Shown here: positions 1 through 64,000 of the stretch, piece after piece
Numbering within the stretch: the stretch's first letter is position 1
How the letters are laid out: each line of letters opens with the position of its first letter
From: an uncultured Aureispira sp.
GTDB lineage: Bacteria > Bacteroidota > Bacteroidia > Chitinophagales > Saprospiraceae
Reading direction: 5' to 3'
Length of the DNA stretch: 64,000 bases
Assembly (NCBI GenBank): GCA_905480075.1
Contig: CAJQOX010000069.1
Span: forward strand, 1 to 64,000
Position numbers and translations under genes: made by a program
Notes under the pieces: generated by a model
Database searches by the model: none
What the model saw: only the letters and a program-made list of their open reading frames with translations
What the model was told of the DNA's origin: nothing

Positions 1-696
1 GGGCTGTTGGAATACAGTACAGACGGCACGAACTGGCAGGACGGCAACCTGTTTACCGGACTGACTGCGGGCATCTACGATTTGATTGTTAGGGATGAAA
101 ACGGCTGTGTCGATAGCACGCAGGTAGTAGTAGAAGATGCCAATCCCTTCTTCATTACTACAATAACAGAAAACACGACCATAGAATACCTCGACAGTAT
201 GACCGTAGAAGCAATGGTCAACGACACGACAAATGTACTCTACAGCTGGACACAACTGGAAGGCACCACTATAGGACTTATAACCGACAGCAGTTACAGC
301 TTCGGTATTGCACCGGAAGAGAAAGTCAGCTACCTCTTCTCAGCCGTCAACGAATTCGGTTGCCGAGTAGACAGTATCGTCATCATCGATGTTACAAAAC
401 CAAGACGTGCCAATGCCCCGACCGCCTTTACCCCTAACGGAGACGGCGTCAATGACAACTTCTTTATACAGGGAGGCGAGAAGGTCGAGGAAGTGGTTAT
501 TTTCAGAATCTATGACCGCTGGGGCGAGTTGATGTTTGAAGGAAGGAACCTGGAGATTAACAACCCTGTACAGGGCTGGAACGGTAATTTCAGAGGCAAG
601 CCCTGTTCTTCGGGCACCTATACCTGGTATGCTGATATTCTTTTTAAAGATGACGAAACCACTCAGATTAAAGGCGATGTTATTTTGTTGAGGTAA
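1..696 (+). CDS. SprB-repeat adhesin, 3' end, with gliding-associated C-terminal domain
   Basis: The reading frame is open at the window edge, so only the last ~231 residues are visible. The first part (GLTAGIYDLIVRDENGC) matches the SprB-repeat style found in giant gliding adhesins. The last ~90 residues, starting at PTAFTPNGDGVND and including YDRWGELMF, GWNG and SGTYTWYADI, match the CHU_C / gliding motility-associated C-terminal domain (T9SS type B sorting signal). The protein is therefore probably exported by the T9SS and displayed on, or released from, the cell surface. Base composition is visibly richer in G+C than the neighbours (34 of the first 60 bases by my count), with many C-ending codons. 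A hairpin terminator follows. What is seen is the C-terminus; that it belongs to a very large adhesin is inference. Confidence 0.88.
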   Translation, partial: GLLEYSTDGTNWQDGNLFTGLTAGIYDLIVRDENGCVDSTQVVVEDANPFFITTITENTTIEYLDSMTVEAMVNDTTNVLYSWTQLEGTTIGLITDSSYSFGIAPEEKVSYLFSAVNEFGCRVDSIVIIDVTKPRRANAPTAFTPNGDGVNDNFFIQGGEKVEEVVIFRIYDRWGELMFEGRNLEINNPVQGWNGNFRGKPCSSGTYTWYADILFKDDETTQIKGDVILLR

Positions 697-786
697 TAAG
701 TATTATAAAAATTAGATGAATTAAGTTCATTCATCAAAGAATCTTTTTATCTTTTTCATAATCAATACTAAAATTATTGATTCGCA

Positions 787-820
787 GGGGACGCAATATT
801 TTGCGTCCCTTACGTTTTTT
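787..820 (+). terminator. Rho-independent terminator after the adhesin gene
   Basis: A perfect 9 bp stem (GGGACGCAA 788-796, TTGCGTCCC 801-809) with a TATT loop is followed by a T-rich run (TACGTTTTTT). It lies ~90 bp after the adhesin stop codon. Confidence 0.75.
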
Positions 821-957
821 ACAAAAAATTAAAAAAAAGAGAAATAGAATCTTGAGGACAGAGCAGATAAAATAAATGACTTAGATTTGTATCTTTTAGT
901 TTCATTGAAATTATAATGATGTCAGATTTACTCTTAACCTCGAAAAATTATATTTTT

Positions 958-1407
958 ATGAAAGTAATAGTCTCCTTTTTATTATTAGTAATTTCTTTTA
1001 ACACTAATGCACAGACAAGATATGCTGAAAATAAAATTATTCTAAAAGATAGTATATACTGGCTGAAGTATGATATGATACCGGCAACAGGAATTGTCTA
1101 TGGAGAAAAGTCGGCTGGGGATTATTCCTATAAATTTGAATATGGGCTAAAAGACGGATTGTTGGATGGAGAATATAAATATAAATATAATAATGGGAAA
1201 TTAAGTCAGTTGGAATTTTATAAAAAAGGAATTCGTGTAGGACCTATTAAAAGGTGGTGGATGAATGGAAATATACAATTGGAAAGGTCTGCTGATTTTA
1301 ATAAATCATGGTATAAAAATGGACAGTTAAGGGAATATACTGATTATAAAAATGAACAGCCAAAGCAATGTTGGGATGAAGATGGCAATGAGACGAAATG
1401 TAAATAA
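958..1407 (+). CDS. Secreted MORN-like (YwqK-type) repeat protein
   Basis: The protein is ~149 residues. An upstream in-frame ATG at 916 would add 14 residues, but the ATG at 958 directly precedes a good signal peptide (MKVIVSFLLLVISFNTNAQ), so this start is preferred. The mature part carries repeats of the type GLKDGLLDGEYKYKYNNGKL, YKKGIRVGPIKRWWMNGNIQL and WYKNGQLREYTDYKN. These resemble the MORN-variant repeats of proteins often labelled YwqK-family antitoxin, a label that does not imply a toxin here. It is probably periplasmic or surface-exposed. Its function is unknown and no toxin-like partner is adjacent. Confidence 0.72.
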   Translation: MKVIVSFLLLVISFNTNAQTRYAENKIILKDSIYWLKYDMIPATGIVYGEKSAGDYSYKFEYGLKDGLLDGEYKYKYNNGKLSQLEFYKKGIRVGPIKRWWMNGNIQLERSADFNKSWYKNGQLREYTDYKNEQPKQCWDEDGNETKCK

Positions 1408-1484
1408 TCCGTTCATCTTAAAATCACACAATCAAATAGTGATACTGCTTTAATAAAGCCCTTTTGTTTTCATGAAAATATAAT

Positions 1485-1880
1485 TTATTTCAAAATAACA
1501 AGCTTTTGAAATTCACTGCTTTGTTTTGTATTGCTGTTGTTGCCTTCTGCCCTGACAAAGATTTTATAGATATACACCCCTTTTCCGATTCTGTCTCCAT
1601 AATCGTCAAGACCATCCCAGTTAATATTACTTACCCGGTATCCTGTGTTCACTTCTTTGTATACCTCATGTTCGAGGGTTTTTATTAACCTGCCCGAAAC
1701 CGTGTAAATCTGAATCTGAACTTCAAGTCCCTGATTAGGTAAATTGTGTTCAAACTGAAAATTGGTGTTTGTTGTAAAGGGGGTGGGGTAATTCAATACA
1801 TGCCTGAGGGCCATATTAGCATCATTTGCGACAATAAATTCTGTAGTACCTTCTCCGGGATTGTTATAAGTATCCCAGGC
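1485..1880 (-). pseudogene. porU: C-terminal remainder of PorU downstream of an in-frame TAA
   Basis: This stretch is in the same frame as the porU gene above it (5363 minus 1814 is divisible by 3) and reads on directly after the TAA at 1881-1883 as AWDTYNNPGEGTTEF, then NMALRHVLNYPTPFTTNTN. It ends in the FlgD-like/T9SS type A style tail (YTVSGRLIKTL, NWDGLDDYGDRIGKGVYIYK, QKLVILK). Such tails end full-length PorU-like proteins in this phylum, so this is the true end of the gene cut off by one stop codon. An internal ATG at 1814 would allow a separate 109-residue product, but it has no signal peptide. Confidence 0.82.
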
Positions 1881-4800
1881 TTATATATCTACATTATAAA
1901 GCCCCTGAGGTAGATTTTTTAGTTGATATATTGCTGTACCCTTTGTGAAGTCATCGATGGCCGATTCATAAAAGTTATTTAAAATATATTCATTTTCAGA
2001 AAGACCTTCGGTCAGTTTTGCTGTTAAATCATGTCCAATACCGTTCCCAACAGTATTTATTCCGTTTTCATCATACAGCTTAATCAATAATTTGGGATTG
2101 TTGTCAGTAATTCCACCTTCTGCAAATTCTTCATTATTCATATAAACCATTACTTCCGGGCCTGTATTATCCATTGATGCATTAGCAAATGTACCACCAA
2201 CAACCAATCCATTATAATAACCTGTAGCATCCTTGTCAATACCATTCTCTGCGTAGCATGTGATTTTTCCGAAACCCAATGTATAATTTATATCCCTTGG
2301 GACAACAAAGGAGATTGTAAACTTTCCATTACTTACGGTAGCCTTGCCTTTGAAAATAATTTTTTTGCGGATAAAAAAGTCATCCTTATAACTATCATCA
2401 TCATTGCCCAATGTGTAAATTTTATCTTTCTTATCAAAAACAGTTATATATAAAGTACCGTTAAACCCATTTACAATACTATTAGTATTATCAGTAATAT
2501 CTCCTGAAACAGTCACAAATTGTAAAGCACTTATAGTGTCTTGCCCTGTAACGGTATTTCCGTTAATCTGATTGATTCTCACTTTATATTTTGGGTAAGC
2601 CAAAGTCATTGTAGGGTCACCCAGCAGAGTATATTTTCTAAAATTAGCAGATAAAGGATTGCCGACGGTATTTTTTGTGTTTTGCATAACCTCTCCGATA
2701 GTCGATCTGAGTCCATTTGCTTTCCTGTCAAAAATCACTTCAAAAGTTTTTTTAACCAAATCTTCGTTTTGGTTTGCCATAACAACCCTGACAGTAGTAA
2801 AAAGAGCAATTGCTCCCCCACCGGGGTTGAGGAGTAGTAATTCAGCAGCAGACACTATATCAGGATTGTCGTGCGGGCCAAAAGTACAGGTAGCAGTTAT
2901 AAAAAGTGGCAATTTATTTTTATTGGATAAAGACTTAATATCATTGCTTGTGAAAATTTGTTCCTGAGTCCATCCGTTATCACTTCCATGTCCCAGGTAA
3001 TTGACAATAAAACTACCTTTGCCCAAAACATCCAAGAGGGCATTTTTTGCTTCAGGATAACGATTGCCACCTGAAGTACTTTCTTGTTTGAAGGCATCGA
3101 TGTAAATTTTATCAATATTATAAAGACTGTCTTCTTGTTCTGTAATAACAGAAACTTTTTCAGAACCATTAAAGTAAGAGTTGCCATCGCTGTCATCAGC
3201 AACAAAGCATATTCTGTTTTTCCAATCCTTCATAAAGGCAGGGGCACTTTCATAAGCAATTATTTTATCAACAAATATTTTTGCTTCAGAAAGGTTAGAA
3301 GCAGGAAGCCTTCCTACTGCGATATCCAAAGCACTGAAACTTGAAAATGATTCGGTTGTATCCAATAATGCAAAGTAGTCATCAGAAGTATAAGTTGTGA
3401 TGGGGTTCATAGACTCCCTTGTTTCATAAACAGGGATTAAATTTGGATTATTCTCAGTTGTCCTGCCATAGCCCAGTGATTTGTAATCAAAGGTTCCAAT
3501 CCCAAACAGCAACAAGTGAGTAAATTTATTTGTAGGGGTTTCCCGTTCATAAAGCATTCTGCAATAATCTCTGATAGCTGTAACATCAGATTTTCCTGAA
3601 GAGAATTCATTAAATATATCCTGTACGTCTATAACATCTACAGTCATGTTGCTGAAGGTGCGTCTATGCGCAGCCAAACGGTCAGCCTCATCCTTAAGGG
3701 ATGAATGGCAAATAAAAACCGCATCAGGAGGGCTGGTGATTCCATGCAAATTCTGATTTCTTACAGAACCCACTGCAACAGGTGTATAGAATTGATTATT
3801 ATCGAAGGCAACAAATTCACGTAAAACGGAAGCCTCAGCACCAAAGGAAACCGTCCCTGATCCTGTAGCAACAATTTCGATGTTATCGGGGTATGTCACA
3901 TCCCAAATGCTTACATTATTAGCATTTGAAAGTTGATAGTTAGCTGTTGTCTGACCAACCGACCTGCTATCTCTGAAAGGAAGTTGACCAAAGCTGAAAT
4001 TCAATTGACAACGCACCTGTACCGAGAGGTAATTCATCCACATATCAGCAGTTGAACTGCTATGGTTTAAAGTTATCTGTGCATTAATATTCTGACCAGA
4101 CAAAATAGTTGAGTTGCAGGGGAAGGTCAATTTTTTTGCATAGGCTGTATGAATTGAAATAGATGTTGTAGCAGTGTTAACTGTACTGATAGCACTATTG
4201 TTGAGAATCAGGTCAGCAGAACCCGTAGTCATTACCCTTACGGCAAGGTCAGATAAAACAATAACCGGTTCGTTTTCAATTCTATTATAAAAATGAAAGT
4301 TAAAAGTTCTTGTTCTGTGTTGTTGAAACAAGAACGATTCGCCGTACCATTCCCTGCCTGAAGGGGGAAGCGCAAATTCTTTTTCCATCAGATTAAATTC
4401 ATCTTTTTCGTGATGTGCCAAAGCGTCATAGCTTGTAGTAGAATAATTTGCAGGGGATGCTGAGGCACGTCCTGTTATACGTTTGCCATTGCTGTTAGCT
4501 ATTTTAATAAAATAGTAACTGTTATCTGTATAGGGATTAGAAGAGTGATTGAATTTTCCACAGCTTGCAAAATTGTTGAAATTCCAGGTTTTGGTACCCA
4601 CGCCATAAAATAGTATATAGTCACTTTGACCGAAACTGCCATCGGATTCGCCTTCTACAAAAATGGCATTTTCCGTCAAATCATCGACGCCTGTAACAGC
4701 CATAGATTCTCTGAGGGCATTGCCACCATTTCCAAGTACCTGTATGTTGCGGGGGTCAATATTATCAACATCAACTCCCAGGGTTTTCAGGAAGTTATAA

Positions 4801-5363
4801 TCCATCTTAAAAATGCCGGTATTAGGAATTGATATTTTATAAATATAACCATCAGATAATTTTGAGGATGTTGTATAGTTTCTTGATGTGCCCGATGTAT
4901 AAGGCGAAGGTTTTGGAGTTTGCGAAACCTGTAGTTCTGCACTTATTAACTTCTCATAAACACCTGTAGTCTGATTTTTTCGTATAGGAACAAAATATAC
5001 TATTCCTACTGGTTCACGACGTTCAAAAGTTACTCCGGTTTTTATATCTATATCTTCAATCCCGGAAAGATCAATTTCTGAATTATTTGTAATAGCAGTG
5101 TATTGTGTGTTTACCAGCCTTGCGCTGATATCTGAATAAGAGTTTAATTTAATTTTAGCAGACCAAATTGGTGTTTGAGGATTTATACCATTATACGAGG
5201 CATCATGGAAATACAAATAGTGAAGTATGTGGTCTTCTGTTATTTTATATTTACGCGCTTGTTCCTCCCAGTTGATGTTAATTTTTTGTGTATTAGTTTG
5301 TGCATAAATGAATGAGGAAGCAAGGAAAGGAATTAATATAGAAAAAAGGATAAAACGTATCAT
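1881..5363 (-). CDS. porU: T9SS sortase PorU (gingipain-like C25 peptidase), prematurely ended
   Basis: PorU is the outer-membrane cysteine protease/transpeptidase that cleaves the C-terminal sorting domain from T9SS cargo and attaches A-LPS or another anchor. The visible product is 1160 residues with signal peptide 1-21 (ending IYAQ), a long beta-rich N-terminal region, and a C25 peptidase domain at roughly residues 540-910. The probable catalytic His is H792 (NYLGHGSDNGW) and the catalytic Cys is C826 (ITATCTFGPHDNP). The frame ends at TAA 1881-1883 in the middle of a beta domain (QGLYNVDI) and continues for 131 more codons after the stop, so the intact gene would span 1485-5363 (1292 residues). 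The next genes are a porP-like gene and gldJ; porU and gldJ are also neighbours in Flavobacterium johnsoniae. A sequencing error cannot be excluded. Confidence 0.88.
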   Translation of the reverse strand: MIRFILFSILIPFLASSFIYAQTNTQKININWEEQARKYKITEDHILHYLYFHDASYNGINPQTPIWSAKIKLNSYSDISARLVNTQYTAITNNSEIDLSGIEDIDIKTGVTFERREPVGIVYFVPIRKNQTTGVYEKLISAELQVSQTPKPSPYTSGTSRNYTTSSKLSDGYIYKISIPNTGIFKMDYNFLKTLGVDVDNIDPRNIQVLGNGGNALRESMAVTGVDDLTENAIFVEGESDGSFGQSDYILFYGVGTKTWNFNNFASCGKFNHSSNPYTDNSYYFIKIANSNGKRITGRASASPANYSTTSYDALAHHEKDEFNLMEKEFALPPSGREWYGESFLFQQHRTRTFNFHFYNRIENEPVIVLSDLAVRVMTTGSADLILNNSAISTVNTATTSISIHTAYAKKLTFPCNSTILSGQNINAQITLNHSSSTADMWMNYLSVQVRCQLNFSFGQLPFRDSRSVGQTTANYQLSNANNVSIWDVTYPDNIEIVATGSGTVSFGAEASVLREFVAFDNNQFYTPVAVGSVRNQNLHGITSPPDAVFICHSSLKDEADRLAAHRRTFSNMTVDVIDVQDIFNEFSSGKSDVTAIRDYCRMLYERETPTNKFTHLLLFGIGTFDYKSLGYGRTTENNPNLIPVYETRESMNPITTYTSDDYFALLDTTESFSSFSALDIAVGRLPASNLSEAKIFVDKIIAYESAPAFMKDWKNRICFVADDSDGNSYFNGSEKVSVITEQEDSLYNIDKIYIDAFKQESTSGGNRYPEAKNALLDVLGKGSFIVNYLGHGSDNGWTQEQIFTSNDIKSLSNKNKLPLFITATCTFGPHDNPDIVSAAELLLLNPGGGAIALFTTVRVVMANQNEDLVKKTFEVIFDRKANGLRSTIGEVMQNTKNTVGNPLSANFRKYTLLGDPTMTLAYPKYKVRINQINGNTVTGQDTISALQFVTVSGDITDNTNSIVNGFNGTLYITVFDKKDKIYTLGNDDDSYKDDFFIRKKIIFKGKATVSNGKFTISFVVPRDINYTLGFGKITCYAENGIDKDATGYYNGLVVGGTFANASMDNTGPEVMVYMNNEEFAEGGITDNNPKLLIKLYDENGINTVGNGIGHDLTAKLTEGLSENEYILNNFYESAIDDFTKGTAIYQLKNLPQGLYNVDI

Positions 5364-6130
5364 TGGATATGTTTTTTGAATATCAGTGCAAAAGGTATTT
5401 GCAGAAATTTATTATCAAATCGTTAAATTTATTTAATAATAAAACAGGATAAAAACACCTGTTTTTTTACATAATAAATAATTATAAGACTGGCTACTAT
5501 TGTAGATGTTACTACATAAATAATTTGATAAAAATAATATTCAAAAAATATTGTGAATTAAGAAAATTGCTGTTTGTTCTTGTTTTTTATAAATACGCTT
5601 TTAAGAAGCTGTAAAATATATAAAAAATTAAATTGTTTTGAATGGGCATTTCGAGTTAAAATCATTTTTTGTTTTTTGTGATAACTACGGGTTTTTTTCT
5701 CTTTTTTGATAAGGAAATTTTTCTTTATTTGGAAAAGAAAGACAAAGCTAAAGTTAGTATTGTTATAATTACTTAACGCAGATTTATTAGATGTGTGGAT
5801 TTGCAGATTAATAAAAATGATATTTTATGATAATATTAACAAAAATGAATATAAAATATCGGGAGGGATAGTATTTTTCATAATGCCGTTTTATACCAGC
5901 AACAGTCATGAAAAAATGGAATTAGTGTTAAAAAATAATAATATCTGACCAAATTCATTAAGTACGCATCACTTTTGAGTTTTTACACGTTAAAAACTAA
6001 AAGATAGTATTGTAGAATTTATTAAGGCCGTTAAATAAGTGTAGTTTTGCCTCACAAATGAAAAAACGGAAGAAAAACTTATTTTAATTATTTTTTTTCT
6101 TCATCAGGTCCTTAACAACATGCTTTAGAC
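5364..6130. other. Divergent intergenic region, 767 bp, very AT-rich
   Basis: This is the region between the divergent porU and porP-like genes. It contains long A/T runs and no credible ORF. It must hold both promoters: a porU promoter-like pair at 5389-5419 and a TAGTTTTG -7-like element at 6042-6049 ahead of the porP-like gene, the latter without a well-spaced -33 element. Nothing else was recognised. Confidence 0.6.
5389..5419 (-). promoter_or_regulatory. Possible Bacteroidota promoter of porU
   Basis: On the minus strand TTTG (5416-5419) is followed after 18 bp by TACCTTTTG (5389-5397). This resembles the Bacteroidota -33/-7 pair (TTTG / TAnnTTTG) with one extra T. It lies 26 nt before the porU ATG. 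Confidence 0.35.
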
Positions 6131-7135
6131 ATGAAGTTTATTATCATTATACTTTTATTATTGTTTATTAATGGACGGGTATCAGCTCAGGACCCCGTTT
6201 TCAGTCAGTTCTATGCTGCCCCTATGCAGCTGAATCCGGCACTTACAGGCTTGGTTGCCGCTCCTGTTTTGACCCTTAATTACCGAAATCAATGGCCATC
6301 GATACCCAATGCCTATTCAACGTATGCTGTTTCATTCAGTCAGTATATTCCCAAAATAAACTCAGGGCTTGGTGTTCTTATTGAGGCAGATATAGCAGGA
6401 GGGGGGATATACAGCACCTATAAGGGAGGATTGTTTTATTCCTATGACATCAGATTCTCCAAAAAATTATTCATAAGAGCTGGCATAGATGCATATTTTG
6501 TTAATTCCCGGCTTTCTAATGGACAATTGGTTTTTTTAGATCAGCTTAACCCGGAGACCGGTGCAGTAGATAATAACGGTAATGTTAATCCGACAAATGA
6601 ATTTATTAACAATCAGTCTTTCAGTTACTTTGATATGGGGGCCGGTTTTTTGTTTAACAGTCCCTGGTTTCATGCAGGAGTATCTATAAAACATTTAACA
6701 ATTCCCAAAGAAAGTTTCATAAAAAAGCAGGAAGATGGTTCTGAAGAACTACCTTTGAGGATTACAATTAATATTGGTAGTGAATTTCAGCTGTCGAAAC
6801 GCAATAAAATTAAAAATAAGACGTTTTTATCACCAAACGCTTTATTTATTAAGCAGCGGGAATTTCATCAGTTAAACATTGGGGCCTATCTTCGGTATGG
6901 TTTATTTTCCGGGGGAATTTGGCTTCGGCATACTTTTACAAATACTGATGCCGTTATATTGATGGTAGGTGTACGCAAGGGTATTTTTAAAATAGGTTAT
7001 AGTTATGACTTTACAGTTTCCGGATTAGGTATGAAATCAGGAGGCGCACATGAAGTCTCAATAAGCTTTAATTTTGAAAATAAAAAACAAAAATACTCGA
7101 ACCGATACAATGATTGTCTGGAAATATTCCGGTAA
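6131..7135 (+). CDS. PorP/SprF-family T9SS outer-membrane protein
   Basis: The product is 334 residues, the usual length for the PorP/SprF family. Signal peptide 1-19 (ending RVSA) is followed at once by the family signature QDPVFSQFYAAPMQLNPALTG. The rest is a predicted beta-barrel with alternating aromatic strands and ends close to SISFNFENKK. Family members are outer-membrane T9SS components, often specialised for export or anchoring of one large adhesin (SprF serves SprB). The SprB-like adhesin at the window start is an obvious candidate client, but that link is inference. The gene sits 60 bp upstream of gldJ on the same strand. Confidence 0.87.
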   Translation: MKFIIIILLLLFINGRVSAQDPVFSQFYAAPMQLNPALTGLVAAPVLTLNYRNQWPSIPNAYSTYAVSFSQYIPKINSGLGVLIEADIAGGGIYSTYKGGLFYSYDIRFSKKLFIRAGIDAYFVNSRLSNGQLVFLDQLNPETGAVDNNGNVNPTNEFINNQSFSYFDMGAGFLFNSPWFHAGVSIKHLTIPKESFIKKQEDGSEELPLRITINIGSEFQLSKRNKIKNKTFLSPNALFIKQREFHQLNIGAYLRYGLFSGGIWLRHTFTNTDAVILMVGVRKGIFKIGYSYDFTVSGLGMKSGGAHEVSISFNFENKKQKYSNRYNDCLEIFR

Positions 7136-7148
7136 TTAAAAATTTTAC

Positions 7149-7156
7149 TATATTTG
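7149..7156 (+). promoter_or_regulatory. Possible -7 element before gldJ
   Basis: TATATTTG fits the Bacteroidota -7 consensus TAnnTTTG and lies 40 nt before the gldJ ATG. No TTG is at the proper distance upstream, so gldJ may also be read from the porP-like gene. Confidence 0.3.
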
Positions 7157-7195
7157 TTAGCCTTTTATTCAGAACATAAAAAATATTAGTACGTA

Positions 7196-8716
7196 ATGAA
7201 GAAATTATTTTTAATTGGACTGCTTGGTGTTCTACTGATGTCGTCTTGTAACAAGAACAATGAAAAAATGGGCGGACGGTCAGAAACTACCGGCTGGGCC
7301 TATAACAGTCAGGAATGGGGAGGTTTTGAAAAACCGATGGAGTATCAGGGACAAGCCACAGGTCCGAACCTTGCCTTTATTGAAGGAGGAACCTTTAATA
7401 TGGGACAAACGGAGGAAGATGTCATGAAAGATTATCGTGGAATCCCCCGTCGTGTAACTGTTTCTTCATTTTATATTGATGAAACTGAAGTGTCAAACCT
7501 CGATTATCTTGAATTTTTATACTGGCTTCAGCGTGTACATTCAGCTATGCCACAATTGCACAGAAAAGCACTTCCGGATACCTTGGTCTGGTACGAAGAA
7601 CTTTCTTATAACGAGCCTTATGTAGAAACTTATTTCAGACACCCTGCATATATGGATTATCCTTTGGTTGGGATTTCCTGGATTCAATGTCAGGAGTATT
7701 GCAAATGGAGAACGGACCGTGTTAATGAAATGATTCTGATTGAATCCGGTAAAATTACGGCAGATCATGAAGGACAACAAGGAGAAAATAACTTTGTAAC
7801 GGAATCTTATCTCGCAGGTATCTATGAAGCAGATCCGGGTGAAAAGCCAATGGTTAGCTATAGTACAGGGGAAGAAAGGAAAGTTAGATTTGAGGATGGT
7901 ATTGTACTTCCTGATTATCGTTTGCCTTCTGAAGCAGAATGGGAATATGCTGCGCTTGCTTTGATAGGAAATCAATCCTATTCCAGAGACGAACGTATCT
8001 CAGACCGTAGAATTTATCCTTGGAATGGTACTACAGTCCGTTACCCTCAGCATGGCCCTTATCAGGGAAATATAGTTGCAAACTTTAAACGTGGCCGTGG
8101 TGATTATATGGGTATGGCGGGTGCATTGAATGATAATGCTTCTATTACGGCACCGGTACGTTCTTATATTCAAAACGATTATGGTCTCTTTAATATGGCC
8201 GGAAATGTAAATGAATGGGTTCAGGATGTTTATCGTCCTTTAACAAGCACAACGCTCAGAGATGTGGAAACTCAGGATTTAAATCCTTTCCGTGGTAATA
8301 CTTTTACTGAAATCGAATTGGATGCTGACGGTAAGCCGCAGTTAGATAATGACTCTGTTAATCCTGGTCGTTTGAAATACAAAGCCCTGGATGCTGATGA
8401 GATTGCTTCAAGAAGAAACTTTCAGTTTTCGAATGTAATCAATCATATGGATGGTGATAAACAATCTGAATCTGAATATGAGTATGGAATACATTCTTTG
8501 ATTTCTGACAAAACCCGTGTTTACAAAGGGGGCGCATGGAATGACAGAGCTTATTGGTTGTCTCCTGGTGCACGTCGTTTTCTTGAAGAAGAAAAAGCTA
8601 CTGCTTATCTTGGGTTTCGCTGTGCTATGACAAGAACAGGTTCACCTAAAGGAAATATCGCTCCTGGTGGAAATCAAATCAGAACTTCCAACAGAGGATC
8701 GAGCAGAAGATATTAA
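7196..8716 (+). CDS. gldJ: Gliding motility/T9SS lipoprotein GldJ
   Basis: The product is a 506-residue lipoprotein with a lipobox ending in C18 (LLMSSC). The mature protein has the formylglycine-generating-enzyme (FGE/sulfatase-modifying) fold typical of GldJ and GldK: FIEGGTFNMGQ, FYIDETEVSNLDYLEFL, DYRLPSEAEWEYAA, GLFNMAGNVNEWVQDVY, YKGGAWNDRAYWLSPG and YLGFRCAM. GldJ is needed for gliding and stabilises GldK in Flavobacterium. It is called GldJ rather than GldK/PorK because of the neighbouring porU and because no gldL follows. The C-terminus carries a Gly/Asn/Arg-rich tail. Transcription probably stops at the strong hairpin just downstream. Confidence 0.85.
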   Translation: MKKLFLIGLLGVLLMSSCNKNNEKMGGRSETTGWAYNSQEWGGFEKPMEYQGQATGPNLAFIEGGTFNMGQTEEDVMKDYRGIPRRVTVSSFYIDETEVSNLDYLEFLYWLQRVHSAMPQLHRKALPDTLVWYEELSYNEPYVETYFRHPAYMDYPLVGISWIQCQEYCKWRTDRVNEMILIESGKITADHEGQQGENNFVTESYLAGIYEADPGEKPMVSYSTGEERKVRFEDGIVLPDYRLPSEAEWEYAALALIGNQSYSRDERISDRRIYPWNGTTVRYPQHGPYQGNIVANFKRGRGDYMGMAGALNDNASITAPVRSYIQNDYGLFNMAGNVNEWVQDVYRPLTSTTLRDVETQDLNPFRGNTFTEIELDADGKPQLDNDSVNPGRLKYKALDADEIASRRNFQFSNVINHMDGDKQSESEYEYGIHSLISDKTRVYKGGAWNDRAYWLSPGARRFLEEEKATAYLGFRCAMTRTGSPKGNIAPGGNQIRTSNRGSSRRY

Positions 8717-8740
8717 GAGTTTAATTTTTATGTTCTTTAA

Positions 8741-8776
8741 AAGCCGTTCCGGATTATCCGGAACGGCTTTTTTTTG
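8741..8776 (+). terminator. Strong rho-independent terminator after gldJ
   Basis: A perfect 13 bp stem, AAGCCGTTCCGGA (8741-8753) with TCCGGAACGGCTT (8757-8769), has a 3-base loop and is followed by a run of T. It lies 24 bp after the gldJ stop. Confidence 0.92.
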
Positions 8777-9162
8777 TTTATAAACCTTAGAAAGTAGTTC
8801 AGGAAAACAATATTTTTAATTATTTTATCTTCTTTCATTATGAGTAATTTAATACGGGAGAAACAAAAACAGTTAAACCTGACTATAGGGCAGATGTATC
8901 CGGGAAACAGGAGCTGCCTGTGTCTTCTGTATTTCTCTTTATGTTGTTAAAGACAGGTTGACAATGCCTGAAGGTAATTAGCAGGAAAATGTTTGCATTT
9001 CATACAAGGCAACGCCATTATTTTTAGTCATGGTATTTTTGTTTTTATAAGAAAAAATAAGTAAATTAATACAATAATAAAGAATAAAATGAAACAATTT
9101 GTTTTTATTGGAAATTTTGATTAACTTGGATAAAAACAGATAACAAGTTTGAATTTTATTTT
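8777..9162. other. Intergenic region without a recognised gene
   Basis: These 386 bp lie between the gldJ terminator and the DUF4240 gene. A 36-codon ORF at 8840-8950 has no recognisable features and is not called. Nothing else was seen apart from AT-rich promoter-like sequence close to 9100. Confidence 0.5.
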
Positions 9163-9711
9163 ATGGACAAAAGAGTTTTTTGGGTGATAATTGAATCAAC
9201 CTTGGAAGAAAGCTGTAATGATGCTGAAATTCAGGAGAAACTGATAAAAAAACATTTGCTCAACTTTAAATTGAATGACATTTATGATTTTCAGAAAATA
9301 TGTCTGGATCTTTTAAATGGAATTTGTACTATGCCTATTCATGCTGCAGCCTTTGTGGTACATAATAGTCTTAGCCCTGATAGTTTTAAGGCTTTTGGGG
9401 GTTGGTTGATATCACAGGGCGAAGAAGCTTATATGAATGCTGTCGACGATGCAGATTCTATCTGTGATTTGTTATTTGATAGTGGTGTTCAGAAAGTAAT
9501 GAGAACTGAATTGAGTATAGATTTACTTGCTTATGAAATAGTCCGTGAGGTTTGGGCTGAAAATGAAAGGGATTTTGATAATCAGTATAAAATGCTGCTC
9601 AAAAATAGAAAAACAGAAATTTTTGATAAAGTCACAGCACCGGTAAGTTCTCAGAAAAAAAATAGATTAATGTCTTTGGTTCCAAGACTGGTTTCGGCCT
9701 TTTATTATTGA
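9163..9711 (+). CDS. DUF4240 domain protein
   Basis: The product is 182 residues, cytoplasmic, with no signal peptide. The N-terminal two thirds match the DUF4240 pattern: FWVIIESTLEE near the start, then FKAFGGWLISQGEEAYMNAVDDADSICDLL. The family is widespread in bacteria, often near polymorphic toxin or immunity loci, but its function is unknown and no toxin is visible here. The gene stands alone between gldJ and parE with ~140 bp to the next gene. Confidence 0.7.
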   Translation: MDKRVFWVIIESTLEESCNDAEIQEKLIKKHLLNFKLNDIYDFQKICLDLLNGICTMPIHAAAFVVHNSLSPDSFKAFGGWLISQGEEAYMNAVDDADSICDLLFDSGVQKVMRTELSIDLLAYEIVREVWAENERDFDNQYKMLLKNRKTEIFDKVTAPVSSQKKNRLMSLVPRLVSAFYY

Positions 9712-9768
9712 ATTTCCACTAAAAATAAAACTCTTTACTTTTCATTAAGAATATTTTATAAGGTTTTG

Positions 9769-9776
9769 TATTTTTG
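9769..9776 (+). promoter_or_regulatory. Possible -7 element for parE
   Basis: TATTTTTG fits TAnnTTTG and lies 77 nt before the parE ATG. No well-placed -33 element is visible. Confidence 0.28.
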
Positions 9777-9852
9777 TAGGATTCAGAATAATACATTCGA
9801 TTTTTATCTTTCTATACCTCAGGCCCTCAGGAAAAATTATTAAATAAAAAAA

Positions 9853-11703
9853 ATGACTAAAGTAAAATATACAGAAGACAATATTCGCTCACTCGATTGG
9901 AAAGAACATATACGTCTTCGCCCGGGAATGTACATTGGGAAGTTAGGAAATGGTACGGCACCGGATGATGGTATTTATATCTTGTTTAAAGAGGTTATTG
10001 ACAACTCTATTGATGAGTATATGATGGGGGCCGGAAAGAAAATAGAGATCAAACTGACGGATGATGGCATGATGACCCTAAGGGATTATGGAAGGGGGAT
10101 TCCGCTTGGTAAAGTGGTTGATTGTGTCTCAAAAATTAATACCGGTGGTAAATACGATTCGAATGCTTTTCAAAAAGCTGTTGGTCTCAATGGGGTGGGT
10201 ACAAAAGCAGTAAATGCTCTTTCTACTTATTTTAAGGTTTGTTCCTTCAGAGATGGTAAGGTTAAAACTGCCGTGTTCGAACAAGGGATTCTCCTGGAGG
10301 ACAATAAGCTGCTGAAAACAGATGAAGCGAATGGAACTTATATTGAATTCCGACCTGATATTTCAATTTTTAAAAATTATAAATTTAATAAACAATATAT
10401 TGAAGACCGAATCTGGGATTATGCCTATTTGAATGCCGGATTGAGATTCAGCTTTAATAACAAATCCTTTGTCTCAAAAAACGGATTATTTGATTTACTC
10501 TCCAAAAGAGTAGACCCTGAAAAAATCCGTTATCCCATTATTCATCTTAAGGGAGATGATATTGAATTGGCGATGACCCACGGGACTCATTTTGGGGAAC
10601 AGTACAGTTCATTTGTCAATGGGCAAAACACGACACAAGGTGGGACGCACTTGAATGCTTTCAGGACGGCTTTAGTCAAAACTATAAGAGACTTTTATGG
10701 TAAGAATTATGACGCTTCTGATATTCGTTCTGCTATAATTGCAGCTATCAGTGTCAGAGTGCAGGAACCAATTTTTGAATCACAAACCAAGACAAAACTT
10801 GGTTCTATCAATATAGGACCGAAGGGGCCGAGTGTTAATGTTTTTGTAGCTGATTTTATCAAAGAAAAACTGGATAATTTTCTTCACAAAAACCCCGAAG
10901 TTGCTTCTGCTATTCAAAATCGTATTGTTCAGTCTGAACGCGAACGTAAAGAAATTGCAGGGATAAAAAAATTGGCAAATACCCGTGCAAAAAAGGCCAA
11001 TCTTCATAACAAAAAACTAAGAGACTGCCGCCTGCATTACAACACAAATAAAGAGGGGGCAAATGAAACTATGTTGTTTATTACTGAGGGAGATTCGGCA
11101 AGTGGTTCTATTACCAAGGCAAGAAATGTACAAACTCAGGCAGTATTCAGCTTGCGTGGAAAACCTTTGAATTGTTTTAATCTCAGTAAAAAAGTAGTCT
11201 ATGAAAATGAAGAGTTCAATTTGCTTCAACATGCACTGAACATAGAAAACGGACTCGACGACCTGCGTTATAATAAAGTAATTGTTGCTACCGATGCGGA
11301 TGTCGATGGTATGCACATCCGGCTTTTATTACTTACTTTCTTCCTGCAGTTTTTTCCGGAACTTGTCATTAACGGACATCTTTATATTCTTGAGACCCCT
11401 TTGTTCAGGGTCAGGAACAAGAAAAAGACTTTCTATTGTTACAGTGAGGAAGAAAAACAAAAGTCAATGGCAGAATTGGGTAAAACGGCTGAAGTTACCC
11501 GATTTAAGGGACTGGGTGAGATTTCCCCGGATGAATTCGGACAGTTTATTGGTGAAGACATTCATCTTGAACCTGTACAAATGAGTGCCTCTGCTGATAT
11601 TGATAAATTATTGTCTTATTATATGGGCAAAAATACGGCAGACCGTCAGATGAATATCATTCAGAATCTGCGAGTGGAAAAGGATGAGATTGAAGCCGCT
11701 TAG
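9853..11703 (+). CDS. parE: DNA topoisomerase IV subunit B (type II topoisomerase ATPase)
   Basis: The product is 616 residues, typical of Bacteroidota ParE and shorter than GyrB. The GHKL ATPase starts with [11 protein letters not shown] (Asn51 is the Mg-binding residue), then DYGRGIPLG and [14 protein letters not shown]. The transducer domain follows, and the TOPRIM part shows EGDSASGS and [13 protein letters not shown], with [13 protein letters not shown] near the end. With ParC it decatenates daughter chromosomes using ATP. The parC partner is not next to it. Assignment to ParE rather than GyrB rests on length and on the sequence around the ATP lid. Confidence 0.92.
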
Positions 11704-11735
11704 ATAGTAGTATTTTTACTTTTATCTCCCGTTGA

Positions 11736-12239
11736 TTATTTTAATGATTCGGCAGATTTTATCATGGTTTCAATCTGTTCCTTAGTGAAATTGATCCCTT
11801 TTGCATTTTCCAATGAATAAATTAAACCGCCGATTTTAACCTGATAGGCAAAATGATATTGTTCTGTTCTGAATACAGTGGTTTTATAAAAAAGCAAATT
11901 GGGTTTGTCTGTCAAAAACTCTTCCAGTTTATTTACTGAATTGGATTCTATAGACGCTTTTTTTTTGGCAATTGTATAATTCTTGTTTTCTTCAATTTCA
12001 ATGGCAAAGGCCGGCTTGATTTTAGAAGCTTCTCTTATGTCACTGCTCTCTTTCCTCTGAAAATACAAAGCATCTCCAATAACCGTTTCCCATTTCAGCT
12101 TCTTTGCCTCAATACCATCAGGGGTGCTTATTTTTGCTTTTATTCCAATATTCTTAAGGTTTATTTTTGATGTTTTCTGAGCAAAAGCCGAATTTGAAAG
12201 AACGAAAAAAACTAAGATTAATAAGAATGAATATTTCAC
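11736..12239 (-). CDS. Secreted protein of unknown function
   Basis: The product is 167 residues with a clear signal peptide (MKYSFLLILVFFVLSNSAFAQ). The mature ~146 residues are Lys-rich and show no motif I recognise. It is convergent with parE (32 bp gap) and divergent from the GT-C gene. Probably periplasmic or secreted; no sorting domain or lipobox is present. Confidence 0.7.
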   Translation of the reverse strand: MKYSFLLILVFFVLSNSAFAQKTSKINLKNIGIKAKISTPDGIEAKKLKWETVIGDALYFQRKESSDIREASKIKPAFAIEIEENKNYTIAKKKASIESNSVNKLEEFLTDKPNLLFYKTTVFRTEQYHFAYQVKIGGLIYSLENAKGINFTKEQIETMIKSAESLK

Positions 12240-12421
12240 AATTTGATAATTTATATAAATAATATTTTTTCATGAAATATAAATATATACAAACTGTTAG
12301 AATATCTCTCTTAAATTTGTAAATAAATAGGATGTAATATTCCATAAGAAGTGTTTTTTTTATATTGATTGTTTTTTGTAGTAAACTGAAAGTATTTTTT
12401 CCCGATTAGTATAATCTGAAA

Positions 12422-13876
12422 ATGAACAAAAAAATTAAAAATATTATTCTGTTTTCAATTGTTGTAATCAGCTTTATGATGCATTTTAATCATTTCTCAA
12501 AGGATTTGATGAGCATTCATGTATGGAGACAGACCCAGACTCAATCTACAATCGATAATTTCTACCAGGAGGATATGAATATATTTAATCCCCGTAGAAA
12601 CGACAGGGGAGATACTCAGGGTTTTTTCAGAATGGAATTTCCACTAATGCAATGGATGGTAGCCTGTGTTTATAAAGTATATGGGAAACATATTATTATC
12701 AGCAGACTGTTTATGTTTTTTATCGGAATTTTTTCTGTCCTTGGTATTTATAAGCTCTTGATGGCCATGTTCGTGAATGAAACACTTGCTGTTTTTGGTG
12801 CCTGGGCTTTTAATTTTTCTCCCTGCTTTTATTATTATACCATAAACCCACTCCCTGATAACCTTGCCCTCTGTTCTGCAATATGGGGATTGGCTTTGTT
12901 CTTTAGCTTGCATTCCAACAAAAAAGGCTATGTTTTGTTTCTTGCAGGCTTATTTTTTAGTGTTGCAGCTCTTTGTAAACTGCCCTTTATTATCTATTAT
13001 GTTGTACCCTTGCTCTTTTTTTTAAAAGAATTTAATAACAATGGCATTACAAAAAAAATAACAATTCAGTTTTTTTCTGTATTCAGCCTGTCACTGTTGC
13101 CAATTATATGGTATGCTACAGTTATTCCTCAATGGGAAGGGAATATGATTATTAAAGGAGTGGTTGATAATGAGGAGTCAGTTTCAATGTTGCTTTATTA
13201 TTTGCAGCATACATTAATATCAACATTGCCTGAGTTGCTACTCAATTATGGTTCTTTGCTTTTCTTTTTAGCAGGTTTTTATTTTATCTGTAGAAGAAAA
13301 GCTTTTAATGACCCCAGGTTTGCTTTGATGTTTTCTTTAGGATTAATAACACTTTTCTATTATTTTTATGAAGTCAATGCTATTGCAACTATTCATGATT
13401 ATTATCTTTTCCCTTTCTTGCCCTTAATCTTTATTTTAGTGTCATACGGTGCTTTTCATCTTTATAAATCAGGTCATTTTTATCGATATCTTACAATCTC
13501 ACTGCTAATGCTTTTGCCGCTCTTTTGTTTTTTAAGAATGCAGGGTAGATGGAATCCTGAAGCACCCGGATTCAATAAAGATTTATTGATTTACAAATCA
13601 GAATTACAGAAAGCAGTACCAGAAGATGCCCTTGTGGTTGCCGGGAATGACGTTTCACGCTTTATATTGTTTTATTATATCAATAAAAAAGGATGGTCTT
13701 TTACTGATGATAAGCTTACAGCATTTCAACTCACTTCTATGATGGAGAAAGGGGCAGAATATTTGTATACCGATTCAGAAAAAATTCAAAATGATTCCGG
13801 AATTAAAAAATGTGTTGATGAAATGATAATCCAAAAGGGCTCTGTTATGGTTTTTAAATTGAAAAAGATAAAGTAA
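12422..13876 (+). CDS. GT-C fold membrane glycosyltransferase (GT39/ArnT-like)
   Basis: The product is 484 residues with about ten hydrophobic segments. After the first membrane segment comes the loop MSIHVWRQTQTQST, and farther on NPLPDNLALCSAIWGLALFF, features shared with the dolichol-phosphate-mannose/ArnT-like GT-C superfamily that uses lipid-linked sugar donors. It ends in a short soluble C-terminal domain. It probably transfers a sugar onto a lipid or protein in the periplasmic space; the substrate cannot be told. It is convergent with the next gene with only 2 bp between stops. Confidence 0.72.
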   Translation: MNKKIKNIILFSIVVISFMMHFNHFSKDLMSIHVWRQTQTQSTIDNFYQEDMNIFNPRRNDRGDTQGFFRMEFPLMQWMVACVYKVYGKHIIISRLFMFFIGIFSVLGIYKLLMAMFVNETLAVFGAWAFNFSPCFYYYTINPLPDNLALCSAIWGLALFFSLHSNKKGYVLFLAGLFFSVAALCKLPFIIYYVVPLLFFLKEFNNNGITKKITIQFFSVFSLSLLPIIWYATVIPQWEGNMIIKGVVDNEESVSMLLYYLQHTLISTLPELLLNYGSLLFFLAGFYFICRRKAFNDPRFALMFSLGLITLFYYFYEVNAIATIHDYYLFPFLPLIFILVSYGAFHLYKSGHFYRYLTISLLMLLPLFCFLRMQGRWNPEAPGFNKDLLIYKSELQKAVPEDALVVAGNDVSRFILFYYINKKGWSFTDDKLTAFQLTSMMEKGAEYLYTDSEKIQNDSGIKKCVDEMIIQKGSVMVFKLKKIK

Positions 13877-13878
13877 AG

Positions 13879-14337
13879 CTATCGTCTGGAATGTTCAATT
13901 AATAAGTCCAGCCCTTTGAGGTCATGAAAAACCTTGTTGAACAATTTTGCCAGTAATATTTTTTCCCATATTTTATACATTGGTTCATCCAGGTAGGGAT
14001 TCCCAACAGCAGGAAATCTCCACTCCTGTTCTTCAACCTGAGCCATTTCACAAAAATCAGGGTGGTAAGGATTGTTTTCAAACATGGTCAACATTACAAA
14101 TCTTCTTTTATTATTGTCCCCGGTTTCGACTAATATATTTATCCCGAAAATTTGAGCTTCAATTAATTTATTGCCTTTGTGAAATAGACTGAATGACTCA
14201 TCGGGCCATTTTATACGTTGGTAAAGCCATTTCCAGACCCAATCATCTACAGAAATATTTCCATCCTGAACAAAATACCGGAAAGAAAGTTCCCAGCTCG
14301 CCGGATTGTTATCTTTTAGTGCCTTTTCTAAATCCAT
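13879..14337 (-). CDS. Conserved hypothetical cytoplasmic protein
   Basis: The product is 152 residues, rich in Trp and acidic residues (WVWKWLYQRIKWPDESF, EQEWRFPAVGNPYLDEP), with no signal peptide or membrane segment. No family is recognised. It lies 24 bp downstream of the kdsD-like gene on the same strand, so the two are likely co-transcribed. Confidence 0.65.
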   Translation of the reverse strand: MDLEKALKDNNPASWELSFRYFVQDGNISVDDWVWKWLYQRIKWPDESFSLFHKGNKLIEAQIFGINILVETGDNNKRRFVMLTMFENNPYHPDFCEMAQVEEQEWRFPAVGNPYLDEPMYKIWEKILLAKLFNKVFHDLKGLDLLIEHSRR

Positions 14338-14361
14338 CTTGAAGTAATATTTCCAGACTGT

Positions 14362-15312
14362 TTATTTAATCTGATGTTTTGCAATAAGACCAATTAATAA
14401 GCCTTCTTTTATAACAGGTAGCGTGGTTATTTTCAACTCCCTCATTATTTGATCCGCTTTGAAAAGCAGGCAGGTTTCTTGGACTGTTTCAGGGTTTGTA
14501 GTCATCAGGTCTTTTGCGCTTAATTGAAAGAAGGAGTTTTCTGGAAATTTATTGAGTGCTCTTCTTAGGTCTCCATCAGTTATTACTCCAAGAACTTTAT
14601 TGGAATGATCAACAATTACGACCATACCAAACATGCCTGAAGACATTTCTACCAGTACTTCTTTCACAGGACTGTTTAAATCTGCTATGGGTAAATTATC
14701 GCGTTTCATGATATTTCCGACTTCTGTTACCAGTTTTTTCCCCAAAGTCCCTCCCGGGTGATTGCGGGCAAAGTCTTTTTCGCTGAATTTTTTTAGTGTA
14801 ATAAGTGCTGCAGCTATTGCATCTCCCATTGCCATTGTTGCTATTGTAGACGCCATAGGGACAGCTGAAAGGGGAGAGGCTTCTTCTTTTATCCCGATAT
14901 TTAAGACCCAACGGGCATTTTTTGCTAATGTCGACTCCCTCTTTCCGGTCAGGGCGATATGTGGAATCTGCATTTTCTTTAAATGTGGCATCAGTTGAAG
15001 AATCTCATCCGTCTCACCAGAATTGGATATACTAATAAAACAATCTTCTGACATCAAGGTTCCTATATCACCATGTAATGCTTCAGAAGGGTGTAAGAAA
15101 AAACTGGGTGTACCTGTGCTTGCAAGTGTAGCAGCAATTTTTTTGCCTACAAGGCCTGATTTTCCAATCCCGCAAATAACAACTCTTCCTTTACAGTATA
15201 AAAGACACTCAATTACTTTCTCAAAGTCTGAAGTCAGAAGTTTTTCTAAATCAGCTATTGCCTGAGATTCAATTTTAAATACCTCTTTTGCTACATCACT
15301 AATTTTTTTCAT
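14362..15312 (-). CDS. kdsD: D-arabinose 5-phosphate isomerase (KpsF/GutQ/KdsD family)
   Basis: The product is 316 residues, the standard length. The N-terminal SIS domain shows GRVVICGIGKSGLVGKKIAATL, HPSEALHGDIGTL, SISNSGETDEIL and ARNHPGGTLGK. Two CBS domains follow at ~205-260 (VVIVDHSNKVLGVITDGDLRRAL) and ~265-316 (LMTTNPETV, TTLPVIKEGLLIGLI). The enzyme interconverts ribulose 5-phosphate and arabinose 5-phosphate, the first step of Kdo synthesis for lipopolysaccharide. No other Kdo gene is adjacent. Confidence 0.92.
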   Translation of the reverse strand: MKKISDVAKEVFKIESQAIADLEKLLTSDFEKVIECLLYCKGRVVICGIGKSGLVGKKIAATLASTGTPSFFLHPSEALHGDIGTLMSEDCFISISNSGETDEILQLMPHLKKMQIPHIALTGKRESTLAKNARWVLNIGIKEEASPLSAVPMASTIATMAMGDAIAAALITLKKFSEKDFARNHPGGTLGKKLVTEVGNIMKRDNLPIADLNSPVKEVLVEMSSGMFGMVVIVDHSNKVLGVITDGDLRRALNKFPENSFFQLSAKDLMTTNPETVQETCLLFKADQIMRELKITTLPVIKEGLLIGLIAKHQIK

Positions 15313-15473
15313 TGAATATTTTATAAATTTTTAAATCTTTTCATCGGAAGCTTTATTTGCAGTTTTCGAAATGCATAATGCTTGTTTATCCCTGTTTTCT
15401 TATATTATTACCTTTAAAATACCATCCTTCCAATCAAAACCAAAAAGAGTAGCAGTTTTTGATGATTTTTTTT

Positions 15474-15481
15474 TACTTTTG
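15474..15481 (+). promoter_or_regulatory. Possible -7 element before the THX gene
   Basis: TACTTTTG fits TAnnTTTG, 77 nt before the THX start codon. The upstream -33 match is at the wrong spacing. Confidence 0.28.
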
Positions 15482-15558
15482 TATTCTCAGTTACATTCAA
15501 AAAAACTGATTATGATTGAATAACACATTTATTTATAAGTACCAAAAATATAATAATC

Positions 15559-15669
15559 ATGGGAAGAGGTGATAAAAAAACCAGAAAAGGAAAAATTACT
15601 CAAGGGTCATATGGTAAATCACGACTTAAAGGTAAACTCCTTAAAGCAAAAAAAAAGGCTAAAAAATAA
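15559..15669 (+). CDS. 30S ribosomal protein THX
   Basis: The 36-codon gene encodes MGRGDKKTRKGKITQGSYGK followed by a Lys/Arg-rich tail ending KKAKK. The start MGRGDKKTRKGKI and the following GSYGKSR are the hallmark of the bTHX family, a tiny basic protein that sits in a cavity of the 30S head. It is flanked by a -7-like element and a perfect terminator hairpin 12 bp after the stop, consistent with a monocistronic, highly expressed gene. Confidence 0.93.
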   Translation: MGRGDKKTRKGKITQGSYGKSRLKGKLLKAKKKAKK

Positions 15670-15681
15670 ACCTGTATAACA

Positions 15682-15711
15682 AAGCCCCTGTAATTTTCAG
15701 GGGCTTTTTAT
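15682..15711 (+). terminator. Rho-independent terminator of the THX gene
   Basis: A 9 bp perfect stem, AAGCCCCTG (15682-15690) with CAGGGGCTT (15698-15706), has a 7-base loop and a T-rich run. Confidence 0.92.
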
Positions 15712-15818
15712 TTTATTTCCCTAATCTTTAACGATTTTAGATAAATTGAAATTGGCAAAAGACAGTTTATGTTCAGACCGTCTTTTTTTATAATCAATTA
15801 ATTTGTAAAATATTTTTA

Positions 15819-16670
15819 GTGTTGCGGATTATATATACTACTGCTGCCATTCTATTTTGTTATCTGTTCTTTCTCGGGGCTTCTTCGGGTCCCACGGGGA
15901 TAGCGGGAGACAGAACGGGTTCTCCTCTTAGTGGTGGTCTTTGTAATGCCTGTCACGCTTCTCCAGGTTCTTTTACTCCTCAGACAGTCATTACGCTCAG
16001 GGATTCAAATAATGTACAGATAACGAACGGTATGTATATTCCGGGGAACTCATATACCCTCACTGTCGCAATTTCTTCTCCTTCTGCCAATAATATCACC
16101 CCTCAATATGGTATGCAGGCGGTCATCCTTAAAGAGGATAATGCACAGGCAGGTATCCTGAATAACCCTACAACAGGCTTGTCAGGGACAGGGTTGGATG
16201 CCAGGATTTATAATTATTCGCTTCGCAGTTATCTCGAACATACTCAAAGATCAGTGGATGGCGTTTTTAATGCAACATGGCTTGCACCTGTCAAAGGTTC
16301 CGGAACGGTCACTGTGTACGCTATAGGCCAGGCTGTTAATGCTAATTCAGCCTTTACGGGAGATAATTTTGATACAACCAGTTTCACCCTGTCTGAAGAT
16401 TTGTCAGTGGGGGTTAACACTGTTCAAAATGATATCCCCGGATACCATGTTTTCCCTTCACCGGCTGTTAATGGCAAGTTCTTTATTGATGGTATCAACG
16501 GGGAGGCTGTTGTCAGGATTTATGATCTGACCGGGTCGCTAATTTATAATAAAATAATTAATTTCGAATCTGGTATTAAGGAAATAATTACTGATTCACC
16601 CAAAGGTGTCTTTTTTGTAAATGTATGGCAGAATGGCAAACAGTCCAGCCGGCAACTTATCTTTCTCTAA
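15819..16670 (+). CDS. T9SS cargo with choice-of-anchor V (Reelin-like) domain and CxxCH motif
   Basis: The product is 283 residues from a GTG start (a TTG at 15822 is possible). An N-terminal hydrophobic segment acts as a signal. It is followed by GPTGIAGDRTGSPLSGGLCNACHASPGSF, a pattern typical of choice-of-anchor V proteins, where Gly-rich sequence precedes one CxxCH; the CNACH box could bind heme c. A beta-sandwich follows. The last ~75 residues (YHVFPSPAVNGKFFI, IYDLTGSLIYN, PKGVFFVNVWQNGK, RQLIFL) form a T9SS type A sorting domain. It is thus a probable surface-anchored protein. Heme attachment is inferred from the motif only; no cytochrome maturation genes are nearby. Confidence 0.8.
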   Translation: MLRIIYTTAAILFCYLFFLGASSGPTGIAGDRTGSPLSGGLCNACHASPGSFTPQTVITLRDSNNVQITNGMYIPGNSYTLTVAISSPSANNITPQYGMQAVILKEDNAQAGILNNPTTGLSGTGLDARIYNYSLRSYLEHTQRSVDGVFNATWLAPVKGSGTVTVYAIGQAVNANSAFTGDNFDTTSFTLSEDLSVGVNTVQNDIPGYHVFPSPAVNGKFFIDGINGEAVVRIYDLTGSLIYNKIINFESGIKEIITDSPKGVFFVNVWQNGKQSSRQLIFL

Positions 16671-17057
16671 TTCTCTCAATCTGTAATTCTTTATTTTTAA
16701 TTAACTGGAAATATTACAGATCCATATCTTTTGCCATTCATAAAGAGAAGTCCGCTTTTCTTGTTTTTTGTATCTTCTAAAAATAACGATGGTGTAAACA
16801 ATGAATAATTGCCTTTCGTCTTTATTTATGGGTTTATCAGGCTTTTTTACGTTTGTTCTTATCATTAACTACAAATACTGAATTATCCTAGCATATTAAT
16901 AATACACCAAAGTAAAATTATTTGTTTCTTTCGTTGCAATTAAAAACAAATTGTTTTATATTTGTAGAATTGGTTGGGCTCAGGTTGCCCGGAGCTTCGT
17001 TTTCGGTTTCTCTGTGGTATATTATTATTAAATATATAAATTTGAAGATGTAAAATT
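16671..17057. other. Intergenic region with a strong promoter-like pair and a leader
   Basis: These 387 bp hold no credible gene. A 26-codon hydrophobic ORF at 16801-16881 is not called. A good promoter match lies at 16934-16964, followed by an ~87 nt leader that includes GGGC/GCCC complementary segments near 16976-16992. Confidence 0.5.
16934..16964 (+). promoter_or_regulatory. Bacteroidota-type promoter of the YbjN-like gene
   Basis: TTG (16934-16936), a 20 bp spacer and TATATTTG (16957-16964) match the -33/-7 consensus of the Bacteroidota primary sigma factor. It lies 94 bp before the ATG at 17058. This is among the best promoter matches in the window. Confidence 0.5.
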
Positions 17058-17474
17058 ATGATTAAAAAAATTAGTGATTACCTCATGAAAATAGGTGTTG
17101 AACATGCTACAGATATAAAAAAAAAGGCCTTAAGCTTTAATGTTGATACCCCTGATGGCTCCTGGCCCTGTTCTATTCTTGTAAACAGGAGTGAGCAGTC
17201 ATCAAAAGTGGTTGGGGTGTATTCGACCTTACCCGTTAAGGTACCTGTTGATTTACTGAATCACATGGCTTTATTTCTTATGTGTCTGAATAATGACAGA
17301 CTGTACGGAAATTTTGAACTCGACCCTGATACAGGCGATTTGCATTTTAAAACCTATCTTGACTTTGAAAACAGGGCATTTTCTGAAAAAGCAGTAGAAC
17401 AAAATATGATATGCAATATATCTGTTATGCAAAAATACACGAACAGGTTTATGAGAATGATAAATTGTGCTTGA
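17058..17474 (+). CDS. Small YbjN-like protein (type III secretion chaperone-like fold)
   Basis: The product is 138 residues, cytoplasmic. The pattern of an N-terminal helix, a beta-meander (LSFNVDTPDGSWPCSILVN, KVVGVYSTLPVKVP, GNFELDPDTGDLHFKTYLDFEN) and a C-terminal helix resembles YbjN / Tir-chaperone-like domains. Those proteins are small regulators or chaperones of unknown partner. The assignment rests on fold-like appearance, not on a signature motif. It stands alone and is convergent with uvrB. Confidence 0.55.
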   Translation: MIKKISDYLMKIGVEHATDIKKKALSFNVDTPDGSWPCSILVNRSEQSSKVVGVYSTLPVKVPVDLLNHMALFLMCLNNDRLYGNFELDPDTGDLHFKTYLDFENRAFSEKAVEQNMICNISVMQKYTNRFMRMINCA

Positions 17475-17597
17475 AAAGAATATCCATGCAGGTTTTATTA
17501 TACTATTTTATATTATTGCTTTTACCGTGATAAAATAAAATCCATTCATTTTATAACAAAATGAGTAAGGTGTTTTTGAGCTGCAATGACGTTGAGC

Positions 17598-19616
17598 TTA
17601 ACCATATTTACTTTCGTATATTTTCTTAAGTGTTAGCATTTCATCCCGATATTCTGCAGCAGTCAGAAAGTCCATATCCTTTGAAGCTGCCTTCATTTTC
17701 TTTTTCGATAAGGCGATGGTTTTTTCAAGTTGCTCTTTGCTCATAAATTCCATCACAGGGTCCGCCAGGTAGTCTACCGAAGTATCTTCGGGGTGCAGGT
17801 AGCTTTTTGACCCCACAACTGTAGTCTGACCCATTATTTCTTCTTTCGACTTTTTAATTGTGGTTGGAGTAATACCATGCTTTTTGTTATGAGCTATCTG
17901 CACTTTTCGTCTTCTTGATGTTTCATCAATTGTCAGCTTCATAGACCTTGTTATCTTATCAGCATACATTATAACCCTCCCTTCAGAATTCCTTGCAGCA
18001 CGTCCAGAAGTTTGGGTAAGTGACCTCTGATTTCTGAGAAAACCTTCTTTATCGGCATCCAATATAGCTACAAGTGCTACCTCAGGTAAATCCAGGCCCT
18101 CTCTTAATAAGTTGATTCCGATTAGTACATCAAATACCCCGAGTCGCAGTTCTCTTAATATTTCTACTCTTTCCAAGGTGTCAATTTCAGAGTGCAGGTA
18201 TCGGCATTTTACATTTAGGCTGGACATGTATTTCGAAAGTTCTTCTGAACTTCGTTTAGTAATAGTTGTTACCAGAACTCTTTGGTCTTTTTTGACGCAA
18301 TTATCAATTTCTTCCAATAAATCATCTATTTGATTAAGTGTTCCCCGAACTTCTATTGGCGGGTCAAGCAAGCCCGTAGGTCTTATAATTTGTTCCGTTA
18401 CGACACCGTCAGTTTGTTCAAGTTCATAATCTGCAGGGGTGGCGCTGACATAAAGTACCTGATTGACTACGCTCTCAAATTCTGTGAAACTCAAAGGGCG
18501 GTTGTCGTATGCAGAAGGCAAGCGGAAACCGTGTTCTACTAAAGTGGTTGTTCTTGATCTGTCCCCGCCATGCATCGCCCTGAACTGAGGGAGGGTAACA
18601 TGACTTTCATCAATTATTATCAGATAATCATCCGGGAAATAATCCAACAAACAAAATGGTCGGGCACCTGCTTTCCGGCGATCAAAAAACCGGGAGTAAT
18701 TCTCAATACCAGAACAATAACCCAATTGACGCATCATTTCAAGATCAAGGGTTACGCGTTCCTGTATCCGTTGACTTTCTTCATTCTTGTGTTCATTATT
18801 GAAATATTCTATTTGATCATGTAACTCATCTTCTATTTCACGGATAATATCTTTCATCCGGTCTTTCTGTGCAACATATAAATTTGCCGGAAAAATCGCT
18901 ATAGTATCCAGGTTCTCTATCCGCTTCCCACTTTCAATTTCGATACGCTCTATTTCTTCAATTTCATCTCCCCAAAAAGTAACTCTGAAACCATCTTCTG
19001 TATAGGGGAGGTTGATGTCTACGGAGTCTCCCCGTACCCTGAAAGTCCCCCGGCTGAATTCAATTTCTGTTCGTGAATACAAACTATCTACCAAGAGGTA
19101 CAAAAAACTGTTTCTGCTTAGAATCTGACCTACCTGCAATCGTATAATACTGTTTTTATAATCGTCAGGGTTTCCCAATCCATAGATACAAGAGACGGAT
19201 GCTACAACTATTATGTCCCGTCTGCCGGAAAGTAATTGTGATGAAGTTCTTAAACGTAGTTTGTCAATTTCTTCGTTTATAGCCAGATCTTTTTCTATAT
19301 AGGTTCCCGTAGAAACTACATAGGCTTCAGGTTGATAATAGTCGTAATAGGAAACGAAATATTCAACTGAGTTGTCCGGGAAAAACTGTTTGAATTCCCC
19401 ATACAATTGTGCTGTAAGTGTCTTATTGTGAGACAGGATTATTGTTGGTCGTTGTGTTTGTTCTATGATGTTTGCCATTGTAAAGGTCTTGCCCGAACCT
19501 GTAACACCCAATAAACATTGTGCACGCTCATTTTTGTTTATTCCTTCTACTAATTCTTTTATAGCCTTAGGTTGATCTCCTGTAGGTTTGAAATTGGAAT
19601 TTAATTTGAACTTCAT
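17598..19616 (-). CDS. uvrB: UvrABC excinuclease subunit B
   Basis: UvrB verifies DNA damage and loads UvrC in nucleotide excision repair. The 672-residue product from the ATG at 19616 begins MKFKLNSNFKPTGDQPKAI, the usual UvrB start; an in-frame upstream ATG at 19685 would add 23 atypical residues and is rejected. Walker A is GVTGSGKTFT, the beta-hairpin region contains YYDYYQPEAYV, DESH (motif II) precedes VTLPQFRAMH, and helicase motifs GINLLREGLDLPEV and QTSGRAARN follow. The C-terminal UVR domain (LEKTIALSKKKMKAASKDMD) pairs with UvrC. No uvrA or uvrC is adjacent. Confidence 0.96.
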   Translation of the reverse strand: MKFKLNSNFKPTGDQPKAIKELVEGINKNERAQCLLGVTGSGKTFTMANIIEQTQRPTIILSHNKTLTAQLYGEFKQFFPDNSVEYFVSYYDYYQPEAYVVSTGTYIEKDLAINEEIDKLRLRTSSQLLSGRRDIIVVASVSCIYGLGNPDDYKNSIIRLQVGQILSRNSFLYLLVDSLYSRTEIEFSRGTFRVRGDSVDINLPYTEDGFRVTFWGDEIEEIERIEIESGKRIENLDTIAIFPANLYVAQKDRMKDIIREIEDELHDQIEYFNNEHKNEESQRIQERVTLDLEMMRQLGYCSGIENYSRFFDRRKAGARPFCLLDYFPDDYLIIIDESHVTLPQFRAMHGGDRSRTTTLVEHGFRLPSAYDNRPLSFTEFESVVNQVLYVSATPADYELEQTDGVVTEQIIRPTGLLDPPIEVRGTLNQIDDLLEEIDNCVKKDQRVLVTTITKRSSEELSKYMSSLNVKCRYLHSEIDTLERVEILRELRLGVFDVLIGINLLREGLDLPEVALVAILDADKEGFLRNQRSLTQTSGRAARNSEGRVIMYADKITRSMKLTIDETSRRRKVQIAHNKKHGITPTTIKKSKEEIMGQTTVVGSKSYLHPEDTSVDYLADPVMEFMSKEQLEKTIALSKKKMKAASKDMDFLTAAEYRDEMLTLKKIYESKYG

Positions 19617-19668
19617 GATTTGATAATTAGGAATATCTGAAAGTATTTCTTTGTATTGTGCAAAAATA

Positions 19669-19703
19669 AAAAATGCCTTCCACAATTGAAAGGCATTTTT
19701 TAT
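19669..19703 (-). terminator. Bidirectional-looking terminator between the Cys/Lys repeat gene and uvrB
   Basis: The stem AATGCCTT (19672-19679) with AAGGCATT (19690-19697) is flanked by A-runs and T-runs on both sides. On the minus strand it ends the 19756-20166 gene just before uvrB. Confidence 0.7.
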
Positions 19704-19755
19704 TTATTAAAAAGAAAGCTATTTGATCTTGCATTCTTTTGTGTTTTGAACAAGT

Positions 19756-20166
19756 CTAGTTTGTACCGACTTTTTCGTTTGAGCTGCTTGATATTTTTGC
19801 ATCAGCAGTTTTACTTTTTGTACAGGTCTTTGTAGTTTTAGAACAGGCTTTTCCTGTTTTACCTTTTTTGCAGCAAGCTTTTTTTGTAGTAGCAGTGCTT
19901 ACTGTAGTTGCTTTAGCTGCAGTAGTAGTTTTAGAACAGGTTTTGCCGGTTTTGGCAGTTTTGCAGCAAGCTTTTTTAGTAGTAGCAGTGCTAACAGTAG
20001 TTGCTTTGGCATCCTTTGAGCAAGCTTTTTTAGATTTTGTACAGGTAGTTTTTGTAGTTTTTGAATTTGCAGCAGCTTTTGCAGCAGCGTGAGGACATCC
20101 CTGAGCATAAGAATTTCCAACAGATACAAAGGCAAACATAACTAGTAGCAAAAGTAGATTTTTCAT
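19756..20166 (-). CDS. Secreted Cys/Lys/Thr-rich repeat protein
   Basis: The product is 136 residues with signal peptide MKNLLLLLVMFAFVSVGNSYA. The mature part is built almost entirely from Thr, Lys, Ala, Ser and Cys. It contains a near-exact 31-residue repeat (ATTVSTATTKKACCK, then a KTGK and CSKT stretch) present twice, plus shorter ACSK/TCTK units. Around a dozen Cys occur in CC and single positions spaced by Lys, suggesting a basic, disulfide-rich or metal-binding periplasmic protein. It has no lipobox and no T9SS tail. I do not recognise a named family; similar low-complexity Lys/Cys proteins exist in Bacteroidota without known function. Confidence 0.72.
   Translation of the reverse strand: MKNLLLLLVMFAFVSVGNSYAQGCPHAAAKAAANSKTTKTTCTKSKKACSKDAKATTVSTATTKKACCKTAKTGKTCSKTTTAAKATTVSTATTKKACCKKGKTGKACSKTTKTCTKSKTADAKISSSSNEKVGTN
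19840..20025. repeat. 93 bp direct repeat, two copies, inside the Cys/Lys repeat gene
   Basis: Near-identical segments begin with GCAGCAAGCTTTTTT at 19870 and again at 19963, a 93 bp (31-codon) period. The period is a multiple of three, so copy-number changes would keep the frame. Confidence 0.8.
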
Positions 20167-20316
20167 AATTATTTTGATTTTTAATTTTAATTTATTTTAC
20201 AACTGATTCGCAATTTACAAAAAAATAGAATCTAAACCAAATATTATTAAGGCTTAACAAAATAATAATAGTTTTTATTTTAAAAGTAATGTGATTTGTT
20301 TAATGAATATAGTAAT

Positions 20317-21399
20317 CTACTTAGGGGGTTTGTATAATAAGAGAAATTTCTGAGGGTCTTTTTCTTCAAATATCCTATTTAATACCTGTTGATTAATTCT
20401 CTGTTCTGAAAGTTCAGGACTAGACTGCTTTAAGCTTTTTCTGTAATGATTTGCATAAGATAGAATAATGCGGTAGCCGAGCCAGGTACCACTGTTCCCT
20501 GGTAGGTCGAAATTTGGCTTGAAGGGGCCCTTAGTTATATATTTTGATATTTTTTTTCTGTCCCCCGAGTAGAATAATTCATTTTCTGATAAATAATTAT
20601 ACAAAGCCATTTCTCCTTTCTCGCAATACTCCATCTGAAAGGATGAAAATCCGAATTTAAGACTGTCTGCAATATTTGGAATTAATATATCTGTCAGATA
20701 CATCGTTTTACCATTATAGATCATCAGGTCTATCAGGTGACTGCCACCGGTTTCAGAGGATGTCATAATAATATTCTGTGCTACTGCATTCGCTGCCTTT
20801 GCAACAAGGTGTTCCCTGTTACAGGTGCGTTGGTCATACATCGGGAATTTTGAAAAAGTATAGGCAGGATACCCTATACCCAATGACATGTCAAGAGGTA
20901 AACCTACAAACCCTTCTTCAGGTAGTGCCAATCTGTCTCCATGATATTCACACATATAAGTGTAGGCCTTTGTCAGTGGTTTTGCATCCGGGAAATAGTA
21001 TTGGTAATAGGTCGCTAATTCATTTATCTCTTTCTGAACCTGATCTAGCTTGTTGAAAACCTTTTGAATTGTATCGTAGGTTATTTTGGCATCCTTGAAA
21101 TTCAGATATCCTGCGATAATTTGATTTTCCATGGAAGTATCTCTTACACCCAGAACAGAAGCAAGATAACCGTTGACAAATTCAGGATATTTTTCTCTCA
21201 ATAATTTTATTTCCTGAGGGATCTTTGTGGCGTCAATAGAAAAGAATTCATTTTCAAATCTGATAATTTCTACTTCAATATTTCCCCCTTTTATTTCAGG
21301 AACATATTTTTTTTCTCTGGTAGATGTATTACAAGATGTCAGAAAAAATAAAAAGCTATTAATAAAAAAAAATATGTTAATTATTTTGGGCGTTTGCAT
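20317..21399 (-). CDS. gldB: Gliding motility lipoprotein GldB
   Basis: The ATG at 21399 gives a 360-residue lipoprotein with lipobox ending in C23 (FFLTSC); an earlier in-frame ATG at 21576 would bury the signal peptide and is rejected. The family pattern is visible: VEIIRFENEFFSID, LREKYPEFVNGYL, LATYYQYYFPDAKPLTKAYTYMCEY, GFVGLPLDMSLGIGYPAYTFSKFP, and SYANHYRKSLKQ near the end. GldB is a cell-envelope lipoprotein required for gliding in Flavobacterium; its biochemical role is uncertain. gldC, the usual neighbour in flavobacteria, is not next to it. A beta-barrel gene is divergent, 112 bp away. Confidence 0.85.
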   Translation of the reverse strand: MQTPKIINIFFFINSFLFFLTSCNTSTREKKYVPEIKGGNIEVEIIRFENEFFSIDATKIPQEIKLLREKYPEFVNGYLASVLGVRDTSMENQIIAGYLNFKDAKITYDTIQKVFNKLDQVQKEINELATYYQYYFPDAKPLTKAYTYMCEYHGDRLALPEEGFVGLPLDMSLGIGYPAYTFSKFPMYDQRTCNREHLVAKAANAVAQNIIMTSSETGGSHLIDLMIYNGKTMYLTDILIPNIADSLKFGFSSFQMEYCEKGEMALYNYLSENELFYSGDRKKISKYITKGPFKPNFDLPGNSGTWLGYRIILSYANHYRKSLKQSSPELSEQRINQQVLNRIFEEKDPQKFLLLYKPPK

Positions 21400-21511
21400 T
21401 TTGTTTGTGATTTTGTTCCAATTATTATTATTCAGAAATACAATCTTATTAAAAAATAATGGAATAAAGGCTTTAGCTTCTGTCTTTTTTGAAGTAATTA
21501 TTCCTGATAAA

Positions 21512-22411
21512 ATGAAATTTATGCTTCGTAAAATATTTATTCTAACGTTATTATTTGCCAATATTGTATATTCCAATGCACAGGAAATAAAATTTGGTGT
21601 CCATATTGATCCGGCTATCTCTTTCCTTGATAGTGATTATTCTAAAATTTCTGCTGATGGTGTAAATTTTTCTTTTGCTTTAGGAGTAGAAGCAGAATAC
21701 AGATTTTCTGATAATGCAGCCTTTACTTTTGGCCTTGATTTTTCGCTAAATAACGGAGGGTCTATACTGTACGGCTATAGTGGAGTTCTCTTTGCTAACT
21801 CTGAGTTCGATAATGCCAAATCTTTTTTTAATATAGTAAACACAACGCCACCTTCTTCGACTGGAATTGATATGTATGCATTTACCAAAGTGAACTATAG
21901 AATCAACTATATTGAGGTTCCCTTGGGATTCAAATTCAGAACAGAAGAACTTGGAGGCAGTTATATGCGTGTTTTTTTCCATTTACCAATTGTCAAAGTT
22001 ATGATTCCTGTGATGGCTTCTGCCAAAATATTTGCTCCTCAGGCTGCGACCAATGGATTTGAAGATGATTTAAACCCTTCAAAATACGGAGTACCTCAGG
22101 CATCATCTTCAAATTCTGTAGACGACCTTGGATTTGTGGTTGAGAATAATGTTTGGAAAGATATTACACCAATACAGGTTAGTGTAGGTGCCGGGGCAGG
22201 GGTTGAGTTTTCTCCGACAGATCCTGATGGTCTTCGCTTGTATGCCGGAATTTATTATCATTCCGGACTATTGGATGTTACAGGTGGCTTTTCTGAAAAA
22301 ACAACTTTTACTGAAGCCCAGACTTTGTCGACACCTATTCCTGATTCTCAGGAAAGAAACCCCAGAAATGCTATGCACACTATAGCACTCAGAATAGGTG
22401 CTATTTTCTAA
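21512..22411 (+). CDS. Outer-membrane beta-barrel protein (PorT-like/OMP_b-brl family)
   Basis: The preferred ATG at 21512 (or 21521) gives ~299 residues starting with a signal peptide (MKFMLRKIFILTLLFANIVYSNAQ). Longer in-frame starts back to 21227 overlap gldB and are rejected. The mature protein alternates short amphipathic strands (FSFALGVEAEYRF, FTFGLDFSLN, INYIEVPLGFKFRTEE, VSVGAGAGVEF, LRLYAGIYYHSGLLD) and ends HTIALRIGAIF, typical of outer-membrane barrels with a terminal Phe. Function is unknown. Family resemblance to PorT-like proteins is weak, so no symbol is given. Confidence 0.78.
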   Translation: MKFMLRKIFILTLLFANIVYSNAQEIKFGVHIDPAISFLDSDYSKISADGVNFSFALGVEAEYRFSDNAAFTFGLDFSLNNGGSILYGYSGVLFANSEFDNAKSFFNIVNTTPPSSTGIDMYAFTKVNYRINYIEVPLGFKFRTEELGGSYMRVFFHLPIVKVMIPVMASAKIFAPQAATNGFEDDLNPSKYGVPQASSSNSVDDLGFVVENNVWKDITPIQVSVGAGAGVEFSPTDPDGLRLYAGIYYHSGLLDVTGGFSEKTTFTEAQTLSTPIPDSQERNPRNAMHTIALRIGAIF

Positions 22412-22434
22412 AGTGTTTAGGATGTTGATTTATT

Positions 22435-22475
22435 AAAAATGTCATAAGTGATTTATCATTTATGACATTTTTTAT
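22435..22475. terminator. Bidirectional terminator between convergent genes
   Basis: The stem AAAATGTCATA (22436-22446) with TATGACATTTT (22461-22471) is bordered by A-runs and T-runs and lies between the beta-barrel gene (plus) and the LRR/BRCT-like gene (minus). Confidence 0.82.
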
Positions 22476-23692
22476 AAATCCAATTCTGTCATAAAGATAA
22501 AGCCCCTTTCCATAACCTCTTCATAGTTCTCAGGATAATCTCCAATTACTATATGAGTGGTATTCCTTTTAATTTCTGTTGTGTAATTTATTTTGCCAGG
22601 GTTTTGTGTTAATTTATTTCGGGTGGCAAATGATACTATTCCCAGAATTGCTACAGAGGCATTCTCAGGCGTGAAACCAGGGTAAACAGATTCCTGCCAA
22701 TTCAATATCCTGCTTTTGGCTCCTTGCCTTATTGCCTCCTCCTTATGTGAAAGTGCTTCAAACAAATTAAATAAAGTCAGCTTTTGAAGTGCTGATTTGT
22801 CATTCATCAAAATTCCCATGAAAAGCAGTTGTTCCTTTTCGGGTGCATGAATTTTTCCATGATTGACTAATTCTTCAAATTGCCTCAGTATTTCATTCTC
22901 TTCCTTACTGTATTTGTCTGAGTCTTCTGATTTAATTGTTAATTGTTTTATTTCCGGAAGTTGTTTTATGGCATGTAAGGTAGACAATACATTAAAACAA
23001 TTATTCTGTGCATATAATTTCCTCAGATTTCCTAACTTAACAAAGCTTGGGGGGAGTGTTTTAAGTTGATTGTCTTCAATGTTCAGTACTTCAAGAAACC
23101 TGAATTGTTCCCATATGTCGGGCAATTCCTTCAATTCATTCCCCCAGAGTTTAATTTTATGGACATCTTTTACTGTTAGTATAGCCTCCGGAACAGTCTT
23201 TAATTTAAATCCCCCCATATCCAGAATGAAATGACCGGTATGTTCTCTTTTTTTTAAAAAGAGTATTATTTCCTGCTGAATCGAATAACTCCCGTATTTG
23301 ATTAAAAAACAGTTGACAGGGTTGTCTCCTGAAGGATAGAAATCATAAAATAATTTTGTGAATTCAGAATTATTAATGTTGAAAGAAGAGCAAAAGTTTT
23401 CAGTATCGGGATGAATAGTCAGGCTTGCCCCGGAATCAGGTAATAAAAATGGAGGTATTATTACTGATATACTTTCTTTTGAAAGGTAATTACTGATAAG
23501 GTCATATACTAATGCCTCGGTTGTTTTCTCCCCGGCCCATATCAATCTATTATATATCCAGTATAATTCCGTCAAAAGTTCAGGAACCAAGCCCCTGCCT
23601 TTTACTATTTCAAGGGCAAGCAAAAGGTTTTTAAGGTCTGCATCAGCAACCAATCGTTTAATGTTTGTTATTTCTGTTCCTGAGTAGGACAT
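22472..23692 (-). CDS. Cytoplasmic leucine-rich-repeat protein with BRCT-like C-terminus
   Basis: The product is 406 residues without a signal peptide. The first ~150 residues are helical, with no named domain. Leucine-rich repeats run at ~155-245 (IKLWGNELKELPDIWEQFRFLEVLNIEDNQLKTLPPSFVKLGNLRKLYAQNN). The last ~60 residues resemble a BRCT domain: SVAILGIVSFATRNKL, then NTTHIVIGDYPENYEEVMERGFIFMTELDL, which matches the BRCT pattern of THLVVG followed by KA..GI.I..E..L. BRCT domains bind phosphopeptides or DNA ends. LRR plus BRCT in one bacterial protein is unusual. The BRCT call is from pattern only. Confidence 0.68.
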   Translation of the reverse strand: MSYSGTEITNIKRLVADADLKNLLLALEIVKGRGLVPELLTELYWIYNRLIWAGEKTTEALVYDLISNYLSKESISVIIPPFLLPDSGASLTIHPDTENFCSSFNINNSEFTKLFYDFYPSGDNPVNCFLIKYGSYSIQQEIILFLKKREHTGHFILDMGGFKLKTVPEAILTVKDVHKIKLWGNELKELPDIWEQFRFLEVLNIEDNQLKTLPPSFVKLGNLRKLYAQNNCFNVLSTLHAIKQLPEIKQLTIKSEDSDKYSKEENEILRQFEELVNHGKIHAPEKEQLLFMGILMNDKSALQKLTLFNLFEALSHKEEAIRQGAKSRILNWQESVYPGFTPENASVAILGIVSFATRNKLTQNPGKINYTTEIKRNTTHIVIGDYPENYEEVMERGFIFMTELDL

Positions 23693-23765
23693 CTTTTGTT
23701 ATTTCAAAGTTAATATCTGCAAAATGTCACAGAGAATGGTTGACTTACAACAAAATTTACCTTTT

Positions 23766-23799
23766 TTTGTTCTGTAAATATAATTGAACTTATCTTTTG
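23766..23799 (+). promoter_or_regulatory. Promoter-like pair for the MFS gene
   Basis: TTTG (23766-23769), a 21 bp spacer and TATCTTTTG (23791-23799), close to TAnnTTTG with one extra T, lie 29 nt before the ATG at 23828. Confidence 0.4.
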
Positions 23800-23827
23800 G
23801 TTGGTTTAAATATACTAAAGTTTATCT

Positions 23828-25084
23828 ATGAAAAATGCCAGAGCAATACGTTTATTATTATTTGCCAATTTTATATCAGGAATTGCTCAGGGGATAAGTA
23901 TGATTTCCATTCCTTTGTACTTTGCCAGAAATCATATGTCTAACTGGTTTAACATTGCTTATGTAATGATTACAGTTGTCAGCCTTTTCTGGTCTTTGTA
24001 TGGCGGAACTCTTATAGATAAATACAATAGAAAAAAAATATTCCTTCTGCTTAATCTTGTTAATGGTATTGCTATAGGTACAATAGCCTGGTTGGAATAT
24101 TCAACAACAGGCTTAACAAATTATTTAGCAGCAGCTGTTTTTGCTTTGACTTTCTGGAATTTCAATTTACACTATCCCTGTTTTTATGCTTTTATGCAGG
24201 AAATTTCTGAAAAGGAAAATTATAACAAAATTGCATCCTACATAGAAGTGCAATCACAAATGGCCTCTGCTTTGGCCGGTGCCGGTGCTGCATTATTAAT
24301 CAGTGGCGGGATTTCCACTTCCTTCTTTTCAATAGAAATTGAACCCTGGTCTCTTTCACAGATTTTTGCATTGGATGCCTGCACCTATTTTGTTGCTTTG
24401 GCAATAATTTATTTTATGCGTTTTGTCCCTGTATCGAAAAGAAAATCTGAATCCGGCGGTGTTTTTATACAATTGAAAACCGGCTACGATTATCTAAAAA
24501 AGAAACCATATGTTTTCTTGTTTGGCGTTGTAACCCACGCTGTTTTTATTGTAGTATTATTACATGTTTTTAATCTTGCCCCTCTTTATGTTGAGCAACA
24601 TTTGAAAGAGAATGCAGAGATATTTGCAATTTCTGAAATTTTTTATGCTTCCGGGGCTATTCTCGCTGGAGTAGCTATTCATAAAATATTCGGAGGGATG
24701 ACTTTTGTAAAAGCAATTATTGTCTTAACCTTTGTTTCGGTGTTTGAATTCTTGTGTATGGTAGGAAGTAACTGGGTTTCGGTGTTTTTTATAATGACTT
24801 TTTTACTCGGTATAAGCAATGCAGGGGTTCGGGTAATCCGAGTTTCTTATCTGTTCAAGGTGATCCCTAATCAAATAATGGGCCGGGCTAACAGTATTTT
24901 CTTTTTGACCAACGCGTTTTCAAGAATAGTCTTACTCTCATTATTCAGCCTAACCTTCTTTCATCATTCAGGAAATGTTATTTACACATTTGTGATTTTA
25001 AGTCTTTTTATGTTCGTTTCCGGTCTGATTTTATTGTTTTTTTATTCAGAAATTATCCTTAATAAAGAACTGAAAAAGAAATAA
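23828..25084 (+). CDS. Major facilitator superfamily transporter
   Basis: The product is 418 residues with about 12 membrane segments. The loop after the second segment, GGTLIDKYNRKKIFLL, is the MFS signature loop. The architecture resembles the EntS/MFS_3 drug or siderophore exporter group. Substrate unknown. A small membrane protein gene follows after 62 bp on the same strand, suggesting co-transcription. The gene is divergent from the LRR/BRCT-like gene. Confidence 0.85.
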   Translation: MKNARAIRLLLFANFISGIAQGISMISIPLYFARNHMSNWFNIAYVMITVVSLFWSLYGGTLIDKYNRKKIFLLLNLVNGIAIGTIAWLEYSTTGLTNYLAAAVFALTFWNFNLHYPCFYAFMQEISEKENYNKIASYIEVQSQMASALAGAGAALLISGGISTSFFSIEIEPWSLSQIFALDACTYFVALAIIYFMRFVPVSKRKSESGGVFIQLKTGYDYLKKKPYVFLFGVVTHAVFIVVLLHVFNLAPLYVEQHLKENAEIFAISEIFYASGAILAGVAIHKIFGGMTFVKAIIVLTFVSVFEFLCMVGSNWVSVFFIMTFLLGISNAGVRVIRVSYLFKVIPNQIMGRANSIFFLTNAFSRIVLLSLFSLTFFHHSGNVIYTFVILSLFMFVSGLILLFFYSEIILNKELKKK

Positions 25085-25146
25085 TTTTGTTGTACTATTT
25101 AGATGATTATAAGTTGTCTGTGTTTAACTGATTTGAAAATAAACGG

Positions 25147-25575
25147 ATGAGAACAAAAATAAGATTGGCAATGGATTTTGGCATTCAGGGGGCATTATTA
25201 TGCTTTTTGTTCTTTCATGTTTCTTTCTATCCCGGACAGGCATTGGTCCACCTGTGGTTTTATATCTCAACAATTATTATATGGCAAATAATCCATGCTA
25301 TTTATGTAGCTCACAAATATCAGGATTGGTATAGTGTCCGCTATCTGAGAACAGTCAGAAAAATAGTTTTTGTAGCCCTGATTTTTTTTAGCAGTACTTT
25401 TGTTTTCTTCAGATACGATTATGAGATGATTTTGTCAGGAGGGGTTCAAGTAGTTAAGTTGGTCGGAATACTACTGCTCACTTTATTATGTTTTACTTTA
25501 ATAAAACAGTTTTACCGTTCAATTATTAATTTACACAACTACATTAGAAAGCCAAGGTCATTTTGGGACCTTTAG
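25147..25575 (+). CDS. Small integral membrane protein, unknown
   Basis: The product is 142 residues with four predicted membrane helices (LCFLFFHVSFYPG, FYISTIIIWQIIHAIY, IVFVALIFFSSTFVFF, VVKLVGILLLTLLCFTLI). The aromatic loop HAIYVAHKYQDWYSVRYLR lies between helices 2 and 3. The layout is that of a four-helix 2TM-repeat type protein, but no family is assigned. It probably shares a transcript with the upstream MFS gene. Confidence 0.68.
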   Translation: MRTKIRLAMDFGIQGALLCFLFFHVSFYPGQALVHLWFYISTIIIWQIIHAIYVAHKYQDWYSVRYLRTVRKIVFVALIFFSSTFVFFRYDYEMILSGGVQVVKLVGILLLTLLCFTLIKQFYRSIINLHNYIRKPRSFWDL

Positions 25576-25610
25576 ATGAAAAGCCATCATTAATTTGAAG
25601 TGATTTCTGG

Positions 25611-28181
25611 TTAATCTTCCTGATTGGGTGTTTCCTCCTCTTCAGGAGAATCTACTTCAACTTCGTTTTTAGTTTCTACGGATTTCAGCATTTCTTCTGC
25701 CGCTTTAACCTTAGCTTCTGCCGCTTTTATCTTAGCTTCGGCTGCTCTTATTTTTTCTTCCGCATCCCTTATCTTTTGCTCCGCAGCACTTACGTTTGCT
25801 TCTGCCCTCGCTTTTGCCTTTGCTTTAGCTTCCGCATCTGCCGCAGCCTTTGCTTCAGCTTTAGCCGCAGCTTCTGCAGCAGCTTTAGCTTCAGCCTCTG
25901 CCTTTGCTTTTGCCTTAGCCTCTGCCTTGGAGTTCTTGCCTTTTTGCTCTGCTTTCACACGTTTGGCTTTTTCTTTTGCCTCTTGTGCTTTTTTCTCTGC
26001 TTCTTTAGCCAATTCCTCCGCTTCTTTCGCTTTTAATTGTGCATATTTCACCCTCGATTTAGCATAAGCTTCTGCTTCTTTGGCAATAGCATGAGCATCT
26101 TTGGCATTTGCCTCCGCATCTTTGGCTTTAGCTTCCGCTTCTTTGGCTCTCGCTTCAGCGAATTTAGCATCCGCCTCAAGTTCTTTAATTTTAGAATCAT
26201 CTTCATTAGCTTTGGCTTTTGCTTCTGCTTCTTTAGCCTTGGCTTCCGCTTCTTTCGCTTCTGCTTCCATTTCTTTAGCGTATGCTTCCATTTCTTTAGC
26301 GTATGCTTCCGCTTCTTTAGCTTTAGCTTCCGCTTCCTGTGCAGCAGTTGCTGCATCTTCGGCTTCATCGGCCGCTTTTTTAGCCCTTTTAGCAGCATTT
26401 TTAGCGTCTTCCTCCGCTTTTTCTGCTTCTGCTTCTGCCTGCATTGTTTTGTCGTTACCTGAAATATAAATGGTGCAATAATCAGGGCCAAGTTTTCTTA
26501 ATGTTTTCCTGTTTTTCTTTTTGTCGCCAATAGGGTTTCTTGATAGTTCCAATTGACGTAATGAAAACAAAGGATGCGGTTCAAACTTAACTTTGTAAAA
26601 GCAAGGAGGTAATTCTGCTATCTGATTGTCTTTGAAAAACATATAAGCGATGTTTTCCAGTTCGCCTATTTCATCAGGAATAGTTGTCAACAGGTTGTGG
26701 TCCATGCTTAGAATAATAAGCTTTGAAAGCTTGCCTATTGTTTCTGGTATTTTTGATATTTTATTGTGAGAAAGGTACAGTCTTTTCAGACGCTTCATAA
26801 ATTGCAATGTATCAGGCAAACTGGTAATCTGATTGTTATTTGCGGTAAGGGTTTGCAATCGGACCAATCCTTTTATGCAGGAATCAGGGATGCTTGTAAT
26901 TTGGTTTTCGTGAATAAACAAAACTTCAAGCTTTTTTAAATTTGCCAGTCCCGCAGGGAAATCAGTAAAATTATTTCTGTGAAGATAACATTCCCTTAAT
27001 TTGCTTAATTGACCTATTGTATTGGTTATTTCACTCAATTCATTGTTGTGTGCAAGGAAAATCTCCAGTTCAGTAAGCAATCCCAGAGATTCCGGAACAT
27101 CGCTCAAATTATTGCTGTTGATGTGTAAAACCTCTAGTTGATTGAGTAATCCGAGGCTGTTTGGTAATTCAGTGATATTATTGTCAGAAAGATGTAGTTG
27201 CTTCAAATTTACCAGCTGAATAATTCCTTTTGGAATGTTGCTTAGCTTGTTTCCTGAAAGAGTAAGGGAAGTCAGGGAGCTCAGCATTTCGATAGAGTTT
27301 GGAAGGGCATTGATCTCGTTGTTGGAAAGCTGACAAATTTTTAATTTTGTCAATTTCCCAAAATCTTCCGGCAAGTCAGTAAGGTTGTTGTTGTCAAGGG
27401 ATAATTCTTCAAGATTGCCAAAATCAGTAAGACCCTCCGGGATATTGCTGATGTCGTTGCCACTTAGCAGGATAATTTTAAGCTTGGTCAATTCTTCGAA
27501 GGTGCCCGGAAATGAACTTATTTTATTGCTGTCTGCCCGCAGTACTTCAAGGTTTTTCCAGTTTCCGATTTCTTCAGGTAAAGAGACAAGCACGTTTTTT
27601 TGTGCATTGATTTTTTTTAATCCCGTTAAATTACTCAGACTTTCAGGGAGAGTTGATAAGTTGTTTTCAGATATATCCAGAACCTGTAGATGATTCAATG
27701 TCCCTATGCTTTCAGGTAAATCAGATAAGTTATTGTTGTTTATATGTAAAAATCTTAGGTTGGGTAGTTTGTCAAAGATATCAGGGAACGTCGCCAGTTG
27801 ATTGTATGAAATGTCAAGATAGACTAGCTTTGTTAATTTCTCAAGACTATCAAGATTGAAATAATTTTTTTGTGACTCAATTTTTGACTGCAGGTGTTTA
27901 TACTGCTGAATCCTTTTTTCCTTATTAGGTACAAAAATCGTGTCAAGCCCGTTTATAGTATCCTGTATTGACTTTTTTAGCTTGTCAAGACTCTTTATCC
28001 TGTCAGGGATACCGCGCAACTTTAATTTGTATACATTCTCTGATTCCTGAAGGGCCAATCTCAATGAAGTGTATATATGCTTTCTGTCTAATGCTATCTT
28101 TAACTCCTTTGACTTAAGGACTTGTGCAAATGAAATTTGACAGGTAATTATTATAAAGAAGAGAAAAGAAATGTATTTCAT
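25611..28181 (-). CDS. Exported leucine-rich-repeat protein with long Ala/Glu/Lys coiled coil
   Basis: The product is 856 residues with a signal peptide (MKYISFLFFIIITCQISFA). About 20 leucine-rich repeats of the 23-residue type (LxxLxxLxLSxNxLxxLPexiG) run from ~100 to ~555 and are capped by a short non-repeat segment. From ~580 to ~830 the chain is a low-complexity helix of AEAKAKEAEAYAKEMEA-like units, a very long predicted coiled coil or stable single alpha-helix, followed by an acidic tail (EVDSPEEEETPNQED). No lipobox, T9SS domain or membrane anchor follows. It is probably a periplasmic or surface spacer-like binding protein. The antisense strand of the coil is also open, which is a composition artefact. 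Confidence 0.78.
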   Translation of the reverse strand: MKYISFLFFIIITCQISFAQVLKSKELKIALDRKHIYTSLRLALQESENVYKLKLRGIPDRIKSLDKLKKSIQDTINGLDTIFVPNKEKRIQQYKHLQSKIESQKNYFNLDSLEKLTKLVYLDISYNQLATFPDIFDKLPNLRFLHINNNNLSDLPESIGTLNHLQVLDISENNLSTLPESLSNLTGLKKINAQKNVLVSLPEEIGNWKNLEVLRADSNKISSFPGTFEELTKLKIILLSGNDISNIPEGLTDFGNLEELSLDNNNLTDLPEDFGKLTKLKICQLSNNEINALPNSIEMLSSLTSLTLSGNKLSNIPKGIIQLVNLKQLHLSDNNITELPNSLGLLNQLEVLHINSNNLSDVPESLGLLTELEIFLAHNNELSEITNTIGQLSKLRECYLHRNNFTDFPAGLANLKKLEVLFIHENQITSIPDSCIKGLVRLQTLTANNNQITSLPDTLQFMKRLKRLYLSHNKISKIPETIGKLSKLIILSMDHNLLTTIPDEIGELENIAYMFFKDNQIAELPPCFYKVKFEPHPLFSLRQLELSRNPIGDKKKNRKTLRKLGPDYCTIYISGNDKTMQAEAEAEKAEEDAKNAAKRAKKAADEAEDAATAAQEAEAKAKEAEAYAKEMEAYAKEMEAEAKEAEAKAKEAEAKAKANEDDSKIKELEADAKFAEARAKEAEAKAKDAEANAKDAHAIAKEAEAYAKSRVKYAQLKAKEAEELAKEAEKKAQEAKEKAKRVKAEQKGKNSKAEAKAKAKAEAEAKAAAEAAAKAEAKAAADAEAKAKAKARAEANVSAAEQKIRDAEEKIRAAEAKIKAAEAKVKAAEEMLKSVETKNEVEVDSPEEEETPNQED
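25690..26445. repeat. Low-complexity Ala/Glu/Lys coding repeat
   Basis: Imperfect short repeats of GCTTCCGCTTCTTTAGC type (minus strand GCTAAAGAAGCGGAAGC) encode the coiled coil of the LRR protein. The units KEAEAKAK and KEMEAYA recur many times. Confidence 0.75.
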
Positions 28182-28293
28182 AATTAGTCAGATTTATTGA
28201 AAATTGAAACCCTGAAGTCAATATAAAGTTGTTCAGAAGTAAACTTCTAACTAAAATATCAAAAATATATGTGCTTATATAGTAAATAGCAAT

Positions 28294-28329
28294 AAAAAAA
28301 AAATCTAACTTCAATTTGTGTTAGATTTT
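28294..28329 (-). terminator. Terminator of the second small lipoprotein gene
   Basis: A 10 bp stem, AAAATCTAAC (28300-28309) with GTTAGATTTT (28320-28329), has a T-run on the minus strand. Its sequence is nearly the same as the terminator at 28641-28677. Confidence 0.75.
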
Positions 28330-28358
28330 AATTAAAAGGGGCAAGATGGGGGAAATAT

Positions 28359-28568
28359 TTACATAGCAGTATTTTTTATATCATCTGAAACCAAAATATA
28401 GGATTTTTGTGTTTCTTTCTGAATATTATCTGTTGCACCTAAATTACGGTTTCCACTCCAGCTACCGGTACCTTTACAGCCTTTACGCTTGCTGTATGTG
28501 CTACTTCCACAGGATGATAATAAAATTATTATAAAAAATGTTGTTAAAATAATGCTTATATGTTTCAT
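28359..28568 (-). CDS. Small lipoprotein, copy 2 of a tandem pair
   Basis: The product is 69 residues with a lipobox ending in C20 (ILLSSC). The mature ~50 residues read SKRKGCKGTGSWSGNRNLGATDNIQKETQKSYILVSDDI, clearly homologous to the neighbour at 28696-28908. Shared features are a K/R cluster, one Cys, GSWxGxRNLGATDxIQKxTQKxYIxVS and an acidic end. Probably anchored to the inner or outer membrane. Function unknown. Each copy has its own matching terminator, so the duplication included the 3' region. Confidence 0.8.
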   Translation of the reverse strand: MKHISIILTTFFIIILLSSCGSSTYSKRKGCKGTGSWSGNRNLGATDNIQKETQKSYILVSDDIKNTAM

Positions 28569-28640
28569 GGTAATATTTTGTTGTAATTATTAGATTGCTT
28601 TTCTTAATGATTACATTTAGCTATTTATTACCGCATGCAA

Positions 28641-28677
28641 AAAAAAATCTAACACATTTGTAGCATTAGATTTTTTT
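28641..28677 (-). terminator. Terminator of the first small lipoprotein gene
   Basis: A 12 bp perfect stem, AAAAAAATCTAA (28641-28652) with TTAGATTTTTTT (28666-28677), sits 19 bp below the stop of the 28696-28908 gene. Confidence 0.82.
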
Positions 28678-28695
28678 CGTCATTTCAACTTATGT

Positions 28696-28908
28696 TTATA
28701 TTTGTTTATCCTCAATTTCTTCAGATACCCAAATGTACTTTTTTTGAGTTGTTTTTTGAATTTTGTCGGTTGCACCCAAATTGCGGTGACCATACCAACT
28801 TCCGTTACCTTTGCAACGATGACGCTTTTTGTAAGGACTTCGGCCACAAGATGATAATAAAGATACTATAAACAGACTTGCAAGAATTAAACTTATCAGA
28901 CTTTTCAT
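28696..28908 (-). CDS. Small lipoprotein, copy 1 of a tandem pair
   Basis: The product is 70 residues with a lipobox ending in C21 (SLLSSC). The mature part, KKRHRCKGNGSWYGHRNLGATDKIQKTTQKKYIWVSEEI, shares a strongly conserved core with the downstream copy. Only one Cys remains besides the lipid-modified one. No known domain. Two possible -7 elements lie upstream on the minus strand (TAGCTTTG 28945-28952 and TACCTTTG 28984-28991). The pair stands beside an 876 bp stretch without genes. Confidence 0.8.
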   Translation of the reverse strand: MKSLISLILASLFIVSLLSSCGRSPYKKRHRCKGNGSWYGHRNLGATDKIQKTTQKKYIWVSEEIEDKQI

Positions 28909-29784
28909 TATTTTGGAATTTTAATTAGAATCAGGAATGTATACCAAAGCTATGGTGACAATCATTTTTTCCCCTAGCAGCTGCAAAGGTATGAAAAAAA
29001 AAATGATAAAATAAATGATTTATATTCCTTTAGTTAGAATTTATGTGTTGTGTAAAATATTGAATTTTACGGTTTAATGATTGTTAGTGTGTATTATTTT
29101 TCGTAATCTGATAGTAGCTTGTTATAAAATGTAATTGTAAAAAAAAACCAAATATTATTTTGTAAAAGTATCTTGGTTGGCTTTTGCTAAAATTACGAAT
29201 TTTATAAAATATAACATGTTAATCTACCAAAAAGTTGCAGAAATAAATTAATATATAATATGAACTTATGATCTATTATGATTCAACTACCGATTGAATC
29301 TTTATGTTTTATATAACATATTGTACAATAATAGGTAGTTAAAACCAGGCCCGAATATAAATACTTGGTAATCAAATCATTTAAAAGTAAAAACCCTCAA
29401 GCGCTTTCCGTGTTATGGAGTATTTCCTTATTTTGAACTAAGTCCACTTGGTGATATTTTTTTTCTTTTTTAAATTCAGGAAACAAACTGTGTGAACAAA
29501 GAGATTAGAGTTTTATGAAGTGAATCCATAGCTCAGAAACGTGGCCCGTACACCTGTTAATCAGACTTTAAAATTGCTGCATCTAAAAAGTCAGAATGTT
29601 TTATATAAAAGATAATTGTCTGACCATCTTAAATGAGAATGCAGGGTAGGGGTACTTCTTATCCTTAGCTACAGCCAAAATGTAATCCCATAGAAGAAGA
29701 TAGAAACAATTATCTCTTTTAGATGGCAGAGGAGGTACTGAAAACTATGATTCCTGGCCAACAAATCTGAAGATCTTCGAGGGG
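28909..29784. other. 876 bp stretch without a recognised gene
   Basis: No ORF above ~60 codons and no RNA gene were recognised. It contains -7-like elements for the lipoprotein pair near 28945-28991. It also contains a perfect 7 bp inverted repeat GATTCAA (29280-29286)/TTGAATC (29294-29300), and a wider AACTACC/GGTAGTT pair (29284-29290 with 29334-29340). From ~29,390 to 29,784 the sequence is less AT-rich than typical spacer here, which may mark decayed coding sequence or an untranslated RNA, but no homology is visible to me. Confidence 0.45.
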
Positions 29785-32475
29785 TCAGTCATCTTCATCA
29801 TAAACTGTAGTGTTAGTAGCATCATTGCCTTCTTCCCGTATGTTTTTCTGAACAAATGCATCATATTTAAGGCAATTCATTTCGGTTTCAATGATTTCAG
29901 GTACCGGAAATTTTGACATGGGATCGAAAACGCCATCATCTCTTAATGTAGTGTCTGATTGCATGTTAAAGAGAATATTCCTGAATATAGGTCTTGCCAT
30001 TTTTGCCCCCTGACCATAGGTCAGACTCCTGAAACGAATAAATCTGTCATCACAGCCTACCCATGTACCGATTACAAGATCTGGAGTAATTCCCATAAAC
30101 CAACCGTCTGCCTGGTTATTTGTAGTGCCTGTCTTTCCTCCATAAGAACATTTTACATCACGAAGACGACCACTTTGAATTCTTTGCAACATTTGGTTCA
30201 TAACATAAGCGCTTTGTACAGAAAGTACCGGCTCGGAATCCTGATCTTTCCCTGCAAGATAAATTGAATTGCCATTTTTATCTTCAATTCTATCTATAAA
30301 CACAGGTTCTGTATAAATGCCGGAATTTGCAAAAATGGTATATCCGCCTGTCATTTCAAAGGGGGATAAATTGGGTACGCCAAGACAAATAGCTGCCGAC
30401 AAGGGAACCCGGTTGTCAGAGGTGTCTATCCCTACTTCTGCTAAAAAGTTTCTGAATGGTTGTGGTCCTTTCAATTCTTTTATAAGATAGGCAGAAACGG
30501 AATTGAGGGAACGGTTAAGGGCTTCCCATAATGGTATTTCGTCACCGCTGTAACCATCTGCATTTCTGGGGGTCCAATCTTCTAGTAAACCAAACTGACC
30601 CTCCCCCTTTGATATGGTAGTGGGCTGATCCCATACTTTAAAACAAGGGGAAAATCCTTTTTGATGAATAGTCAACGCATATAAAAATGGTTTTATTGTT
30701 GAACCTACCTGTCTGGCAAACTGCTGTTTGTTTACGTGGTCAAACTTAAAGTATTTGTGATTGATCCCTCCTACCCAGGCTTTGATGAACCCTGTCTTGG
30801 GGTCAACAGCCAAAAGACCGGACTGAAGGTGCATGCGATGGTATCTTATTGAATCGAAGGGGCTTATCAATGTATCTTTTTCCCCTCGTTTATTGTAGGC
30901 AAAAATAGTAGTTTTTACAGGGATTTTCATATAATCCATGATTGCCTTATATTGTTCTTCAAGAGCAGCAACGGAGGCTTTATCTGACAATATTTCTTTA
31001 TATGTCTGAGCTTGTTCTTCCTTGATGAAACCGGTTCTTTCCCATTTTTTTAATAAAACCTTCCCATCAACCAAGGGAGAATAGCGATCTTTGCGCCTTG
31101 GTTTTTTATCATAGGCTACAATTTGAAAAATTCTGTCGATGTCTATATCTCGTAGTTTATATTTTACTGCCAATGGCAAAAACCGGGGCCTTACTCTTTG
31201 ATACCTGTTTGTACCCCATATTTGTTTTACTAAGCTCAGTCTGCGTAATTCCATCTCATTGTCTGTGCTTTTGTAAGCCTTTCTTGCCCAGGGGTTTTTT
31301 ATCTTCGAACTTATCTTTGGGTCTACTGCATTCCAATCTTTCCAGGTATCAAATAATCTTACCTGATGTTTGCTCAGATGGTCTTTTACCGCTTTTTCAG
31401 CATGTTTTTGTACCCTTGAATCAATAGTGGTATAAATATTAAGACCGTCACGGTAAATGTCATAGGGTGTCCCGTCAGGTTTTCTGTACTGTGGATCATC
31501 TTTAGCTAACTGCACCATCAGTTTCTTAAGGTGGTTCCTCAGGTACATTCTGAAATAGGTAGCAATACCATCATTGTGATCTTTAACTCTGAACTTAGAA
31601 ATGTCAATAGGCAATTTTCTGAGCTCATCGTATTTTGCTTTATCAAAATGTCCCTTTTGTCTCATGTTGTCCAATACTACCTCTCGGCCAAGCTTTGCTC
31701 TTTTTGGGTATTTTATGGGGTTGTACCTTGATGGGTTTTTTAACATTCTTACCAACATGGCAGACTCAACAATGTTTAAATCTATAGGTTTCTTTTTAAA
31801 GTATACTTCCGCCGCAGATTTTATACCATTAGCCCCGTAAAGAAAGTCAAACTCATTAAAATACAAAGAGATAATTTCTTCTTTTGTATAAGACCTTTCC
31901 AGTTTTACGGCTGTCAGCCATTCTTTAAGTTTTGTAGATACAAGAAGCCACTGTCTTACAAAATAGCTCTTGTCTTTAGTGTTAGGACGTCCGACCAGAA
32001 GTTTTGCAAGTTGTTGTGAAATAGTACTTCCCCCTCCTGCATTTTTCTTCCTCAGAATCAGTGTTTTTACAATAACCCGCATCAGTGCCTCAGCATCAAT
32101 TCCGGAATGTTCAAGATATCGGGCATCTTCCGTTGCAATTAATGCATTGATAAGATGAGGAGAAAGGCTGTCGTATTCTACAGGAGTCCGGTTTTCAATA
32201 TAGTATTTTCCCAATATTTTGCCATCAGATGAAAATACATTAGAGGCAATACGGCTTCGTGGGTTCTCAAGGTATTCAAAAGAAGGCAAGTCATAGGATA
32301 GCATGATGAAAATTCCTGCCACCATTAATATCCCCAGAAAATACAAGCGCCACATCCATTTTATGAAAGCTTTGTATTTCTTTACCCTTTGTTCCTGGGT
32401 TTTTACAGGTTTTTGTTCATTTATTTCAGGTGTGGATGATTCTGATGGGTCAATTTCGCTATTATTATCTTGCAT
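29785..32475 (-). CDS. Penicillin-binding protein 1A (bifunctional peptidoglycan synthase)
   Basis: The product is 896 residues, typical of Bacteroidota class A PBPs. A short cytoplasmic tail is followed by one membrane anchor (YFLGILMVAGIFIML). The GT51 glycosyltransferase shows EDARYLEHSGID (catalytic Glu) and GGGSTISQQLAKLL. The transpeptidase shows the nucleophile motif STIK (GSTIKPFLYAL), SLNS as SxN, and KTGTTNNQADGWF as KTG. It polymerises lipid II and crosslinks stem peptides in the periplasm. It lies downstream of sprE on the same strand, separated by a terminator hairpin. Confidence 0.95.
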   Translation of the reverse strand: MQDNNSEIDPSESSTPEINEQKPVKTQEQRVKKYKAFIKWMWRLYFLGILMVAGIFIMLSYDLPSFEYLENPRSRIASNVFSSDGKILGKYYIENRTPVEYDSLSPHLINALIATEDARYLEHSGIDAEALMRVIVKTLILRKKNAGGGSTISQQLAKLLVGRPNTKDKSYFVRQWLLVSTKLKEWLTAVKLERSYTKEEIISLYFNEFDFLYGANGIKSAAEVYFKKKPIDLNIVESAMLVRMLKNPSRYNPIKYPKRAKLGREVVLDNMRQKGHFDKAKYDELRKLPIDISKFRVKDHNDGIATYFRMYLRNHLKKLMVQLAKDDPQYRKPDGTPYDIYRDGLNIYTTIDSRVQKHAEKAVKDHLSKHQVRLFDTWKDWNAVDPKISSKIKNPWARKAYKSTDNEMELRRLSLVKQIWGTNRYQRVRPRFLPLAVKYKLRDIDIDRIFQIVAYDKKPRRKDRYSPLVDGKVLLKKWERTGFIKEEQAQTYKEILSDKASVAALEEQYKAIMDYMKIPVKTTIFAYNKRGEKDTLISPFDSIRYHRMHLQSGLLAVDPKTGFIKAWVGGINHKYFKFDHVNKQQFARQVGSTIKPFLYALTIHQKGFSPCFKVWDQPTTISKGEGQFGLLEDWTPRNADGYSGDEIPLWEALNRSLNSVSAYLIKELKGPQPFRNFLAEVGIDTSDNRVPLSAAICLGVPNLSPFEMTGGYTIFANSGIYTEPVFIDRIEDKNGNSIYLAGKDQDSEPVLSVQSAYVMNQMLQRIQSGRLRDVKCSYGGKTGTTNNQADGWFMGITPDLVIGTWVGCDDRFIRFRSLTYGQGAKMARPIFRNILFNMQSDTTLRDDGVFDPMSKFPVPEIIETEMNCLKYDAFVQKNIREEGNDATNTTVYDEDD

Positions 32476-32578
32476 AAATATATTATCTGAATTAATAATT
32501 GGTATAATTTATATCCGGATATTGAAGACAATAAAGAAGCATTTTTTTGTTTTTATTCCGGGCAAATTTATACAAATA

Positions 32579-32586
32579 CAAAGATA
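32579..32586 (-). promoter_or_regulatory. Possible -7 element for the PBP1A gene
   Basis: Minus-strand TATCTTTG fits TAnnTTTG, ~105 nt before the PBP1A ATG and directly below the sprE terminator. No well-spaced -33 element was found. Confidence 0.28.
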
Positions 32587-32626
32587 AAAAAAGAATTGGC
32601 ATCTCTTTCAGGAAGAAATGCCAATT
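32583..32626 (-). terminator. Terminator after sprE
   Basis: The stem AATTGGCAT (32594-32602) with ATGCCAATT (32618-32626) is followed on the minus strand by a run of T (32584-32593). It lies between sprE and the PBP1A gene. Confidence 0.8.
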
Positions 32627-32649
32627 TATCAATCGGTCGAAAAAATTAT

Positions 32650-35445
32650 TTACCGGTAGTTTTTTTCAAAGAATTCTACATACTCAAAGAATTTCTGTGT
32701 AGAAAGTGCAAGGTTGTAGTTCTGCTGAGAAATAGCATAGACGTTAAACCCTTGTACTCCTGACAAGAACTCAGGGTTTGAACGAGAGTCTACTACATAT
32801 TTCATAGCAAGTTCTCCAGTTGTAAAGGCCCTTATTGTCAGACTGGGTGTGCCCCCGTCAACAAGAATAGAAGAAGTACTTAGTCTGTTGGATAAATAGT
32901 ATTTATTATTAAATGTAGTAACAGGGGCTCTGTACTGATTTATTTTAGTTTTTTTGTTGTCGAAAACAACGAGTACCAGGTGCTTTGTTTTTAAGTTTAG
33001 AATATAGGGAGTTTTGTCTCCTTTTTGCATAAACCCATCATTAGCAATATTTTTGTTATTAGCCTTTGCGTTATCACTCAAAATAGCAATCATCGCCTTA
33101 GCTTGTTTTTCTTCTTTTGTGTTTGGAAAACTTGTGATAATTACTCTAAGGGCTTTAATGTAATCCTTCTCACCTTTTATGCCGCCCATGCACATTGCTT
33201 CGAGTAGTGCAAACCGAGCCTTCATTTCATAGTTTTTTCCAAATTCAGTAGGGACTGCTCTGACTTTATCGAGTGCCATTTGTGACTTTCCACCTTGTAT
33301 CAGTGCATAGGTGTCATCGTAATATTTGTTTATTGTCTCGTATTTAATTTTCTCAGAATTAGCGAAATCGGGGTCGATAAGCACTTTTGCTATATTCGAT
33401 TCCGGATATTTTTCAAGAATTTTGTTTTTGTAATAATCCGCTTTTGAGATATTGTTCGCCCCGGAATATATATTGTAGGCCAAAAACATAGCTTCTACAG
33501 CATAGGCGTTGTCAGGATAATTTTTCACCAATTTCTCTATAAGTGCAATCGCCTTGTCTTTTCTGCCGAGGTCTTCGTTATAATGCTCGGCTGCTTTAAA
33601 CATAGCCTCACCCAATTTATCATTCAGTGCTTTTTTGTCCTGATCGGACTTTGGTACTCCTTTTTTCTTGAGGTAGGCATCAATCTCCGCCTGGGTTTTT
33701 GGTACTATAGCTGCAATTTCTCCTTCATCGATTTCGCTGTCTTCATCTCCTTTGTCGGATTGCCTCCAATTGTCAACCCAGGATCGGGAACTCCATCTTT
33801 TTTCAAATTCTCTTTCCCCTTTTTTCTTTAAAGAAGCATTATAAAGCATGAATTTGGATTTTTGTAATGCAGCATCAGAAATGGTAATTGGACCATTAGG
33901 GTTATTCTGACGTCCTCTCCTCGGATTCAGCCCGTCGCTCGTTGGCATTCTCATGGAATTTACTTTGTTTGTTTTTCCATCTTTTGGGCTACCGCCATTA
34001 TTTTGAACTGATTGTGTAGCAGAAAATGTAGCATCTTGTTCCATCCCCTTTATTGCCCATCTTTCTTGCTCAGATCTTTCCCATGAACCAACAATTCTCA
34101 TGCTGTCTTTATCATAAACAACAATCATATGAGTAGCTACCCCCTGCAATTTTCGTTTGTAAATATCAGTTTCAACATAGCGTTCATCATCTTTTTTCAT
34201 TACCATAACAGTACTGTCATAGTAGGCATAAGATGTTACGAAATCATCTTTTTGATAAAATAGCTGCGCCAGCAAAAGGCATCCTTCTGTGCGCTGAGCA
34301 TTGCTTTTGCTATAGCTAAGCGATTGTTGAAGGGCAAGTATCCCTTCTTCTGTATTACCGGATTGCAGTTTTAATTGTGCAAGAGCAAAATAGATCTGAT
34401 CCTTGTATTCTTCGTTTTTAGAATCCCTGAGCATCTTTTTAAGGGCAATTTCAGGGTTGATAACCTTTTTGCCCGTTGCAGAGGCTGCATTTTTGACCAT
34501 ATTAAGTCTTGCATTGAACTCCATCTCGTAACTTGGCTTCATTCTCAGTACCTTGTGGAAGTTCTCCATTGCTAACTGACTGTTTTCCTGCATCTGATAG
34601 ATCTGACCCAAAAGATAGATGTAACGGTTTTTGACAGTTTTGCGTTTAGTGTCTCTTATGGCGTTTTCCAACGGTATTATAGCCTTTTCATACTCCTTTT
34701 GCTTTGTCCAGCTATAAGCTATAACTGCCTGTACTTTCGGACGAAGTTTGTAGGGTACCTTCAGGTCGTTTTCAAGCTGCCTCAGATAAAACCCGGCATC
34801 GTCATACATGCCCAGTTCAATATAGGTTTTTGCAAGCCACAACATAGCCTGATATCGGACCGGACGATGTTTTATACCATATATCTCAGGTTTCTCTTCC
34901 TCTGTTTCTTCCGATGCCGTCTTCTTTTTCTTTTTCTTTTTCTTTCTTCTCTTTTTCTTTCTTCTCTTCTTCTTCTTCTTCTTCTTCTTCTTCTTGGCTT
35001 TTAGTTTTGCAAGTTCCTTCGCTACATTTTCAGGATGGTATTTATCTACTATAAATTTAAAAGTGTTAGCACTTCTTTCGTATTCTTTTTTCAGGAACTC
35101 TGATTTCCCCATCAAAAAATAACTGTCATCTGTCCAGTTTCCAATATGATGTAATTTGATGTTACGGGCACATTTAGTGATAGCCACATCAAGTTGCTGA
35201 CTTACAGAACCGGCATCTTCAATTGCAGCGTAAGGAAAAAGATGAAGTGGTTTGTTGTAATTGTCAACATATTGCTTGTTGAGCATATCAAAACTCTCCA
35301 TAAAAGCCATGTTAGCATTATAATATGCATTATAACGCCCGGTAAGATTGTGATAGGGCTTGGTAACAAGAGTTTGTTTAGCACAACCTACCATCAAAAG
35401 GAGGGTCAGAAAAATAGTACTGATGAAATAAATCCGGCTTTTCAT
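32650..35445 (-). CDS. sprE: SprE/PorW-family T9SS TPR lipoprotein
   Basis: The product is 931 residues with lipobox ending in C21 (LLLMVGC). The start of the mature protein (YHNLTGRYNAYYNANMAF) is the signature of SprE/PorW. These TPR lipoproteins are required for T9SS secretion and gliding, and PorW is reported to link the PorK/N rings to the outer-membrane translocon. TPR-like helical repeats cover ~100-480, with another TPR set at ~610-800, and a C-terminal domain ends VEFFEKNYR. Residues 151-175 are 25 consecutive Lys or Arg, encoded partly by ten AAG codons in a row, followed by an acidic patch (EETEEEKPE). That run lies between the first TPRs and is atypical. Confidence 0.88.
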   Translation of the reverse strand: MKSRIYFISTIFLTLLLMVGCAKQTLVTKPYHNLTGRYNAYYNANMAFMESFDMLNKQYVDNYNKPLHLFPYAAIEDAGSVSQQLDVAITKCARNIKLHHIGNWTDDSYFLMGKSEFLKKEYERSANTFKFIVDKYHPENVAKELAKLKAKKKKKKKKKKRRKKKRRKKKKKKKKTASEETEEEKPEIYGIKHRPVRYQAMLWLAKTYIELGMYDDAGFYLRQLENDLKVPYKLRPKVQAVIAYSWTKQKEYEKAIIPLENAIRDTKRKTVKNRYIYLLGQIYQMQENSQLAMENFHKVLRMKPSYEMEFNARLNMVKNAASATGKKVINPEIALKKMLRDSKNEEYKDQIYFALAQLKLQSGNTEEGILALQQSLSYSKSNAQRTEGCLLLAQLFYQKDDFVTSYAYYDSTVMVMKKDDERYVETDIYKRKLQGVATHMIVVYDKDSMRIVGSWERSEQERWAIKGMEQDATFSATQSVQNNGGSPKDGKTNKVNSMRMPTSDGLNPRRGRQNNPNGPITISDAALQKSKFMLYNASLKKKGEREFEKRWSSRSWVDNWRQSDKGDEDSEIDEGEIAAIVPKTQAEIDAYLKKKGVPKSDQDKKALNDKLGEAMFKAAEHYNEDLGRKDKAIALIEKLVKNYPDNAYAVEAMFLAYNIYSGANNISKADYYKNKILEKYPESNIAKVLIDPDFANSEKIKYETINKYYDDTYALIQGGKSQMALDKVRAVPTEFGKNYEMKARFALLEAMCMGGIKGEKDYIKALRVIITSFPNTKEEKQAKAMIAILSDNAKANNKNIANDGFMQKGDKTPYILNLKTKHLVLVVFDNKKTKINQYRAPVTTFNNKYYLSNRLSTSSILVDGGTPSLTIRAFTTGELAMKYVVDSRSNPEFLSGVQGFNVYAISQQNYNLALSTQKFFEYVEFFEKNYR
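34921..34995. repeat. AAG/CTT microsatellite coding 25 Lys/Arg in sprE
   Basis: The minus-strand codon order is ten AAG, AGA-AGA, three Lys codons, AGA-AGA, then eight Lys codons. The unbroken (CTT)10 block at 34966-34995 is a trinucleotide tract prone to slippage that would keep the frame. Confidence 0.9.
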
Positions 35446-35688
35446 TCTAAGGATTGTTTGTCAGGTAAAATAGGGGAGGACTAACTTTGAGAAAAATTTA
35501 TGATTTCCTTCTTTATCTAAATAAACGAAAAAAAAATCAATTTCAGTTTGTATCCTCCTACAAAAATACGCTCTTTATTTTAATTTTGCTGCTTTGTTGG
35601 CATTTTTTAACGAAAGTCTAAGAGTTTAAGTACCAATTACACCTTCATATTTGTTACTTTTGCTTTTTGAGAACTATTTTTATGTTTG

Positions 35689-36609
35689 ATGCCAGGGTTG
35701 TTTTATGAAAATTCGCTTTCAGATATAAAAAAATATTTAAAGATAAAATATAGATTGATGTCAAAATGGTTAGATGACAAGCATCGTTTGGTGCTTATAA
35801 ATGATGAAACATTTCAGGAAGAACGCTCTTTCAGGCTGATCCCTTTTAATGTTTTTGCAATTCTCGGGGGTTCTGTATTTCTGGTAAGTTTAATAACGGT
35901 TTTGTTACTTGTTTTTACTCCGCTCGGAAGAATAGTTCCGGAACGTAGCAATCAACACATCAGAACTCAACTCAATAGTATGTTCATTCAAATAGATTCG
36001 CTCGAACAATCTGTAATGGCCAGAGACTTATACATAACAAAAGTCAGAAATCTGGTATACGAAAATTTTGAATATGCGGATGATGTTAAAGATCCAACTT
36101 CAAAAGAAGGAGGAAAAAATGTTGTTGTCCCCCAAAAATCTGATGAATTAAGAGTGTTGATGGAATCTGTGGATAATGAAGCTGAATTGGGGAATCTGCT
36201 GGATAATACCCTGAGTGCCGAAACCAATATTAATGATTTAATTTTTATTCCCCCTATAACCGGAATGGTCTCCGATACTTTTTCCCCTAACAGAGGACAC
36301 TACGGTACAGACATTGTCGCTCCTAAAGGCAAACACATTAAAGCCACTCAGAAAGGCACTGTTATTGTCGCTACTTTTTCTGTCGAAACGGGGCATATGT
36401 TAGCTGTTCAACATAGCAATAATGTCATTTCTGTCTACAAACACAATTCTGTGATTCTTAAGAAAACCGGTGATGTCGTCAGGGCCGGAGAAGGTATTGC
36501 AATAATTGGTAATACCGGAGAACTTACCGAAGGACCACATCTGCATTTTGAAATGTGGATAAATGGTCAGCCTGTTAATCCGGAGCGATATATTCAATTC
36601 AGAAATTAA
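35689..36609 (+). CDS. Membrane-anchored M23 family metallopeptidase
   Basis: The product is ~306 residues from the ATG at 35689; a later ATG at 35758 (MSKWLDDKHRLVLINDETF) fits relatives better and may be the real start. One membrane helix (LIPFNVFAILGGSVFLVSLITVLLLVF) is followed by a coiled-coil-like stretch and a LytM/M23 domain: GHYGTDIVAPKG (first His/Asp ligands), then GPHLHFEMW (HxH). The Zn ligands of an active endopeptidase appear present. The likely role is peptidoglycan crosslink cleavage or hydrolase activation in the periplasm. It is divergent from sprE, which fits an envelope context. Confidence 0.88.
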   Translation: MPGLFYENSLSDIKKYLKIKYRLMSKWLDDKHRLVLINDETFQEERSFRLIPFNVFAILGGSVFLVSLITVLLLVFTPLGRIVPERSNQHIRTQLNSMFIQIDSLEQSVMARDLYITKVRNLVYENFEYADDVKDPTSKEGGKNVVVPQKSDELRVLMESVDNEAELGNLLDNTLSAETNINDLIFIPPITGMVSDTFSPNRGHYGTDIVAPKGKHIKATQKGTVIVATFSVETGHMLAVQHSNNVISVYKHNSVILKKTGDVVRAGEGIAIIGNTGELTEGPHLHFEMWINGQPVNPERYIQFRN

Positions 36610-36628
36610 TGTTCCTTTTTAGTACCGC

Positions 36629-36967
36629 TTATTTTAATTTTGGATTGTTTGTATGTCTGTCCTTGTCTCTGATGCTACGTTTCTGCATTATTTTTTCCAA
36701 TGATGCTCCAAGGTCTACTTCTGCCTGATTGGCCAGGCATATCAGTACAAATAATACATCTCCCATTTCTTCTGCAAGATCTGATTTTGCTGTGGCTTCC
36801 TGCGTTTTGGATTTGAAGGATTGTTCTCCGTATATCCGGGCCATCAACCTGGCTACCTCCCCTACTTCTTCCATCAGAATCGCAGTGTTTGTGAGTTCGC
36901 TGTAATAACGTACTCCAATTGTGTTAATCCATAAATCAACCTTCGCCTGTGCTTCTTGTATTGTCAT
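36629..36967 (-). CDS. MazG-like nucleotide pyrophosphohydrolase
   Basis: The ATG at 36967 gives 112 residues beginning MTIQEAQAKVDLWINTIG, the usual start of this single-domain MazG-like group; the longer frame to 37087 overlaps the next gene and is rejected. The metal-binding motif is EEVGEVARL with the second half DLAEEMGDVLFVLICLANQ (EExxE...ExxD). Such proteins hydrolyse (d)NTPs to monophosphates and may act in nucleotide-pool cleaning. It is convergent with the M23 gene, and the upstream membrane protein gene ends 22 bp away on the same strand. Confidence 0.87.
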   Translation of the reverse strand: MTIQEAQAKVDLWINTIGVRYYSELTNTAILMEEVGEVARLMARIYGEQSFKSKTQEATAKSDLAEEMGDVLFVLICLANQAEVDLGASLEKIMQKRSIRDKDRHTNNPKLK

Positions 36968-36989
36968 TAAAATTAGTTTAGACAATCTT

Positions 36990-38324
36990 TTAAGAAATAA
37001 TAGTTTTATGTGATGTATTGTGATCTTTCGATACGAAAGGTTTAACAGGTTTGCTTTCAAAACCTGAATTGAACTTTTTATTACCAAACTTGCGGAAATT
37101 CAGAATTTGGGTAATAAGAATTGTCAGTAAACCCAATGCAATCGCCCTGTATCGAACTATTGTTCCAACATTTGATACTAATAATCCGACCAATAACAGG
37201 TTGCTTAATGTGTAAGCAACAATAAAATGAAGAATTAAATCAGGTCGTTGGTTGGCTTTTTTCTTTAATAAAAATGATAATATTACTAAAAATAGAAAAC
37301 ATAAAATCTCTATACTTGCCAATACCTGAAGGAAATCCTTGCATTCCCACAAAAAAGGCCGAGCGATAACATTGATTGTCGCCACAGGTAGCATTTCCGT
37401 TACCCCCCAAAAAGATGGCGCAAAAGCTTTTGCGTCTACTAAGCTTGACGTCCCCTTCTCTGATAAAAAAGCGGCCTGCTTATCTGCTAATACCTCAAAG
37501 ATATTTGTATTTAGAAAAAAACTGCAGGAAAGTACAACAGTGATCAAAAAACAACTGTAAACAGAAAAGTAGGTTGTATATATTCTCTTGGAATATTTTA
37601 TTGTGATGAAATAGGAAATTGTAGCAGGTAAAATTAAAATTAAAAGATAATGCCGGCTAAGTCCAATAATCAGTATTGAAACGGCTAGTTTTAACATCCT
37701 TTTTGTAGAAGGTTTTTCCCTTAGCTTCAGCAGTGACAGGAAGAAAAGACTCAAGCCATAATATACATATACATCTTTGTGTAAGCCGGATGTCCAAAAA
37801 GTCAGAGAGGGAAGAAAGAAACAACATGTCAGCAGAACAGTTTTTGGTAAATTTAAAAGCTGACCGAATAGTTTATAACAGTTAAGACTGCCAAATAACC
37901 CTGCTATTGCAATGAAAAAAATATGAAGATTATAATTCCCAAAGGTGAACAAGTGAAGCAGACCATGTAAATGTACAAGTGTATACGAACCCAAATCTTT
38001 CCAGAAAATACTTGACTCAGGATAGATAAAAACCTCAGCGCTTGGTAATGTTATTTCCCATCCTAATAAAGAACTTATATAATAATCAGGGTAGGTGAAA
38101 AATGTTTTGCCTATTAGGGTGCTTTCATTTAGGAAAAGGATAGTATCTCCTCCATCAAAATAGGAAAGATGAATTAAGCCATATATTATGCCGGATAGTA
38201 TCTTTGTGCAGAAAACAAAGAAAATAAACTTTCGGCTAAGGCCTTCAACCGCAAAACTGGCAGAGGATTTTATCCACCAGCCTGCCAGCAACATATATAT
38301 GAGTAGCAAAATGTATATCATCAA
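36990..38324 (-). CDS. Polytopic membrane protein, GT-C-like
   Basis: The product is 444 residues with roughly ten hydrophobic segments. The extracytoplasmic loop after helix 2 (LSYFDGGDTILFLNES) has an acidic pair as in GT-C enzymes, and the helix segments LPSLTFWTSGLHKDVYVYYGLSLFF resemble membrane glycosyltransferases or polysaccharide polymerases. No firm family. The C-terminal ~40 residues are cytoplasmic and basic. It is followed on the same strand by the MazG-like gene. Confidence 0.7.
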   Translation of the reverse strand: MMIYILLLIYMLLAGWWIKSSASFAVEGLSRKFIFFVFCTKILSGIIYGLIHLSYFDGGDTILFLNESTLIGKTFFTYPDYYISSLLGWEITLPSAEVFIYPESSIFWKDLGSYTLVHLHGLLHLFTFGNYNLHIFFIAIAGLFGSLNCYKLFGQLLNLPKTVLLTCCFFLPSLTFWTSGLHKDVYVYYGLSLFFLSLLKLREKPSTKRMLKLAVSILIIGLSRHYLLILILPATISYFITIKYSKRIYTTYFSVYSCFLITVVLSCSFFLNTNIFEVLADKQAAFLSEKGTSSLVDAKAFAPSFWGVTEMLPVATINVIARPFLWECKDFLQVLASIEILCFLFLVILSFLLKKKANQRPDLILHFIVAYTLSNLLLVGLLVSNVGTIVRYRAIALGLLTILITQILNFRKFGNKKFNSGFESKPVKPFVSKDHNTSHKTIIS

Positions 38325-38497
38325 GGCATTATAGTCAGAATGTATTATTCAATGGGTTTTGTAATTATGCTACCATATTTTCTTTTCAATGAAAAAATAA
38401 AATGTGAAAGTAATAAGTAATTGTTATATTATCAAATAATTATGACTGATATTGTATCCTTATACTTTAACGTTAAAATTGTTAAAAAATTGTGAAA

Positions 38498-39157
38498 TTA
38501 TTTCTCAGACCATAAGTTTTTGCCTTCAAGCAAAGGGACAAAGCGAAACTTTCCAAATATTTCCTTTCTAAATTCATTTTCACCCGTTTTGGTTATTCGC
38601 AACATAGTTTGGGACGCTCTGTCTCCAACGGGTATTACCAATATGCCTCCAATTTTTAGTTGCTCTTTAAGGGCTTCAGGAATTTGATTCGCCCCGGCTG
38701 TTACCAATATCTTGTCAAAGGGGGCAAACTCCCCCAATCCCTTATAGCCATCTCTGAAAAAGCTTCTGATGCCCATTAATCCAAGGCTTCTAAACATTGC
38801 TTTTGCTTTCTTATATAGTTGCTCATGTCGCTCAATGGTATATAAGCGGGCTCCTAGATAGGAAAGAACTGCCGATTGATATCCCGAACCTGTACCAATT
38901 TCCAATACCTTCTCTCGTTTTTTTACTCCAAGTAATTCTGTTTGAAACGCGACAGTGTATGGTTGTGAAATAGTCTGTTTTTCATCAATAGGGAATGCCT
39001 TGTCTTCATAGGCATGTTCTTCAAAAGCTATGTCCAGAAAAAAATGCCTTGGGATACTGCGGATTGCTGCTAATATATTAATATCTTTTATCCCTTTATT
39101 TTCGACAGTTATTGCCAGCTGTTTCCGCATTCCTTTATGCCTGTTACTGTCTTCCAT
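38498..39157 (-). CDS. pcm: Protein-L-isoaspartate O-methyltransferase
   Basis: The product is 219 residues, standard length. Rossmann-fold SAM-binding motif I is VLEIGTGSGYQSAVLSYLG, preceded by the family-specific QTISQPYTVAFQTELL and followed by YTIERHEQLYKKAK. The active-site region FDKILVTAGANQIPEAL and the end SEK are typical. It repairs isoaspartyl residues in aged proteins. Divergent from the phosphohexomutase gene. Confidence 0.93.
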   Translation of the reverse strand: MEDSNRHKGMRKQLAITVENKGIKDINILAAIRSIPRHFFLDIAFEEHAYEDKAFPIDEKQTISQPYTVAFQTELLGVKKREKVLEIGTGSGYQSAVLSYLGARLYTIERHEQLYKKAKAMFRSLGLMGIRSFFRDGYKGLGEFAPFDKILVTAGANQIPEALKEQLKIGGILVIPVGDRASQTMLRITKTGENEFRKEIFGKFRFVPLLEGKNLWSEK

Positions 39158-39325
39158 TTATTTTTTTCGTTTTTGCTCTTGTTAGTATTTAGCTCTAAAG
39201 TACAAAATATGAATGTAATAAAACTCTTTAGGGCCAAATGAGTAGAATAGATTGTACTTTTTTGCTAATTTGGCAGAAAATTTATTAAAAGTATACACAA
39301 TCGCGAAATAAATTAAATTATTATT

Positions 39326-40723
39326 ATGACAGAAATTAAATTTGGAACAGATGGCTGGAGGGCCATTATTGCTAAAGAATACACAGTTGATAATGTAAAA
39401 AGAATTGCTACTGCTACTGCTTTGTGGATTAAACAGAATGGAGGAAATAGTATGGTTCTTGGATATGATTGCAGATTTGCAGGGCTGATGTTTGCTCAGA
39501 CTACGGCTCAGATAATGGGCTTTCATGGTATTAAAACTTATTTTGATAAAAATTTCTCTTCCACTCCTATGGTTTCTCTTGGGGTTGTTAAGCTGAAAGC
39601 TAAAATGGGAGTAGTGATTACTGCCAGTCATAACCCGCCTTCCTATAATGGCTATAAATTGAAGTCGGAACTCGGCGGCCCTTCTATTCCAAAAGATATT
39701 GATGCTGTTGAAGCGCTTATTCCTGATCATAATATTACGGACGTTTTGCCGTCGATGGAAGAAATGGAAAATAATGGCCTTCTTCATTATATAAACCTCG
39801 AAGACCTTTATATGGAGGAAGTGGAAGCTAATTTTGACCTTGACCTGATCAGGAATTCAGGCGTGGTATGTGCCTATGATGCTATGTATGGTGCAGGTCA
39901 GAACATCGTCAGAAGGATTCTCCCTTCAGCTGTTCCCCTGCATTGCGATATTAATCCCGGATTTGACGGTCAGGCACCTGAACCTATTCACAAGAACCTT
40001 AAAGAATTGTCGGATTTAATTAAAAATAATGACAATATCAGCTGTGGATTGGCCAATGACGGGGACGCCGACAGAATTGGTATGTATGATGAGGATGGTG
40101 TCTTTGTCAGTTCTCATCAGATTCTTTTGCTGATTGTTCATTATCTCTTCAAATATAAAGAAATGACCGGAAAAGTAGTTGTTTCATTCTCTGTAACCGA
40201 TAAATTGAAGAAATTATGTGAACTTTATGGCCTGGATTTTCAGGTCGTCAAAATTGGATTTAAACACATTGCTGAAATTATGATTACTGAAGATGTCCTC
40301 GTTGGGGGCGAAGAATCAGGTGGCATTGCTGCTAAAGGGCATATCCCGGAAAGAGATGGTGTTTGGATTGGTTTGGTAATTCTTGAGTTTATGGCTAAAA
40401 CAGGGAAATCTATCAAGGAACTGATGGAGGATGTTTATGGGCTGGTCGGGCATTTTGCATTCGACAGAGATGATTTGCATATCGCTAATGATAAAAAGTG
40501 GAAAATTATTGAGAATTGTAAAAATGGCACTTACAAAAAATTTGGGGACTATACTGTTCAACATGTTGAAACGATCGATGGCTTTAAGTTTTATCTCGCA
40601 GACGATAAATGGGTTATGATCAGACCTTCAGGTACTGAACCTGTACTCAGAGTTTATGCTCAGGGACCTTCTGAAGATGAAGTCAGTAATATCCTGTCCT
40701 CGACTCATGCTACCCTTGGTTAA
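39326..40723 (+). CDS. Phosphoglucomutase/phosphomannomutase family protein
   Basis: The product is 465 residues, four-domain alpha-D-phosphohexomutase. The start is KFGTDGWRAIIAKEYT. The active serine loop is TASHNPPSYNGYK, the metal-binding loop is NDGDADRIGMYD, the sugar-binding loop is VGGEESGGIAAKGH, and the phosphate-binding loop is RPSGTEPVLRVY. It interconverts hexose 1- and 6-phosphates; glucose, mannose or glucosamine specificity cannot be told. A strong terminator follows. Confidence 0.9.
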   Translation: MTEIKFGTDGWRAIIAKEYTVDNVKRIATATALWIKQNGGNSMVLGYDCRFAGLMFAQTTAQIMGFHGIKTYFDKNFSSTPMVSLGVVKLKAKMGVVITASHNPPSYNGYKLKSELGGPSIPKDIDAVEALIPDHNITDVLPSMEEMENNGLLHYINLEDLYMEEVEANFDLDLIRNSGVVCAYDAMYGAGQNIVRRILPSAVPLHCDINPGFDGQAPEPIHKNLKELSDLIKNNDNISCGLANDGDADRIGMYDEDGVFVSSHQILLLIVHYLFKYKEMTGKVVVSFSVTDKLKKLCELYGLDFQVVKIGFKHIAEIMITEDVLVGGEESGGIAAKGHIPERDGVWIGLVILEFMAKTGKSIKELMEDVYGLVGHFAFDRDDLHIANDKKWKIIENCKNGTYKKFGDYTVQHVETIDGFKFYLADDKWVMIRPSGTEPVLRVYAQGPSEDEVSNILSSTHATLG

Positions 40724-40750
40724 AAATTGCCCGGGTTTAAGATATGTATG

Positions 40751-40783
40751 AAACGCCGGCTGCAAGTGCCGGCGTTTTTTTTT
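40751..40783 (+). terminator. Rho-independent terminator after the phosphohexomutase gene
   Basis: A perfect 10 bp stem, AAACGCCGGC (40751-40760) with GCCGGCGTTT (40768-40777), has a 7-base loop and a long T-run. Confidence 0.93.
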
Positions 40784-40875
40784 GCTCTTTGATGGCGATG
40801 AGGCTTCCTTTTTTGTTTTTATTTTCAATTTCTGATTCAAGACTACTTTTGTTTTTACAGAATATTATTACACTT

Positions 40876-40909
40876 TTTGAATCTATTTCTACTCATTTTC
40901 GTAGTTTTG
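40876..40909 (+). promoter_or_regulatory. Promoter-like pair for recN
   Basis: TTTG (40876-40879), a 22 bp spacer and TAGTTTTG (40902-40909) lie 99 nt before the recN ATG. The -7 fits TAnnTTTG; the spacer is slightly long. Confidence 0.35.
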
Positions 40910-41008
40910 TTATTTATCGCTTATTTCTAAATAAATATTTTTTTTGATTTTTTATCTGCACTGCCTGTACGCTTTTTTCCTTTGAATTTTTAAAATTACC
41001 TGATTATA

Positions 41009-42667
41009 ATGATTCGCAAATTAACAATAAAAAATTATGCAATAATTGAACATCTTGAAATCAATTTCTCTGATAACCTCACTATCATAACAGGCGAAAC
41101 AGGGGCAGGTAAATCTATTATGATGGGTGGATTAGGTCTTATTATGGGAAAAAGGGCAGATAGTAAAACCTTGTTTAATAAAAATAATAAATGTGTTATT
41201 GAGGGGGTCTTTGATGTTTCTATGTATCGGTTGAAGGAGTTCTTTGATGTGAATGACCTCGATTATGAAGAGGAGACCTTTTTGAGGAGAGAAATTACTC
41301 CCAATGGAAAATCAAGGGCCTTTGTAAATGATACGCCCGTTCTACTCAGTACGCTCAAAGAACTCTCAGATAAACTTATCGACCTGCACCAACAGTTTGA
41401 TACGCTCGATATTCATGATGCCCTCTATCAGATTAAAGTTATTGACTCTATTGCGAATAATAAAGCGCTTTTGGATGAGTATCAATCTGCCTACAAAAAA
41501 CACTTGATTTCTAAAAAAGAATTGAATGCATTGTTCCGCAAAAGAATTGATGCAAAAAAAGAATCCGATTTCCTCTTGTATCAATTTAATGAATTATCTG
41601 ATGCTCACATTTCTGAGGGGGAAGTTGAAAGACTGGAATCTGAACAGAAATGCCTTGTTAATGCGGAAGATATTCAACGTGTACTGGGGGCCGCGGCTTT
41701 GCAAATCGTTGAAAATGATTCCGGAATCTGTAATCAAATGTCGGAAGTCTCAAATGCAGTTTCGAAACTTATAGATTTTTATCCGAACCTTAAGCAGCTA
41801 TTAGGTCACTTTGACTCTATGTTGCTGGAGTTGCAGGAAATCGGTAATGAATTTCTGAGAATTACCGAATCTACCGAACATAACCCTGACAGGTTAACCG
41901 AAATAAATGATCGGCTCTCGGTTCTCTATACTCTCCTCTCAAAGTATCACGTTCGATCAGATGCTGAACTTATTGATATTAAAAATAAACTCCAACAGAG
42001 TATTGGGAATAATGAAGACCTCGATTCCAAAATTGAATCTTTGGAGGTTTTAGTCCTGAAACAAGAAAAGAAACTCCGTAAACTTGCACTGAAGCTCTCT
42101 GCTAATCGCAAAAAGGTAGTTGGAAAATTTCAAAAATCTGTACACGGTCTATTAGCGCAATTGTCTATGGAACATGCACAGCTTTTCGTTGAAATTACTC
42201 CTGCTTCTGAGTTTATGCCAACGGGTATTGATGATCTGAAGTTTTTGTTTGCAGCCAATAAAGGCAGCAGGCCCGAAGAAATTAAAGGGATTGCTTCAGG
42301 AGGTGAATTGTCAAGACTTGCTTTGTGTATCAAATCTTTGGTGGCTAGTGCTATTCCTTTGCCCTCTCTTGTCTTTGATGAAATAGATACAGGGGTCTCA
42401 GGAGTGGTAGCTTTGCAGATGGGAGGTATCCTGCAACAACTTTCAAGGTCTCATCAGGTCATCACTATAACACATTCTCCTCAGATTGCTGCTAAAGCTA
42501 ATAAACATTATTTTGTAAGAAAAAAAGTTGAAGGAAATAAAACAAGTACTTTTGTCTCTCAATTGAATGCAGAAGAACGCATTCTCGAAATTGCCAAAAT
42601 GCTGAGTGGTAATCCGCCCTCAGAAGTTGCTAAGGAAAATGCCAGGGAATTGCTCGGCAGTTCCTGA
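41009..42667 (+). CDS. recN: DNA repair protein RecN
   Basis: The product is 552 residues, SMC-like. The start is MIRKLTIKNYAIIEHLEINF; Walker A is ITGETGAGKSIMMGGLGL; a long coiled-coil centre covers ~155-380; the ABC signature is GIASGGELSRLAL; Walker B is LVFDEIDTGVSG; and the switch is ITHSPQIAAKA. It acts early in double-strand break repair. A small hypothetical gene follows after 28 bp, probably co-transcribed. Confidence 0.95.
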   Translation: MIRKLTIKNYAIIEHLEINFSDNLTIITGETGAGKSIMMGGLGLIMGKRADSKTLFNKNNKCVIEGVFDVSMYRLKEFFDVNDLDYEEETFLRREITPNGKSRAFVNDTPVLLSTLKELSDKLIDLHQQFDTLDIHDALYQIKVIDSIANNKALLDEYQSAYKKHLISKKELNALFRKRIDAKKESDFLLYQFNELSDAHISEGEVERLESEQKCLVNAEDIQRVLGAAALQIVENDSGICNQMSEVSNAVSKLIDFYPNLKQLLGHFDSMLLELQEIGNEFLRITESTEHNPDRLTEINDRLSVLYTLLSKYHVRSDAELIDIKNKLQQSIGNNEDLDSKIESLEVLVLKQEKKLRKLALKLSANRKKVVGKFQKSVHGLLAQLSMEHAQLFVEITPASEFMPTGIDDLKFLFAANKGSRPEEIKGIASGGELSRLALCIKSLVASAIPLPSLVFDEIDTGVSGVVALQMGGILQQLSRSHQVITITHSPQIAAKANKHYFVRKKVEGNKTSTFVSQLNAEERILEIAKMLSGNPPSEVAKENARELLGSS

Positions 42668-42695
42668 TTTTTACCCCCGCCAAATTCTATAATTT

Positions 42696-43367
42696 ATGAA
42701 CTGGTTTAATAAAAAGTCGAAAAAAAATGCTAACCCTAATGAATATGCCGGCTTTTTGTTTGACGAAAAGGGAACTCAGATAAACTCAGATGATATTATT
42801 ATTTTCCCGGACAGAGATAAAGTTTTTGTCTCGGTCTCAGAACAGGTAGACAAGGTGTTCTTCCCCCTGTGCTCTGTAAATATGAATCTTATTAATCCTG
42901 ATTGGCATTTTTGGGGACATTTTGTCTATGTTTTCAGAGAACAGGAAGAAAATATATTTTTATCGAAATATTATACAGAATATTGTGGCGATTACTCCCT
43001 GGGCTTTGATTTTGTAGAGGGTAAATATGACCTGCAGGCAAAGGAAAATATGTTGACTGTTTCTGACAGGTATATAAAGTACCTTGATAAAGCAAAGGAG
43101 AAATATCTCAGGTTTTTAAGGGATTATCTTGAAAAGGGTCCGGACAGCCTGATTCCACCAAATAAGGATTTTAATTTCCTTGTAAAGAGATTCGCCGGGG
43201 AACCTATGTGGATTCAAAAGGAGGAGACTCCAAAAGATTTCAAAGGAAAGGATCTGTTCTTTGTTGGTCAGCTAAGGGTGCTCGATTTTATTGCGGAAGG
43301 ACAATATTTATACTTGTTTTTCTGCCCTGAAAACAAATACTTTGTTCAAGTTGAACAATATCGATAA
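42696..43367 (+). CDS. DUF1963/YwqG-like protein
   Basis: The product is 223 residues, cytoplasmic. The last third (AGEPMWIQKEETPKDFKGKDLFFVGQLRVLDFIAEGQYLYLFFCPENKYF) follows the DUF1963 pattern of PxWIQ, LGQ and YLFxCP. Function unknown. Its start closely follows recN. It is convergent with the desaturase gene. Confidence 0.7.
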   Translation: MNWFNKKSKKNANPNEYAGFLFDEKGTQINSDDIIIFPDRDKVFVSVSEQVDKVFFPLCSVNMNLINPDWHFWGHFVYVFREQEENIFLSKYYTEYCGDYSLGFDFVEGKYDLQAKENMLTVSDRYIKYLDKAKEKYLRFLRDYLEKGPDSLIPPNKDFNFLVKRFAGEPMWIQKEETPKDFKGKDLFFVGQLRVLDFIAEGQYLYLFFCPENKYFVQVEQYR

Positions 43368-43402
43368 GTTTTTTTTGAACAAGAGTGTGGGCTATTGTTT
43401 AT

Positions 43403-44449
43403 TCACATTGCATTGTGCAATTCTTCGTTGTAATTCACTTCCTTTACTTCTGTGTTTTTTAACAAATCTTCAGCAGATATAGATTCTGCTCCAAAATCAT
43501 GTTTGTTTGAATAACTACCAATCTTAATGTCTTCTGTCCAGTCTACATCAGGAACCAAATCTTCTAATATATGAGGGGAACCATCATACATTAATCGTTT
43601 TCCAGGATATATATTTGCTCTCCATAAATACAATGGCATATTGTCCAGGCTAAGATTGGGATGAATATAGGGTTCTATATATTTATCATGATGTTCAGGC
43701 AAAAGACTCCAGTGTAAGCTTGGTCTGTTATGATGTGCACCATGGTATCCATTGTTGAAACAAAGGAAATTCATAAGCTTGCCGGTAAATGTACGCGAAT
43801 GATTGTATTTGTGCTTGGGGTCACATCCATCATGCTGCCAGATATTGCAGCCGAATAATCCCCATATTGCATAAAATTGTGGAAACCAAATGAACATCAG
43901 GCCAGCAGGAAGGTTTATAAATAAAACACCAATCCTTAAAATGTTTACAACTATTGTTTCACTTAACCATTGGTAATACCAACTTGGTTTTTCCTTGCGC
44001 ATCTTTGTAGCCCATTTAAGCTCATATTTTAGCATGGAACTTGAAACAAGAAAGAAAAATAAAAACTGATTAAGAAAATTCCATCTGAACCTTGCTTTGG
44101 ATGTACGAATTGCATCTTTAGGGTTTTGAACCTCTTTATGATGACTGAAGTTATGGCCGGGCACAAATGCACTGACTGAATATCCATGCGCAAGGCTCAG
44201 GATATATTGCATGATTTTATTGTGTGTCTTATTGTAGAACATGGGGGCATGTACAGTGTTGTGTACTATTACTGCAACAGAAAAACTGATTATTGATGTT
44301 GCAACACATAGTGGGACAAGGACAGTCCAGAATGAAGTTTCATAAAAGCTATCAAAGAAGAAAAACCCGCCGTATGTTAATATGAAATATATTAATATAA
44401 AAGCAAGGGTCATGTAATCAGCCTTAAATCGTATAATAGATGTACTCAT
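43403..44449 (-). CDS. Membrane fatty-acid desaturase, copy 2 of a tandem pair
   Basis: The product is 348 residues with about four to six membrane segments. The three His boxes of di-iron desaturases/hydroxylases are present: HNTVHAPMF, GHNFSHHKE and GYHGAHHNRPSLHW. The start MSTSIIRFKADYMTL is collinear with the neighbour. It introduces a double bond or hydroxyl group into acyl chains of membrane lipids with O2 and electrons; position and substrate unknown. It lies 38 bp below its paralogue on the same strand, so the two are an operon. Confidence 0.88.
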   Translation of the reverse strand: MSTSIIRFKADYMTLAFILIYFILTYGGFFFFDSFYETSFWTVLVPLCVATSIISFSVAVIVHNTVHAPMFYNKTHNKIMQYILSLAHGYSVSAFVPGHNFSHHKEVQNPKDAIRTSKARFRWNFLNQFLFFFLVSSSMLKYELKWATKMRKEKPSWYYQWLSETIVVNILRIGVLFINLPAGLMFIWFPQFYAIWGLFGCNIWQHDGCDPKHKYNHSRTFTGKLMNFLCFNNGYHGAHHNRPSLHWSLLPEHHDKYIEPYIHPNLSLDNMPLYLWRANIYPGKRLMYDGSPHILEDLVPDVDWTEDIKIGSYSNKHDFGAESISAEDLLKNTEVKEVNYNEELHNAM

Positions 44450-44487
44450 AATTTATCTGAATAAATCAATGGAATTTTTTTCTCATC

Positions 44488-45525
44488 TTATATTTTTAAT
44501 ATGTCGTTTGTAGTTTTGGACACATCAGTAGTTTGTAAAATATCATCAACAGAACCTTCTTCCGCTCCAAAATCGTACTTATGTGCTTTGTCTGTGACAG
44601 ATAAAGCAGCCACCCAATCTTCATCGGGTACCCAATCTTCTAGTACATAGGGGCTTCCGTCATAATTTATCCTTTTTCCGGGGTAAATATAGGCTTTTAC
44701 CAAATAGGTAAACATGTTTCTCTGATTCAGGTTCGGGTGTATATAAGGTGCTATGTTCTTTTCGTGAAATTCAGGTAAAAGGCTCCAATGAAGGCTCGGA
44801 CGATCATGATGCGCACCATGATAACCATTATTAAATAGAAAATAATTTAGCAAAGGCCCGGTAAAAGTACGGGAATGATTATATTTATCTTGTACATCAC
44901 AACCATCATGTTGCCATACATTTGTACTTACAACACCCCATGCAGCATATAAATGAGGTCCCCAAATAAATATTACTGCAGCAGGAAAAGAAATGAAAAG
45001 TGCAGAAATACGTACTGTATGTACAAGTATCATTTCGGCTTTCCATTGATTGTACCAATCTTTTTTATCATTTTTCATCTTGGCCACAAAATTCTTTTCG
45101 GCTTTGAGTAAGGCAGGTGTTACAATAAAGAAAAATAATAATTGATTAAGCAAATGCCATTTGAACCTCACTTTTGATGTCCGCATGTTGTCTTTTGCAG
45201 TCTGAACTTCTTTGTGATGACTGAAATTATGTCCGGGTACATAGGCGCTAACTGAATATCCATAAGCAAGACTCAACACAAACTGAAAGTATTTATTGTG
45301 TTTCTTTTTATAGAATATAGGTGAATGTATTGTATTATGTACAATTATGGCACAAGCAAAGGAGGACAGGCAGGTTACTATGAACCATAATGTCCATACA
45401 GGCCAGGTAAATAACTCAGGATAAACTATGTAGGTGGTAAATCCACCATATGCTATTACAAAATAAACGAATACAAAAACAAAGGTTCTGTAGTCAGCTT
45501 TGTAACGAAGAATTGAAGAATCCAT
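44488..45525 (-). CDS. Membrane fatty-acid desaturase, copy 1 of a tandem pair
   Basis: The start at 45525 (MDSSILRYKADYRTF) aligns with the start of the downstream copy; an ATG 12 codons earlier (45561) is less likely. The product is 345 residues with His boxes HNTIHSPIF, GHNFSHHKEVQ and GYHGAHHDRPSLHW, and shares W(Q)HDGCD with its paralogue. It is a duplicated di-iron fatty-acid desaturase, integral to the membrane. The pair is divergent from the sulfotransferase/aminotransferase operon with 188 bp between. Confidence 0.88.
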   Translation of the reverse strand: MDSSILRYKADYRTFVFVFVYFVIAYGGFTTYIVYPELFTWPVWTLWFIVTCLSSFACAIIVHNTIHSPIFYKKKHNKYFQFVLSLAYGYSVSAYVPGHNFSHHKEVQTAKDNMRTSKVRFKWHLLNQLLFFFIVTPALLKAEKNFVAKMKNDKKDWYNQWKAEMILVHTVRISALFISFPAAVIFIWGPHLYAAWGVVSTNVWQHDGCDVQDKYNHSRTFTGPLLNYFLFNNGYHGAHHDRPSLHWSLLPEFHEKNIAPYIHPNLNQRNMFTYLVKAYIYPGKRINYDGSPYVLEDWVPDEDWVAALSVTDKAHKYDFGAEEGSVDDILQTTDVSKTTNDILKI

Positions 45526-45713
45526 ATTACTTATTGAAATTTGATAATACACCATATTCATTATCTGAATATGGAAATAATCACAAAAATAAAATTAATT
45601 CACTAAAGTAGTTACTTTTTTAGAAACAAAAGCTAATATTCCTTACTATTGTTACCGATTTAACAAAAATAAAATTACTATTATGTTTAATTTTTTGATT
45701 TAATAATTTTTTT

Positions 45714-46430
45714 ATGAAAAGATTAAATCTGATATCTAGCCCCAGGAATCTCTCCACTGCCCTGATGTACTCTTTTGCACAGAGGGAGGATACTAAGGTA
45801 ATTGACGAACCTTTCTATGCGCATTATCTTTCCTGTACTGATATAAATCATCCCGGAAAAAAGGAAGTATTGCAAAGTCTGAGCCAAAATGCAGATGAAA
45901 TAATCAAGGAGGTAATTTTTGCTGAGTATGCCTCCGATGTTTTGTTTGTAAAAAATATGACTTCTCATATTATTGAAATGGATGAACGTTTTTTAAACAG
46001 GCTTACAAATATTTTTTATATAAGAAACCCCAGTCAGATAATTGCTTCTTATGCTAAAGTTGTTAATATGCCTTCAGCTTCTGAAATTGGTACTGTCCGT
46101 CAATGTGAATTGTTTATGAAATTGAAAAAGGCCGGAAATAATCCTGTCGTTTTCGACTCAGGTGAATTATTGAAAAACCCGGAAAAGGCTATCAAAAAAC
46201 TCTGTGCGGCTTGTGATATTCCCTTCAACAACAAAATGATGTCCTGGTCAACAGGGGGGATTCCGGAAGATGGAGTATGGGCAAAATATTGGTATGAAAA
46301 TGTACATTTGTCCACTGGTTTTAAAAAACAAAAAACTAGTTTACGTGTTTTGCCTCAAAAATTAGTGCCCTTATACGAATACCTTAATCCTTTTTACCAA
46401 AAAATGTACTCATTCAGCATTAAAGTGTAA
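45714..46430 (+). CDS. Sulfotransferase-family P-loop protein
   Basis: The product is 238 residues, cytoplasmic. The N-terminal SSPRNLSTALMYSFAQREDT corresponds to the PAPS 5'-phosphosulfate-binding loop of sulfotransferases. The central FYIRNPSQIIASYAKV fits the 3'-phosphate-binding strand and helix (RxPxxxxxS). The C-terminal half is helical and ends SFSIKV. It probably transfers sulfate from PAPS to an unknown acceptor. The stop TAA overlaps the start ATG of the next gene (TAATG), so translation is coupled to the aminotransferase. Confidence 0.8.
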   Translation: MKRLNLISSPRNLSTALMYSFAQREDTKVIDEPFYAHYLSCTDINHPGKKEVLQSLSQNADEIIKEVIFAEYASDVLFVKNMTSHIIEMDERFLNRLTNIFYIRNPSQIIASYAKVVNMPSASEIGTVRQCELFMKLKKAGNNPVVFDSGELLKNPEKAIKKLCAACDIPFNNKMMSWSTGGIPEDGVWAKYWYENVHLSTGFKKQKTSLRVLPQKLVPLYEYLNPFYQKMYSFSIKV

Positions 46431-47386
46431 TGCTGCAGGAGTTTTTTAATGATCTTATTGCTAAAGTAAAATATAATAAAATGCTGCAACAATTCAATCC
46501 GAAAAATAAAGATATTCAGGTATTTGTGAAGGAGGGTCTCTGCCACCGAAAGGATGCTAAAGTGTCAGTTTTTGATAGTTCTGTCCAGGGAGGCGATGCT
46601 GTTTGGGAGGGATTAAGGGTCTATAAAGGAGGAATATTTTGTCTGGATAAACACCTTGAAAGATTATATGCTTCTGCAAAATCGCTGGCCTTTACCGATA
46701 TTCCTGATTTGTCTTTTATCAAAAATGCAGTCTTCGATACCTTGAAGGCCAACGCTATGAAAGATGACGTTCATATCAGATTGACCCTGACCAGAGGTGA
46801 AAAAATTACCTCAGGAATGGATCCCAGACTGAATCAAAATGGTTCCTGCCTTATTGTGCTCGCCGAATGGAAACCCCTTGTTTATGACAATGATAATGGG
46901 ATTAAGGTAATTACCGCCCATATTCAACGCAATACCCCTAAGCATCTTGATTCCAAAATTCATCACGCTAACTTATTGAATAATATCCTTGCAAAAATCC
47001 AGGCAAATGTCGCAGGGAAAGATGCTGCATTAATGCTTGATGCCTATGGCTTTGTAGCTGAACTGAATGGTACTAATTTGTTTATGGTGAAAAATAATAT
47101 CCTTTATACTCCCCACGCAGATGCTTGCCTGCACGGAATCACAAGAGGTCTTATTATTCAAATAGCCAAAGATAATGGTATTGAACTTGTTGAAAAAAAT
47201 CTGTCCCTGACTGAATTTTATACTGCAGATGAAGTATTTTGTACCGGGACTATGGGCGAATTAACTCCTGTAATTGAAATTGATGGAAGAATAATCGAAA
47301 ACCGTAACAAAAGCGAACTGTTGCCTTTTTTGCAAGAATTGTTTACAGCGGTGATTCCTGAATACAGCGAACCTTTGCCCTTCTAA
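46430..47386 (+). CDS. Class IV PLP aminotransferase (branched-chain aminotransferase-like)
   Basis: The product is 318 residues. Fold-type IV features are GDAVWEGLRVYKGGIFCLDKHLERLY at the front, the likely PLP-binding Lys176 in HLDSKIHHANLLNN, then ALMLDAYGFVAELNGTNLFMV, HGITRGLIIQIAKDNG and FCTGTMGELTPVIEIDGR. It is related to IlvE and D-amino-acid transaminases. The start codon overlaps the sulfotransferase stop by one base. Its 3' end overlaps the convergent BtpA-like gene by 4 bp. Its coupling to a sulfotransferase suggests a dedicated substrate rather than general Ile/Leu/Val synthesis. Confidence 0.88.
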   Translation: MLQEFFNDLIAKVKYNKMLQQFNPKNKDIQVFVKEGLCHRKDAKVSVFDSSVQGGDAVWEGLRVYKGGIFCLDKHLERLYASAKSLAFTDIPDLSFIKNAVFDTLKANAMKDDVHIRLTLTRGEKITSGMDPRLNQNGSCLIVLAEWKPLVYDNDNGIKVITAHIQRNTPKHLDSKIHHANLLNNILAKIQANVAGKDAALMLDAYGFVAELNGTNLFMVKNNILYTPHADACLHGITRGLIIQIAKDNGIELVEKNLSLTEFYTADEVFCTGTMGELTPVIEIDGRIIENRNKSELLPFLQELFTAVIPEYSEPLPF

Positions 47387-48198
47387 ATATTTTCCCGGAG
47401 GTTGTTTGCCGCTTCCATAAATCTTGCTGTTCTTTCATAATCAAGTTCGTTGGCCCAGTGACCACCCTTTTTGAAATGTGATCCTACTATTAGCGCATCA
47501 CTTATTGGCAAATACCTGCCTATATTATCAATTGTAATTCCTGAACCAACCATAACTGGGATTTTACAGGCGTAACGTACAGCTTCAATCTCTTCCGCTT
47601 TACTTTCCCTGCCGGTTCCCGACCCTGTTATGATCACACCATCACTAAGAAAATACTCTGCGGCAATGGCTGTTTCTATAATGTCCACATCTGATGTGAC
47701 TGCATGTGAACTGTGTTTCTTTTTAATATCTGTAAAAATTGCTATATCTTCTGCGCTTATCATTTTTCGGTACCGAAGCAGGCCGGCAGCATCGGAATCA
47801 ATAAAACCCTCGTCCGCTAAATGTCCGAATACGAAACCCTCTGCACGAATAAAATCAAGACCGGCTGCCTTTGCAACTGCCACAGAGGCTTTGTTTGCCG
47901 CCGCAAGGATCTGTATCCCGCAAGGCAGACCGCTCATTTTTTTAACCTCATGACCGACAATTGTCATTACGGATGAAATCTCATGCCCTACTTTTTTCTT
48001 GGTGTAGGGTATGTCATGCATGTTTTCTATAGCGATGGCATCAATACCTGCTTTCAGGTATATCTGAACCTCCTTCAGTGCAGTATCGATTATATGATTA
48101 ACATCATGGTTATATTTGGGTGTACCGGGCAGTGCCTTGAGATGTATCATCCCTATCACTGATTTTTCTTTCTTAAAAATAGAATTAAAAACTTTCAT
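47383..48198 (-). CDS. BtpA/SgcQ-family TIM-barrel protein
   Basis: The product is 271 residues. The family motifs are SVIGMIHLKALPGTP near the start, GIDAIAIENMHDIPY, IQILAAANKASVAVAKAAGLDFIRAEGFVFGHLADEGF, DGVIITGSGTGRE, and PVMVGSGITIDNI with DALIVGSHFKKGG. The family was named for a role in photosystem I accumulation in cyanobacteria, but homologues in heterotrophs (SgcQ) sit with carbohydrate or nucleoside genes. Here it is divergent from psuG, which suggests nucleoside or pentose metabolism. Inference from context. Confidence 0.88.
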   Translation of the reverse strand: MKVFNSIFKKEKSVIGMIHLKALPGTPKYNHDVNHIIDTALKEVQIYLKAGIDAIAIENMHDIPYTKKKVGHEISSVMTIVGHEVKKMSGLPCGIQILAAANKASVAVAKAAGLDFIRAEGFVFGHLADEGFIDSDAAGLLRYRKMISAEDIAIFTDIKKKHSSHAVTSDVDIIETAIAAEYFLSDGVIITGSGTGRESKAEEIEAVRYACKIPVMVGSGITIDNIGRYLPISDALIVGSHFKKGGHWANELDYERTARFMEAANNLRENI

Positions 48199-48319
48199 GA
48201 TTTTTTATCTTTCCTGAGTCAATTTCAAATACAATCATCAAATTAATATAATAATAGATATACTTGAACTATTTTACGTCAAATAACTAATATTATTTAG
48301 TAATACTATCCAATATATT

Positions 48320-49228
48320 ATGCATAAATATTTAGATATACTCCCGGAAGTGAAAGAGGCAATAAAAAACAATAAACCGGTTGTGGCACTCGAATCTACC
48401 ATTATTTCACATGGTATGCCCTTTCCTCAAAACATGGAAACTGCTCTGGAAGTTGAGAATATAGTGCGTTCCAAAGGCGCTGTCCCTGCTTCTATAGCTA
48501 TTTTGAATGGTAAATTCAAAGTCGGGCTCACCAAAAATGAAATTGAATATCTTGGCAAATCCGGAAAGAAAATCGTTAAAGCAAGCAGAAGAGATGTTCC
48601 CTATCTGATTACTCAAAAGATAGATGGCGCTACTACTGTTGCATCTACTATGATTGCTGCTGATATGGCAGGAATTAAAATATTTGCTACCGGTGGTATC
48701 GGAGGTGTTCACCGTGAGGCCCAATCTACCTTTGATGTTTCGGCAGACCTTCAGGAATTGGCTAATACTAATGTCGCGGTTGTCTGTGCAGGTATCAAAG
48801 CAATTCTTGATCTACCTTTAACCTTAGAGTATCTTGAAACACATGGTGTGCCTGTATTGGGTTATAAAACTAAGGAACTCCCTGCTTTTTATTCACGAAA
48901 AAGTGGTTTTGAGGTCGACTATCAATTAAATAGCTCTCAGGAAATTGCGGATTTTATGAAAACTAAATGGGAAATGAACCTTAAAGGTGGTATTGTTGTA
49001 GCGAATCCTGTACCTGCTGATAGTCAATTGGATTACGACTATATGATGCAACTTATTGATGAAGCCGTTTCTGAAAGTAAAAGGTTGGGAATTAAAGGTA
49101 AGGAATGTACGCCTTTCCTCCTGGAAAAAATAAAAAATCTTTCCGCAGGAGGGAGTTTAGTCTCAAATGTAGAACTTGTCTATAACAATGCAGCACTTGC
49201 TTCAGAGATTTCTTTGTGTTTGTTTTAA
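48320..49228 (+). CDS. psuG: Pseudouridine-5'-phosphate glycosidase
   Basis: The product is 302 residues, usual length. ALESTIISHGMPFPQN at the start, the strand GLTKNEIEYL, SRRDVPYLITQKIDGATTVASTM, FATGGIGGVHREAQSTFDVSADL, VVCAGIKAILDLPLTLEYLET and FYSRKSGF are all family signatures. The enzyme splits pseudouridine 5'-phosphate to uracil and ribose 5-phosphate. The usual PfkB-type pseudouridine kinase (PsuK) is not adjacent; instead a BtpA-like gene is divergent at 121 bp distance. Confidence 0.95.
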   Translation: MHKYLDILPEVKEAIKNNKPVVALESTIISHGMPFPQNMETALEVENIVRSKGAVPASIAILNGKFKVGLTKNEIEYLGKSGKKIVKASRRDVPYLITQKIDGATTVASTMIAADMAGIKIFATGGIGGVHREAQSTFDVSADLQELANTNVAVVCAGIKAILDLPLTLEYLETHGVPVLGYKTKELPAFYSRKSGFEVDYQLNSSQEIADFMKTKWEMNLKGGIVVANPVPADSQLDYDYMMQLIDEAVSESKRLGIKGKECTPFLLEKIKNLSAGGSLVSNVELVYNNAALASEISLCLF

Positions 49229-49389
49229 TTTATATTCTGTTTTTTTTTGTTGTGTATTTGACTGTAAGTAAGGTTTTTCTGATTGTTTAGATTGCATTGT
49301 TTAAAGGCGCTTGTTTTTTTTGTAAGTCTCTTGGTAAAGTAATTGAATGTTAATCCATACAAACTTTTTTAACCTTTAAGACCTATTCT

Positions 49390-50268
49390 ATGAAACTTGC
49401 AATTTTTACTTCTCTTATTTTATTCTATTCGTATGGTGTTTTTGCTCAATGTCCGGCATCTATTGCTTCCTTAGGCCAGGGAAATGGTATGCAGGTTTGC
49501 TGGTTGTCAGGTGAAGCTCCTCTTGTTCTTGATACGATTACTTATGATAATGTTAAATATTTCGGAAGGTTCGTTAACGGAGGCTCAGGTGACTGCTGGA
49601 GAACGTCAGAAGCGGCTACTTTCGGTGTTAACGGAAATCATCAAATTGAATTCAGACAGTTTGGGACTAATATTGTTTGTAATGTTAAAGATGGTGTTGT
49701 AGACCCTAATCCTGTTAGTCTTAGTGTAAAGTTTGAATATTTCAGACTTCAGAAACTTAATGGGACTGTCTCTGTATTGTGGAAAACCTCAGAAGAGGAG
49801 AATAATGACTTTTTTATTGTTGAAAGAAGCAGGGATGGTATCGCTTTCGAACAGATAGCGCTTGTGCCTGGTAAAGGCTTCGGTACAACGTATTCTTTTT
49901 CTGACCCGGAAGTTGCTAATTTTTCCGGTATTTATTATTACAGATTAAGACAGGTGGATTTTGATGGTACCGAATTTATTACTTCAATACAAGCAATTGA
50001 AATAAAATCATCCACAAATTCAGCCTTTTCAGTTTATCCTAATCCGGTAAATGATAATTTATTTCTAAAGTTAGATTACTCCGGGTCTTCTGAAATACAA
50101 ATTGTTGTTAATAATGTATGGGGACAGACAGTTATCGAAAAAAAATTCTACTCTGATCAGAGTAATAATCTAATAACGTTAAGTGTTGAACATCTCTCAG
50201 GAGGATATTATTTTATTAATCTCAATGCTTCTGGTTTTTTTAAGAATCAAAAATTTCTGAAAGAATGA
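49390..50268 (+). CDS. T9SS type A sorting-domain cargo protein, copy 1
   Basis: The product is 292 residues with signal peptide MKLAIFTSLILFYSYGVFA. The N-terminal unit (QCPASIASLGQGNGMQVCW, GGSGDCWRTSEAATFGVNGNHQIEF) has four Cys and is not a domain I recognise. A fibronectin-like module follows (VSVLWKTSEEENNDFFIVERSRDG, YYRLRQVDFDG). The last ~75 residues form a T9SS type A sorting domain (FSVYPNPVNDNLFLK, YFINLNASG). It is exported by the T9SS and anchored or released. Strongly similar to the next gene. Confidence 0.85.
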   Translation: MKLAIFTSLILFYSYGVFAQCPASIASLGQGNGMQVCWLSGEAPLVLDTITYDNVKYFGRFVNGGSGDCWRTSEAATFGVNGNHQIEFRQFGTNIVCNVKDGVVDPNPVSLSVKFEYFRLQKLNGTVSVLWKTSEEENNDFFIVERSRDGIAFEQIALVPGKGFGTTYSFSDPEVANFSGIYYYRLRQVDFDGTEFITSIQAIEIKSSTNSAFSVYPNPVNDNLFLKLDYSGSSEIQIVVNNVWGQTVIEKKFYSDQSNNLITLSVEHLSGGYYFINLNASGFFKNQKFLKE

Positions 50269-50301
50269 TTTAGTTATCTTAAATTCAAATAAAGTGTATT
50301 G

Positions 50302-50328
50302 GCAGGAAATTTATTTCCTGCTTTTTTT
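50302..50328 (+). terminator. Terminator between the two cargo genes
   Basis: A perfect 8 bp stem, GCAGGAAA (50302-50309) with TTTCCTGC (50314-50321), has a 4-base loop and a T-run. Confidence 0.88.
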
Positions 50329-50569
50329 ATGCCCTTTTTTGAACTATTGTAATAAGTAGGTTCGGTTTGTACTTAATTCTCCCCTGTGTGTGGTTTGGTA
50401 CTGTTGTTTTTATCTCTGTTATAAAAATGAAAACTTAAAGTGTTACCGCTGAAGTGTTAAAAAATAAAGAAAATTTATTTGTGGTAACATTATTGGTTTT
50501 GACAACATCAATCAAGACAAAACCAAACACAAACTACTTATACAAAAGATATTATAATCCATTCTTGTC
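50329..50569. other. Leader/intergenic region before cargo copy 2
   Basis: With the terminator, the gap between the cargo genes is 301 bp. It holds an inverted repeat GGTTTTG (50495-50501)/CAAAACC (50518-50524) with a 16-base loop, 45 nt before the ATG. Nothing else was recognised. Confidence 0.45.
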
Positions 50570-51448
50570 ATGAAACATATATTATTTATATTTTATTTTA
50601 TATTTCTTTCTTTTCATTCTTTCTCTCAATGTCCTTCATCTATTTCTTCTTTGGGAGTAGGCAATGGTCTTCAGGTTTGTTGGAATTCTGGCGAAGCACC
50701 TGCTGTAATGGATTCTATAACCTATGATGATATTACCTATGCAGGAGAATTTGTGAATGCTGGTGCGGGTGACTGCTGGAGAACCACTGATGCTGCTACT
50801 TTAGGAGTAAATGGCAATCATGAAATTGAATTTGAAATGAATGGAGTTCATTTTGTTTGTCAGATTGTTGATGGAACGGTTGACCCTGTTCCTCAGATAT
50901 TAAGTGTGGAGTATGTTTATTTTGAAATTGAAAAGGTCAATAATAATGTTTCACTTATCTGGGAAACTGCCGAGGAGGAAAATAATGACTTCTTTGTAGT
51001 TGAAAGAAGTGTTGATGGCATTACTTTTAATGATATAGCTACTGTTCCTGGAAATGGTTACGCTTCCGGTTACAGATACGAAGATTTGGATGCCTCCTTT
51101 TATTCCGGTACTTATTATTATAGATTAAAACAGGTTGATTTTGATGGGGTTTTTGAATACTCAGCACTAAAAGTGGTTTCTCTGGATTTTGAAAAAACTG
51201 CTGAACTTCAGGTCTTTCCCAATCCAGCGGATAATGAAATATTTATTAAATTTGATAGAAATAATGAAAGCGAACTGAGTATTGTGGTCTATAACCTCTC
51301 AGGACAATCTGTAATTCAGGTTCAGAATGTTGATTCCGGTGACGCACAGGTCTCTAAATTAAATTTGGAAATTCTTGATCCCGGGTTCTATATTGTAGAA
51401 TTATCAAATGATGAATATACTCAAAGACAGCAATTTGTTAAACGCTGA
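50570..51448 (+). CDS. T9SS type A sorting-domain cargo protein, copy 2
   Basis: The product is 292 residues, the same length and plan as copy 1. Signal peptide MKHILFIFYFIFLSFHSFS, then QCPSSISSLGVGNGLQVCW and GAGDCWRTTDAATLGVNGNHEIEFEMNG, the module LIWETAEEENNDFFVVERSVDG, YYYRLKQVDFDG, and a sorting domain (LQVFPNPADNEIFIKFD, PGFYIVELSNDEYTQRQQFVKR). The duplication is old enough that the sequences differ throughout while all Cys, Trp and turn motifs are kept. Function unknown; probably surface-exposed. Confidence 0.85.
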   Translation: MKHILFIFYFIFLSFHSFSQCPSSISSLGVGNGLQVCWNSGEAPAVMDSITYDDITYAGEFVNAGAGDCWRTTDAATLGVNGNHEIEFEMNGVHFVCQIVDGTVDPVPQILSVEYVYFEIEKVNNNVSLIWETAEEENNDFFVVERSVDGITFNDIATVPGNGYASGYRYEDLDASFYSGTYYYRLKQVDFDGVFEYSALKVVSLDFEKTAELQVFPNPADNEIFIKFDRNNESELSIVVYNLSGQSVIQVQNVDSGDAQVSKLNLEILDPGFYIVELSNDEYTQRQQFVKR

Positions 51449-51503
51449 AACTTTAAAAAAAGCTGAATTTTTCCTGGTTTTTTATATTCTTTAAAAATTG
51501 TTT

Positions 51504-53270
51504 TTATAAAGGAATAAGGAAAATAAAAAATACTGATTTTCTGATTATTTCATAAAGCTTCAAAGGGTCAAATGGTTTTAGCAAATAATCATCAACACCT
51601 GCACCCTTTGCTTTAGAAATGTCAAGGGAAGTAGCTGAAGCAGATAAAGCAATTATAGGGATTTTACATCCTTCTTCTCTTAGCTTTTTTGTGGTGTCAA
51701 AACCATTCATCACAGGCATTTGCATATCCATAAGTATTGCATCGAATTTATTTGGTTTGTACCTCTCCAGGGCTTCAATGCCATTATAAGCTACTTCAAA
51801 GTTAATATGCCACTTTTTTAAAAACCTCGAAAGAACTAATATATTTACTTTGTTGTCTTCCACTACCAGTAAATGAGAAGTTTTTTTAAAAGGAACTGTT
51901 TCAACAACTCCTGATTTTTCCTGTACTTCCTTGTTTTTAATGACCACAGGACAGTTTAGAACGAAACTGAAAACGGAACCTTCTCCTTCTGTACTTTGTA
52001 CCTGAATGTCTGAGTTCATTAACAAAAGAAGTTGTTTACAGATCGAAAGCCCGAGCCCGGTTCCAATTTCCTTTTTTTGGTTTATTGAATCAATTTGTGT
52101 GAATTTATCAAAAACTGATTTGATCTTGTTTTCAGGAATGCCAACCCCGGTGTCAGTTACCCTAAATAACAGAGTTGTTTGATTGTTTTTTATTAATTCT
52201 TGTTCAACAATGACTTTGATGTTGCCACAGGAAGTGAACTTAATAGCATTTGAAATCAGATTGCCTAATATTTGCCTTAGCATACCATCATCTGTCAGTA
52301 TGTTTTCAGGAACATTTTCATTTATGTCAATAATAAGAAGATTCTTTTTTTCTTTTGACTTTTCAAGATAAGACCCTTGTATATTTGAAATCAATTCCCT
52401 TATATTGGTTTCTGTCAAATTTATTTTTTTATTTCCGGATTCTATTTTACTGAAATCAAGTATGTCGTTCAGCAAACTAAGCAAATGTTCGCTCGAAGAA
52501 TTCAGGGCATTGACAAGTTCTACGTCCTCGGAATTATCAAATTTATGATCTTTAAGTATGTTTGATACACTTATGATAGCATTTAGTGGTGTTCTGATTT
52601 CATGGCTCATGACAGATAAAAAATTGGATTTAACCTGACTTGATTGTTCTGCCTTTTCTTTTTCTGTTTTAAGGTCTTCCTGTGTCTCAAGTAGTCGCTC
52701 ATTTTTGCTCTCTACCAATTTTTGGTTTGTCTGATAAGCCATTTTAAAATAATATATGGGCAATGAGGTAAGCAATAGAGTACAATAAAGAGAAATGGAA
52801 ATATCAAATACTTTTTGTTCCTTGTCTGAATATTCTGTTACCCATTCAGGGAAGCTATACTGAAGATATATTAGTATGGTTATATTGATAAGTACTACAA
52901 AAATAAAATAGGAGTAATGTCTGTAGTTTATAAGGCTTGTCAGGACAACTATTACTATTATAAAATTAAAGGCTGCAGGCCCGGTAATACCATTGATTAA
53001 AAACCAGGAGGAACTAATCCCCGAAAGAGATAGTATTATTAACAGTACAACAGCTATATTAAATGTGGTTTTGTTTTTTGCAGATAAGTAAAGAAAATAA
53101 AGCAGGAAAGCACAGATCAGGTTTAAAACAACCATCATCATATTTCCGGAAACAAACAAATTAACGGAAAGTCCAACTATACTGAGAACTATACCCAAAA
53201 GGCAGGCCTTTAAAAAAAGCTTTTGTTCAAGGGTTAATTCACTTCCTGTCTTGTTGTCGGAAAGATTCAT
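51504..53270 (-). CDS. Hybrid sensor histidine kinase/response regulator
   Basis: The product is 588 residues. The N-terminal ~185 residues contain about six membrane segments with no separate periplasmic domain. A coiled-coil linker leads to HisKA (VMSHEIRTPLNAI, phospho-acceptor His) and an HATPase_c domain (N box NLISNAIKF, G1 DTGVGIPE, G2 GTGLGLSI). A REC domain follows at ~460-580 (LLVVEDNKVN, phospho-acceptor Asp in ILMDMQMPVMNG, KPFDP). No HPt or output domain is attached and no regulator is adjacent, so it must pass the phosphate to a partner elsewhere. Signal unknown. Confidence 0.93.
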   Translation of the reverse strand: MNLSDNKTGSELTLEQKLFLKACLLGIVLSIVGLSVNLFVSGNMMMVVLNLICAFLLYFLYLSAKNKTTFNIAVVLLIILSLSGISSSWFLINGITGPAAFNFIIVIVVLTSLINYRHYSYFIFVVLINITILIYLQYSFPEWVTEYSDKEQKVFDISISLYCTLLLTSLPIYYFKMAYQTNQKLVESKNERLLETQEDLKTEKEKAEQSSQVKSNFLSVMSHEIRTPLNAIISVSNILKDHKFDNSEDVELVNALNSSSEHLLSLLNDILDFSKIESGNKKINLTETNIRELISNIQGSYLEKSKEKKNLLIIDINENVPENILTDDGMLRQILGNLISNAIKFTSCGNIKVIVEQELIKNNQTTLLFRVTDTGVGIPENKIKSVFDKFTQIDSINQKKEIGTGLGLSICKQLLLLMNSDIQVQSTEGEGSVFSFVLNCPVVIKNKEVQEKSGVVETVPFKKTSHLLVVEDNKVNILVLSRFLKKWHINFEVAYNGIEALERYKPNKFDAILMDMQMPVMNGFDTTKKLREEGCKIPIIALSASATSLDISKAKGAGVDDYLLKPFDPLKLYEIIRKSVFFIFLIPL

Positions 53271-53510
53271 TTCAGCATATTACTTATTGGTTAAAAAGGA
53301 TTTCAGAACTAATTTGTTGTTCTTCGCCAGGGGATATATGTATCAATACGGGAATGAAAAATAGAGTGTTGTAACCTGAGATAAATAAATTATTGGGGAT
53401 CTAATTCTAATTTAATCCTTTAATGTAATTAAAATTGAAAGAAAATCTTTGTTTTTTTACCTTATTTATTTAAAGTCTTATTTTAATGTTCTTACTTCTT
53501 TGTTTTAACT

Positions 53511-53541
53511 AAAAATGCCTCCCGGAATGAGAGGCATTTAT
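53511..53541 (-). terminator. Terminator of the YiaA-like gene
   Basis: The stem AAATGCCTC (53513-53521) with GAGGCATTT (53531-53539) has a 9-base loop and a TTTTT run on the minus strand. It sits 26 bp below the stop. Confidence 0.78.
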
Positions 53542-53566
53542 TTATTAAATTTTATTTATACATTAT

Positions 53567-53854
53567 TTAATCATCATTCTCCGTGCCAATGTATTTACTA
53601 ATCATCTGTTCCGTTTTTGCATTTTCAAACTTTTTCAGGTAATCCTGTGTTTCTTGTTTGTCACGTACGACCTTTGCCAATACGAAAGCGGACGATATAC
53701 TGAATAAAAAAGTCATCCCGAAAAATGCTTTCTGATAAATATCCATCGGAAGATAAATAAGACCTACTACCATTCCAATAAATGAAACTCCAAATGAAAT
53801 CCAGGACAAGGTTGAAAAGGCCTGTGTATTCATTGTTTGATATTTGCTAGACAT
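53567..53854 (-). CDS. YiaA/YiaB-like two-helix membrane protein
   Basis: The product is 95 residues. The pattern NTQAFSTLSWISFGVSFIGMVVGLIYLPMDIYQKAFFGMTFLFSISSAFVLAKVVRDKQE, with two helices and the terminal KxVRDKQ, is that of the YiaAB two-helix domain. Integral inner-membrane protein of unknown role. Monocistronic with its own terminator. Confidence 0.8.
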   Translation of the reverse strand: MSSKYQTMNTQAFSTLSWISFGVSFIGMVVGLIYLPMDIYQKAFFGMTFLFSISSAFVLAKVVRDKQETQDYLKKFENAKTEQMISKYIGTENDD

Positions 53855-54177
53855 AATTTCTGATTTTAAGGAAGATTATATGTCAGTTGTTCTAACACTA
53901 ATCTTCTCGTTGAAAAAAATGTTTATTCATAATCTGTCAAAGAACTCAGGTGTTGTTCTCCTGAGTTAACTATGCCTAATTACAGTAAATATTCAACGAA
54001 AGTTCCATTGCATTAAAACATTAAGAGAGCTTAACAAACAGGTAGACTTTCCTTAACAATTGTATTTTTTAATCAAACATTATTATCCTTGATCAATATA
54101 ATTTGTTGATTTTCAGTCCTTTTTTGATAGTCTTCCTTTCTTGATTATTAATGTATAATTTGTTTTCAATCAGTTTT
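53855..54177. other. Intergenic region with one imperfect hairpin
   Basis: These 323 bp lie between the YiaA-like gene and the 3' end of the CotH-like gene. An inverted repeat AACTCAGG (53943-53950)/CCTGAGTT (53960-53967) could be a late terminator for the CotH-like gene, but its T-run is weak. Nothing else seen. Confidence 0.45.
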
Positions 54178-56511
54178 CTATCTTTTTTTTAGTTTTTTTT
54201 GCATCATGACGTAAGCCATCACAATTACCACAAAAATAGCTGTTGTGATAGCCCCGATTTTTATATAATTCAAAAATCGGATCCATTCCGCTTGTTTTTG
54301 AATTTTCACATAATCAGGATTGATAGATGCAGGGCTCCCTGAACGTTGTTCTTTTCTCCAGTTTTCTATACTGCTATTCTCCAGATTGAAATCCCGCAGT
54401 ACGATTGTATGGACATTCTTGACAGAATCCAGAGAAAAATCATAGCCAATACTGTCAACAGGGTTCTCTTCTTTATCAAATAGCATAACCACTTCTTTTT
54501 TACTGCCAATCCCAAAGGTCATTCCATCAATATAATTATTGCAGGTTGGGAATTTTTTCGCAAATTGCTTTTTGTTATTTGAAATAACTAGATAATCTTT
54601 GGCTTTGATTGATATATCCGGAAAAATAAATTCTTTACCATTGGACGCTATTATTTTCCAACCTTCAACATTCAGGTCTTCAGAAGAATCGTTGAAAAAC
54701 TCGATCCAGTCCCCCGAAAGGGTATCTCCAAAACTTACTTCATTTATTATTATCTGCCTTGCAGAAGGGTGTTCTCCCTTTATAAATATAGCCTTTAGCT
54801 GATGTGCACTTTCCGAAAAACGAATGGATAATTCTTTGCCTTCTATCCGTTCTCCATCAAGTTCCCAATGGGAAAATAAACAACCAAAATAGGGCTTTGC
54901 TTTAACATTGGCGGGGATTTTACGGAAATATATCCCCCTGAATTGACTGATTACCTGTATAACATCATTCAAAATTACAGTGCCATTACTGTCGGCATGA
55001 ATAGTTAATTCTACGTCTTCACCGAATTTAGGGAACATTTCATGTAGAAAATCACGCATAAATGCCGGCCTTTTCCTGGAAAACTCTTTCATTCGGGCTA
55101 CCTCTGTATTCCATCGACGCGGTCCAAGGTCCCAACGGTCCCAATGCCTCGGTAGCTCAGGTAGTATTACTGATGCCATCTTATCTATACGGGGGATAAT
55201 ATTTGATGAATCCAGTGTAGAATTTATACGGTCCAGAAACCGGGAAACAAAATTTAATTGAAAATCCTTGTTTTGAAGTAAAGCCCTCAGGTTAAGTGTA
55301 CTCCAGGGAGGGTTCGGCCAGGCAGGTCCATCTATTCGTGTATGAAAGGCCAGGCTGTTGTTCTTATATCCATACCTGCCGTAATGCCCAAGGCCAAAAT
55401 CTGTGTCAAATAATATCCAACGCCACTTTCCTCCTTCCTTCATGGGCCGCCAGAATTTAATGTTGCCACCGGCATCCTGATTGTCGATGTAAATTTGCAT
55501 GATTTCATATTCCATGAAATTCTCAACATCCATCTGTGTTGCTATATAATCAAAGTTTTCCTGTACTCTAAGGCTGTTGTCTATCATGAAGTTACGCATT
55601 GCGTCATAGGTTCTTCGACTGCCCGCCTGTATACTTTTTCGGTGTTCTATAAGATTTAAACTGTCTTTGTGATAGCCGAAATTTTCTGCTATGTAATGTC
55701 TTGTAAGTTTTTCTCTGAAGTTGTAGATTCCCCAATATTCCCCGTTAATAAAGACTACTGCAGGGCGATAAGCCTGTACTTCAAGACCCATTTCTTTTCC
55801 CAGGCTTGTTATTAATCCATCCCTGAAATGTGTTTCACCGAAATCACTCCCTGAATTGCGCAAGACAAGCCTTTTATATTTCTTCTGGTTTTTTTCAGGG
55901 AATATGCGATGGCGTATGTATTTGTTGCCATATCTGCTTTTACTCGCGTATAAGGAAAATGATTTTTGTGGAAAAATTCGACTCATTCCTCCGAATATCT
56001 TAAACCCGATATCACTGCTGTAAACGGGTTGTTTGTCGGCTTCAAATATTTCTACATGACAGGGGAATTCTTTACGGGAATAAAAATTTGCGCCATTGTG
56101 AGGGAATTTATGAGAGGCATTAGGCCCTCTGAGAAAGACTCCCTTTACAGGGTCGAACAAAGCCGGTGGTTCAATTGCTACTGAAAGTACTGGAAGGGTG
56201 ATCGAATCATCATTAATGAAGTAGGTGCCCGTATATATTTTACTTCTTTCTCCATTTGAATAAGCTACAGCCCGCAAGACATTGGTAGAATCTATTGAAA
56301 TAAAATTCCTGTAACGTCTTGAATACTTCGATGGCCTTGATCCATCTGTTGTGTAGTATATACTTGCTGAAGCTTTGTTTGACTCTAGTTTTACTGAAGT
56401 GGCCGTTTTGTAAAAACCGGATTCAGGGGTGGCTTTTAATATAATTGTATCCTGTGCAATCAGGATTTGCAAGCCGAATTGGAATAATAGTAGAAAAAAA
56501 AATGATTTCAT
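54178..56511 (-). CDS. CotH-kinase family exported protein with lamin-tail domain
   Basis: The product is 777 residues with a signal peptide (MKSFFFLLLFQFGLQILIAQ). Domains in order: a chitobiase/beta-hexosaminidase C-terminal-like module (YYTTDGSRPS) at ~30-95; a CotH kinase-like domain at ~100-480 (RLVLRNSGSD, YRPAVVFINGEYWGIYNFREKL, and the acidic DTDFGLG motif of the metal site); a lamin-tail domain at ~590-710 (IIINEVSFGDTLSGDWIEFFNDSSEDLNVEGWKI); and one C-terminal membrane helix (AITTAIFVVIVMAYVMM) with a basic tail. CotH proteins are atypical protein kinases that phosphorylate coat proteins in spore formers; here it would act on an envelope or surface substrate. There is no T9SS sorting domain. 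Confidence 0.87.
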   Translation of the reverse strand: MKSFFFLLLFQFGLQILIAQDTIILKATPESGFYKTATSVKLESNKASASIYYTTDGSRPSKYSRRYRNFISIDSTNVLRAVAYSNGERSKIYTGTYFINDDSITLPVLSVAIEPPALFDPVKGVFLRGPNASHKFPHNGANFYSRKEFPCHVEIFEADKQPVYSSDIGFKIFGGMSRIFPQKSFSLYASKSRYGNKYIRHRIFPEKNQKKYKRLVLRNSGSDFGETHFRDGLITSLGKEMGLEVQAYRPAVVFINGEYWGIYNFREKLTRHYIAENFGYHKDSLNLIEHRKSIQAGSRRTYDAMRNFMIDNSLRVQENFDYIATQMDVENFMEYEIMQIYIDNQDAGGNIKFWRPMKEGGKWRWILFDTDFGLGHYGRYGYKNNSLAFHTRIDGPAWPNPPWSTLNLRALLQNKDFQLNFVSRFLDRINSTLDSSNIIPRIDKMASVILPELPRHWDRWDLGPRRWNTEVARMKEFSRKRPAFMRDFLHEMFPKFGEDVELTIHADSNGTVILNDVIQVISQFRGIYFRKIPANVKAKPYFGCLFSHWELDGERIEGKELSIRFSESAHQLKAIFIKGEHPSARQIIINEVSFGDTLSGDWIEFFNDSSEDLNVEGWKIIASNGKEFIFPDISIKAKDYLVISNNKKQFAKKFPTCNNYIDGMTFGIGSKKEVVMLFDKEENPVDSIGYDFSLDSVKNVHTIVLRDFNLENSSIENWRKEQRSGSPASINPDYVKIQKQAEWIRFLNYIKIGAITTAIFVVIVMAYVMMQKKLKKR

Positions 56512-56925
56512 TGTCCCTCTGTCTGTTCGTGACCGATAGTTAGTATATGATAAATAAATATGTAACTTTTTGACTTAATCGCATTTTATTAGCTCTTTTT
56601 TTGAAGGCTGAATAAAAAAAACATTGCATTTGTTTGTTGGCAGTCAGTTCTTTATGTTTGTCAATCTTGGTCGGATATTAAGATCCTCAAATGTTGCTTC
56701 GGATGCTTAATGTAGTTGCTTTCATTTGTTTTTATGATTTTTAATAAAACATTTTTTTAGCAGTTACCGTAAACCTTCCCTGACTATCCTGATAATTGTA
56801 AAAGTACTAAGTTTAATCTAAACTGCGAAAAACTGGAAAGGTATTATCACTTTTTTAATTCCTCCGGATTATCAGATTCTATATATTATTTATATTCCTA
56901 AAATAAAAATTACTGTTATAAAACA
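56512..56925. other. Divergent intergenic region, 414 bp
   Basis: This lies between the CotH-like gene and radC. A consensus-like promoter is present at 56629-56660, but it is 266 nt from the radC ATG, leaving an unusually long leader. No ORF or structured RNA was recognised. Confidence 0.5.
56629..56660 (+). promoter_or_regulatory. Promoter-like pair far upstream of radC
   Basis: TTTG (56629-56632), a 20 bp spacer and TATGTTTG (56653-56660) match the Bacteroidota -33/-7 consensus, but the radC start is 266 nt downstream. Confidence 0.4.
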
Positions 56926-57633
56926 ATGAATTACACAGAAGAAAACAAATTAAAATCTATTAAATTGTGGGCAGTGGAAGACCGGCCAAGAGAAAAAATG
57001 GAACAAAGAGGCAGAAAACATCTTTCTAATGCTGAATTACTTGGAATCGTTCTGGGGTCCGGATCTTCCGATGAGTCTGCAGTAGCACTTGCAAGAAGGG
57101 TTCTTAATGATAATGATAATAATTTGAACCAACTCGCGAAAATGAGCCTTGAAGAACTTCAGAAATTTAAAGGAATAGGCCCTGCAAAAGCAATCAGTAT
57201 TGCTGCTGCCCTGGAACTGAGCCTCAGAAGAATGTGCACCCCAATAAGTAGTAAACCGCAGATTACTCAAAGTTCTGATGCCTATGATGTCCTTAAAGCA
57301 GATCTTATGGACCTGCCGCACGAAGAATTTATTGTTTTGTTACTCAATCAGGCAAATAGGGTGATCGACCGTAAGTATATTAGTGTCGGAGGGGTTGCAG
57401 GTACTGTTGTTGATGTAAAAAAAATATTTCGGTCTGTCGTAAGCAATTCCCTGGTGGCTGCTATTATTTTAGGACATAACCACCCTTCTGATAATCCGAG
57501 ACCCTCTAAAGCAGATATTGAAATCACTAAAAAAATAAAATCTGCGGGTAAAAATCTGGATATTGCGGTGCTCGATCATATTATTGTTACTTCCATGTCT
57601 TTTACGAGCCTTGCCGATGAAGGCCTGATGTGA
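56926..57633 (+). CDS. radC: RadC family JAB/MPN-domain protein
   Basis: The product is 235 residues, standard length. The N-terminal UPF0758 part contains RPREKMEQRGRKHLSNAELLGIVLGSG and a helix-hairpin-helix (LQKFKGIGPAKAISIAAALEL). The C-terminal MPN/JAB domain has the JAMM-type metal motif IILGHNHPSDNPRPSKADIEITK with EEFIVLLLNQANRVI before it. Despite its name, its role in repair is not established. It stands next to the glyoxylate operon but separated by 226 bp. Confidence 0.93.
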   Translation: MNYTEENKLKSIKLWAVEDRPREKMEQRGRKHLSNAELLGIVLGSGSSDESAVALARRVLNDNDNNLNQLAKMSLEELQKFKGIGPAKAISIAAALELSLRRMCTPISSKPQITQSSDAYDVLKADLMDLPHEEFIVLLLNQANRVIDRKYISVGGVAGTVVDVKKIFRSVVSNSLVAAIILGHNHPSDNPRPSKADIEITKKIKSAGKNLDIAVLDHIIVTSMSFTSLADEGLM

Positions 57634-57859
57634 TTTTGTATTATCATCTGGTATTTTATCTTTTTTGTTCTGCAAAAAAAATAAAAATATTTTTAATGTC
57701 TTGATTTACAAATCTACACGAAGTTATACAGTTTTTTGATTCTTTTTTATTGTAACAAATTTTAATGTTAACCGTTAAATTCTTTATCAAAGATGCCCTA
57801 CTATGATTTTCATTGATGGTGTCAATTTTACGAGCTACCCCCGAAAACTCTAAAAATAT

Positions 57860-59464
57860 ATGGAAGTTACATCCACTTTTTCCCTCGTTGAAGGCCTTGA
57901 AATAACCGGAGAATATCATGACGGTTTTGAAAAGATATTAACTAAAGATGCTCAGGCTTTTATTATTAAACTGCATCAGCTTTTTAATGATAAAAGAAAA
58001 AAATTACTTGATGACAGACAAGTAATTCAGAAAAGATTGGACGAGGGGCATTTGCCTGATTTTTATGATGAAACCCAATCGGTCAGAAATTCTGATTGGC
58101 AGGTTGCCTCTCTACCGCCTGATTTGTTAGACCGTAGAGTTGAAATCACAGGACCTGTGAACCGAAAAATGGTTATCAATGCCCTGAATTCAGGCGCTAA
58201 GGTCTTTATGGCTGATTTTGAAGATTCCAATTCCCCTTCATGGTTCAATAATATCGATGGGCAGATTAACCTCAGGGATGCTGTGGACAAAACTATTACC
58301 TTCGTTAATCCTAAAAATGGTAAAAACTATCAATTGAATGATAGTGTCGCTACTCTCATGGTCAGACCAAGAGGCTGGCACCTGGAAGAAAAAAATATTA
58401 CCTTTAAAGGGGAAAAAATGAGTGGAAGTTTAATCGATTTTGGGTTGTTCTTCTTCCATAATGCCCATAATTTAGTGGCAAGAGGTTCGGGCCCCTATTT
58501 TTATCTCCCCAAACTGGAACATTATCTGGAAGCAAGGCTTTGGAATGAAGTATTTGTCTTTTCTCAATATTTTCTCGGAATTCCTCAACAAACTATTAAG
58601 GCTACTGTTTTGTTGGAAACTATTCTCGCCTCTTTTCAACTCAACGAAATACTTTATGAATTGAAAGATCATTCCGCCGGACTCAATTGTGGTCGATGGG
58701 ATTATATCTTCTCTTTTATTAAACGTTTCAGAAATATTGATGGCTTCGTTTTGCCCGATCGTGCTAAAGTGGGCATGACGACACCCTTTATGAGTGCTTA
58801 CTCTCAGCTGGTAATCAAAGTTTGTCACAAAAGAGGTGTCCATGCTATGGGGGGAATGGCCGCTCAGATTCCAATCAAAAATGACCCCGAAGCCAATGAC
58901 AGGGCTATTGAAAAAGTTAGAAAGGATAAATTACGAGAAGTGAAAAATGGCCATGATGGCACTTGGGTAGCTCACCCTGGATTAGTGAAAGTCGCTACCG
59001 ATATCTTTGATGAATTTATGCCGGAAAGCAATCAGATAAAAAATAAAAGACTCGATGTAAATATTTCTGCTGCTGACCTCATAGAAGTCCCTCAGGATAC
59101 GATTACGGAACATGGCGTTCGGGAAAATATTAATGTTGGAATCCTTTATGTTGAATCCTGGCTCAGGGGTATAGGCGCAGCTGCCTTGTATAACCTCATG
59201 GAAGATGCTGCCACGGCCGAAATATCCAGGTCTCAGCTTTGGCAATGGATTCAGAAAAAATCCAAACTTGATGACGGAAGAACTGTAAACATCGAATTAT
59301 ATCAGCAACTGCTGCCAGAAGAACTCGATAAAATTAAAGCTTATGTAGGGGAGGATAATTATAGTAATGGTCGTTTTGAAGAAGCAATCGACTTGTTTAC
59401 TGAATTGATCAGCAAAGAAGGTTTCTATGAGTTTCTGACTCTGCCTGCATATGATTTATTATAA
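57860..59464 (+). CDS. aceB: Malate synthase A
   Basis: The product is 534 residues, the usual length. Motifs: KVFMADFEDSNSPSWFN, VRPRGWHLEEKN, GLFFFHNAHNLVARGSGPYFYLPKLEH, ATVLLETILASFQLNEILYELKDHSAGLNCGRWDYIFSFIK, AMGGMAAQIP and DGTWVAHPGLV. It condenses glyoxylate with acetyl-CoA to malate, letting the cell grow on acetate or fatty acids. It is 89 bp upstream of aceA, clearly a glyoxylate-shunt operon. Confidence 0.96.
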   Translation: MEVTSTFSLVEGLEITGEYHDGFEKILTKDAQAFIIKLHQLFNDKRKKLLDDRQVIQKRLDEGHLPDFYDETQSVRNSDWQVASLPPDLLDRRVEITGPVNRKMVINALNSGAKVFMADFEDSNSPSWFNNIDGQINLRDAVDKTITFVNPKNGKNYQLNDSVATLMVRPRGWHLEEKNITFKGEKMSGSLIDFGLFFFHNAHNLVARGSGPYFYLPKLEHYLEARLWNEVFVFSQYFLGIPQQTIKATVLLETILASFQLNEILYELKDHSAGLNCGRWDYIFSFIKRFRNIDGFVLPDRAKVGMTTPFMSAYSQLVIKVCHKRGVHAMGGMAAQIPIKNDPEANDRAIEKVRKDKLREVKNGHDGTWVAHPGLVKVATDIFDEFMPESNQIKNKRLDVNISAADLIEVPQDTITEHGVRENINVGILYVESWLRGIGAAALYNLMEDAATAEISRSQLWQWIQKKSKLDDGRTVNIELYQQLLPEELDKIKAYVGEDNYSNGRFEEAIDLFTELISKEGFYEFLTLPAYDLL

Positions 59465-59553
59465 ATAGCTGCTTATTAATCCAAAAAAAACAAAATATCT
59501 ATTCTAAAAAAAAATATTATTACTCTAATACTTAATTAAACCAAAATTCAATA

Positions 59554-60828
59554 ATGGAAAAAGAAGCAAGCATTCAATATCTTCTGGATAATTGGAAGAA
59601 TAATCCCAGATGGGATGGTATAGAAAGACCTTATACACCTGAAGATGTCATCAAGTTAAAAGGTTCTGTTCACGTAGAATACTCTTTGGCTAAGATGGGG
59701 GCTAAAAAATTATGGTCCAAATTGAATTCTCAGGATGTTGTCTGTGGCCTTGGTGCCCTGACCGGTAATCAGGCTGTACAGGAAGTTACTGCAGGCCTTG
59801 ATGCAATTTATCTCTCAGGATGGCAGGTTGCAGCGGATGCTAATCTTGCTGGTCAAATGTATCCTGATCAATCGCTGTATCCCGCAGATTCTGTTCCCAG
59901 TGTAATCAAAAGGATCAATAATGCACTCATGAGAAGAGATCAGATCCAATCGGTAACCGGTGAAGGAAATATAGACTGGATGGTGCCTATTATGGCTGAT
60001 GCGGAAGCTGGTTTTGGGGGCAATCTTAATGCTTATGAACTGATGAAAGCAATGATTGAAGCGGGTGCTGCTGGTGTGCATTATGAAGATCAGCTATCCT
60101 CTGCAAAAAAATGTGGCCACCTCGGTGGTAAAGTGCTTGTTCCCACTCAGGAGGCTATCAATAAATTGGTTGCTGCCAGACTCGCTGCAGATGTCATGGG
60201 AACCCCTACTGTTCTTGTAGCAAGAACCGATGCTGATGCGGCAGGTCTTATAACGTCAGATATAGATCCGCGTGATCATAAATTTATTACTGGAAAACGT
60301 ACTTCTGAAGGCTTCTATGAAGTCAGAAACGGCCTGGAACAAGGTATTGACAGGGGGCTGTCTTATGCTCCTTATGCCGATTTGATCTGGATGGAAACTT
60401 CTAACCCTGATCTTGGTATTGCAAGGGAATTTGCTCAGGCTGTTCACGAAAAATATCCCGGCAAAAAATTAGCCTATAATTGTTCGCCTTCTTTCAACTG
60501 GGCTGCAAAACTCAATAATGAACAGATGTTGACCTTCCGTGAAAAAATTGCTGAAATGGGATATAAATTTCAATTTATAACCCTTGCTGGTTTTCATGCG
60601 CTTAATACTTCTATGTTTGAATTGGCTAAGGCTTATAAAGCACGTGGTATGGCCGGATATTCCGAGTTGCAGGAACGTGAATTTAAATTGCAGGCTGACG
60701 GTTTTAAAGCTATCAAACATCAGACTTTTGTCGGTACTCAATATTTTGACTATGTCCAATCTACCGTTCAACGTGGAAAATCATCAACTACTGCTATGGA
60801 AGGTTCTACTGAAACAGAACAGTTTTAA
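59554..60828 (+). CDS. aceA: Isocitrate lyase
   Basis: The product is 424 residues. The catalytic loop is [16 protein letters not shown]. Other motifs are [76 protein letters not shown] and [11 protein letters not shown] near the end. It splits isocitrate into glyoxylate and succinate, partner of AceB. A hairpin terminator follows. Confidence 0.96.
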
Positions 60829-60855
60829 CAAAATAGTTTATACTGCTTTTATAAC

Positions 60856-60887
60856 AGCCACCCCTTTTATAGGGTTGGCTTTTTTTA
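60856..60887 (+). terminator. Terminator after aceBA
   Basis: AGCCA (60856-60860) pairs with TGGCT (60876-60880), extended inward by CCC/GGG with one mismatch, then a TTTTTTT run. Confidence 0.7.
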
Positions 60888-60992
60888 TCTAAAATAAATC
60901 CCCTTGGTTTATTGATTTTTTCTTTTGCTTAGAATATACTTACATTGATTTGAACTTTTGTTTTTTTTACTTTCCTGTTATTAATTATATAC

Positions 60993-63266
60993 ATGATTTT
61001 TTTCAGATACTCACTCTTTTTGGTTTTGTTTTTAGTTAGTGCTTGTACTGATTCGAAAGATGATTCGACAATGCCGCTTATTAATGAGAATTATGCCTTG
61101 ATTCCTCAGCCTCAGTATTGTGATAAAAAAACAGACCTTTTTGTAATTAATAAAGATACCCGTTTCCTTTTCTCCGGCAAACTGGCAAAAGAAGCTGCTT
61201 ATTTCTTGAAACTGATTCACCTTAGCTCTGATTTTCAACTGATCACTGTTAACGAATTGCCTGAGAAACCGGAGAATATTATTATTCTGGAACTGGAACA
61301 ATCTGACAAGAATGATAAATCGGAACAATACCAACTTAGTGTTGATTCTGAACAGATTCGTATTAAATCTTCTTCTTCTACCGGGATATTCAGAGGCATT
61401 CAAACACTGCGTCAAATGTTGCCTCCTGAGTTTCATGCCAAAGGAAAAAGAAAGTCATGGGGCGTCAGAGGAGTGCTAATAAAGGATTTTCCTGCTTTTA
61501 AATGGCGTGGCTTGTTGTTCGATTGCTGCAGACATTTCTTCAGCAAAAAAGTTGTATTGAAATATATCGACCTGCTCGCCTTTTATAAAATGAATACCCT
61601 GCATTGGCACCTTACTGAAGATCAGGGGTGGAGGATCGCTATCGATAAATATCCCGAACTTACCCGAACCGGTGCCTGGAGAAAAGATAAGGAGAATTCA
61701 AAATACGGGGGCTATTACTCTAAAAAGGATATAAAGGAAATTATTGCATATGCTGCCGAAAGACATATCAATGTGGTCCCCGAAATAGAATTGCCGGGAC
61801 ACTCTCAGGCTGCTATTGCAGCGTATCCTCACCTTTCATGTACCGGACGTCAACTTGAAGTGGGAAATAAATGGGGGGTATTTAAAGATGTTTATTGTGC
61901 TGGAAATGACAGTACTTTTGTTTTTCTCGAAGATGTACTCAATGAAGTTATTGAACTTTTTCCTTCTCAATATATTCATATTGGTGGCGATGAATGTCCG
62001 AAATACAGATGGGAACATTGTAATAAATGCCAAAACAGGATTAAATCTGAAAATTTAAAGGATGAACATGAACTACAAAGCTATTTTATTAAAAGAATTG
62101 CCAGGTTCCTTGAGTCCAGAAATAAAACCCTCATCGGTTGGGATGAAATACTCGAAGGTGGCCTGGCCGAAAATGCTGTAGTTCAGTCATGGAGAGGTAT
62201 GAATGGCGCCCTTGAAGCTGCTGATAACAGTCAGTTTGCTATTGCTTCTCCTACCTCTCACGCTTATTTTGATTACAACCTGCAGGCTATTGATTTAGCC
62301 AAGGTATATCAGTTCAATCCCATACCCTCAGGACTCGATCCTGCTAAACACCGGTTTATACTCGGTGGTGAATGTAATATGTGGACAGAACATGTTCCTG
62401 ATGAAGACGGGTTGGATAACAAGGTCTTTCCTCGTCTACTTGCTATGTCTGAAGTGCTTTGGTCTGATTCTGTTAAAAGAAACTATGAGGATTTTTATCA
62501 AAGGGTACAAATGCATTACCCGATACTTGACTTTATGAATGTAAAGTATGGCGCTGAAACAGTGCCCGTCAGACTTTCTGCTTTCACAAGCACAAAAAGT
62601 ATTAATATTAAATTGTTGAAAGGTGCGGAGAATCTTGACCTCTATTATACCCTCAATGATAGCTTGCCATCTCCTTCTTCTTCACTGTATGAAGGTGCTA
62701 TACCTTTAAAAAAGTCCGCAACTCTTAAGGTCCTTGCCTTTAAAAATAATAAAAAATACGGAAGCCTTTTTGAAAGGAAATTCAGCAAACATCTTGCTAA
62801 TGGCCTGCAACCCGAATTAAGTTATTCTTATAGTCAGAATTATACCGGTGGGGGTGATCTTGCTGTGACAAACGGTGCAAGGGGAAGTCTCAATTTCAGG
62901 GACGGCAACTGGCAGGCTGTGCAGAAAGTGCCTATGCAGATTACTATTGATTTGAAAAGCAATAAGACAATTTCCAAATTGTCTGCTGCGTTCTACCAAA
63001 AACAGGATTCCTGGATCTTTCTGCCGCCCAAAGTGGACTTCTATTATTCTGTGGATGGCAAAAAATATACGCTTATTAATTCTGTAGTTAATACTATTTC
63101 CCCTGAGAAAGGGGGCGAGTTTATTAAGGAATTTAGTACAAATAGTAATATTGTTGAAGCTGAATTTGTAAGAATAATAGCACATAATATAACTTATTGC
63201 CCTAACTGGCACCCTGCTGCAGGATCGGAGGCATGGTTGTTTATTGATGAATTTGTTGTTGAATAA
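60993..63266 (+). CDS. GH20 beta-N-acetylhexosaminidase lipoprotein
   Basis: The product is 757 residues with lipobox ending in C18 (LFLVSAC). The N-terminal GH20b domain (YALIPQPQYC ... GIFRGIQTLRQMLP) is followed by the GH20 barrel: RGLLFDCCRHFF, NTLHWHLTEDQGWRI, VVPEIELPGHSQAAIAAYP, the catalytic pair in HIGGDECPKYRW, and WDEILEGGL with VQSWRG. A chitobiase-type linker (DLYYTLNDSLPSPSS) and an F5/8-type discoidin C-terminal domain follow. It removes terminal GlcNAc/GalNAc from chitin oligomers or glycans at the cell surface. The next gene starts 13 bp away, so co-transcription with cutC is likely. Confidence 0.93.
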   Translation: MIFFRYSLFLVLFLVSACTDSKDDSTMPLINENYALIPQPQYCDKKTDLFVINKDTRFLFSGKLAKEAAYFLKLIHLSSDFQLITVNELPEKPENIIILELEQSDKNDKSEQYQLSVDSEQIRIKSSSSTGIFRGIQTLRQMLPPEFHAKGKRKSWGVRGVLIKDFPAFKWRGLLFDCCRHFFSKKVVLKYIDLLAFYKMNTLHWHLTEDQGWRIAIDKYPELTRTGAWRKDKENSKYGGYYSKKDIKEIIAYAAERHINVVPEIELPGHSQAAIAAYPHLSCTGRQLEVGNKWGVFKDVYCAGNDSTFVFLEDVLNEVIELFPSQYIHIGGDECPKYRWEHCNKCQNRIKSENLKDEHELQSYFIKRIARFLESRNKTLIGWDEILEGGLAENAVVQSWRGMNGALEAADNSQFAIASPTSHAYFDYNLQAIDLAKVYQFNPIPSGLDPAKHRFILGGECNMWTEHVPDEDGLDNKVFPRLLAMSEVLWSDSVKRNYEDFYQRVQMHYPILDFMNVKYGAETVPVRLSAFTSTKSINIKLLKGAENLDLYYTLNDSLPSPSSSLYEGAIPLKKSATLKVLAFKNNKKYGSLFERKFSKHLANGLQPELSYSYSQNYTGGGDLAVTNGARGSLNFRDGNWQAVQKVPMQITIDLKSNKTISKLSAAFYQKQDSWIFLPPKVDFYYSVDGKKYTLINSVVNTISPEKGGEFIKEFSTNSNIVEAEFVRIIAHNITYCPNWHPAAGSEAWLFIDEFVVE

Positions 63267-63278
63267 AAAATCTATGAT

Positions 63279-64000
63279 GTGATTATTGAAATATGTCTCG
63301 ACTCTCCTGAACATGCGATTCAGGCTCAAAAATATGGCGCTGATCGTATAGAACTTTGTGCCAACCTGCCTGAAGGGGGAATTACACCCTCCGCAGGTTG
63401 TATTGCTACTACAAGAGAGGCTGTGTCTATTGATCTTTTTGTTCTTGTCAGGCCCCGAAGTGGCCATTTTTATTTCAATGATAAAGAGGTCGAACAAATG
63501 AGGTACAATATTGACCTTTGTAAAAAAATGGGTGTGGATGGTGTTGTTATTGGTTTGTTAAACAGGGACGGATCAGTTGATGTTGAAAATACTGAATTGC
63601 TTATTAAGGAGGCAGGCCCTATGTCTGTTACTTTTCACAGGGCTTTCGATCGGTGCAGCAACCCTCTCCTCGCTCTATCTGTTCTTAAGAATCTTGGTGT
63701 AGACAGAATCCTGACTTCCGGACAATGCAAAAAAGCAGAGGAAGGTAAAGTGCTCATCAGATCACTGATTGAAAAAGCCGGGGATAATCTCGTTATTATG
63801 CCCGGTAGTGGCATAAATGAACTTAATATCAGGTCAATGGCAGAATATACCTCCGCTTCTGAATTTCATTTCTCTGCGAATAAAAAAAGCAAGGTTGATA
63901 TTAGTTTTATACACAAAAATTTTGAAATTAATGAATATAATGATTTTGTTTTTGATAAACATAAACTCCTGAATTGTATCGCTGCTGTCCATGGTTTGTG
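63279..64000 (+). CDS. cutC: CutC family protein, 3' truncated by window end
   Basis: The frame starts at GTG 63279 (IIEICLDSPEHAIQAQKYGADRIELCANL follows) and is open to the window edge, ~240 codons, so nearly all of the usual ~245 residues are visible. Family motifs: ELCANLPEGGITPSAG, VLVRPRSGHFYF, GVDGVVIGLL, TFHRAFDRCSNPLLAL, RILTSGQCKKAEEG, IMPGSGINELNI and FHFSA. The TIM-barrel protein was named for copper tolerance in E. coli, but its true role is debated. No ATG is available in frame close to the start, so a GTG start is called. Confidence 0.9.
   Translation, partial: MIIEICLDSPEHAIQAQKYGADRIELCANLPEGGITPSAGCIATTREAVSIDLFVLVRPRSGHFYFNDKEVEQMRYNIDLCKKMGVDGVVIGLLNRDGSVDVENTELLIKEAGPMSVTFHRAFDRCSNPLLALSVLKNLGVDRILTSGQCKKAEEGKVLIRSLIEKAGDNLVIMPGSGINELNIRSMAEYTSASEFHFSANKKSKVDISFIHKNFEINEYNDFVFDKHKLLNCIAAVHGL

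Follow-up and report, generated by a model that had tools for sequence, protein, structure and literature searches.

The closest described counterpart of the gene considered here is PorU, the sortase of the T9SS. The C-terminal domain (CTD) of P. gingivalis PorU spans A1054-Q1158 and a variant with the last six residues replaced is reported to stay in the periplasm and to mimic deletion (PMC11285876). According to a review, the uncleaved CTD of PorU stays bound to PorV (PMC10202324). As for pairs of porU genes in Aureispira, no description was found in searches of an openly licensed library, including passages of PMC11285876, PMC5562754 and PMC10202324.

A porU gene with an in-frame stop codon

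The window, that is, the whole stretch of DNA analysed, comprises 64,000 nucleotides of a contig from an uncultured Aureispira sp.; the source genome is a 5.08-Mb draft in 408 contigs, 92.41% complete and 0.93% contaminated. The features at the porU end of the window are as follows.

1..696, plus strand: terminal part of a secreted protein bearing a T9SS type B sorting domain (TIGR04131, 54.6 bits, cut-off 35), cut by the contig start
916..1407, plus strand: unrelated ORF with no NCBIfam match, in the place held by the second porU or porV in relatives
1485..1814, minus strand: internal ORF of 109 aa from the ATG at 1814, with no signal peptide (by inspection)
1485..1880, minus strand: post-stop porU tail, 131 codons plus the natural TAA, encoding the last strand(s) of an Ig-like domain and a type A CTD with the end KLVILK
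1881..1883, minus strand: in-frame TAA within porU, based on the sequence and a 22-row alignment of other PorU
1881..5363, minus strand: porU 'u' copy (beside porP), open for 1160 aa and encoding a signal peptide, a C25 peptidase domain, H792 and C826
6131..7135, plus strand: porP/sprF-family gene, a divergent neighbour kept in relatives (TIGR03519, 212.6 bits, cut-off 90.55)
7196..8716, plus strand: gldJ, kept in relatives (GldJ_short TIGR03530, 388.3 bits, cut-off 382.9); against TIGR03524 it scores 427.9 bits, below the cut-off of 458.2

An earlier note on this sequence had reported that a TAA at 1881-1883 cuts porU 131 codons before its natural end, and this proved correct. The gene opens with the ATG at 5363 and runs for 1160 codons to the C-terminal LYNVDI, followed by the TAA, past which the porU frame resumes with AWDTYNNPGEG and stays open for 131 codons up to the TAA at 1485. 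The 1160-aa part matches positions 2-969 of the NCBIfam PorU model NF033707 (1065.6 bits) and the 131-aa tail matches positions 972-1095; read through the stop, the gene scores 1217.6 bits, and both scores exceed the curated cut-off of 420 bits. In the PorU search of the whole genome, the gene is a single match with '1 TAA' inside. Given that the model covers both pieces in order and that the search returns one match, the two pieces on either side of the TAA are one porU gene. The complete type A C-terminus ending at 1485 that the note described is indeed encoded there, as the tail passes the type A sorting-domain model TIGR04183 (29.3 bits, cut-off 23), solely past the stop and hence outside the translated product. 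The catalytic residues, too, are upstream of the stop and kept, as had been claimed: H792 lies in YLGHG (from 789) and C826 in TATC (from 823). No further stop interrupts the 1160 codons, which encode a C25 peptidase domain (PF01364, 344.5 bits) and a Sec signal peptide, the latter judged by inspection of residues 1-30.

A hexamer coding score trained on the long genes of the window classes both sides of the stop as coding, with 0.576 and 0.487, the mean over the 100-codon pieces of those genes being 0.499. Ranked among the candidate in-frame stops of the window, 37 in all, the porU TAA comes first, and the two that follow, at 63264 and 14362, are ends of ordinary same-frame neighbouring genes. 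The coding score on both sides and the top rank argue that the stop does not lie within porU by chance. When PorU sequences of relatives were aligned at 1881-1883, the codon was found to be sense in all 22 other rows (K in 18, R in two, T in one and N in one).

A frame open on both sides of the TAA, with a conserved tail, could also mean that the stop is read through, or that the tail is made separately from the ATG at 1814, giving a full or a two-piece PorU; we regard this as highly improbable. The ORF from 1814 exists, as the note had pointed out, but its 109-aa product has no signal peptide and is not expected to be exported, which makes a separately made tail unlikely. The RNA after the stop folds no better than shuffled sequences (z 0.49; an equal or better fold in 140 of 200 shuffles), this folding comparison revealed no recoding signals downstream of the stop, and a stop at that position is absent from the 22 other rows. 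UAA is the tightest bacterial stop, which also counts against readthrough.

Expected product of the truncated gene

The stop aligns to chain residue 1030 of the P. gingivalis PorU structure 6ZA2, which we counted as UniProt residue 1032 via the loop motif I1090-V1098 given in PMC11285876, and this alignment places it about 22 residues ahead of the CTD. An intact C-terminal region from locus L060 (360 aa) was also modelled; with a mean pLDDT of 54.4, the model serves as a rough strand map only. In it, the stop position falls inside strand 222-231, and one further strand, 237-246, precedes the CTD. As written, the gene would thus yield a 1160-aa protein with the signal peptide and the peptidase domain, but without the CTD and also without the last strand(s) of the domain preceding it. 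Such a protein would reach the periplasm by Sec, would neither cross the outer membrane nor be held by PorV, and would not serve as a surface sortase. That the 1160-residue product should be kept from the cell surface follows from the phenotype of the C-terminal replacement in P. gingivalis and from the binding of the CTD to PorV, that is, from evidence in another species. The product is presumably both periplasmic and inactive.

A second porU in the same genome

The loss of the CTD, which the earlier note had considered striking, is far less so in a genome that has a second, CTD-bearing porU beside porV. This second ('d') copy is 69-74% identical to the window copy and is split between two contigs, with codons 1-944 on C273 and everything from about codon 955 onward on C174; the ends of these contigs show no overlap, about nine codons being in the gap. 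Its pieces contain no internal stops, keep the CTD and are followed by porV. The window copy retains the porP-gldJ side and the second copy the porV side. Large repetitive surface genes located between the two copies may be where the assembly broke, leaving the pair on separate contigs. By inspection, a secreted-type protein end is located at the contig end beside the other porU copy (L002 3450-3637).

Tetranucleotide profiles tie C273 and C174 to the genome of the window rather than to the other Aureispira loci tested. The match to the window is 0.855 for C273, versus 0.819-0.920 for 3.6-kb window pieces, and 0.921 for C174, versus 0.934-0.963 for 10.7-kb window pieces; seven loci of other Aureispira genomes give 0.469-0.748. 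Contamination as the origin of the second porU is not favoured by this match in composition, by the 0.93% contamination of the bin or by the uniqueness of porV: the only strong PorV matches in the genome are the porV after the second porU and the PorV beside a PorU2 gene on contig C399, a third match, on C404, being weak (E 4.1e-4). The second copy, with its CTD, would presumably carry out the surface sortase work, and we infer that it is functional.

Several further loci were noted in the course of these searches. On C399, a putative PorU2 sortase of 1534 aa (NF052324; L052 5992-12108) is directly followed by a PorV-family gene, and the two form a putative second sortase/shuttle pair in the same genome. 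The notion that this second PorV is decayed was dropped, as the reported '2 TAA' is the natural end read past and the gene is intact. Contigs C98, C15 and C272 of G000 carry additional C25-like genes that match the PorU model in part, with scores under its cut-off. Gene conversion between the two porU copies of this genome was likewise rejected: nucleotide identity along the gene is 58-79%, with no exact match of at least 25 bases.

Unequal porU pairs in Aureispira

Aureispira is a gliding, prey-catching genus. Tandem porU pairs lie between porP and porV in three of eight other genomes of the genus that were compared (G003, G004 and G006; loci L037, L038 and L039), a single porU is found in four (G001, G002, G005 and G007), and the porU of G008 is cut by a contig end. 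The window gene would be the u member, beside porP, of a pair of this recurring kind. The porP-side (u) copy evolves faster than the porV-side (d) copy in each of these three tandem pairs, and the same holds for this genome. The unique changes, porP-side versus porV-side, number 21 versus 3 in G003 (outgroup G004d), 71 versus 10 in G004 (outgroup G006d) and 144 versus 70 in G006 (outgroup G003d). For the window copy versus its sister, the counts are 149 versus 95 with G003d as the outgroup (p 0.00055), 158 versus 88 with G004d and 138 versus 96 with G002, and the window copy is also the faster one with G106d; the difference is not significant with G106u (86 versus 79, p 0.59) or L013 (83 versus 66, p 0.16). 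Long branches are also seen for G002 and G007 on a fixed tree. A rule that the porP-side copy is always faster could not be extended beyond the genus: G106 agrees at p < 0.05 with four of six outgroups, and G134 shows the opposite.

Sites shared u with u and d with d outnumber crossed ones between G000 and G006 (22 versus 8, p 0.016) and between G004 and G006 (22 versus 1), with no clear excess between G000 and G106 (15 versus 8, p 0.21). Such an excess fits an old u/d split common to the species, but parallel changes in the fast copies could give the same pattern. In the G004 pair (L038 7095-15484), identity between the copies reaches 100% in some stretches of 60 codons and is 66-74% elsewhere, and the two tails encode the same protein sequence, a pattern that looks like gene conversion. 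In a further reading, which we consider very unlikely, the two PorU sortases of Aureispira would form a long-standing tandem pair that gene conversion has kept alike in part, with the porP-side copy diverging toward a separate role; in this species, that copy would have dropped its export domain and would work, if at all, as a periplasmic variant of PorU. The recurring unequal pairs are the more interesting part of these data than the truncation, as they form a natural experiment on two questions, whether the cargo is shared out between two PorU copies and whether PorU is able to work when its CTD is missing.

Constraint on the gene and the age of the stop

The tail was under purifying selection until recently. 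Between the window copy and its sister, differences at codon positions 1, 2 and 3 are 0.168, 0.099 and 0.519 in the tail (pN/pS 0.19) and 0.235, 0.147 and 0.541 in the body (pN/pS 0.24), and the window branch on the fixed tree measures 0.259 for the tail and 0.281 for the body. A tail long free of selection would have changed faster, so the stop arose late or is absent from the living genome. With its 1160 codons open and its catalytic pair retained, the window gene was probably functional until very recently. At the same time, the whole gene appears mildly relaxed. In a count from which the near-identical G003u row had been left out beforehand, the window copy breaks 41 of 498 pre-stop columns that show no variation among the other ten rows. 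No other row breaks as many, the next highest being G002 (37 of 494), with 19 of 476 for the sister copy. Past the stop, it breaks seven of 81 such columns, the other rows breaking zero to three, and the N of NYPNPF in the tail, present in all 22 other rows, is T in the window copy.

The absence of any sign of long neutral drift in the tail is what would be expected if the TAA were a consensus error or a minor-strain allele, the gene of the population being intact and encoding a normal PorU of 1292 residues, a reading that we regard as the less likely but serious rival. In the family, 195 of 199 genomes match PorU at E 1e-60 or better, and among the 150 matches listed, three have lone in-frame stops, namely, the window gene and those of G136 and G210. 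The latter two genomes have one porU match each at this threshold, and the frame is open before and after the stop; in them, a genuine stop should come at a cost, which indicates that consensus errors or minor-strain alleles of such kind do occur, and the draft genome considered here is in 408 contigs. However, no further stop that is internal, in frame and flanked by coding sequence was seen in the window, and in the same genome a stop occurs in none of 32 ABC-ATPase matches and in one of 49 HATPase matches, that one being weak (E 1.8e-5). Furthermore, the stop sits in the very copy that was already evolving fast and losing invariant residues. In G136 (L089), the stop is a TAA shortly past the catalytic Cys, and in G210 (L090), a TAG in the N-terminal third; by inspection, porV-like sequence follows in both.

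The truncated protein could also be a working product, a periplasmic PorU-like peptidase or decoy that took on a new role while the other copy sorts the cargo. The intact signal peptide and catalytic residues are compatible with such a role, as is the unequal divergence of the copies in this genome and in all three tandem-pair genomes of the genus. Nevertheless, we find it very unlikely, as the cut also takes the end of the preceding domain, so that the fold would be damaged, the CTD is present in every other aligned Aureispira copy, and the tail was selected until recently. In addition, around the active site, the window copy differs from the majority at G794, S827 and G840.

Overall, the window gene is probably a redundant, relaxed u paralogue of porU newly truncated by a nonsense mutation; its product would be periplasmic, and the porV-linked copy would serve the secretion system. 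Under this scenario, the u copy would have come under relaxed constraint relative to its sister, and a recent nonsense mutation would have followed. The premature stop, at a position that is sense in 22 of 22 other rows, and the relaxed constraint are what a decaying duplicate displays, and most likely this is nothing more unusual than the onset of decay in a duplicated gene, with a stop that we infer to be real in the living population, the truncation turning on one base in a draft consensus. The earlier note had offered a truncated sortase, a separately made tail, readthrough and a sequencing error as explanations; that list was fair, and recent truncation emerges as the best supported, with readthrough finding no support. 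Beyond annotation, a truncated spare copy matters little: the genome should not be recorded as lacking PorU.

Comparison with known sortases

The window gene resembles the T9SS sortase PorU (NF033707, PF01364, 6ZA2) in its domain order, catalytic His and Cys and long N-terminal form, and, as in PorU, a type A CTD is encoded, although here past the stop. Unlike in PorU, the frame closes about 22 residues short of the CTD, and the gene is one of two copies, the faster-evolving one, and does not lie beside porV. The P. gingivalis PorU mutant 1152sHis, as reported in PMC11285876, is similar in that the C-terminal signal is spoiled, the mutant protein being periplasmic and deletion-like; it differs in that only six residues are replaced there, whereas the window gene loses its CTD entirely and has a sister copy in the genome. 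Another counterpart is the PorU2/PorV pair of the same genome (NF052324, contig C399), with a C25-family putative sortase beside a PorV-family gene. Unlike the window PorU, however, this PorU2 is intact and belongs to a distinct family, scoring 665.6 bits against NF052324 and 133.5 bits against NF033707, below the cut-off of 420.
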